Virus record (IMG/VR): IMGVR_UViG_3300012936_000083
Span: 1 to 32,415 of that record
Strand: one strand, 5' to 3'
Source: a virus
DNA: 32,415 nucleotides
The notes under the pieces were generated by a model, which had not been told where the DNA came from, made no database searches, and saw nothing but the letters and a program-made list of their open reading frames with translations. Positions 1-32,415 of this stretch are shown piece by piece. Position 1 is the stretch's first letter. Each line of letters starts with the position of its first letter. Both the position numbers and the translations under genes were made by a program.

Positions 1-85
1 AAGGGCACCAATCATTAGAGATCATCCAGTTGCCTTCTACATCTGTCCATGATGCTTTATGACTGTGCCCTTCGTACCAACTCAC
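1..85 (-). CDS. Small unknown protein, C-terminus beyond the window edge
   Basis: An open frame starts at a GTG whose last two bases and following A form the TGA stop of the upstream coiled-coil gene (a GTGA overlap). It stays open to the window edge, so only the first 28 residues are visible. They begin MSWYEGHSHK and are rich in Trp, His and Asp (WTDVEGNW, NDWCP). The overlap suggests translational coupling at the tail end of the baseplate operon. I do not recognise a family. The call rests on the overlap and the continuous frame only, and the product could be short. Confidence 0.5.
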   Translation of the reverse strand, partial: MSWYEGHSHKASWTDVEGNWMISNDWCP

Positions 86-303
86 TCAGCAGCTACTGCT
101 TCTGGAGCAGCTTCTTCTGCTGGGTGTTCGTGATCTTTGTTTTGCTCATCCAGAAGTCCAAGAGTTTCTAGACCACCTTGCAGTTTGGTGCGGTACTCAT
201 TAAGTCGTACCAGTTCTTCTTTTACCTTTGCGATCTTCGCATCAGCGTCTTTCAGTTGCGCTTCAAATTCGCCGCGCAGTTTTGATGTATCGGTGCAGGA
301 CAT
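82..303 (-). CDS. Small coiled-coil protein with acidic tail
   Basis: The product is 73 residues. Residues 8-50 are charged, with a heptad-like pattern (EAQLKDADAKIAKVKEEL), consistent with a single coiled coil. The C-terminal third is acidic and Ala/Glu-rich (EHPAEEAAPEAVAAE) and probably disordered. A late-type motif AATAAATA lies 24 bases upstream of the start, so the gene can be transcribed separately from the giant gene before it. Its position after the DUF4815-type gene suggests a virion or assembly role, but no family is recognised. Confidence 0.75.
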   Translation of the reverse strand: MSCTDTSKLRGEFEAQLKDADAKIAKVKEELVRLNEYRTKLQGGLETLGLLDEQNKDHEHPAEEAAPEAVAAE

Positions 304-309
304 AATAAT

Positions 310-516
310 TCATGAATTGTCTGACCTATTTATTATAGCATGGAGAATCGACTTTAGTTCGGATATCTCATCCCTCAACTTCTGAAGTTCATTATCTTGT
401 AATGATTGCCTCAGTCTTGCCGCTCTCACTTGCTCAAATGTTTTGGTATCCTTATTAATGATAGCACCAGTGGACGGATCTCTAAACAATCCGTCCTCTC
501 CTTCTACTTTATACAT
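310..516 (-). CDS. Small conserved-looking cyanophage protein with C-terminal coiled coil
   Basis: This 68-residue protein starts at the ATG that shares one base with the stop of the 2717-residue gene. Its N-terminus (MYKVEGEDGLFRDPSTGAI) resembles a short protein I associate with the structural operons of T4-like cyanophages. Residues 27-60 form a probable coiled coil (LQKLRDEISELKSILHAI). The overlap indicates coupling to the giant virion gene. A chaperone or small baseplate/fibre accessory protein is possible, but no function is established. Confidence 0.75.
   Translation of the reverse strand: MYKVEGEDGLFRDPSTGAIINKDTKTFEQVRAARLRQSLQDNELQKLRDEISELKSILHAIINRSDNS
327..334 (-). promoter_or_regulatory. 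Late promoter motif AATAAATA
   Basis: Reads AATAAATA on the minus strand, 24 bases before the start of the 73-residue gene. It fits the ATAAATA late-promoter core of T4-like cyanophages (T4: TATAAATA). Confidence 0.6.
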
Positions 517-3500
517 TAGAACGATGCTACTGCTCTTAGGTCTTGTACTTTAGGTACGTATGCTGGGTTATCAGATTCCATAATAATTTTCACTGCAAAT
601 GATGTAAATTCTGGTAAATTAGTTACACTAAATGGTAGTTCTTGATAAGAATCTTGTTTCTCAAAGAGACCAGAAATCTCGTTTTCTGCTGATGCTTCAA
701 TACTAATATCTGGAATACCAGTTTCATTGAAGAATGCCCATTCAATATCATCGAAGTTTTGTTCACTAGAAGATTCTTTAATCTTATAAAGAACTTTGAT
801 ATTAGAAACTTCTCTGATATTTGCTGTTAGTTTAACATCAATAGTTGTTCCTGGATTCTCTAGGGAAATTTCTTTAGTTACGTACTTAGAAACACCAGAT
901 GTATTTTTGGATCTGTTCTCAGGAACAAATTCAACACCAGAAGTATATCCAACTTTTCTAACAATCCACCAGTCATTTGTATTTGCTGGTTGGTTTACAT
1001 ACTGAACAGCATCTCCAACACGGAAAATATCAGGTGCTTGATTAGTAGGTTGAGTATTTCTAGTAAATGCAGAACCAGCAGTCACGGCAGATGTAAAGTC
1101 GCTATTAATTGCTTCCTTATCATTGAATACTGTTAGAATTTGTGATTGTGCATCCCAATCAACAATTTTGCCGCTAATCTTATCAAGGTATAGTTCATCG
1201 TCAGCAACGGAAGAACTTTGTGATAGATTATATGCATTCAATGTTGTAGTGATGCTGAAGTTTGGTTTGACTTCAGTAGCACCAGAATTTGTAACCGTAA
1301 CACCAGTCAATGAAGTTTGAGTGGAGAAAGTTAATGCTTCAGATGCTTTAAATTGACCATTGTTTCTCAACTGTACAGTCATTGTATTAGTTGATGTATC
1401 CCATGCTAGAACCTTACCACTACCACCTTTCAGACCAGCAACTTCAGAAGTGTTGGTATTTGTAGTGGAATCAACTGTCTGACCTACAGTAATATCAGTA
1501 CCACTGTTACCAGTGATAGCAAACTGATAGATCTTGTAGAATTCTAAGAGTTGGTTTTGTCTACCATATCTCTTCTCAGTTCCTTTAGCAGATTCAATTC
1601 TATTACTAATAGTTTTAACAGAACTTGTTCTTAAATCAATAACTGGAGAAAGATTAGATGATTCTGAAGATAGATCCAATTTATAAACTAGAGAATTATC
1701 TACACCGTTATAGAGTTCATTAACACGAGATGCAATTACTTTTTGATTGATAAAGTAATGCTCTTGCTTAATAAAGGTTTTCTCATATCCAGTTTGTGAA
1801 TATGAAACATAATTTACAGGACCGTTATCAATTGGAATAATATTTGTTGTTTTAACAGAAGAATCAATATTAGTTTGTTTGAATGAAAGATATCCAATAT
1901 CAGCATATAATTTCTCAAACTTTCTGTTAGTAGAAATCAAACCAGCACTACCACCAGCAATATCATTGGAACTTGCTTCTGTAGGTGATACAAAATTAAA
2001 ACTATCCACACCAACATTTTCTACTTGGAACAAGTTAGTATTAATTGTAGATGCTGCTACACCACCTGTAGATCCTACACCTTTGAAGAATACGTAAGAC
2101 TTACCATCTTCTTCAAATCCGTGATCTCTATGATGAACACGTACATACTTATTGTTTCCTCTAAACTTCTTCAGTGTAGCACTACTAAATGCTTCACTAC
2201 TTGTGCTGATAGGATCAAGAGCCATAGTTTCAAAACCAAGTTGCTCGTTCGTTAGAAGCACGCTAGCAGTTCTAGAGGTATCAAACTCTGCACGCATTAG
2301 ACTGAATTTGATATCTTCTCTCAGATCTTCTGTCCAACTTTCTACGTTCTGAGATCTGAATACAGATCCAAGACCAGAGATAGGAGTAACAGTACCAGAT
2401 CCAGAAGTAGCACCAACTTCAGATGCCCAAACTTCGTATTCTGTAGAATCAGTTTCTACCACAAATGCATACTCAGAATCATTTTGTAGATATACTGGGT
2501 GATCAAACTTGAATAGTGTTCCTACACTTCCTTGTACATCTGAAGCAAGATTTGTCGCGACACCCATGGTTACACCAGGAGCGTCGATATCGATAACACT
2601 CTGAATAGAAGCACCTGCATTTCCTGCTCCAGTACCATTGATAACAATAGATGGTGGACTGGTGTATCCAGATCCAGCAATCGATACTTCGGAATTATAA
2701 ATCTTACCACCAGAAACACCCAGACTACCAGTAGCAGTTGTTCCGCCTGGTAACTGAGGACTTTCAATTACCATTGAAGCGGTATCATAATTAGTTCCTG
2801 TAGTCAATACTTTGAGATCAACTAGTTTACCAGAATCTTTAGCGATAGTTAGACTAATAGTAGTGTTGTTTGTATTATTTGCTAGAGTTAGTGATGGTAC
2901 AGTTAGTAATTCTCCAGCAGTAAATACTTCACCATTATTATTAGAGAGGACTAGAGTGTAAACCTGATCGGCAGAAAGAGGAATCTTATCTGCAGATCCT
3001 GGTAGTACCTCTGTATCAGTTCTATCAAAAACTTTAAATACAGGACCAGATCCACCAGATACAGATCCAGTAACAGTCTCACCAATCTCAATAGATGCGT
3101 CTTGTGAGATAAACACCTTCAGTTTTGTTTCTGGAGCAATAGTAGATTCAGTACCAGGAATAATTGCTTTGCCTGGTTTTCCACTAGCAGTATTTGTTAG
3201 ATATGTTCTAACTGGAACTTTTAAATCCTTCTTATTGAAGAAGAGTTTAATACCAGTTACAAAACATCCACCATCCAAGTTTTCAACTTTAAATGTTTGT
3301 GTTAATGGAGAAGGTTTCTTAGTTGCTCCAGTGTCTGTATCGACAATTTGTCTGCCTTCATTTGTTTTGAGATTTGCAGGGAGAGTAGAAGTAATTGTAG
3401 ATGTATTTCTAGGAAGGACTCCCGTTGGATAGTATTTGACTTCGGTAAATGTTTCGACATTCTCCTTTGCTTCATCTGTTGCACTAGATGTAAATCTAAT

Positions 3501-6500
3501 GGTTTTCTCACCAACAGTAAATTGCAGTTGCTCTGCATTTGTGTCGTATTGTGTATTGTAGATATAATTGTTCCATGTGCTACCCTGAATAGGAGGATAA
3601 CCATTTGGAATTAGAATCAATCCACTAGCATTACCAGCATCATCTGTAGTAATAGCAGAACCGAATGTGGATAGTGAGTTACCAGCAACTCCAGTGTATC
3701 TAAGATCAGAATTAGTCCATCTAGAAATATCTCTACCTTCTAGGAAAGGATAGATTCTAGTGTTGGGCTTCATTCTACGAACATTGAATCTGATTGCTTT
3801 AGATCTAGCAAACTGTTGCAAGGAACTAGCAATAGCAGTTTCACCAATAACTTTTGTCTGTAGACCTTTACCAGTCTCATTATTTTGAGGACTAATATTA
3901 GAGGAACTTCCAACGTTAGCAATTTGAACAGAAGAAGTAACTGCATCAGAATTGATCTCAGATAGAGAATTGATATTGAAGAAGTTTTGATCAGATCCTA
4001 CCCAGTTTACAGCATAAGAATTATAGATGCTAGAATACGCTTCTCTTACATTATCCTTTGCTAGGAAAATTGTATAGAGTTGTGTATTGTTATCTGTAAT
4101 TAAAGGAGCATCTGTATTCTCATACCATGAATCAACAGGTGCATCTAAAGATGCATCACCAACATATTGCAGAACAACAAATGGATTTGGATTAATCTTT
4201 TTGGTTGCAAATGGGTTCTCAAGAAGAGTTAGTTCACTGTATGGTAAAGTTAGAACATCACCGTTTCTAACATAACCTGCTACTACTCTCTCATCTTCTT
4301 TAGTATTAACTTCTGATAGATTAACACTGTCTTCTCTCGATTGAGATCTTAGTACAGACTGTTTTGTATCAATAGAACACTTATAATCAATAGAACTTAC
4401 TCTACCAACTTTATGTGTTTCAAAGTTATCTACAACAAAACCACTCTTAAATCTTTCAAATCCACCAGCATCTTTAATTTGCATGTTTAGTGCTTGTTGT
4501 TCCAAGACACTTAGTAGAGTGTAATATTCTAGTCTTTCTACACGCTTCTCTAGTTTGCCGATATCACGCATTGTGTAGCGCTTGTTATCAACAGGAATCG
4601 TGCGAACATCCTTGCTAGATGTTGTGTAAGCAGGAACATACAGATATGCAAGAGCTATTGCATCATCTACCAATTCTGGTTTAGATGGGTTGAGTGAAGA
4701 GTTACCTTCTTTAACTAGGAATTCTCCTTTCTTATTTAAGAAGAGACCATCAATTCTGTCCAGATACTGACTCTGGTAGAATGAAATTGTATATGGTAGA
4801 TTACTGTCGGATGCAGGACATGCGGTTACAACGCCACCTTCTCCAGTAAATTCATTGAAGATATTTCTAGCAAAATTAGACTGATCTTGGAAACCAGTGA
4901 TTGTTGCTGCAGTATCAACTTTTGGTCTGAAATCAATAACATCTCTTAGATTTGTTACACCATAAACAGAAGAGTTGAATGTTGGAATTTCATCTGCAGA
5001 AACACCAGCTTCATGAATATAAGAATCAACAACACAGAAGTCTCCAGATGAATGATCAAAGTAATCAAATGAAATTAGAATTTGACCCGTTGGATTATTG
5101 AATCCAGGTTTGAGAACAATTCTAGAAACGTCATAGAAAGTATCTCTCTGACCATCATCAAATGTATATCTGTTAGTAACATCAGTACCACTGATTAACT
5201 TACCAGCACTATCAATTTCAGGAGGTGTAGTAGTAGATCCTTCGTAAATGTAATTTAACTTGATTACATCAGAATAAGAGATTGTGTTTATCTCTGCTGC
5301 ATCCTGATCTTGTCCTCTAATAGGAATAACTCTATCTCCAGATGGAGTTATTACAACTTTTTTGTTTCTAATAACAGTCTTCAGTCTAGGACGTGCTTTA
5401 GAAACTTCTAAAGTTGCAGTTAATTTTAGTTTTGGATATGTAGTTCCACCAGACAGTGATCCAAAGTAAGTAGACGGTAAAGTAACCGTCACACTACCTG
5501 CAGTTAGACCAGTAGATGTATCTGTGGACGATGCTACAGCAACAGCATCTGCTGGTACATATACAACATCACCAGTTTCAATAGATGTTGCATTACCTTT
5601 GTCCAGTACAGAAAGAAGGAAATTATCTTCACTGAAAGATACAAACTTTTGAGTACCAAATTCAAGTTGTGCTTTGAAGGTAAGTTGACCACCAGAAGCA
5701 GAAGAATCTAGAACAAAATCTCTTCTAGCATAATACTTGAGTGCAGTATCATCAGTTCCCTTAACTAGAGACTTGATTTGCTTACTACCAGTTGGGAAAA
5801 TTAGAGAAGACTTAGATACATTATCTACTTTTGGTCTTACTCTAATAACAGTTGTAGAAGCAACATTTTCTGGGAGTAAACAATCTAGATAAATTCTAGA
5901 TTTTTTAACACCTTCTGGACGTGTTGCCTGTTGTACAATAGCTTTTACTAGATTATTGTTTTCATCCGAGAACTGTACAACATCACCTTGTACCAAGAAC
6001 TTGGATGCATCTCCACCAAATCCTGTACACTCAACAAATGCTTCTCCTTGAGATCCACTAAATGTGAAGTCAGTTACGTTAGTAGATGTAATGTAGTTAG
6101 TTCTAACAAACTCAATATCAGATGTGAATAGATTAGGTGCTTGTGCTCCTGCAGGAGCAACACCAAATCTAGCACTCATAGACTTAACATTTTGTGGTGT
6201 GTAAGTCAGTACAACGTCTTGGAATAGAACTGCTCTTACAATAGCAGTATTTGATGCACTAAATGTTGTTGATGTAGTTGTTAGTGTTACATTAGGTGGT
6301 TGAGCATACTCAACTGAAACAACATCCCTTTGTTCAATTGTTAACTTGTAGATACCATTGCTAGGATCTAGGTGTGGTTTAATGATTGCTGGATCATACT
6401 TAACACCATCTAGAACAGCAGCCGTTAAACCTCCATAGTTGATTCCTCTGTTATCAACAACAAAGTGTGATACAGTATTCTCTTTTGCAATTCTTAAAGA

Positions 6501-8669
6501 GTTACCTGCTTCATCAACGATAGTTTCTCCTGCTTGGAATGTACCAGAAAGAGACTTACAATAGATCTTATTACCAGAAGTTAGATATCCGTCAGGAGAT
6601 CCTTCGATAACAGCATAAGCACCACTTCTAGATCCAGTAATATACTTACCAGTCTCAAATTGTCCTGAAGGAATATCAGTATCAACCGTGATTCTTGTTA
6701 AGAACGTTGGATTAAAATACGACATCTTAAATGTCGCATTGTAAGCTGGTGTAGATCCAACTCTACCTCTGGATAGAATTCTATCTGAGTTAGGGTCAAA
6801 ACCAATTCCTCTAGATGCTAGAGTAATATTCTTTGGTTTTGCTAAACCAATGGTAGGAACAATAGACTCTTGATAACTAATAACATCACCAAAGATTCCT
6901 GCAGCATCAGAAGATTCTGCAGCAGATTCAGAGAAGTATAGTTGTGTTCTTTTATTAGTATTAAACTCACTATATTCCTTTAGTAAAGTATCTACAACAT
7001 CTCTTCTACCGATAACAGTTAGTTCTAGGTAATTTCCTTGTCCCAAGAAAGTGTTACCATCAAACTTAGAGAATGCTAGGGTTGTTACTTCCTGAACGTC
7101 ATTACTTTGGGATGCAATTCTTACCCAGAAAGAGTTGAACGTAGTCTCAATAGTAGTATCATTAATATCAGCGTAAGTTTGACCTGCTGTACCTGCAGTA
7201 ACACTTACAAGGATAGTTTTAATTGCTTGATCTGAAGTAAATTCAGATGTTCTTCTGGAACGAGTTTGCTTGTGTGCAGTATTAGACTCTGTATCGTTTG
7301 TACCAATAGAACCGTCACCAAAAGATTGATTGAGATATAATGTTGGAAATGCAGTTAGATCTGCATCAAACGAGTTAAGAGGAATAGTATTGTATGTGTT
7401 TGTTAGATAGAAACTAGAAAGATCACTATGCTTCAGTGTAATATTATCTCTTTCTAGAGACTCACGAGACTTGTTAACAGTAAGATACTTACTTTCTTTA
7501 TTAAGAATTTCGTAACCCTTAATGTAAGCTTTACCTGATCCAACAGAAAGAACCATCTTCTGTGATGCTTCTGCTTCTGTTAGTCCATTAACTAAACCAG
7601 TCTCTTCGTTCTTTTTGTAAATACCTTTGTTGGAACCAGATTGTAAATACTCTCTTACTTCAGTATCAAATGGTTCTACAACATAATCACCAGACTCATC
7701 GTAAGTTCTTCTTGCTAGAGTCTCTTCAATGATATTGTAATCTGCTGGTTGGATCTTTCTTTGAACAGATCCATTTTTAACAGAAATTAGTTGAATGAAA
7801 TTGCTATCTGTTGTAGCATCTAAATCATACTTTACTAAACCTAGACCAATAGAAAGCCTGTGCGCTCCAGGAGCACTAAAGTTAGCAAACCCTCTTGCTT
7901 GATCATATAGTGTAGAATCTTCTTCAGGTGTAACTAGATCTTCTGTAATCTTAAAACCAACTTTTGCTGATGGTTTGTTAGTGTATGGATCTAGAAGTAA
8001 AAGTTCTGCATCATTACGAACAAAATGTCCGTTTACGAAGTAAATACCTTCTTCTACTTTGATAGCAGATGCAAATCCCATTGCAGGACTCGTCTGTGAC
8101 GTTTCTACGCCCGTATCAGGGTCCTTAAGGGTTACGGAGGTAGGAAGTACGCTTCCGTCTGTTCCGACTACTAGGAGAGGCGTATTGACGCCATCTACAA
8201 CTTCTAGAGTTTCCCCTTGACGGAAAGTCGATTCATTGCTAGAGTTACCACTACTTGTGTAGTTTACGTAAACAGTATCTGCAGATGTTAGAGTTGCAAA
8301 CTTTGTAGATACAACAACACCCGTAACGCCAGACGTAATGCCCTTAAGAGTCTGACCTACGAGTTGTGAGATATCATATTTTTTATAGACAATAGTATTT
8401 CCTTCTGCTACAGCAACTTCTGTAACAGATGATAACTTAACAAAGTCAAGTTTAGTATTTAATCCAACTTCACCAGGAATTACTAAATCACCCTGCTTAA
8501 ATTGGCGTCTACCAAGAGACTCAATTTGATTCTGCAGAATCGATTGTAGTTGTGTTAATTCTCTGGCTTGGATCGAATATCCAGGACGGAAAAGAACTCT
8601 ATAAAAGTTCTTTCCCGCATCGTAATCATCGTAGTAAGGAGATACGTTTAAATTTGTCTTTTGGGGCAT
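516..8669 (-). CDS. Giant virion protein, DUF4815-type N-terminus (baseplate/fibre)
   Basis: The product is 2717 residues. The N-terminus (SPYYDDYDAGKNFYRVLFRP, then SIQARELTQLQSILQNQIES) matches what I know of DUF4815, a domain at the start of large cyanophage structural proteins. The rest is low in Cys and rich in Thr, Ser, Val and Gly, with many short beta-like segments. GxGY-type repeats occur near residues 1960 (GTNYDTAS) and 2000 (GSGYTSPP). There is no signal peptide or membrane segment. It follows a gp8-like gene, where T4 has the gp9/gp10 fibre-connector genes, so a role at the outer baseplate or tail-fibre base is likely. The length is far above any T4 baseplate protein. I infer a structural protein; the assignment to gp10 is positional only. 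Confidence 0.85.
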   Translation of the reverse strand: MPQKTNLNVSPYYDDYDAGKNFYRVLFRPGYSIQARELTQLQSILQNQIESLGRRQFKQGDLVIPGEVGLNTKLDFVKLSSVTEVAVAEGNTIVYKKYDISQLVGQTLKGITSGVTGVVVSTKFATLTSADTVYVNYTSSGNSSNESTFRQGETLEVVDGVNTPLLVVGTDGSVLPTSVTLKDPDTGVETSQTSPAMGFASAIKVEEGIYFVNGHFVRNDAELLLLDPYTNKPSAKVGFKITEDLVTPEEDSTLYDQARGFANFSAPGAHRLSIGLGLVKYDLDATTDSNFIQLISVKNGSVQRKIQPADYNIIEETLARRTYDESGDYVVEPFDTEVREYLQSGSNKGIYKKNEETGLVNGLTEAEASQKMVLSVGSGKAYIKGYEILNKESKYLTVNKSRESLERDNITLKHSDLSSFYLTNTYNTIPLNSFDADLTAFPTLYLNQSFGDGSIGTNDTESNTAHKQTRSRRTSEFTSDQAIKTILVSVTAGTAGQTYADINDTTIETTFNSFWVRIASQSNDVQEVTTLAFSKFDGNTFLGQGNYLELTVIGRRDVVDTLLKEYSEFNTNKRTQLYFSESAAESSDAAGIFGDVISYQESIVPTIGLAKPKNITLASRGIGFDPNSDRILSRGRVGSTPAYNATFKMSYFNPTFLTRITVDTDIPSGQFETGKYITGSRSGAYAVIEGSPDGYLTSGNKIYCKSLSGTFQAGETIVDEAGNSLRIAKENTVSHFVVDNRGINYGGLTAAVLDGVKYDPAIIKPHLDPSNGIYKLTIEQRDVVSVEYAQPPNVTLTTTSTTFSASNTAIVRAVLFQDVVLTYTPQNVKSMSARFGVAPAGAQAPNLFTSDIEFVRTNYITSTNVTDFTFSGSQGEAFVECTGFGGDASKFLVQGDVVQFSDENNNLVKAIVQQATRPEGVKKSRIYLDCLLPENVASTTVIRVRPKVDNVSKSSLIFPTGSKQIKSLVKGTDDTALKYYARRDFVLDSSASGGQLTFKAQLEFGTQKFVSFSEDNFLLSVLDKGNATSIETGDVVYVPADAVAVASSTDTSTGLTAGSVTVTLPSTYFGSLSGGTTYPKLKLTATLEVSKARPRLKTVIRNKKVVITPSGDRVIPIRGQDQDAAEINTISYSDVIKLNYIYEGSTTTPPEIDSAGKLISGTDVTNRYTFDDGQRDTFYDVSRIVLKPGFNNPTGQILISFDYFDHSSGDFCVVDSYIHEAGVSADEIPTFNSSVYGVTNLRDVIDFRPKVDTAATITGFQDQSNFARNIFNEFTGEGGVVTACPASDSNLPYTISFYQSQYLDRIDGLFLNKKGEFLVKEGNSSLNPSKPELVDDAIALAYLYVPAYTTSSKDVRTIPVDNKRYTMRDIGKLEKRVERLEYYTLLSVLEQQALNMQIKDAGGFERFKSGFVVDNFETHKVGRVSSIDYKCSIDTKQSVLRSQSREDSVNLSEVNTKEDERVVAGYVRNGDVLTLPYSELTLLENPFATKKINPNPFVVLQYVGDASLDAPVDSWYENTDAPLITDNNTQLYTIFLAKDNVREAYSSIYNSYAVNWVGSDQNFFNINSLSEINSDAVTSSVQIANVGSSSNISPQNNETGKGLQTKVIGETAIASSLQQFARSKAIRFNVRRMKPNTRIYPFLEGRDISRWTNSDLRYTGVAGNSLSTFGSAITTDDAGNASGLILIPNGYPPIQGSTWNNYIYNTQYDTNAEQLQFTVGEKTIRFTSSATDEAKENVETFTEVKYYPTGVLPRNTSTITSTLPANLKTNEGRQIVDTDTGATKKPSPLTQTFKVENLDGGCFVTGIKLFFNKKDLKVPVRTYLTNTASGKPGKAIIPGTESTIAPETKLKVFISQDASIEIGETVTGSVSGGSGPVFKVFDRTDTEVLPGSADKIPLSADQVYTLVLSNNNGEVFTAGELLTVPSLTLANNTNNTTISLTIAKDSGKLVDLKVLTTGTNYDTASMVIESPQLPGGTTATGSLGVSGGKIYNSEVSIAGSGYTSPPSIVINGTGAGNAGASIQSVIDIDAPGVTMGVATNLASDVQGSVGTLFKFDHPVYLQNDSEYAFVVETDSTEYEVWASEVGATSGSGTVTPISGLGSVFRSQNVESWTEDLREDIKFSLMRAEFDTSRTASVLLTNEQLGFETMALDPISTSSEAFSSATLKKFRGNNKYVRVHHRDHGFEEDGKSYVFFKGVGSTGGVAASTINTNLFQVENVGVDSFNFVSPTEASSNDIAGGSAGLISTNRKFEKLYADIGYLSFKQTNIDSSVKTTNIIPIDNGPVNYVSYSQTGYEKTFIKQEHYFINQKVIASRVNELYNGVDNSLVYKLDLSSESSNLSPVIDLRTSSVKTISNRIESAKGTEKRYGRQNQLLEFYKIYQFAITGNSGTDITVGQTVDSTTNTNTSEVAGLKGGSGKVLAWDTSTNTMTVQLRNNGQFKASEALTFSTQTSLTGVTVTNSGATEVKPNFSITTTLNAYNLSQSSSVADDELYLDKISGKIVDWDAQSQILTVFNDKEAINSDFTSAVTAGSAFTRNTQPTNQAPDIFRVGDAVQYVNQPANTNDWWIVRKVGYTSGVEFVPENRSKNTSGVSKYVTKEISLENPGTTIDVKLTANIREVSNIKVLYKIKESSSEQNFDDIEWAFFNETGIPDISIEASAENEISGLFEKQDSYQELPFSVTNLPEFTSFAVKIIMESDNPAYVPKVQDLRAVASF

Positions 8670-8692
8670 CGTAAACCAAACCTAACATGGAA

Positions 8693-10510
8693 TTAGAATT
8701 CGATTACTAGTTTAATATCCTCAATTTGATCGGACGCTCTAGTAATAAGTCTTCTGTTCTCTATGTATACGAGTTCTCCTGAGTTTGGTTTGATCTCAGG
8801 GGTTGCGAGACCCGATGCAAAGGTAACTCCGTTCAGTGTTTGACTATACGCACCATCAACTGTTACAGAAACTGCAGTAGTACCATCTGTGATAGGATTA
8901 GCACCACCAGCAAATGCTCTTACAATACCGTTATCAGCATGTGCTTCAGGTGCTTGGAAGTAGCGGAGAACACCAGCAGTAGCGCTTTCTCTTTCCCAAG
9001 ACACTACGGTTCCTTTAGCAGTACCACCAGTTACAGTCTGACTGATCTCGTTATCGTTTCCGAAGCTGCTATCGGTCAGTCCAGTACCAGTAACTCTCAC
9101 TGCATATGTGCCAGTTAGAGTATTGGCGGTTGCGAAAGAAGTAGAACCCCACTGAAGAGGATCTTTGATAAGACCGATTCTACGGAAATCATTGCTTACG
9201 GGGAAGTCGCCTTGTCCTTCGTTATAAGTTAGACGAACGTTTACCATAATGCGCTTAGCATTTAGTTCTTGTGCTAGGTTAGCACCATGACCACCCTGAG
9301 GAGGAATGATAACTTCTACTTCTGCTTTAGCAGATCCAGCGATAGTTTCGCTAGTAGCAAGTGTTGAGTCTGCAAACAAACCATAAGCATCTCCACCTGC
9401 ACCAGTACCAGTACCAGTTTCAAGAGCTATACTTGCATAAGTGTATCCAGTTCCTGCAGTCTCTACAGATGCAGAAGTGATAGTACCAGTACCATCAGTC
9501 TCAATCTTTGCGACACCACCAGTTCCATCACCTAGGATAGGTGCATAGAGTGCGCCAGCACCAGTTTTGTTAGCAGGAAGAGCTGCACCAGCATCTTTAA
9601 TGAATAGAGTGTCGATTGCACCATCAACTACTGCAGGACCAGCATATGTACCAACAGGCATAAAGTCGCTGGACAGGAAGTCCATTACCTGTGCGGTAGT
9701 CATTGTATAGAGATACTTCCAACGATATCCATCAGCAGGACCAGTGTAGACACCGTTAGTATAGTTGTTTGCCGTTGTAGGCATGTTCTGTGCGTTGTTA
9801 GTACCAGGAGCGATGTCTTCTTTGTTATAGATGCACTTAAAGACTTCGTAATCGCTGTTCATTACATAGAACTTAGCTTCACCAAGACTATTTTTGTTAT
9901 TAGTCGTTTGCTTAGCAGTACCACCTGTAGAAGGTGCAGCACTGTAGTCTGGTTTGTACATATCGAACGTTGGGTTCAATGCTGTATTCCAGTTCAAACG
10001 AGGGATAACGGAAATAACGTTGGAGGATTCAACTCTCTTAGCAGCAATGATCTCCTTATAGATTCTAAACTTCTCTTCTTGGTTGTCTAGAGGAGCAGGA
10101 GCATTGTTCTCGTCGGCTTTACGATATACTCCACATAGTGCTTCAGCACCAGTATCAGATCCAGAAGCGTAACCCTTCAGAACATTGCCTGGTGTTGGGT
10201 TAGCAGATACAGGGTTGGGAGCGGAAACTAGTACGTAGCTTGGGAACACTTTCTCGATTGTAGCTTTGAAAGTGGTGGATCCATATGCAGTAGCGCCACT
10301 TGCGCCTGCGTCGTAAATCTCATTACCTACTGCTAGTGCAGTAGAGTTTCCAGAATAGTATTCGAGAATACCATACCAAGCATCAGAACGTCCAACGAAG
10401 AAATACATCCTCGTTCTTTCTGTGCTTGCGTCTGAGGGTCCCTCTGTAAGAGACTCTAGGAATTGCTGTGCATTAAAAATGCGAAACTTTTCAGAAATAA
10501 TTGCCGACAT
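8693..10510 (-). CDS. 8: Baseplate wedge protein, gp8-like
   Basis: The product is 605 residues, against 334 for T4 gp8. The N-terminus (MSAIISEKFRIFNAQQFLES) and C-terminus (SGELVYIENRRLITR then IEDIKLVIEF) resemble proteins annotated as gp8 in T4-like cyanophages. Between them lie Gly/Thr/Ala-rich insertions, including a GTGYTYAS repeat near residue 357 that also occurs in both giant neighbours. Position after gp25, gp6 and a gp7-position gene supports the assignment. Two overlapping TATAAATA late motifs sit 40-53 bases upstream of the start, so this gene can be expressed separately. No clear Shine-Dalgarno is visible. gp8 in T4 is a wedge component that contacts gp7 and gp10. Confidence 0.75.
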   Translation of the reverse strand: MSAIISEKFRIFNAQQFLESLTEGPSDASTERTRMYFFVGRSDAWYGILEYYSGNSTALAVGNEIYDAGASGATAYGSTTFKATIEKVFPSYVLVSAPNPVSANPTPGNVLKGYASGSDTGAEALCGVYRKADENNAPAPLDNQEEKFRIYKEIIAAKRVESSNVISVIPRLNWNTALNPTFDMYKPDYSAAPSTGGTAKQTTNNKNSLGEAKFYVMNSDYEVFKCIYNKEDIAPGTNNAQNMPTTANNYTNGVYTGPADGYRWKYLYTMTTAQVMDFLSSDFMPVGTYAGPAVVDGAIDTLFIKDAGAALPANKTGAGALYAPILGDGTGGVAKIETDGTGTITSASVETAGTGYTYASIALETGTGTGAGGDAYGLFADSTLATSETIAGSAKAEVEVIIPPQGGHGANLAQELNAKRIMVNVRLTYNEGQGDFPVSNDFRRIGLIKDPLQWGSTSFATANTLTGTYAVRVTGTGLTDSSFGNDNEISQTVTGGTAKGTVVSWERESATAGVLRYFQAPEAHADNGIVRAFAGGANPITDGTTAVSVTVDGAYSQTLNGVTFASGLATPEIKPNSGELVYIENRRLITRASDQIEDIKLVIEF

Positions 10511-10549
10511 AATTGTACTAGAATTGCTACGGAGGGATTGGATCCAAGT

Positions 10550-10563
10550 TATTTATATTTATA
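10550..10563 (-). promoter_or_regulatory. Two overlapping TATAAATA late promoters
   Basis: The minus strand reads TATAAATATAAATA, two TATAAATA cores sharing two bases. It overlaps the last codons of the 3164-residue gene and lies 40 bases before the gp8-like start. The exact T4 late consensus supports late transcription of the gp8-like gene onward. Confidence 0.75.
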
Positions 10564-13500
10564 CCAGTCTGATTACACTACTTGCGGTTACGGTTCCACC
10601 TGATGCAGGTTGAGTTGTATTAGCGCTAGTGTAATCAATGACGAAACGATCAGACAGTTTGGAACTATACTCCAATTGATATAGACCTACCTGAATGATA
10701 CCAGAAGCAGGGAAACCACTAGTGACTGCGAAGACATTTGGATCTGCTGCTGCATAGTCAACATCCAAGACGGAAGCGTTATAAACGTTTGCGGCAGTTG
10801 TAGTTCCCATACCAATAGCAGGAGGAGTCATGGTTGGTAGGTGTACTGTCGTCGCGGAACTTGTGGAAATTCCTTGAGTTAGAGTGATCTGCTTAATGTT
10901 ATTCAACAGACTTACACTACCAGACGCGACAGTAGAAGTCTGTGCGGGTCTTTGAGTAGTAAGAGTTACAGAATGTGTGGTTGAAATAGCACCTGCATCT
11001 CTATCTAGCTGTTTTCTTAGTGTAAGTTCGCGGAGTGAATTGTAAGGACTTGAAAATACTTCAGTTTGCTCAAGTGTATTATTTACACTTGACTCTACAA
11101 TAGAACTAGTAGAAACAAAAGTTGCTAGTGCTGCAGGAGCACGTTTGATAATCGTTTTCTGATACTTAGTATCAAACTGACGATGTTTCTTGATAATGTT
11201 ATATCCACGAGTTACATTGACTTTAGGAGCAACAGTATATCCACTACCACCTTGAGTCAAGATAACATCGATAACATCACCGCCTTCACATATAACTTCT
11301 GCTTCTGCACCACCACCTTGTTTGTTGGTACTTTCAAACACCAGTTGTGGTGCAGTAGAGTAACCAGAGGCTGTTGGATTCTTGGTAATATCTCTCCTGT
11401 TCCAGGTCAATGAAGTAACAACACCATTAGTAATATTTGCTACTACATCTAAACCTTGACCAAAAGTAACACCATTATAGTTAGAAACAGATACAATACC
11501 AACTACATCAGAAAGTTGAGTATTTGGATTGTACGTCAAACTTGCAATTTCGTTTGGTACTTTTTTAACTACTCTATATTCATTTTCACCATCGATCTGA
11601 ATTCTGTCTCCAGGTTCTAGATCTTGGACGGTAGGCTTATCATGATGATATAACCAAGAAGCAGTATTTTTTCTGAGATATCTTCTGTCATCTCTATCGT
11701 TGTATGTGATTGCTACGGTTGCGTTGGACAGATTTAGTAAGTCATATGGACCAGTAAAATCTAACCCTTTAGAAATTCTAAGAGGTTCTGTAAGATCAAC
11801 TTCGGGGTTCATAGCAGTAAGCATTACAAACTTCCATCCAGTTGCAGTTGTCTCCCAATATTTAATTTCACCAATGGTTTTATTGATTACATTTGGTTGA
11901 CCACTGTTAAACTGCTGGTATACTGGAGCATCTGTTCTACCATTGATAATATTAACGAAGTTGTCGTATTCATCATTACCAGTAATGGAAACTGTAACTT
12001 CATTATAGAAAGAATCTGTATCAATATTAAATGCATCAAGAAGTTGATCTTGATTGTCGCCAACTAATAGAACCATATCAACAGTCTGTCCTTTCCTTGG
12101 ACCTTGGATGAATGTAATACTAGATTCATTAACAGTATATGATTTTCCTCTTTCTTGTAGAATACCATCGAGGAAGACCAAAAGGAATCTATCGTCGTCA
12201 ACAACAACTGCTTCCTTAGTTTCTTCATCCTTCATGATAAATGGACCTCTTGCCTTTCCATTGAGATTATTTTCATCAATGGATAGACGTAAGTATCTTC
12301 CAACATTATGTGCATAAAATTTCTCAACTGCTAGAGGTTCCTGAACAGTCAGAGTATTTAATTCTTGCTCCCATTTAGGTGGTTCTACAAAAACGATTCT
12401 ATCTGGATCGGATCCAGACATCCTCTTAATATTATATGCATTTACTCTTGGGTATTGACTATCATATTTTGCATTCTGGAATACACCATTAATAACTACG
12501 AATAAATCTTCTTTTGCAGATGTATTAACGATGGTGTTATCAGTGTAGTACAAATCAAACTCAACGTTTTCTCCATTGAAATAATCAGGTAAAGACATGG
12601 TAGCATTACCACCATTCAAAACTGTTTCAATGTTAGAATATAGAGAGTTTAGAGCAGATTGAACATTATCGCATTCTGCAAATAAACCAGGACCACCATC
12701 AAAATTACCAGAAAGTATATTGAGGTTGGAGAAAGTTCTACTAGATGCCCAATTACCAGTTCTTTGATTATTATCTGGTGTCTTTTCGATAATGTAAGGA
12801 CCCTTGTTTAAGATCTCCTCTACAATATCAATATAAGACTTAAGAGACTGCTCAACGTCAGCACACTGTGAAGAAGTTCCTCCGTTTGGATCTGGTAATA
12901 CAGTGGTGTCAGTGAATGGGACAAAGATAGTATGTTGACCTGTAGGAAGGTTTTGTCTCATAGCAAGAACCATGAGATCAGTTGCATACTTATACGCCGC
13001 AATACTTTCTGCTTTTTCGGATGAGATGTATGCTAGTTGACTCTTCTTAAAGTAGAACTCAGCAAAATCTACAACCTTAAAGTTACCACCATATCTTAGA
13101 TGATATACAAATGCATCAACTAAAATACCAGTGTCTCTAACACACTTATCTTCGTCAGGAATAGAAAGATTTGGATAAGTTTGTTTTGTCCATCCAATAG
13201 TCTCTTCTGTAATATATGTTCTATTCTTTTCAATCAAACGTGCAGCATCCATGTAGGTGCCATTATTGATTCTACTGAATGAGAATGTTACCTGATCAAT
13301 ATTATTAACAGTATTGTAGATAGTAACAGTAGATCCTAGACCAACATTCAATACACCAGTGTTAGTAACTTGAGTTGGACCATAGTTGACTTGACCTGTA
13401 GTATTGACTACAGTGCTAATAATTTGACCGCTATAGCTAGTGTTTGCTGCTCTAGTGACTCTTACACGATTACCAGATAGAATCTCGGTAACAACAGTTG

Positions 13501-16500
13501 GTTGATCAAACTGACTACCACTGGAAACATTCATACCTACACAAATACCTAGCATAGAAGGCAGTGTAATAATATCTGATCCAGGTGTTACTGTACAACC
13601 TTGCACTGAGATATCCCAGTTACGCATTGCAGCGACACACAGATTCATCACATACTTATAAGTTGCTAGACTTTCTGTTAGTTGAGCATTGATGTATGCT
13701 AGAGCACCATTGTTATAGTAAGACTCTGCTGCCTCTACAGTTTTTTGATTGCCGCCATATCTCAAATCATGCTCAAATGCGTCTACAATGAGACCAATGT
13801 CTCTAACACACTTGCTCTCTAGAGTATTCCATCCTAGATTAGGGAAAGTTTCCTTAGCATAACCAATTGCTTCTTCTTGAATAAATGTTTTGTTAAATCT
13901 AAGTTGATTAGCAGCATCAATCCAAGTTCCTTCTTTCTGGAAGATCTGACGTACTTTCTTTAGGTATTGTGCATTCTTAGTAGCATCCTTATATTGAAAC
14001 TGTCTACCGATAAATTTTTGAGCAGGAATAGAAGCATTGTTCTCGGTACGTGGTCCAAGGGGTGCTTTTGCAAATCTAATAGTATCGCCAGATACAGTGT
14101 AAGCAACTTCTGGTTCTTGGAGGATACCATCTAGAGTAATGGTTAGAGCCATTGCATTATAAGGAGAGATTGCTTGACCAGTATTTACATCTTTGATTAC
14201 AAAATCTCTAGTTCCTCTCTGTAAACCGTCACTATCAAACGCACCATCAAATGCTGGTTCTAATCTAATTTCTTTAGCAGTCAATCCTCTTGGATCAAAT
14301 GATTGTTCAACAACTGAACCAACACCACGAAGAACATTGATATCTTTGTTAAGATTGATAGTGTTAACAATCTGCCTTTTTGTACTAGAAAGTGATGCTT
14401 TATTTTCACTTTCATTCCATAAGTTAAGTTGTGATACTTGAGCAGCTTTAGTATTTTCGTTAATACGAACAGTTGCATTCAAATCAAGATTTAATTCACC
14501 AAACATTTTAAATCCTGCTGGGTGAACAGAATCTTTAATTAAATCCCTCCATTCATTGATACCTGATGTAGACTCAATAACATATGAATAGTCTTGATAG
14601 AAGTTATTGTCGGCAACTCTATGAGTCTTAACACCAACCTTACCTTTATCAGAATCAAATTTTCCTAGATTATCATAATAAGAACGAGTATCAACTACAA
14701 ATTCTGTTTCTAAAATATCATCTACGATACCAGAAGAATTGCTCGAAACTCCAGTGATAGCAGTGCCTTTGACGAACTCACCTGAGGTGATATTTACTTT
14801 AAGAACATTAGAACCTGTTCTCCATCCTCTGTTGGAAACAATACCTCTTGTAGTTCCTTGTGTAATTTGCTCACCCGACAAAAACTCATCTGTGGTGTTT
14901 ACAATCAATGCAATACTAGTAGAGTGTCTTCTTTCTAGAGACTTATTGTCCCAGATTCCAGAACCACTAAACTCAATCTCAACATTTTTAGTAACACCAA
15001 TAGAATTGGATTTTGCATATACACGAAGATCACTTTCAATAACTTTTAAAGATGGTTTATAACTATAGTTTTTACCTTTGTTAGTAACGATAACATTAGC
15101 AATACCATTTGCCGCTGTTTTTAGAATATCAAATGCTACTTCAGCACCATCACCATCGGTAACAATAACTTTTGGTTTAGAATAATTCTTACCAATATTA
15201 TTGATAGTAACACCAGCAATATTCTTATTTACAGAATCCCATTGTGCTGTTACATGTGCTTCATCTGCTGCTCTCATGCTAGCACCAAGAACTGCAGGAA
15301 TTTTCTTATATCCTGTTCCTAGGTTAGCAACAGTAACCTCGGCAATCTCACCGACAGCGTTTGATCCAGATGTAGTATAGGACATGCTTCCTGTACCATA
15401 CCATCTAGGCATACTATCCATTGAATATACAAATTGTCTAGAGGTTACATAGACAATCTCATGTTGACCCTGTAGAGGATCACTAATAATTTCTACGTAG
15501 TTATCGTTATCCCTAATTACATTGGTAGGACCAATTCTAATAGATTGGACGCCAGCAGACGTTGTAGTAACGATTGATTTGTAATAGTATCTTTGGTATA
15601 GCAGATCTTTTCTATCTGTTAGAGTCCCTGATAGGTTTACTGTGCCCAATCTAGCACCATATCCAAACTTAGCATATACACATGCATTTGCAGTACCAGG
15701 AGTACCTTGTCTAACAAGTTCTGGAGCAATGATGTTATCAGACTTACTTGGGGACAGTAAGAACTCAGAATGCACGTTAGTAAAGTGACTTAGATCAAAC
15801 TTATACTGATAATGATTTTGGAACTGAATATTAGGAGAAATTTCGTAAGGTCCGTTTGCATTCTCTGAGATTTTAGTAACGATAATATAGTCAGATACCT
15901 GTTGCAACTTAACTAATTTTTTTGGAACGCTTTCATCAAAGAAACTAGCTCCCAATCCAACTTTATAATCCTCAAAATTTCCAGTTGTAAAGAAGTTTTG
16001 ATTATGCTCAACAACTAATTTACTATTACTATAAGATACAACAACAGGATCTAATGTAGAATTACCAGTAATAGGAATAGTGCTTCCTACAGAGAATCTA
16101 AAATCGGGAATATCTAAAGAAACATCTTCTCTATGATAATGGTCTTCATCGACCGTTCCTTTTTGTGCTCTTGTTACTACTACTTGTTTTGCAGTTTCTC
16201 TAACGTCAGTGATCTGCATGATTTCATCACCAACTTTGATGTAGTCGTTATCTGCTAACTCAGACACATCAAACAGAGTTAGTAAATTATCTCCAGCACC
16301 AAATCCAATATGCTCAACACTAATCTTCAGATCTTGAGAATCTGCAGGAGCGCTACCACTCTTAGATAAAGATACATCAGGAACAGAAAGAACATCTCCT
16401 AGTTTGTATCCAGATCCTTTATTGACTAGTACAACTGTACTAACTTTACCATCTGCATTTGTAGTAATGTTTGCGGTTGCTCCATTTCCAGATCCACCAG

Positions 16501-19500
16501 TTAGAGCTATATCTGCAAACGTGTTGCTTGCTTGATAATCAGCACCACTATTTTGTATTTTTATTCTACCAATGCCTTCATCATTTACTTTAGTGGTGAA
16601 TGATAGTGGAATTAGATCAATTTCTTGAATAGCACCTAGTTGTACATAATAATCTTTTGTAGTAACACTGTCGTCAGGATCAATCCTTACATTAATTAGA
16701 TTACCAACAGAAAGATCGTGATCTGTGCTTGTAGTTACTAGAGCAACTTTAGTGTCTACTTTAAATGGAACCAATCCTGTACTTAGACTCTTAGTAGATA
16801 AAATCTCGGCACCAATAGTGTTAAGTAGGTTGTTACTTCTTAGATAATAATTTTGGGTGATGATTGTAAAATCACCATTCAATACTTTAACTTTGACTGA
16901 GTTTCTTCTGTCTGTAGATTCAATAACTTCGCCACTAGCTAGAACATTATTACCATCAGTGTATTCGATGATAGCGCCTTTGGTGAAGGTAGCATTTGTA
17001 TTAAGAACAATATTCAAAGATAAGGTAGAAGAATCAAACAATCCAGTATCATTGAATGTTCCACCTGTAATATTTTTAAGTACAATAAACTTACCGTCAA
17101 GAACATCACCAACAGAAACACCAGAAACACCTGAAGAAGGTTGACTGATTGTGTCTCCATCAAAGATGTAGCAATTCTCTGTAATTTGCAGAGTTGCAAC
17201 TTTCTGTGATTGAACTTCTTTGTTAGTTGACTCAATGGTAGATACTGTCTTGCCTTTGATCTGTGTAATAGATCCTCTAGCATCACTACCGTTGGTATCA
17301 ACATCGTTTAGTATAATTGTACTACCTACAGAAAGGTTATCGGAAGAATCATAAACACTAAATGACTCTACACTACCTGTAGAAATATCTTTTGTTGTTG
17401 CTCTAGTAACAAGACCATTGTTAGGAGTTGTTGCTCTTCTAATTCTTACAGCATTTATTGGTAGATCACTATGAGTTTGGAACTGTGTATAGTTTGCTGC
17501 TAACGGTAATGCATAGAAGTTTTCACCTATAATATATGGATATGCAGGATCTCCATTAGTATCTTCGGTAGCAAAGTATGCATAGACGCCATCAGGGTAT
17601 TCAGGTGTTACACAGAATCTACCATTGTTTCTGTCTACATCACCAAGTCTATCTGCATAGTAATAGTCTTGAGTGAATGAACCTAGTGGATAAGTTGCGA
17701 CAGATGGACCATTAGAACGTGTAGTCCTCTTTCTATAACCAGAATCGATCCTCTTAATAGCAGAAGTGCTGTCCACTGGATCAGTGTAACCATAAGGACC
17801 ATAGATTGGATTACCATCGTAGGCAAAACCAATAATAGGAGAGTGATTAGCAATAGTATCATTAAGACTTGTCTTCAATGAAGGTGGATATGCAACTGCA
17901 CCATAGTTTCTAAATCCTCTGGAGTTTAGGAAAGAGAATCCATTCTCAGTATCTTTATCAGATCCTAGGGTTTCGTATCTATTCTTAACCCACTCAAAGA
18001 TAGATGCTGTTGCTGTAGCATTAGATCCAGAAGGAATTATCTCAACTAAAACATCTCCAGCTGTATAGAACGAACCACCATTGATTTTAATCATCTCAGT
18101 GATTTGTCCAGTTGCAGAGACTCTTGCCTCATAGTCTGCAAATCTACCTCTACCGTTCCTATCAGTGATTCTGATTGTAGGAGGTGCAGAGTAATATTCA
18201 CCAGGATTTGTAATAGTAATGCTAGTAATCTCACCCATCGTGACTACAGCAGTCAAAACAGCATTTCTACCAGAGACAATATCTACAGTAGGTGCTGTGG
18301 TATAATTACCAGGAGTATCAACAGTGACGGATTCTACAACCAAACCCGACATATTTGCTGTCGCTAGATATGGTGTGTTGTTAACCAAAACAAATGGTGG
18401 TCTGCTATATCCAGTGCCTTGGTTGTTTACCTTGATAGATGTAATACCACCTGTGAATACACTATCTTCATGTTTGTGACTATATGCTAGTACACCATCA
18501 ACAAAGATTCCAACATCTTTTCTAGAGGATGCATATGTCTCAGTTGTAGTCTCAGGAGACTTACGAATAGTTCTTAGTAGAGGTTGATCTACTGGTGTGT
18601 CGCTAGCAGGAATCGTCTGATTGAAGAAGACGGTTCTTCCTACAGGGAATCCACTAGAACAAATATAATAGTTCTTCTCATCCTCAAAAATTTCTGTGAT
18701 ACCAGGAATAGTCTTAGTATTAGCACTAGTAGTTCTGGCGTCTCCACTTTGTACAACATCAGTAGGTTGTGGGAATTTCCATCTAATCGTATTGGTAGAT
18801 GTCTTAATGATAGGATCTACAGTATCAAATCCAGACTTCTCTACATTAATTACTTCTCCTTCAATACCATATGGTACAGAAGATTTGGGGATTAGATTAT
18901 ATACAACACCTAGAGCAATCAAAGATACATTCTTACCCTTGATTACTGTATTGCTATAAATTCTCGTACCAATAGCATGTGTGGTAGATAGTGATCTGTT
19001 TTTAATGATGAACTTTCTAGCAGTCTTTGACGAATACTCGATAAGCTCACTGTTGATGTAGAAAGATCCTTCCTTCTCCCAACCAAATGTCGAATCTACT
19101 TCAATACTATCGCCAACTGTATCAGTTGTGGAAATAACCTTTGTTATGAATGTTTTGTTAGCAACAGAAAATGCATTGTTGATGGTTGATTTATTGAGAA
19201 CAATGTCCCACATTTGTACACCATCTACAACCTGTTCTTTGAGAACATTCTCAACAACAGCAGATGCAAAATTACCACTACTTTCTGTAATACTCTCACC
19301 AATTAGATCTTCTGGGTTTCCACTTAGAGCAATGACTCTAATAGCATGTACATTAGACCAGTCAGACTCAGATGCTTTTAGTGTAACTTCTTTTGGATAG
19401 TATACATCCGTATCATTACTACTAATTAAAGCATTGAACAAAAATTGAATAGAACGCTTGGTTCCTTTAGCTTTGTAGAAAGATCCAATGTTCTTGATAA

Positions 19501-20053
19501 GAGTTCTTTTATCAATCTCGCCTCTTAGATACTTTTCTGGAATACCTGCAAGATACTCTGACTCAAATCCTTGAATCAGACTGAATAAGAATAGATTACT
19601 TAAATTTTGTACTTTTGAATCTACAGCATGATTATCTGCTACTGTAGAAACAAAATTAGATGTATGATATAAATCTCCAAGAGTTGTATTGCCGTGTACA
19701 CCACGTCTTAGACCATCTAGTGTTGTATCAGTCTTAGAAGTGTAGAAAATAATCTCATCGTCAATCTTTACCAGTCCTTGATCAGGATACCCTTCTGTAG
19801 ATACAACGTTGATACTCGTCTGTGAGTTACTAGCAGCAGATGATAAAGTTGTTGTGGAGAATACTGACTTGTCATAGAAGTTGATATCACGGTAAGTAGT
19901 CAGGTTGTTAATAAGATCTAGAATACCACCTTGCAGTTCTTGCTGCCCATAGTAAGACTTAAGGAAACTACCAAATAACTGATAGTCCTCTACAATAAAA
20001 TTAGGTAACTGATTCTCAATCAGATACGAGATGTTTCTAGACTTTAAGTTCAT
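10559..20053 (-). CDS. Giant virion protein in gp7 position with YHYH-like segment and internal duplication
   Basis: The product is 3164 residues, three times T4 gp7 (1032). It starts by an ATGA overlap with gp6 and is followed by the gp8-like gene, exactly where T4 has gene 7. N-terminal residues 1-230 (IENQLPNFIVEDYQLFGSFL; RTLIKNIGSFYKAKGTKRSI) resemble large cyanophage baseplate proteins. Near residue 735-760 a YHYH-like signature is visible (NHSPIIGFAYDGNPIYGPYG). Repeats of GxGYxxxPxV type recur near residues 551, 583, 623, 1218, 1580, 1624, 1661 and 2940. Two related blocks of about 95 residues lie at about 2050-2147 and 2276-2364 (both with KCVRD and LRYGGN). I infer a baseplate wedge or fibre-platform protein. 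Function beyond virion structure is unknown. Confidence 0.8.
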   Translation of the reverse strand: MNLKSRNISYLIENQLPNFIVEDYQLFGSFLKSYYGQQELQGGILDLINNLTTYRDINFYDKSVFSTTTLSSAASNSQTSINVVSTEGYPDQGLVKIDDEIIFYTSKTDTTLDGLRRGVHGNTTLGDLYHTSNFVSTVADNHAVDSKVQNLSNLFLFSLIQGFESEYLAGIPEKYLRGEIDKRTLIKNIGSFYKAKGTKRSIQFLFNALISSNDTDVYYPKEVTLKASESDWSNVHAIRVIALSGNPEDLIGESITESSGNFASAVVENVLKEQVVDGVQMWDIVLNKSTINNAFSVANKTFITKVISTTDTVGDSIEVDSTFGWEKEGSFYINSELIEYSSKTARKFIIKNRSLSTTHAIGTRIYSNTVIKGKNVSLIALGVVYNLIPKSSVPYGIEGEVINVEKSGFDTVDPIIKTSTNTIRWKFPQPTDVVQSGDARTTSANTKTIPGITEIFEDEKNYYICSSGFPVGRTVFFNQTIPASDTPVDQPLLRTIRKSPETTTETYASSRKDVGIFVDGVLAYSHKHEDSVFTGGITSIKVNNQGTGYSRPPFVLVNNTPYLATANMSGLVVESVTVDTPGNYTTAPTVDIVSGRNAVLTAVVTMGEITSITITNPGEYYSAPPTIRITDRNGRGRFADYEARVSATGQITEMIKINGGSFYTAGDVLVEIIPSGSNATATASIFEWVKNRYETLGSDKDTENGFSFLNSRGFRNYGAVAYPPSLKTSLNDTIANHSPIIGFAYDGNPIYGPYGYTDPVDSTSAIKRIDSGYRKRTTRSNGPSVATYPLGSFTQDYYYADRLGDVDRNNGRFCVTPEYPDGVYAYFATEDTNGDPAYPYIIGENFYALPLAANYTQFQTHSDLPINAVRIRRATTPNNGLVTRATTKDISTGSVESFSVYDSSDNLSVGSTIILNDVDTNGSDARGSITQIKGKTVSTIESTNKEVQSQKVATLQITENCYIFDGDTISQPSSGVSGVSVGDVLDGKFIVLKNITGGTFNDTGLFDSSTLSLNIVLNTNATFTKGAIIEYTDGNNVLASGEVIESTDRRNSVKVKVLNGDFTIITQNYYLRSNNLLNTIGAEILSTKSLSTGLVPFKVDTKVALVTTSTDHDLSVGNLINVRIDPDDSVTTKDYYVQLGAIQEIDLIPLSFTTKVNDEGIGRIKIQNSGADYQASNTFADIALTGGSGNGATANITTNADGKVSTVVLVNKGSGYKLGDVLSVPDVSLSKSGSAPADSQDLKISVEHIGFGAGDNLLTLFDVSELADNDYIKVGDEIMQITDVRETAKQVVVTRAQKGTVDEDHYHREDVSLDIPDFRFSVGSTIPITGNSTLDPVVVSYSNSKLVVEHNQNFFTTGNFEDYKVGLGASFFDESVPKKLVKLQQVSDYIIVTKISENANGPYEISPNIQFQNHYQYKFDLSHFTNVHSEFLLSPSKSDNIIAPELVRQGTPGTANACVYAKFGYGARLGTVNLSGTLTDRKDLLYQRYYYKSIVTTTSAGVQSIRIGPTNVIRDNDNYVEIISDPLQGQHEIVYVTSRQFVYSMDSMPRWYGTGSMSYTTSGSNAVGEIAEVTVANLGTGYKKIPAVLGASMRAADEAHVTAQWDSVNKNIAGVTINNIGKNYSKPKVIVTDGDGAEVAFDILKTAANGIANVIVTNKGKNYSYKPSLKVIESDLRVYAKSNSIGVTKNVEIEFSGSGIWDNKSLERRHSTSIALIVNTTDEFLSGEQITQGTTRGIVSNRGWRTGSNVLKVNITSGEFVKGTAITGVSSNSSGIVDDILETEFVVDTRSYYDNLGKFDSDKGKVGVKTHRVADNNFYQDYSYVIESTSGINEWRDLIKDSVHPAGFKMFGELNLDLNATVRINENTKAAQVSQLNLWNESENKASLSSTKRQIVNTINLNKDINVLRGVGSVVEQSFDPRGLTAKEIRLEPAFDGAFDSDGLQRGTRDFVIKDVNTGQAISPYNAMALTITLDGILQEPEVAYTVSGDTIRFAKAPLGPRTENNASIPAQKFIGRQFQYKDATKNAQYLKKVRQIFQKEGTWIDAANQLRFNKTFIQEEAIGYAKETFPNLGWNTLESKCVRDIGLIVDAFEHDLRYGGNQKTVEAAESYYNNGALAYINAQLTESLATYKYVMNLCVAAMRNWDISVQGCTVTPGSDIITLPSMLGICVGMNVSSGSQFDQPTVVTEILSGNRVRVTRAANTSYSGQIISTVVNTTGQVNYGPTQVTNTGVLNVGLGSTVTIYNTVNNIDQVTFSFSRINNGTYMDAARLIEKNRTYITEETIGWTKQTYPNLSIPDEDKCVRDTGILVDAFVYHLRYGGNFKVVDFAEFYFKKSQLAYISSEKAESIAAYKYATDLMVLAMRQNLPTGQHTIFVPFTDTTVLPDPNGGTSSQCADVEQSLKSYIDIVEEILNKGPYIIEKTPDNNQRTGNWASSRTFSNLNILSGNFDGGPGLFAECDNVQSALNSLYSNIETVLNGGNATMSLPDYFNGENVEFDLYYTDNTIVNTSAKEDLFVVINGVFQNAKYDSQYPRVNAYNIKRMSGSDPDRIVFVEPPKWEQELNTLTVQEPLAVEKFYAHNVGRYLRLSIDENNLNGKARGPFIMKDEETKEAVVVDDDRFLLVFLDGILQERGKSYTVNESSITFIQGPRKGQTVDMVLLVGDNQDQLLDAFNIDTDSFYNEVTVSITGNDEYDNFVNIINGRTDAPVYQQFNSGQPNVINKTIGEIKYWETTATGWKFVMLTAMNPEVDLTEPLRISKGLDFTGPYDLLNLSNATVAITYNDRDDRRYLRKNTASWLYHHDKPTVQDLEPGDRIQIDGENEYRVVKKVPNEIASLTYNPNTQLSDVVGIVSVSNYNGVTFGQGLDVVANITNGVVTSLTWNRRDITKNPTASGYSTAPQLVFESTNKQGGGAEAEVICEGGDVIDVILTQGGSGYTVAPKVNVTRGYNIIKKHRQFDTKYQKTIIKRAPAALATFVSTSSIVESSVNNTLEQTEVFSSPYNSLRELTLRKQLDRDAGAISTTHSVTLTTQRPAQTSTVASGSVSLLNNIKQITLTQGISTSSATTVHLPTMTPPAIGMGTTTAANVYNASVLDVDYAAADPNVFAVTSGFPASGIIQVGLYQLEYSSKLSDRFVIDYTSANTTQPASGGTVTASSVIRLV

Positions 20054-21852
20054 TCTGGAACAGCACTAAAGTTGGATTTGGAGATATCAACATCAAGATA
20101 AACTTCACGTACAGCATTTACATCTTTAGATGCAGGTTCTACGCGAATTTCAATTTTGTTATCAGAAAAACTACCTGAGATGATAGTTAAGTCGTACAGT
20201 TTAATTTCACCTTTTTCATAATTGATTTCACCGACTTCTCTCTGTACGTAAACCTTTTCACCAGTTAGAGAATTCAGTCTATATAGGTCGATTTTACCAG
20301 CGGTATCATCTTCCAAGTATACAGTAAATGATGGATATTCTGATACAACAAAACCAGTAGACTTCATGACTGGATCATCACAAGAATCTTTAAATTCGTT
20401 CAAGAAACACAACTCGTAATAGAATGTGGAGTTAAGTGTTGGATAGAAGTCTTTCCTCAGTGTAACATTTGTAATATTTGAAGAAATTGCGGGATCTGCA
20501 CCATCAATCACCGCTGCATATCTAGAATGACGGAATCTGCCGTTAAACTTCTCAGTTTGACTAGATGCAGTATATTCATCAACCGCAGTTGTAACTTTTT
20601 TGCTAATCTCTGCTTTAGTCTCAGTAGTCTTAGAAGACTTGTAGCTTACAACCGAAGACAACTCGATGTATAGAATAGAAGGATCGATAATTTCAGGTGT
20701 TACTGATGCAATTGTGTAATCCTTTAATTTTTTAACAATATCTTTCTTTGTGAATGAAGATAGAGCAGTTCCTACCTTTGGTTTGATAGCAATCTTAACT
20801 TTACCGAACTCGGGTGGATCATCTTGCTCACCACCAAATGTAATGATGTCTGCAGTTGCAGGGAAGACCTTTCTAACAATCGATGCGTAATCGTCCTGTG
20901 TAACCGCTCTGTCTTGAGCAGCAAAGGTCTTTGGAGCAGCATACTTGATAGACGACACAGACTCAATTTCAGCGCCTCCCTGCGCCGCTGAGACCGTTGT
21001 GATGGTTGGGTTAAACTGGAATGGTTGACCAGACTTAGTTGTTATAATACCAGAGAACGAAAATGTCTTAGCGCCATTTGCATCTTCGCCATCGGTAACA
21101 ACATATGTTACTTCTACAAAATTATTGTGCTGTAGTTTCTTACCATAGACACCATCACCAAAAAACAACTCATATTGTTCATCGAGAGTTTCCTCTACAA
21201 AGAAAACTTCGGATGAAGAATCTAAATCTAAAATATTGTCTGCAACATCATATGTTTGATATGTTGTGCTGCTTTCGGTTTCATATACTCTGATCTTAAT
21301 TGTAGATGCATCTAGACCAGGGTTGTTGAGAACAAACTTTTGGTTCTTCAGTGCAGTGTTAATAGTAAATGACTGCTTAATTAATGTTCCTTGATATACG
21401 TCAACTGTACCAAAATTAGCAGTGTTACCATTTAGAGGTGCTTCATGATCATCAACAACTACAAACTGATAGATAGCGTCGTCAAATGATGTGGTGAAAC
21501 CAGTTCCTCTCTTCAATACACATGTTGTTGGTGGAGTGCCTTGTCCCGCATATGCAAGAGAAAAATCTAACTTAGCTAGTGGTGCAGTAGTAGACCTGGG
21601 GCGATATCCAATCTGCTTCGCCAGGGACACCACATTGTCTCTCAAGGACGCGGAATCCAAGAACATCTCATTGATCACCATGTTCGTGTTGAACGCGGTG
21701 TAATAAGTGTTATATGCTAGTACGTCTAGCATTGTGCTCAAGGTTGATCCTTCAAAGTCATAATCAGTGAAATCACTATTCGCTCTGAGGTAATCAACCA
21801 AGGATGCTTTAATGTCTGCGAAATCTAGATTCGCAAGTTGAGTGTAAGGCAT
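20050..21852 (-). CDS. 6: Baseplate wedge protein gp6
   Basis: The product is 600 residues, close to T4 gp6 (660). The N-terminus (DFADIKASLVDYLRANSDFT, then MLDVLAYNTYYTAFNTNMVI) is the characteristic gp6 start, with the conserved run about one dimensional baseplate-J-like segments downstream (RAVTQDDYASIVRKVFPATA). In T4, gp6 dimers form the inner ring that holds the six wedges together and opens during sheath contraction. Here the start shares one base with the gp25 stop, and the stop overlaps the start of the giant gp7-position gene by four bases. This is one of the firmest calls in the window. Confidence 0.93.
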   Translation of the reverse strand: MPYTQLANLDFADIKASLVDYLRANSDFTDYDFEGSTLSTMLDVLAYNTYYTAFNTNMVINEMFLDSASLRDNVVSLAKQIGYRPRSTTAPLAKLDFSLAYAGQGTPPTTCVLKRGTGFTTSFDDAIYQFVVVDDHEAPLNGNTANFGTVDVYQGTLIKQSFTINTALKNQKFVLNNPGLDASTIKIRVYETESSTTYQTYDVADNILDLDSSSEVFFVEETLDEQYELFFGDGVYGKKLQHNNFVEVTYVVTDGEDANGAKTFSFSGIITTKSGQPFQFNPTITTVSAAQGGAEIESVSSIKYAAPKTFAAQDRAVTQDDYASIVRKVFPATADIITFGGEQDDPPEFGKVKIAIKPKVGTALSSFTKKDIVKKLKDYTIASVTPEIIDPSILYIELSSVVSYKSSKTTETKAEISKKVTTAVDEYTASSQTEKFNGRFRHSRYAAVIDGADPAISSNITNVTLRKDFYPTLNSTFYYELCFLNEFKDSCDDPVMKSTGFVVSEYPSFTVYLEDDTAGKIDLYRLNSLTGEKVYVQREVGEINYEKGEIKLYDLTIISGSFSDNKIEIRVEPASKDVNAVREVYLDVDISKSNFSAVPE

Positions 21853-22247
21853 TACTGACTACGATTTAAGAAGAACTCAATTGATATGCGTGGTACATCA
21901 GCACGACTGAGAACTTTAAAGTCCAATCGTACATCAAAACCGTTAGAATCAAAGTTAGGTTCGACTATACATTCCTGAATCGAAACCCTCGGTTCATATG
22001 TCTTGAGTGTCCTAACTATTTCATCTTTAATACTACCAGCAGTACCAAAATCTAGTGGTTCAAACAGATATGATCTAACATTAGAACCATACTGTGCATC
22101 ATATAATCTTTCTCCTTTATTAGTCAGAAGAATATTCAAAACCGCCTGCTTTACCGCAGCATCTTCCTTCTTCACCAAAAGGTCTTCAGTGACCTTGTTT
22201 TTGGCGAAAGAAAGGGATAGATCCTTAAACGGTACAGTAGACGGCAT
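21852..22247 (-). CDS. 25: Baseplate wedge protein gp25 (GPW/gp25 family)
   Basis: The product is 131 residues; T4 gp25 is 132. The core (KQAVLNILLTNKGERLYDAQ, then YGSNVRSYLFEPLD) carries the family pattern of a conserved Glu-Arg after the turn and the Phe-Glu-Pro signature. gp25 sits at the wedge core next to gp6 and gp53 and helps nucleate the sheath. The start is unusual: a perfect 7-bp stem-loop ends two bases before the ATG and leaves no room for a normal Shine-Dalgarno. Gene order gp25 then gp6 with a one-base overlap supports the call. Confidence 0.95.
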   Translation of the reverse strand: MPSTVPFKDLSLSFAKNKVTEDLLVKKEDAAVKQAVLNILLTNKGERLYDAQYGSNVRSYLFEPLDFGTAGSIKDEIVRTLKTYEPRVSIQECIVEPNFDSNGFDVRLDFKVLSRADVPRISIEFFLNRSQ

Positions 22248-22248
22248 T

Positions 22249-22269
22249 AAGTGATTGCTAGTATCACTT
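22249..22269 (-). promoter_or_regulatory. Stem-loop immediately before the gp25 start
   Basis: A perfect 7-bp stem (AAGTGAT/ATCACTT, 7-base loop) ends two bases before the gp25 ATG. There is no Shine-Dalgarno between the stem and the start; a purine-rich GGCGGAA lies upstream of the stem. T4 gene 25 is known to use a hairpin between its ribosome site and start codon to bring them together, so this may be an analogous device. Confidence 0.55.
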
Positions 22270-22278
22270 TATTTAGCG

Positions 22279-22449
22279 TCATTCCGCCCAACGGTCACGG
22301 AGTTCTTGACGCTTTGCTTCTTTCTTCTTGCGTTCTGCAATGATTTGCAAATACGGTTCACTATCAATCTCAGTGATAAGCGTCCTTCCTTGTGCAATAA
22401 AATCTTCGCTCTTATCGACGCTACCGTCGAGATGCTTAGGGTGTCCCAT
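22279..22449 (-). CDS. Small charged protein, unknown
   Basis: I choose the ATG at 22449 (56 residues, MGHPKHLDGSVDKSEDFI) because a GGAG lies 6 bases before it. A TTG 54 bases further upstream is also in frame but has no such signal. The C-terminus is a basic/acidic helix (AERKKKEAKRQELRDRWAE). The gene lies between the oxygenase cassette and gp25, with a gap on both sides. No family is recognised. Confidence 0.7.
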   Translation of the reverse strand: MGHPKHLDGSVDKSEDFIAQGRTLITEIDSEPYLQIIAERKKKEAKRQELRDRWAE

Positions 22450-22507
22450 GATTATCTCCGTTAAATGTGTAACGGAACTTTTAACGGGGTTCCATCCCTT
22501 CAACTAT

Positions 22508-22999
22508 TTAGATTTTAACCCAATCTACATCATAACGAATAGGCATAACATCAATAACTAGAGAATACCTAAAGTCACCACTCTTGTTATGTGGTACATC
22601 ATGCTTTAGTTCAGATGGGAAGATCTGTAGTTGTCCATGCTTATTCTCATGCAACTCATCACCAAACCTTGTACCAGTCTTTGTATCTCCCCCTAGGAAG
22701 AGGTTTGTGCATGTAAAAGGTTTTCCATACCTAGGAGCATGTTCATCGTGGTTGTGCTCCATAATATAGAGGTCTGGTTTGATGATATTACCCCATGCGG
22801 AGTAGAACTTACCAGTACCAAACAATAGATGCAGTTTTGGTTTCAAGATTTGATAAACAGTCTCATGCTTCAATGGATTATGACCATGAGACTTACCAAT
22901 GTGATACATGTCGTGCATATCACCTGCAATCTCTTTTAGTGCCCCGATAATTTGATCACATTCTTCAATATTGCAAAAATTATCAATTTTAAAAATCAT
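22508..22999 (-). CDS. 2OG-Fe(II) oxygenase-like protein D
   Basis: The product is 163 residues. A double-stranded beta-helix oxygenase pattern is visible: an iron-binding H84-x-E86 within EHNHDEH, a distal His at about 133 (LKHDV) and an Arg at 144 that would hold 2-oxoglutarate. The segments LFGTGKFYSAW and PFTCTNLFLGGDTKTGT match its neighbour at 24320 (protein A), so the two look like paralogues. Glu in place of the usual Asp in HxD is tolerated in the superfamily but lowers certainty. The start overlaps the previous stop by ATGA. Such enzymes usually hydroxylate proteins, nucleobases or small molecules; the substrate here is unknown. Confidence 0.72.
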   Translation of the reverse strand: MIFKIDNFCNIEECDQIIGALKEIAGDMHDMYHIGKSHGHNPLKHETVYQILKPKLHLLFGTGKFYSAWGNIIKPDLYIMEHNHDEHAPRYGKPFTCTNLFLGGDTKTGTRFGDELHENKHGQLQIFPSELKHDVPHNKSGDFRYSLVIDVMPIRYDVDWVKI

Positions 23000-23742
23000 C
23001 GAGGGGCATCTCCAGGTTGTAAATTGTGGAAAAAGAATCCTAAGTTCATTCTTGTTACATTACCAGCAAAATAGTCATCATGGATATTCATACCATGGTG
23101 ATACTTTGCACCATCAAATATTACTGCACGGTTATACTTAGGTTCTAAGTTATGTAACAATTTATAGTTTTCCTTGGGACGCCATGGTTGCTCATGCTCT
23201 CTTACATCTTCTCCTTCATAATCTGGTGCTAGACACTTATAGACGTTAGTACCAGTATTATCAGTTTCGTTTAGATAGATCAAAGCAGAATATCCAGCAT
23301 CTTTATGTGGCCACCAATAATTGTTTTCATAATCATTCCATGGGTCTTTCTTGAAGAAGAAACAATTAGAAATTACAGCACGACGATCACATGGTACTTG
23401 TCTAATACCCATACCTAGCAATACTCGATGCAAATGCTCATATGCTGGTAAAATATTGTCGCTATAGAATTCATGGCGCATATCATTAAAATATTCACCA
23501 TTATAGTTCTTACGACCAGTGGATTTATCTGGATTGAAAAGTTTATTCTGATGAACAGCATTGTCCATACTATTATTACTAGTACCACCTTCTTTATGGA
23601 AGTTTGGTTGAATATGGTATAGTAATGTGATTACATCATCAGGATACTTGAAAAAGTTATCAATGTAAGCATATGGAGATTTGCCTTCGATCATTCCATA
23701 CTCGATGGTTTGATCTTTATTCAATTCAAAATAGTTTCTCAT
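22996..23742 (-). CDS. 2OG-Fe(II) oxygenase-like protein C
   Basis: The product is 248 residues. The core WWPHKDAGYSALIYLNE carries H146-x-D148, followed by the distal His pair at 215-216 (FDGAKYHHGMN) and R231 (VTRMNLGFFF), the order expected for Fe(II) and 2-oxoglutarate ligands. It resembles the DUF6445 type of phage and marine bacterial oxygenases more than its neighbours, so it was probably acquired separately. Both ends overlap the adjacent genes by ATGA. The substrate is unknown. Its N-terminus (SPYAYIDNFFKYPDDVITLL) is the usual lead-in helix of this fold. Confidence 0.75.
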   Translation of the reverse strand: MRNYFELNKDQTIEYGMIEGKSPYAYIDNFFKYPDDVITLLYHIQPNFHKEGGTSNNSMDNAVHQNKLFNPDKSTGRKNYNGEYFNDMRHEFYSDNILPAYEHLHRVLLGMGIRQVPCDRRAVISNCFFFKKDPWNDYENNYWWPHKDAGYSALIYLNETDNTGTNVYKCLAPDYEGEDVREHEQPWRPKENYKLLHNLEPKYNRAVIFDGAKYHHGMNIHDDYFAGNVTRMNLGFFFHNLQPGDAPR

Positions 23743-24323
23743 CGTTGTAATACTAGATTAAATGAAAATGTTAATCGACCATCTTTATCATTTCGTCTGA
23801 GAACCTCATGTTCCAAATATGGAGGAAACAAAATAATCTGACCCTCACTTGGTTTGAAGTGATAACTATCATACATTGATTCCCTAAGACCACTCCTCTC
23901 AATACCACGATACCTCATAGATCGGTAATGTGTTGATATTGGATAGAATGTTGTCGGAGATGGTTTCCTATTATAATAAACGCCACTTAGAAATACTGGT
24001 CGCCTTCCATCCATGTGGTCATGACGTTCTTGATATTGACCTTCGTGATACACGTTATACCAAAACGTTAACATCTCACAAGGTTGCAATCCCTCACGTC
24101 GTAGTTCGTTATTACATGCATTCTCAATATCACCAATAAGACGATCCCTTACGTCTTGTGGGACTAAGGGATCATCATCAGGAATACGTGGGAATGTACT
24201 ATTAACATCACAAGACCACCCAGGTGGTGTGTTTTCTACCTTTCCAGGATCTACGAAAAAATACTTACTATGTTTATTGAAATTAAAACAAATAATTTGA
24301 GTGGGAAAAATATCAATAATCAT
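23739..24323 (-). CDS. 2OG-Fe(II) oxygenase-like protein B (2OG-FeII_Oxy_5 type)
   Basis: The product is 194 residues. It shows the pattern of the putative 2OG-Fe(II) oxygenase family common in marine T4-like phages: FWYNVYHEGQYQERHDHMDG, then LSGVYYN, then GQIILFPPYLEHEV, then GRLTFSFNLVL. Likely metal ligands are H101, H103 and H172, with R183 for 2-oxoglutarate. The first motif reads HxH here, not the usual HxD. The start overlaps the previous stop by ATGA. Its role in phage biology is not established; virion-protein hydroxylation is one possibility given its location. Confidence 0.8.
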   Translation of the reverse strand: MIIDIFPTQIICFNFNKHSKYFFVDPGKVENTPPGWSCDVNSTFPRIPDDDPLVPQDVRDRLIGDIENACNNELRREGLQPCEMLTFWYNVYHEGQYQERHDHMDGRRPVFLSGVYYNRKPSPTTFYPISTHYRSMRYRGIERSGLRESMYDSYHFKPSEGQIILFPPYLEHEVLRRNDKDGRLTFSFNLVLQR

Positions 24324-24859
24324 TTTAGTTTAAACATCACTGGGTTATTCTTGCGAACATGAATATCTGTCGCCATGGTAACCCTTACATCATCTCCTTC
24401 ATATGCTTCAGTCCAATGACTGATTCCAGCATGAAATACTAATAACTCACCAATGTGATTCTCATATGTCTTGCCTTCATAGATGGTGCCGCCACTGCTA
24501 TCACCACCCAAATATAAGTTACATGATGTAAAGGGATGCATTACCTTCTGTAATGGATCTCTCGTATCATAGTGTTTGTGGGGTTCGATCCTGTCGCCCT
24601 TCCTGAAGGCGTTGAACCATGCTTGTAACCACTTACCCCTACCAAACAGTATACGATACTTAGGGAGGACGATAGGACCCACTACGGAGTCCTGTAGAGC
24701 ATTGTAGTAACGGTATCGACCAGTTAACTTGTCTCCCTTGACGCTGGGGTAATCATGCTCCCCCAACGCCATTAGTTCATCCTCTTTTTCTAATACCCTC
24801 TCATAACATATAGATGCTTCCCTTTCGGAGAGAAACTCAGGTATTCTAAAAACGTTCAT
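24320..24859 (-). CDS. 2OG-Fe(II) oxygenase-like protein A
   Basis: The product is 179 residues. Visible ligands are H96-x-D98 (EPHKHYDTRD), distal H148 (GISHWTEAY) and R159 (DDVRVTMATDI), in the order and spacing of the superfamily. Segments LFGRGKWLQAWFNAF and PFTSCNLYLGGDSSGGT align with protein D at 22508, so A and D are probably paralogues separated by the unrelated-looking B and C. The start overlaps the stop of the EF-hand gene by ATGA, making it the first oxygenase translated in the chain. The substrate is unknown. Confidence 0.78.
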   Translation of the reverse strand: MNVFRIPEFLSEREASICYERVLEKEDELMALGEHDYPSVKGDKLTGRYRYYNALQDSVVGPIVLPKYRILFGRGKWLQAWFNAFRKGDRIEPHKHYDTRDPLQKVMHPFTSCNLYLGGDSSGGTIYEGKTYENHIGELLVFHAGISHWTEAYEGDDVRVTMATDIHVRKNNPVMFKLK

Positions 24860-24999
24860 TCAGATTCTTCAGAGCTTTCGGCGCTAGGGTTTGCTGCTTC
24901 TCTCTCTTCTGTATCAATGTTACCGTCGTTATTAGTGTCCCAGTCGCTGCGATACTGCAGGTTCTTAGGTTTGCCGACAGTATACTTAAACTCGGTCAT
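24856..24999 (-). CDS. 47-residue protein with a canonical EF-hand loop
   Basis: This short gene is read from the sequence directly. Its start is an ATG overlapping the previous stop (ATGA), preceded by AAGGA; its stop overlaps the next start by ATGA. Residues 21-32 read DTNNDGNIDTEE, which fits the calcium-binding loop pattern D-x-N-x-D-G-x-I-D-x-x-E at every key position. The flanks are short (MTEFKYTVGKPKNLQYRSDW before, an acidic Ser/Glu tail after), so a full helix-loop-helix is unlikely and a single-loop calcium site is inferred. No known family. It may bind calcium in the virion or in a partner protein. Confidence 0.75.
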   Translation of the reverse strand: MTEFKYTVGKPKNLQYRSDWDTNNDGNIDTEEREAANPSAESSEESE

Positions 25000-25142
25000 C
25001 GTCCTTGTCCTCGATATGGTTTACGCGCCTTGTTACGGGAGGTCGCACTGTATTTAGTATTCTTCCCGCTTCCCTGGCGTGTGCTCTTGGGCTTGGAATC
25101 GATACTAGGTGATACGCCTAATCCTGCTTTACTGCGAGCCAT
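24996..25142 (-). CDS. 48-residue basic protein, conserved-looking in cyanophages
   Basis: Translation gives MARSKAGLGVSPSIDSKPKS followed by a Lys/Arg-rich stretch ending KPYRGQGR. It is strongly basic with no predicted fold. The stop overlaps the start of the EF-hand gene (ATGA). The end YRGQGR and the Ser-Lys-Pro-Lys-Ser centre resemble short proteins I recall near the baseplate genes of T4-like cyanophages. A nucleic-acid or virion-contact role is possible. The upstream Shine-Dalgarno is weak. Confidence 0.72.
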   Translation of the reverse strand: MARSKAGLGVSPSIDSKPKSTRQGSGKNTKYSATSRNKARKPYRGQGR

Positions 25143-25172
25143 AATTGTAAAATAATGTACTTGGTTATTATA

Positions 25173-25523
25173 TCACATCGCAAAGAACTTAGCACCCCCT
25201 GCAGGGGAATTCGCCATTGTCGTTACGATTGGTGTGCCGCCACTTGTCCCTAAGATATCCCCTACCCTGCAAACACGACGACCGCCAAAGAATACTTTAG
25301 TGCTCGTACCAATTGCAGTCCTGGGGGTGACGCATGGATCTCCTTTCGGTGTCGTTCCAGGTGCTGGGGTTAATACATCACCTTCGAGAATTACAGGGAA
25401 CCCTCCGACGAAATACTTGCCTGCTGCTAATCCAACAGGTCCAATACCACAGGGCGGCGTGTTACAACTTCCACTTCCCCCACTGTCGGGCGTTCCGTTG
25501 TAACATACAATGGGCTTACTCAT
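25173..25523 (-). CDS. PAAR-repeat spike-tip protein
   Basis: The product is 116 residues. Gly/Pro-rich beta repeats with paired Cys (GSGSCNTPPCGIGP) and the segments VGGFPVILEGDVLTP and VFFGGRRVCRVGDIL are typical of PAAR proteins. These form a sharp, metal-stabilised cone that caps the central spike (gp5/VgrG) of contractile tails and helps pierce the host envelope. It lies at the head of the baseplate block. Its ATG overlaps the stop of the preceding coiled-coil gene, so it is probably co-translated with it. Confidence 0.88.
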   Translation of the reverse strand: MSKPIVCYNGTPDSGGSGSCNTPPCGIGPVGLAAGKYFVGGFPVILEGDVLTPAPGTTPKGDPCVTPRTAIGTSTKVFFGGRRVCRVGDILGTSGGTPIVTTMANSPAGGAKFFAM

Positions 25524-25764
25524 TGTGGGTTTTCTCCCACAGTTGGTTTAGTGCCTCCTGTAGTTTCAGGTGCTCCTCCGAGTTCGGGGGACGGTAGTAC
25601 AGTTGCATCGATCGCAGTTTCATGATTTCCGTCTGCTGCTGTTGCACCACCTGCTTCAGATTTTCTAATTCTTGCTGCAGCTGTAGCACTTGCTGCGTCG
25701 AAATAGTTGCAGAATTCCTCAAAATTGTTGAGAGCGTCTTCGTAGCTCCAGGTTCTTGGGTCAT
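25516..25764 (-). CDS. Coiled-coil protein; possible frameshift, two overlapping frames
   Basis: The frame starting at ATG 25764 gives 82 residues, with a strong coiled coil (VLQLQQELENLKQVVQQQQT) and a C-terminus that overlaps PAAR by eight bases. In the -1 frame, a GTG at 25774 opens an 84-residue frame (to 25520) whose N-terminus (RTWSYEDALNNFEEFCNYFD) looks more protein-like than the first 25 residues here, but whose C-terminus is low-complexity Ala/Gly/Thr. A chimera of the two would make the best protein, so an indel or a programmed frameshift is possible. An ATG at 25818 is unlikely because it would lie upstream of the transcript from the late promoter at 25822. Probable structural accessory protein. 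Confidence 0.6.
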   Translation of the reverse strand: MTQEPGATKTLSTILRNSATISTQQVLQLQQELENLKQVVQQQQTEIMKLRSMQLYYRPPNSEEHLKLQEALNQLWEKTHNE

Positions 25765-25821
25765 TTTTTTCCACGGGATTTTTTTTATATTGGGGGTTTT
25801 CAGATAACGACTTTCCAATAA

Positions 25822-25829
25822 TATTTATC
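25822..25829 (-). promoter_or_regulatory. Late promoter motif GATAAATA before the baseplate block
   Basis: Reads GATAAATA on the minus strand. A transcript from here would begin near 25815, just after the ATG at 25818 and before the starts at 25774/25764. It is the likely entry promoter for PAAR, the oxygenase chain, gp25 and gp6. Confidence 0.65.
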
Positions 25830-25896
25830 GGTCGTCTGGATACTTTTGTAGGTTAGGAAGGACCCAAAACTTTCGCTCGGGCTACCGCCCAACCGC

Positions 25897-25920
25897 AAAA
25901 AAGGGGCAAAATACTGCCCC
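25897..25920 (-). terminator. Rho-independent terminator
   Basis: On the minus strand, GGGGCA and TGCCCC pair (6-base loop) and are followed at once by six T. It ends transcription from the early cluster 28 bases after the 79-residue gene's stop and separates it from the late block. Confidence 0.85.
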
Positions 25921-25947
25921 CTGTCGGATTTACCTGTTTTTTGCTGA

Positions 25948-26187
25948 TCAGACCAGAGTGGCGAGGTGCTGCTCGGTGATGCTGTTCACGGTGCCGTCGT
26001 CGTAGACTCTGACCCATGCGATGGGTTCGCCGTTGGTGATGCGCCAGACCATCTGGTCTCCCTCTCCCTCTGCCTGACGGATGGCGGCGATGCGATAAGC
26101 GTGTCCGATGTTCATGGCGTAGTCGGCACCGTGCTCGTCAAACTTACCGAAGGATGTGGGTTGAACAGCGAAGGTGGGGTTGGTCAT
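25948..26187 (-). CDS. Small unknown protein in early-gene cluster
   Basis: The product is 79 residues from the ATG at 26187, chosen because the leader ...AAAACACATG with an upstream TACAAT matches the promoter layout of the neighbouring genes; a longer frame would run back through that promoter. The sequence (MVWRITNGEPIAWVRVYDDG) suggests a small beta-rich fold. No family recognised. It is the last gene of the cluster before a strong terminator at 25897. Confidence 0.7.
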   Translation of the reverse strand: MTNPTFAVQPTSFGKFDEHGADYAMNIGHAYRIAAIRQAEGEGDQMVWRITNGEPIAWVRVYDDGTVNSITEQHLATLV

Positions 26188-26255
26188 GTGTTTTGCTTTG
26201 TTGTGTGTATTGTAGAGCCCAGGGCAGCGATGTCTACCCCATGGTGGACAGTGCC
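26188..26255 (-). promoter_or_regulatory. PeSL-like cassette (stem-loop, TACAAT, leader)
   Basis: After the nuclease-like stop comes GCACTGTCCACC, then a 6-bp stem (GGGTAG/CTGCCC with one G-U pair, 26222-26239), a TACAAT -10 at 26209 and a leader ending AAAGCAAAACACATG. Same layout as the gaps at 27437, 27752, 28022 and 29442. Confidence 0.65.
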
Positions 26256-27041
26256 TCAAGCGGCATAGGTCAGGATCTGACGGTCAGGGTCACTGGTCAC
26301 GAACTCCCGCACGTTGTCCTGTTGCACCTTGATCACAACCTGACTAGACTTGTTTGCCTTGCTTAGTCCGAAGAATGCACGGATGCCGTTGTTGCTGGTC
26401 ACCCTCACACGCAGACCACAGTCAAAGGCATGGGGTACAGCACAGGATGAGAAGACGAGGCGACGTGATGACTTGCCCTTGCCCTTGATCAGTTCGGGTG
26501 AATAGTTGCTGTTAATGCAACGGGTCATGATCAGACGGTCTGCCTCCATGATGTGGAGGGTCTCATGCTTGGTGTCGTTGATGACGATGCCCATGCCGTG
26601 CTGCTTCTCTGTAACGTTGGTCTTTAGGAAGTTCAGCAGGTCGTAGGGGTGGATGCTGTCTAGTGCTTGTTCGCAGCAGCGGTTGAAGAGGTCGCGGGCA
26701 TCCTCCACAAGTGCCTCCCGCTCAGTAACGCTGAGAGAACGCGCACCCCTGACGAGGGCGAAGAAATCGCTGAAATGGGTTGCTCGGTCAATGATGCCAT
26801 CGATGTCTGAGGTGTTGACCCAATCGAAAGACCCGTTCTTCAGACCTGCCTTATGCTTAATGCTGATGCCCTTGTCTCCCGCCATGGCGTCTGCTTTGTG
26901 CTTGGTGCCTCCCAGGTGGGTGACAGTGGAGGGGTAGACTTGGTGCTCATTGAGCAGGTCGATGGTGGCGTGCTCATTAGAGACGCCGTTGTGATGGGTG
27001 CTGCCGTTGGTTTGGAACATGTTGAGATGCGTGAGCGCCAC
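26256..27041 (-). CDS. Putative PD-(D/E)XK-type nuclease
   Basis: The product is 261 residues from a GTG start 21 bases after a TATAAT. Residues about 18-70 show a pattern that fits the PD-(D/E)XK nuclease core: an early Glu in NGVSNEHATIDLLNE, an Asp in THLGGTKHKADAMA, and a Lys in GISIKHKAGL. The C-terminal half (RRLVFSSCAVPHAFDCG) is unfamiliar. Phage nucleases of this fold degrade host DNA, process phage DNA, or act as restriction-like enzymes. A non-nuclease protein cannot be excluded. It is the largest gene of the accessory cluster and is more GC-rich than the structural region. Confidence 0.5.
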   Translation of the reverse strand: MALTHLNMFQTNGSTHHNGVSNEHATIDLLNEHQVYPSTVTHLGGTKHKADAMAGDKGISIKHKAGLKNGSFDWVNTSDIDGIIDRATHFSDFFALVRGARSLSVTEREALVEDARDLFNRCCEQALDSIHPYDLLNFLKTNVTEKQHGMGIVINDTKHETLHIMEADRLIMTRCINSNYSPELIKGKGKSSRRLVFSSCAVPHAFDCGLRVRVTSNNGIRAFFGLSKANKSSQVVIKVQQDNVREFVTSDPDRQILTYAA

Positions 27042-27072
27042 GCTGTGTTGTGTATGTGTTTATTATAGTCGG
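27042..27072 (-). promoter_or_regulatory. Early-type promoter of the nuclease-like gene
   Basis: A TATAAT -10 (27062-27067) lies 20 bases before the GTG start; a TTGCCC 15 bases further upstream could be the -35 and is inside the membrane-protein gene. The leader AAACACATACACAACACAGC has no Shine-Dalgarno. Confidence 0.6.
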
Positions 27073-27225
27073 TCAGACGCCAGGGCAACCTGGGTCGTAA
27101 CCACTTTGCCGATTGTCTGCCTGATTCTCGATCAGTTGGATGCCAGCATGGACGCCTTCCCTAAGGTAGTCTGCGAATCCGATGCCGACAGCAACGGCGA
27201 GGGCGATGGAGAAAAATTGTTTCAT
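27073..27225 (-). CDS. 50-residue membrane-anchored small protein
   Basis: Translation from ATG 27225 gives MKQFFSIALAVAVGIGFADY followed by a soluble tail ending GYDPGCPGV. Residues 4-18 form a hydrophobic segment that could be a signal peptide or a short membrane anchor. The start lies seven bases after the stop of the upstream gene, so they are probably co-transcribed. No Shine-Dalgarno is obvious. Host-membrane takeover proteins often look like this, but nothing identifies a function. Confidence 0.6.
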   Translation of the reverse strand: MKQFFSIALAVAVGIGFADYLREGVHAGIQLIENQADNRQSGYDPGCPGV

Positions 27226-27232
27226 GGTAGGA

Positions 27233-27436
27233 TCAGTGACGGTCTGAGATGTTCCAGGTTCCCCAGTTATCGTAACGGGGGGCAGGGATGCGTCCTTCTC
27301 GGATCGCTTTCCTCTGTGCTGCTTCTCTAAGCATCTCTGCTTTGATGGATGCCATCGCTGCTTGCATGACTGGTGAGGGGTTCTCGCTATGAAGGAAGAT
27401 CCCGTCTTCTGATTTGATGAGAGGTGTTTTGTTCAT
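27233..27436 (-). CDS. Small unknown protein in early-gene cluster
   Basis: The product is 67 residues (MNKTPLIKSEDGIFLHS), with a central helix (MQAAMASIKAEMLREAAQRK) and the end WGTWNISDRH. The -10 TATAAT ends only six bases before the ATG, which would make the message leaderless or nearly so if that promoter is used. An AAGGAC sits immediately before the ATG but is too close to act as a normal ribosome site. No family recognised. Confidence 0.65.
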   Translation of the reverse strand: MNKTPLIKSEDGIFLHSENPSPVMQAAMASIKAEMLREAAQRKAIREGRIPAPRYDNWGTWNISDRH

Positions 27437-27487
27437 GTCCTTATTATAGACACAGGGGAGAGCAGATCGCCTCCCCTAGTGGACAGA
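27437..27487 (-). promoter_or_regulatory. PeSL-like cassette with near-leaderless start
   Basis: After the DUF7249-like stop comes CTGTCCACTAG, then a perfect 7-bp stem AGGGGAG/CTCCCCT (27454-27477), TGTGTC and TATAAT (27443-27448). The ATG follows six bases after the -10. Confidence 0.7.
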
Positions 27488-27751
27488 TCAACCGTTGTCA
27501 CACAGTTCTTCGAGCATCTCATCCATCTCATCGGTGTCGATGCGTCCATCCATCCAACGGACACCATCAGGGGTCATCTGCCCGAAGTTCACCTCAAGGG
27601 CAGGGATCAGGTGGTCGTAACCGCTGTGACCTTTGATGCGAGCGAGACGGTACATCGCCTCATCGTTGTTGATCCACAGGGACACGTTCCAGGTCTCATA
27701 GTTTGCCCAACCGTTGAAGGTCGTGTCGGCGGTCATGGTTGAAGCGGTCAT
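27488..27751 (-). CDS. DUF7249-like small protein
   Basis: The product is 87 residues. The signature NGWANYETWNVSLWINNDEA is characteristic of a small family widespread in phages and some bacteria (I recall it as DUF7249). The acidic C-terminus (DTDEMDEMLEELCDNG) may be flexible. The start follows a leader AGTTCAAACAAACACATG and a TATACT, the cluster's standard arrangement. Function is unknown. Confidence 0.78.
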   Translation of the reverse strand: MTASTMTADTTFNGWANYETWNVSLWINNDEAMYRLARIKGHSGYDHLIPALEVNFGQMTPDGVRWMDGRIDTDEMDEMLEELCDNG

Positions 27752-27820
27752 GTGTTTGTTTGAACTGATGTCAGTATAGAGGATGAATGGGGGCGATTGT
27801 GCCCCCTAGTGGACAGTGCG
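27752..27820 (-). promoter_or_regulatory. PeSL-like cassette
   Basis: After the stop comes GCACTGTCCACTAG, a 6-bp GGGGGC/GCCCCC stem with ACAATC loop (27789-27806), TATACT (27773-27778) and leader AGTTCAAACAAACACATG for the DUF7249-like gene. Confidence 0.72.
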
Positions 27821-28021
27821 TCAACTGAACACCATCTCAGCGATTCCCTCTACGGGGTCGCCATACTCCATCACGGTGTGACCCAACCAGTCTTCACACC
27901 AAGCATAGGAACCGCTCTCATTGTGCATGGAGTATAATACGTCACATGCATTGTCCATGCCCATGACATACTCCCGCTCATCCAACTTAGGGCAGCAGAC
28001 GAGGTATTGACCAGTGATCAT
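27821..28021 (-). CDS. Small unknown protein in early-gene cluster
   Basis: The product is 66 residues from ATG 28021. An in-frame start at 28045 exists, but that ATG is the end of the -10 (TATAATG) and would not be transcribed. The chosen start follows the leader AGTTCAAACAAACACG. The sequence (MITGQYLVCCPKLDEREYVM; AWCEDWLGHTVMEYGD) is acidic with four Cys. No family recognised. Confidence 0.68.
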   Translation of the reverse strand: MITGQYLVCCPKLDEREYVMGMDNACDVLYSMHNESGSYAWCEDWLGHTVMEYGDPVEGIAEMVFS

Positions 28022-28087
28022 CGTGTTTGTTTGAACTGAAGTCATTATAGACACAGGGGGTGGCAGAATGCGACCGATGCTGTGCCA
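28022..28087 (-). promoter_or_regulatory. PeSL-like cassette
   Basis: A 6-bp GTGGCA/TGCCAC stem (28060-28088, including the previous stop codon region) is followed by TGTGTCTATAAT (28044-28049) and leader AGTTCAAACAAACACG before the 66-residue gene. Confidence 0.7.
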
Positions 28088-28291
28088 CTAGGTGGACTGG
28101 TCTAAGAGGTCTGGATAATACTCTTCAACTTGCTCTATCATTTCATCGACCGAATACTTATCAAACTCAACGTCCATATAATCATAAAGAATCGCCATCA
28201 TATCTTTGATGTCCATGTCATCCAAGACCCTGTTAATGTAGTCTGCTTGGAGTTGATCGCGGTCGATGATGTTTTCAGTGGTCATGATCAT
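28088..28291 (-). CDS. Small acidic protein
   Basis: The product is 67 residues, strongly acidic and helical (MDIKDMMAILYDYMDVEFDK; MIEQVEEYYPDLLDQ). The ATG overlaps the previous stop (ATGA), which supports start 28291; an ATG two codons later is possible. It belongs to a run of three overlapping small acidic genes. Similar small acidic proteins are frequent in cyanophage accessory regions; no function is known. Confidence 0.7.
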   Translation of the reverse strand: MIMTTENIIDRDQLQADYINRVLDDMDIKDMMAILYDYMDVEFDKYSVDEMIEQVEEYYPDLLDQST

Positions 28292-28458
28292 TCAGCAGGA
28301 AAGTTTTTGCAGACAGCATCACACAGAGTCTTGATTAAATCCTCCATGTCGTCTTCACTAATGCGGGGGACAATGTTGCAGGCAAACTCTTCAACAATGC
28401 CGTCAATATCCCACATCAATTGTTCACGTTGCATGAGCATTTCGAGTCGATTAGTCAT
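28288..28458 (-). CDS. 56-residue unknown protein
   Basis: Translation gives MTNRLEMLMQREQLMWDIDG and ends LCDAVCKNFPAE. It is helical and acidic, with three Cys. The start overlaps the preceding gene by eight bases (ATGACTAA) and the stop overlaps the following start by ATGA, so it is coupled on both sides. I do not recognise a family. The tight overlap on both ends is the main support. Confidence 0.62.
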   Translation of the reverse strand: MTNRLEMLMQREQLMWDIDGIVEEFACNIVPRISEDDMEDLIKTLCDAVCKNFPAE

Positions 28459-28573
28459 CAAGAAGTGGATCCTCTTTTTCGATGTCTTGTTGCATGTCTG
28501 GGGGCATCAATTCTCGATCGTCAATATCAAGATCGAAGATCTCCCCAGGCATGTCTTGAATCTCATCCCACAT
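28451..28573 (-). CDS. 40-residue acidic protein
   Basis: Translation gives MWDEIQDMPGEIFDLDIDDR and ends KEDPLLDD. It is the first gene after a TATAAT at 28597 and a leader related to the cluster motif (AGGTTCAGTTCAGACAAC). The stop overlaps the next ATG. Almost a quarter of residues are Asp or Glu. Function unknown. Confidence 0.6.
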   Translation of the reverse strand: MWDEIQDMPGEIFDLDIDDRELMPPDMQQDIEKEDPLLDD

Positions 28574-28608
28574 AGGCGGTTGTCTGAACTGAACCTATTA
28601 TAAACACA
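28574..28608 (-). promoter_or_regulatory. Early-type promoter and leader, no stem-loop
   Basis: TGTGTTTATAAT (-10 at 28597-28602) follows a TAG stop directly, then leader AGGTTCAGTTCAGACAAC and the ATG of the 40-residue gene. Same -10 and leader as the PeSL-like gaps but without the hairpin. Confidence 0.6.
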
Positions 28609-28818
28609 CTAGTTCCAACCCGTCGCCTCATCAGGGACAGTTCCCGAACTGGACGAGCGAAGCGGCTGAATCAGTTTGTATAAGATAGACTGTGCAATAT
28701 TCCACGAGGATGAATCAAACACCCCAGCATTCTCTTCAATGAGATCAATCATGAGATCAATTTCATCCTCTAGGAATTCAGTCTCGACAGTGTAATCAGT
28801 GTTGAGTAGTGTAGTCAA
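28609..28818 (-). CDS. Small unknown protein, start uncertain
   Basis: The frame is open from a TTG at 28818 (69 residues) and overlaps the upstream gene by 23 bases. The next in-frame ATG is 22 codons further in and would give about 47 residues. The sequence is helical (LEDEIDLMIDLIEENAGVFD; SWNIAQSILYKLIQ). No strong ribosome site for either start. Stop is TAG in a stretch that runs into the next promoter. Confidence 0.55.
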   Translation of the reverse strand: MTTLLNTDYTVETEFLEDEIDLMIDLIEENAGVFDSSSWNIAQSILYKLIQPLRSSSSGTVPDEATGWN

Positions 28819-28936
28819 TTTCAGTGATAATAGAGGTCAGATCGTCAAACAATTCAGTTGTAGTTGTTTGACCTAATGATAATAACTCTTCTAGAGTTTG
28901 TTCTTCGATTTCTTGTAACCACTCTTGTTTAGTCAT
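28796..28936 (-). CDS. 46-residue unknown protein
   Basis: Translation gives MTKQEWLQEIEEQTLEELLS and ends ITEIDYTTQH. A good ribosome site (GAGG, 8 bases before ATG) decides the start. Just upstream is a 10-bp inverted repeat around a TATAAT, which suggests regulated expression. Composition is more AT-rich than the genes downstream. No family recognised. Confidence 0.68.
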   Translation of the reverse strand: MTKQEWLQEIEEQTLEELLSLGQTTTTELFDDLTSIITEIDYTTQH

Positions 28937-28943
28937 TAGAAAC

Positions 28944-28979
28944 CTCTTATATGGTATTACTAATTATATCATATAAGAG
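28944..28979 (-). promoter_or_regulatory. Operator-like inverted repeat around a TATAAT
   Basis: Perfect 10-bp arms CTCTTATATG and CATATAAGAG are separated by 16 bases; the spacer contains TATAAT (28963-28968), and the near arm abuts the GAGG ribosome site of the 46-residue gene. Spacing between arm centres is 26 bp. It could bind a dimeric regulator on DNA or, if transcription starts further upstream, fold to hide the ribosome site. Confidence 0.6.
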
Positions 28980-29001
28980 ATTAATATTATTAAAATTTAA
29001 A

Positions 29002-29048
29002 AAACAAAAAAATCCAACTTTTACAACTTAATGAAAAAGATGGATTTT
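29002..29048 (-). terminator. Terminator after the 113-residue gene
   Basis: Stem AAAATCCA/TGGATTTT extended by a TTTTT/AAAAG stretch, followed on the minus strand by TTT-G-TTTTTT. It lies about 50 bases after the stop and separates this gene from the 46-residue gene. Confidence 0.7.
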
Positions 29049-29051
29049 AAA

Positions 29052-29092
29052 GGGGGCGCAGTTTCTAAAATACTGATCTTTTGTATTCCCCC
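29052..29092 (-). other. GGGGG/CCCCC stem-loop
   Basis: Eight bases after the stop of the 113-residue gene. Outer stem of 5 G-C pairs, with an inner AATAC/GTATT pairing possible. With the terminator at 29002 it makes a tandem pair; a 3'-end stabiliser or a second terminator is possible. Confidence 0.5.
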
Positions 29093-29099
29093 AGATAAC

Positions 29100-29441
29100 T
29101 CAGGCGAAGACGTAACCAGACTGAAAATCTTCGGTCTTGTACACATTCTGACCGTTAACTGCACCTACGAACTTGCGAACGTACCATGCAAAGTCTTTCT
29201 GGAAAACACCCTCACCAGCAATGCAGAACTCAGAGCAGAGTGCATTGAGACGTGATTTGGTGGTGTTGGACTGCCACCCACCATCAAAGATGGTCATGGT
29301 GGTGTCATCAACCATAGCAATTTTGTTGCCGTGCAGGTAGACAGTGGACACACCGTCATTGGTAACAACCTGAGTGTTACCCGAAGACCAGTTTTTGTCT
29401 GCCTTGATAGCAGCGTTCATCTGGGATTCGATCTTACGCAT
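29100..29441 (-). CDS. Conserved-looking phage protein with TTKSRLNAL motif
   Basis: The product is 113 residues from ATG 29441, chosen because the leader GTCAAACAAACACAGC and a TATAAG -10 lie just upstream; the longer 126-residue frame would start inside the promoter. The sequence (KNWSSGNTQVVTNDGVSTVY; SNTTKSRLNALCSEFC) resembles small phage proteins with a beta-rich N-terminus that I have seen across cyanophages. No function established. Two hairpins follow its stop. Confidence 0.75.
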   Translation of the reverse strand: MRKIESQMNAAIKADKNWSSGNTQVVTNDGVSTVYLHGNKIAMVDDTTMTIFDGGWQSNTTKSRLNALCSEFCIAGEGVFQKDFAWYVRKFVGAVNGQNVYKTEDFQSGYVFA

Positions 29442-29529
29442 TTGGTGCTGTGTTTGTTTGACTCTTATAGTATGCCCCACCTGCAGACCAATTGCAAGTG
29501 GGGTGGTGCCACTACCTGAACTGGCACGC
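29442..29529 (-). promoter_or_regulatory. PeSL-like cassette with two stem-loops
   Basis: Two hairpins: GTGCCA/TGGCAC (29506-29527) and CCCCAC/GTGGGG with an inner TGCA/TGCA pairing (29475-29503). A CATACTATAAG -10 region (29464-29474) and the leader GTCAAACAAACACAGC follow, before the 113-residue gene. Confidence 0.7.
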
Positions 29530-29688
29530 TTACTGGTCCTGTTGGTCGTATTCTGTGTAGTCTTTGAACTTACGTACTGATTTCTTACGCTGACGCCTAA
29601 TATTCTTTACTTCGTAACCATATGATTCTGCTTCGTCGATGTAGTCGTCTTGTTGGAATTCGTCGTTGTACTTGTAGCTCTTAGACAT
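29530..29688 (-). CDS. 52-residue Tyr/Asp-rich protein
   Basis: Translation gives MSKSYKYNDEFQQDDYIDEA and a basic centre (RRQRKKSVRKFKDY) ending YDQQDQ. It starts 35 bases after the stop of the KTSC-like gene. The split between acidic and basic halves is typical of small phage proteins that bind nucleic acid or partners, but nothing specific is recognised. A GTGCCA/TGGCAC stem-loop follows its stop. Confidence 0.65.
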   Translation of the reverse strand: MSKSYKYNDEFQQDDYIDEAESYGYEVKNIRRQRKKSVRKFKDYTEYDQQDQ

Positions 29689-29723
29689 GATTCAGAATTG
29701 ACTAGTGCAATATTTAGTAGAGG

Positions 29724-29966
29724 TCAGATATCCTTGATAGTAATAGCTTTATCCTTGATTTGTTGGTTAATATACCTTCCCAAGGACTTTTCAGGGTCAT
29801 TTACTATTTTTTTGATGTTATTAGTAAATTCTTCAACATTTTCACAGTTATACTCATATTCTTTAGGGTTTTTACTCTGAAAAGTGATGAATACACTACT
29901 ATCTTCCACTTTTATGGATGAAATAGCAGATGAATTCAAGTTTTTGAAGCTAATCGCGGTCATCAT
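29724..29966 (-). CDS. KTSC-like small protein
   Basis: The product is 80 residues. The pattern SSAISSIKVEDSSVFITFQS, then KEYEYNCENVEEF, then a C-terminal helix ending GRYINQQIKD resembles the KTSC domain, a small beta-beta-alpha module found alone in phages and fused to nucleic-acid enzymes. The segment before YEYN lacks the usual Gly. Two ATG codons in a row open the gene; the first is at 29966. No Shine-Dalgarno is seen. The very AT-rich candidate origin lies directly upstream. Confidence 0.62.
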   Translation of the reverse strand: MMTAISFKNLNSSAISSIKVEDSSVFITFQSKNPKEYEYNCENVEEFTNNIKKIVNDPEKSLGRYINQQIKDKAITIKDI

Positions 29967-30004
29967 TGTGATTAAAGGTTAAAATTGAAAAAACTCATTT
30001 TTTT

Positions 30005-30054
30005 AAAAATCTCAAAAACTTAAAATTCTGTTTTTTTGACTTTTTGAGATTTTT
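30005..30054. repeat. 14-bp perfect inverted repeat in AT-rich DNA
   Basis: Arms AAAAATCTCAAAAA and TTTTTGAGATTTTT with a 22-base spacer. On the plus strand it is followed by AGTTTTTT, like a terminator, but no plus-strand gene precedes it. It may also be the unwinding or protein-binding part of the candidate origin. Confidence 0.7.
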
Positions 30055-30065
30055 AGTTTTTTGAG

Positions 30066-30087
30066 TTTTCCACAGGGGTGTGGAAAA
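30066..30087. repeat. Inverted pair of TTTTCCACA boxes
   Basis: TTTTCCACA, four G, then TGTGGAAAA: a perfect 9-bp inverted pair with a 4-base centre. Either two head-to-head DnaA boxes or a hairpin in RNA. Confidence 0.75.
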
Positions 30088-30150
30088 GTAAAGAGGGTGG
30101 CGGGCAGCAGTTTGTCGCTGCCTCTTACTGTTTGCCCCCTCGATGTCCTT

Positions 30151-30156
30151 AGTATA
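30151..30156 (-). promoter_or_regulatory. Promoter-like TATACT without a gene
   Basis: The minus strand reads TATACTAAGGACATC. The region is nearly identical to TATAATAAGGACATG before the 67-residue gene (13 of 14 bases over the shared part), but the start ATG is ATC here. Its transcript would cross the inverted DnaA-like boxes and the AT-rich stretch. Confidence 0.5.
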
Positions 30157-30266
30157 AGGCTTGGCGGCAGGTCTGGGAGGGATCTGTGTGCCACTTCGAG
30201 AACTGGACGACTTCGACTTGACTTTCGATGGGTCGCGTGCTAAGCCAACGTCTCCAGAGTACCTTT

Positions 30267-30297
30267 AGAGCTCCTTCACAGTATCTACAGAGCTCCT
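30267..30297. repeat. 9-bp direct repeat AGAGCTCCT, two copies
   Basis: Copies at 30267-30275 and 30289-30297, 22 bp apart, about two helical turns. A degenerate third copy (CAGAGTACCTT) lies just upstream. Iteron-like, within the candidate origin. Confidence 0.55.
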
Positions 30298-30404
30298 ATA
30301 CCTATTTTTTTAAACATTTTAAAAGTTTTCCACAGGTTTTTCCACAGGTGCTCAGATCCATTGCTATCACTGACGCGGAGAACGGTGTATCCCCCCTCGG
30401 TGAA

Positions 30405-30740
30405 CTACCTATTCAATAGAATCTTCTTTCTAATTAAAATGTTTCTAATTGGGTACTTCCTGGGGTCCATTCCACCCTTCATCCTATTACATTTCTTACA
30501 ACACAACGTGATATTCTTTGGTTCTAATCTCCATTCCCAATGTGAGTGCAATGGAAAGATATGATCTAATGCTGGACCATTATCTTCACAACCATAGTTC
30601 AACAGGGTATCACAATAGGTACAATAAAGTATTGGATCTCCCCATGTAGATTCAAACACTTGTCTCCAGTATTCTCTTCTAAATTGATACCAATCACCAG
30701 AGTCATAGAACTCATCACGTTGCTGTTGAGTAGACTTCAT
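30405..30740 (-). CDS. HNH endonuclease
   Basis: The product is 111 residues. It has a CxxC pair (C40, C43), the HNH core ALDHIFPLHSHWEW with D59-H60, N76 in LEPKNITLCCKKCN, a second CxxC (C81, C84) and the closing N-R-x-K-G. This is a complete zinc-bound HNH module with little else, as in free-standing phage homing-like endonucleases. It is the last gene of its operon and abuts the candidate origin. Stop is TAG. Confidence 0.88.
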   Translation of the reverse strand: MKSTQQQRDEFYDSGDWYQFRREYWRQVFESTWGDPILYCTYCDTLLNYGCEDNGPALDHIFPLHSHWEWRLEPKNITLCCKKCNRMKGGMDPRKYPIRNILIRKKILLNR

Positions 30741-30752
30741 GATACTTTCTTG

Positions 30753-30926
30753 TTAGTTCAAATGTTGGGAGGAGTTCTCCTTTGTCGGTACATAGAATTG
30801 AGAATAGAAATAGAGAAAAGATGATAAAGACTTCTTTACCTCTAGAGACTTGCATACTTCCAACCATGATTGGTACTCAGTTTCCAGATCTTTCCCTAAT
30901 GTAATCGTGATTTCTTTTTGGTTCAT
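30753..30926 (-). CDS. 57-residue unknown protein
   Basis: Translation gives MNQKEITITLGKDLETEYQS, then a helical part (WLEVCKSLEVKKSLSSFLYF) and a polar end. The start shares one base with the previous stop (TGATG), so it is coupled. The N-terminal beta strand followed by helices could be a ribbon-helix-helix-like DNA-binding fold, but that is only a visual impression. No family recognised. Confidence 0.65.
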   Translation of the reverse strand: MNQKEITITLGKDLETEYQSWLEVCKSLEVKKSLSSFLYFYSQFYVPTKENSSQHLN

Positions 30927-31255
30927 CATGCAATCGGTTGAGCATTTCTTGTTGTAGGTGCAGTGTCGGATGCATTGCTTTGGTCAATGGAGTCATGGTT
31001 AGATCCTCCATTGTTAAATCTGTTCGTACTTTCTTCCAACCCATGATGAATAGTAGGACGTGTGGCGATGTAGATTAGTTCATGATAACGTTGTGCATAA
31101 CATAGAATGCATACGTGATCGAACTTATGAGGGGAGAGATTGTCTGCTTTGGGTTTAGTTCCTATCTCAATAGTGATATAGTCATCACAGACGAAATAGA
31201 CCCATCCCTTGAGATCATTCCAGATTACATAATCATTGACCTGTGGTTGGTACAT
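30926..31255 (-). CDS. Conserved-looking cyanophage hypothetical protein
   Basis: The product is 109 residues. The N-terminal half (VNDYVIWNDLKGWVYFVCDD, then YITIEIGTKPK, then HVCILCYAQRYHELIYIA) looks like a small SH3-like beta barrel and resembles a hypothetical protein I recall in T4-like cyanophages. The last 40 residues are polar and probably disordered (Asn/Ser/Thr-rich). It overlaps the upstream gene by 23 bases. Function is unknown. Confidence 0.75.
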   Translation of the reverse strand: MYQPQVNDYVIWNDLKGWVYFVCDDYITIEIGTKPKADNLSPHKFDHVCILCYAQRYHELIYIATRPTIHHGLEESTNRFNNGGSNHDSIDQSNASDTAPTTRNAQPIA

Positions 31256-31427
31256 GGTTAGTATAGGTCAATGGTAGGAGTTTACTGATGATAGTGTGCA
31301 GGTTAGCATACTGTCCACTGTAGTCTAGACTATCGTCATCTAGATGATATTGATAGTGTTTGAGTGCTTTGATTGTGAGTTCAATGTCCTTTTTATCGAA
31401 CTGTTCTTTGAGTGCGAATTGGTCCAT
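31233..31427 (-). CDS. Small helical protein, unknown
   Basis: I choose ATG 31427 (64 residues, MDQFALKEQFDKKDIELTIK), which gives the smallest overlap with the preceding gene; an ATG at 31439 is also in frame. The sequence is helical (ALKHYQYHLDDDSLDYSGQY), ending LPLTYTNHVPTTGQ. It overlaps both neighbours, in line with a coupled operon. No family recognised. Confidence 0.68.
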   Translation of the reverse strand: MDQFALKEQFDKKDIELTIKALKHYQYHLDDDSLDYSGQYANLHTIISKLLPLTYTNHVPTTGQ

Positions 31428-31629
31428 CAAGAGGGTCATCAATAGGTACAGAGATGTAGCATTGCAGTTTATAATCTCGTGGTTTAAGTTTTTGTGCTAA
31501 GATTTGTTTCTTGGCGTGAGAATAGTCTTGAAACCAAGAGAGATTAAACTTTTTAGTACGTGGTTCTAATCTCCATGGGAAGAGATTATGAGGAAATAGT
31601 TTAATGTCCTTTGAGCGTGTGAACTTAAT
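31393..31629 (-). CDS. Unknown protein with probable ATT start
   Basis: A convincing 78-residue protein (KFTRSKDIKLFPHNLFPWRL, then KFNLSWFQDYSHAKKQILAQ, then KLQCYISV) begins right after the AbrB-like stop, but its frame has no ATG, GTG or TTG there. The only near-cognate codon is ATT at 31629, five bases after the upstream stop; GGTG and AAGGA lie upstream. The same frame stays open to 31959, but that part runs across the AbrB-like gene and is a Ser/Thr/Lys-rich shadow. Alternatives are a frameshift product of the AbrB-like gene or a point change of ATG to ATT. Confidence 0.6.
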   Translation of the reverse strand: MKFTRSKDIKLFPHNLFPWRLEPRTKKFNLSWFQDYSHAKKQILAQKLKPRDYKLQCYISVPIDDPLDGPIRTQRTVR

Positions 31630-31633
31630 TTCT

Positions 31634-31993
31634 TCACCAGTGTCCTTCTTTTTCTGGCGAGAACCAGAAGTCTTCCCAGTCTTTTGTTGTTGCTTCTGTG
31701 ACGTAGTTGGTGGATTTTTCTTGGTAGGTTTCTTCGTTGAGCGTTTGGAGGTAGCTGTCTCTTGCTGAGATGAACTGGTCGTAGCGCTCGTCAAAGTCTC
31801 TAGGTTCTTCTTGAGACTGTTCTGCGTCTTTGATTTTGGTGATGACGATTTGCTTCGAGTCTGAGATTTGCCAGTCGAGCGTGTCGCCTTCATTCCAGTT
31901 GAGGATTTTGAGGACTTCCTCTGGGATGTTGATGTAGTAGTCGTTTTCGTCGGGGTCATTACTTAATTGAACTGTTGTGGTATAACGTATCAT
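31634..31993 (-). CDS. AbrB/MazE-like DNA-binding protein
   Basis: The product is 119 residues from ATG 31993, which overlaps the previous stop by ATGA; an upstream in-frame start is less likely. Residues 1-50 (YYINIPEEVLKILNWNEGDT, then LDWQISDSKQIVITKI) match the swapped-hairpin AbrB/SpoVT/MazE fold. The rest is acidic and helical (RDFDERYDQFISARDSYLQ). Such domains act as transcription regulators or antitoxins. No toxin gene is recognised next to it, so a regulator of this operon or of host genes is more likely. Confidence 0.72.
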   Translation of the reverse strand: MIRYTTTVQLSNDPDENDYYINIPEEVLKILNWNEGDTLDWQISDSKQIVITKIKDAEQSQEEPRDFDERYDQFISARDSYLQTLNEETYQEKSTNYVTEATTKDWEDFWFSPEKEGHW

Positions 31994-32415
31994 TTGATAT
32001 AACCATTCTCTACCAACCATTTACGTGTAAGTGGTGTAGGATCATAATCAGTCCACATCGTACCCCTAGCACAACTCTTTAATGCTTCCATCGTCATCTT
32101 TTCAGTTCTACCTGCCCAACCTGCTTCTGCTTCCCAGGGTACAGCAGACTTAGGATAAGTACGTTCCGCCATCACACGCCAGATCATAGGAACTTCCTCT
32201 TCTGGTTTAATAATAGCAATCATACTATTATCAATCGTACCCGCCATGCAATCCTGTGCAGCATGCCAACCTTCATGACGCATCAATTGCATCAAGATAT
32301 GTGGTTCGCCCATGTATCGCCTGTTGAGATAAACATTGTTACTCACAGTATGATACACACCACGATGCATGATGGGGAAGTATCGTTGATCAGCAAGGAA
32401 TACTTTGATACCAAT
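31990..32415 (-). CDS. HExxH metallopeptidase-like protein, N-terminus beyond window
   Basis: The frame runs through the right edge of the window, so the start is not seen; 141 residues are visible. HEGWH in LMQLMRHEGWHAAQDCM is an HExxH zinc-binding motif; a distal Glu (AERTYPKSAVPWEAEAGWAG) could be the third ligand. This is the pattern of gluzincin-type or SprT-like peptidases. An ATG at 32370 inside the frame is probably not the start because the upstream residues (IKVFLADQRYFPI) continue a plausible fold. Substrate unknown. Confidence 0.7.
   Translation of the reverse strand: MGIKVFLADQRYFPIMHRGVYHTVSNNVYLNRRYMGEPHILMQLMRHEGWHAAQDCMAGTIDNSMIAIIKPEEEVPMIWRVMAERTYPKSAVPWEAEAGWAGRTEKMTMEALKSCARGTMWTDYDPTPLTRKWLVENGYIK

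Follow-up and report, generated by a model that had tools for sequence, protein, structure and literature searches.

The window is an uncultured viral contig of 32,415 bp, related to T4-like cyanophages, and carries a six-gene chain that places four 2OG-Fe(II) oxygenase-like genes in a variable slot between a basic peptide of family phrog_516 and the baseplate gene gp25, and the enrichment of this slot in 2OG oxygenase and SET-domain genes is what is new here. As the best explanation we infer, with a probability of about 0.45, a late cassette that modifies tail or baseplate proteins, and we prefer it to a permissive insertion hot-spot and to an action on host targets. In marine cyanophages, few unexplained genes are as numerous as those for 2OG oxygenases, which tend to be classed as metabolic helpers; a slot fixed beside the baseplate genes, where hydroxylase-like and lysine-methyltransferase-like genes repeatedly gather, points to the modification of tail proteins. 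The variety of protein-modifying enzymes found at one spot in related viruses suggests that their own tail proteins are chemically modified. Where the oxygenases lie is of more interest than how many there are.

On the minus strand, hypothetical genes are followed by PAAR, the basic peptide, the EF-hand-loop peptide, ox4, ox3, ox2, ox1, a small protein, gp25, gp6 and the giant virion proteins, in this order. The genes concerned are the following:

25173..25523, minus strand: PAAR-like spike protein, upstream neighbour (PF05488 E=4e-5; phrog_281 E=1e-13)
24996..25142, minus strand: basic 48-aa peptide, upstream boundary of the slot (phrog_516 E=5e-23)
24856..24999, minus strand: EF-hand-loop peptide, 47 aa (12-residue Ca-loop consensus)
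24320..24859, minus strand: ox4, 2OG-Fe(II) oxygenase-like, 179 aa, HxH...H...R (phrog_81 E=3e-8; PF13759 E=1e-3)
23739..24323, minus strand: ox3, 2OG-Fe(II) oxygenase-like, 194 aa, H101-x-H103...H172...R183 (PF13759 E=8e-15; phrog_81 E=4e-28)
22996..23742, minus strand: ox2, 2OG-Fe(II) oxygenase-like, 248 aa, H146-x-D148...H216...R231 (phrog_1644 E=1.3e-31 over 3-240)
22508..22999, minus strand: ox1, 2OG-Fe(II) oxygenase-like, 163 aa, H82-x-H84...H133...R144 (PF13759 26.7 bits; model pLDDT 87)
22279..22503, minus strand: small protein between ox1 and gp25, frequent in the slot (phrog_12480)
21852..22247, minus strand: gp25, baseplate wedge / sheath initiator, bounding the slot downstream (PF04965 E=4e-13; phrog_261 E=8e-47)

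An earlier sequence-only reading of this DNA had described six genes overlapping by exactly four bases, the first of them encoding a basic peptide, and lying between PAAR and gp25. All of this was borne out: the overlap is exact at each of the five junctions from the basic peptide to ox1, on the minus strand and at the place described, and the two flanking genes and the phrog_516 match are as listed above. In annotated stretches of related cyanophages, 109 pairs of adjacent genes were compared, and 19% of them show the exact 4-base overlap; a run of five (around 3e-4 per start position) is therefore uncommon but not extraordinary, and in keeping with how these genomes are built. All six genes of the chain are under purifying selection, with dN/dS values between the window and its relatives of 0.08-0.17 for ox1-ox4, similar to gp25, and of 0-0.10 for the EF-hand peptide.

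The identification of four 2OG-Fe(II) oxygenase-like proteins, likewise proposed from the letters of the sequence, agreed with the PF13759 and PHROG matches. With regard to PF13759, ox3 scored 55.5 bits, above the curated cut-off of 27, and ox1 (26.7), ox4 (20) and ox2 (13.2) fell below it; ox1 and ox4 are paralogues with 34% identity, both with weak PF13759 tails, and ox2 is a phrog_1644 member with weak 2OG matches. The AlphaFold model of ox1 (pLDDT 87) matched solved 2OG oxygenases along most of its length, the best at Z=16.0 (160 residues, 3.0 A) and the PF13759-type structure 2RG4 at Z=14.5, and that of ox2 (pLDDT 84) did so with Z up to 12.9 (161-174 residues, 2.6-3.4 A). By these models both proteins have the double-stranded beta-helix fold of 2OG oxygenases, as the sequence-only reading expected; ox3 and ox4 are assigned to the same superfamily by sequence matches. 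The PHROG label 'minor coat protein' for phrog_1644, and with it for ox2, is unsupported and looks wrong, given the oxygenase fold of the ox2 model and a published S-SCSM1 virion proteome summary in which no oxygenase is named.

The expected ligand triad was present as HxD...H in ox2, and in ox1, ox3 and ox4 the form is HxH...H instead, with both forms invariant among the respective relatives. In an alignment of ox3 with the solved PF13759-type structures 3BVC and 2RG4, HxH was common to all, and because these solved relatives also carry it, this putative metal-binding form is, on this comparison, a family trait and not decay. An invariant Arg, 11-15 residues past the distal His in all four families, corresponds to the basic residue with which such enzymes bind the 2OG carboxylate.

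The top structural matches of ox2 (OGFOD1, lysyl hydroxylase LH3, mimivirus L230, P3H1, P4H and PHD2) are mostly protein hydroxylases, and in VIA-align this class ranks above AlkBH3, by little; from the structural likeness of the ox1 and ox2 models, the enzymes may be protein (prolyl, lysyl or aspartyl) hydroxylases. PBCV-1 vCPH, mimivirus L230 and the bacterial P4H that acts on EF-Tu share the double-stranded beta-helix matches, whereas identity to such viral and bacterial prolyl/lysyl hydroxylases is around 9-18% and HxH replaces their HxD in ox1, ox3 and ox4. A precedent for 4-hydroxyproline in viral proteins is Eriksson 1999, cited in PMC9301287. In Foldseek searches, natural-product oxygenases also ranked high for ox1, and AlkBH2/3 were among the weak matches of ox2; the structural neighbours of the two models include an EF-Tu prolyl hydroxylase and ribosomal hydroxylases.

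The phrog_516 basic peptide, which is rich in Lys and Arg, lies upstream of gp25 in nearly every cyanophage slot surveyed. The EF-hand peptide owes its name to the sequence-only reading, which stood as far as the loop is concerned: a single complete 12-residue loop, DTNNDGNIDTEE, is present, and the Pfam EF-hand score of 14.7 bits is below the cut-off of 25.9. The loop is kept in 15 distinct relatives of the peptide, with the consensus D-x-N/D-x-D-G-x-I/V-D-x-x-E in array-bearing relatives. This peptide was also considered as an obligate partner or substrate of the oxygenases and rejected as such, because each occurs without the other: three contigs (L073-L075) have the peptide and no recognisable oxygenase, and two (L060 and L085) have oxygenases and no EF-hand peptide.

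Three motifs, identified as consensus matches only, bear on the expression of the cassette:

25822..25829, minus strand: putative late-promoter-like GATAAATA, around 300 bp upstream of PAAR and ahead of the PAAR-to-ox1 run
22505..22512, minus strand: TCTAAATA at the ox1 end, with an equivalent in the same position in L006, L007, L019, L021, L024 and L035
22269..22277, minus strand: putative late-promoter-like GCTAAATA, around 30 bp upstream of gp25

Seven array-bearing relatives were checked for the first of them, and six have it (once as TATAAATA) 306-392 bp ahead of PAAR; the gp25 motif is conserved in array-bearing relatives, with variants in the cultured S-RSM4, Syn1, S-CAM3 and Sf-CH11. 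On the strength of these consensus matches the oxygenase cassette is probably expressed late. The sequence-only reading had simply placed the oxygenases under the baseplate promoter; that one such promoter serves the entire run is unsupported, as the predicted gp25 motif lies downstream of them. Since gp25 has this putative motif of its own, gp25-gp6 can be transcribed without the cassette, and co-transcription of the oxygenases with the baseplate genes is not required.

Loci with gp25 were surveyed, and 79 slots bounded by the phrog_516 peptide and gp25 were obtained; the survey was seeded with the gp25 proteins of the window's relatives and includes a few near-identical contigs, and the slots are related to one another. 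At least one 2OG oxygenase was present in 30 of these slots, a SET-domain protein in 25, both in 6 and either in 49, and the oxygenases span about eleven subfamilies. The same four oxygenases occur in the same order in at least five other contigs, and many uncultured cyanophage contigs keep the cassette at the same place next to gp25, so that its anticipated conservation was confirmed by gene order. Slots of close relatives hold three oxygenases (ox4, ox3, ox2), or two together with a 139-aa protein, and more distant ones hold ox4-ox2-ox1, ox4-ox2-ox1-ox2, ox3-ox4-ox4 or other subfamilies; in close and more distant relatives alike, the oxygenases always lie between the basic/EF genes and gp25. 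An HNH gene and uncharacterised proteins of 139-229 aa are found among the other contents of the slot. The cultured S-CAM3 has no enzyme there.

A gp25 tree with 69 rows requires nine changes of the oxygenase label, and well-supported branches force at least six of them; it is shown here that different oxygenases have been repeatedly gained and lost at the slot. In the slots of the 52 rows that do not belong to the EF-bearing clade their density is 0.32/kb, compared with a genome-wide upper bound of 0.068/kb in 13 cultured genomes, an enrichment for which nominal P-values are optimistic owing to relatedness. The assignment of the SET-domain proteins, which are lysine methyltransferase-like, was confirmed with Pfam (E=3e-11, 6e-13, 7e-11 and 6e-8), and the motifs NHS.xPN and GEEL..YTFY are kept. 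Five cultured genomes have one SET gene each, which lies in the slot in four (P-RSM6, Sf-CH1b, S-B05 and SynMITS9220M01) and adjoins nrdB, outside the slot, in P-SSM7.

Cyanophages typically carry one to five 2OG oxygenases and up to 24 (S-SCSM1), for which roles in 2OG/nitrogen signalling or DNA repair have been proposed and whose function, according to one paper on these genes, is uninvestigated (PMC3037559, PMC9602691). The genes described previously (PF13759/PF13640) resemble those of the window in superfamily and subfamilies, in encoding small single-domain enzymes and in often being tandem; they were regarded as scattered auxiliary metabolic genes, whereas those of the window form a coupled array, in a slot that is fixed beside the baseplate genes and, in relatives, also takes SET genes. 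A search of open-licence papers yielded none linking phage oxygenases to virion modification and none on SET genes in cyanophages.

Tandem 2OG oxygenase arrays are in fact common in cyanophages and often adjoin tail genes, so that four in tandem, taken as exceptional in the sequence-only reading, are not. S-RSM4 has about eight within 5.6 kb (89.3-95.0 kb) beside a giant tail fibre gene, an array that is likewise tandem and among virion genes but differs from the window's in site and subfamilies and in that no EF-hand peptide was seen; a further S-RSM4 array (151-155 kb) has a virion structural gene and a tail assembly chaperone as neighbours. In Syn1 an array adjoins short tail fibres; of two in Sf-CH11, one does likewise and the other is flanked by the baseplate hub and a giant tail protein; that of Sf-CH1b follows a tail collar gene; and S-SCSM1, S-CAM9 and ACG-2014b have arrays next to tail fibres. 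Elsewhere, oxygenases of S-SCSM1 lie among replication genes (69-86 kb), homologues of ox2/ox3 adjoin replication genes, with helicase, clamp and clamp loader genes among such neighbours, in Sf-CH8, S-SCSM2R, L011, L037 and L042, and in S-SCSM1 and L055 an ox3 relative is flanked by sugar isomerase and epimerase (nucleotide-sugar) genes. With relatives beside replication and nucleotide-sugar genes, position or family alone therefore names no substrate, and neighbourhood is moderate evidence for it at best. Of the dedicated modification system proposed earlier, the argument from tandem number was lost, and the proposal itself gained plausibility from the SET proteins of the slot and the tail-side arrays.

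A permissive hot-spot for insertions between promoters, in which oxygenase and SET genes collect for being frequent in the cyanophage gene pool and without any functional link to the baseplate, is an unlikely account of the slot. The gp46-gp25 interval was named a gene hot-spot in 2010 (Sullivan et al. 2010, PMC3037559); it is the same genomic interval, described there with small, mostly hypothetical genes, whereas 2OG/SET enrichment is reported here. The HNH gene and the 139-229 aa proteins of the slot, the abundance of 2OG genes genome-wide and the movement of oxygenase families between contexts would all suit mere tolerance. Such tolerance, however, does not lead one to expect an oxygenase density several-fold over the genome-wide upper bound, SET genes that are rare elsewhere, or strong purifying selection and a kept gene order in the window's relatives. 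We regard as improbable that the enzymes have host targets, either proteins (ribosome, EF-Tu or other factors) or the 2OG/nitrogen physiology of the cell, with the gp25 site giving only late, high expression. 2OG drawdown with NtcA signalling has been proposed for cyanophage oxygenases (PMC3037559), the EF-Tu and ribosomal hydroxylases among the structural neighbours are compatible with host substrates, and family members adjoin replication genes; nevertheless, a 2OG sink needs no four distinct active sites, late expression is late for host reprogramming, and the SET genes in the same slot are left unexplained.

It is quite improbable that the substrates are glycans or small molecules, such as nucleotide sugars decorating the virion or host surface. 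The sugar-gene neighbours of the ox3 relatives and the natural-product oxygenases ranking high for ox1 in Foldseek speak for this, but the window's cassette and its surroundings have no recognised sugar gene, protein hydroxylases give the best alignments of ox2, and the co-location of SET genes points to protein substrates. AlkB-like repair or modification of DNA, a proposal repeated for oxygenases near uvsX/uvsY/uvsW in PMC9146016, is very improbable here. That proposal and AlkBH2/3 among the weak Foldseek matches of ox2 speak for it, but the cassette lies among virion genes, and the VIA-align ranking favours protein hydroxylases for ox2, if narrowly.

The modification of tail or baseplate proteins is favoured by the fold, the protein hydroxylases among the best matches of ox2, the hydroxyproline precedent, the ligands, the selection, the SET genes in the slot, the gain and loss, the density and the tail-side arrays elsewhere. 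Against it stand the homologues beside replication and sugar genes, a slot that may be a tolerated insertion site, the seeded survey of related slots, the dispensable co-transcription with the baseplate and the lack of collagen-like repeats in the giant proteins. Collagen-like targets were accordingly rejected, as the large virion proteins of the window have no (Gly-X-Y)6 runs, and these proteins have no EF-like loops either. According to the preferred reading, each enzyme would act, with O2, 2OG and Fe(II), late in infection on proteins produced alongside it, most likely those of the tail or baseplate; it would hydroxylate their side chains and itself stay out of the particle. The virion proteome summaries of S-SCSM1 and S-SZBM1 name no oxygenase, which fits unpackaged enzymes but lends no positive support. 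Four-base coupling would hold the enzymes at similar amounts, and their variety at the slot would let lineages alter how a protein that is exposed, or critical for assembly, is modified. A more specific and doubtful version is that the slot is a dedicated, exchangeable protein-modification module, in which lineages swap hydroxylases and SET lysine methyltransferases acting on one conserved late protein, possibly the phrog_516 peptide or an exposed baseplate protein, and so tune assembly or host recognition.

Finally, the annotations 'DNA endonuclease V' and 'DNA endonuclease' were re-examined: a second ACG-2014b copy of this type had no PF13640 match, and the Sf-CH1b slot copy and one ACG-2014b copy are PF13640 2OG oxygenases.

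In three related uncultured cyanophage contigs (L087, L105 and L140), the variable interval between the phrog_516 basic peptide gene and gp25 (baseplate wedge/sheath initiator) carried a SET-domain gene directly 3′ of a 2OG-Fe(II) oxygenase gene, with a 1-base overlap or 1-base gap at their junction and gp25 immediately downstream. The same type of pair was observed in L121 and L142, but with other oxygenase subfamilies. About 30 bp upstream of gp25, a CTAAATA late-promoter-like motif (window 22269-22277) was found, which was strongly conserved across the gp25 upstream regions of the window's relatives.

Two further proteins, one from the interval and one from the virion, were located as follows:
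L017:1713-2132 and L035:3766-4185, 139-aa protein
Window 10559-20053, giant virion protein of 3164 aa with a YHYH domain (PF14240, E=3e-29)

The 139-aa protein gene either sits between the oxygenase-like genes ox4 and ox3 or replaces ox4, and the 4-base overlaps around it are retained. Another frequent occupant of the interval encodes a 211-229 aa family (L073, L107, L135, L137, L138, L084 and L086); its members in cultured phages are annotated as 'PurM', a label that Pfam does not support. Several tested proteins labelled 'DNA endonuclease V' (phrog_274) or 'minor coat protein' (phrog_1644, the family of ox2) were 2OG oxygenases by Pfam or fold.

A tryptophan halogenase gene (PF04820, E=5e-70 in L012), possibly encoding a further protein-modifying enzyme, lies close to tandem 2OG oxygenases in L012 (3716-7611) and in the cultured cyanophage P-RSM6 (148-157.6 kb). 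In L012, two probable tail-type genes precede the oxygenases.
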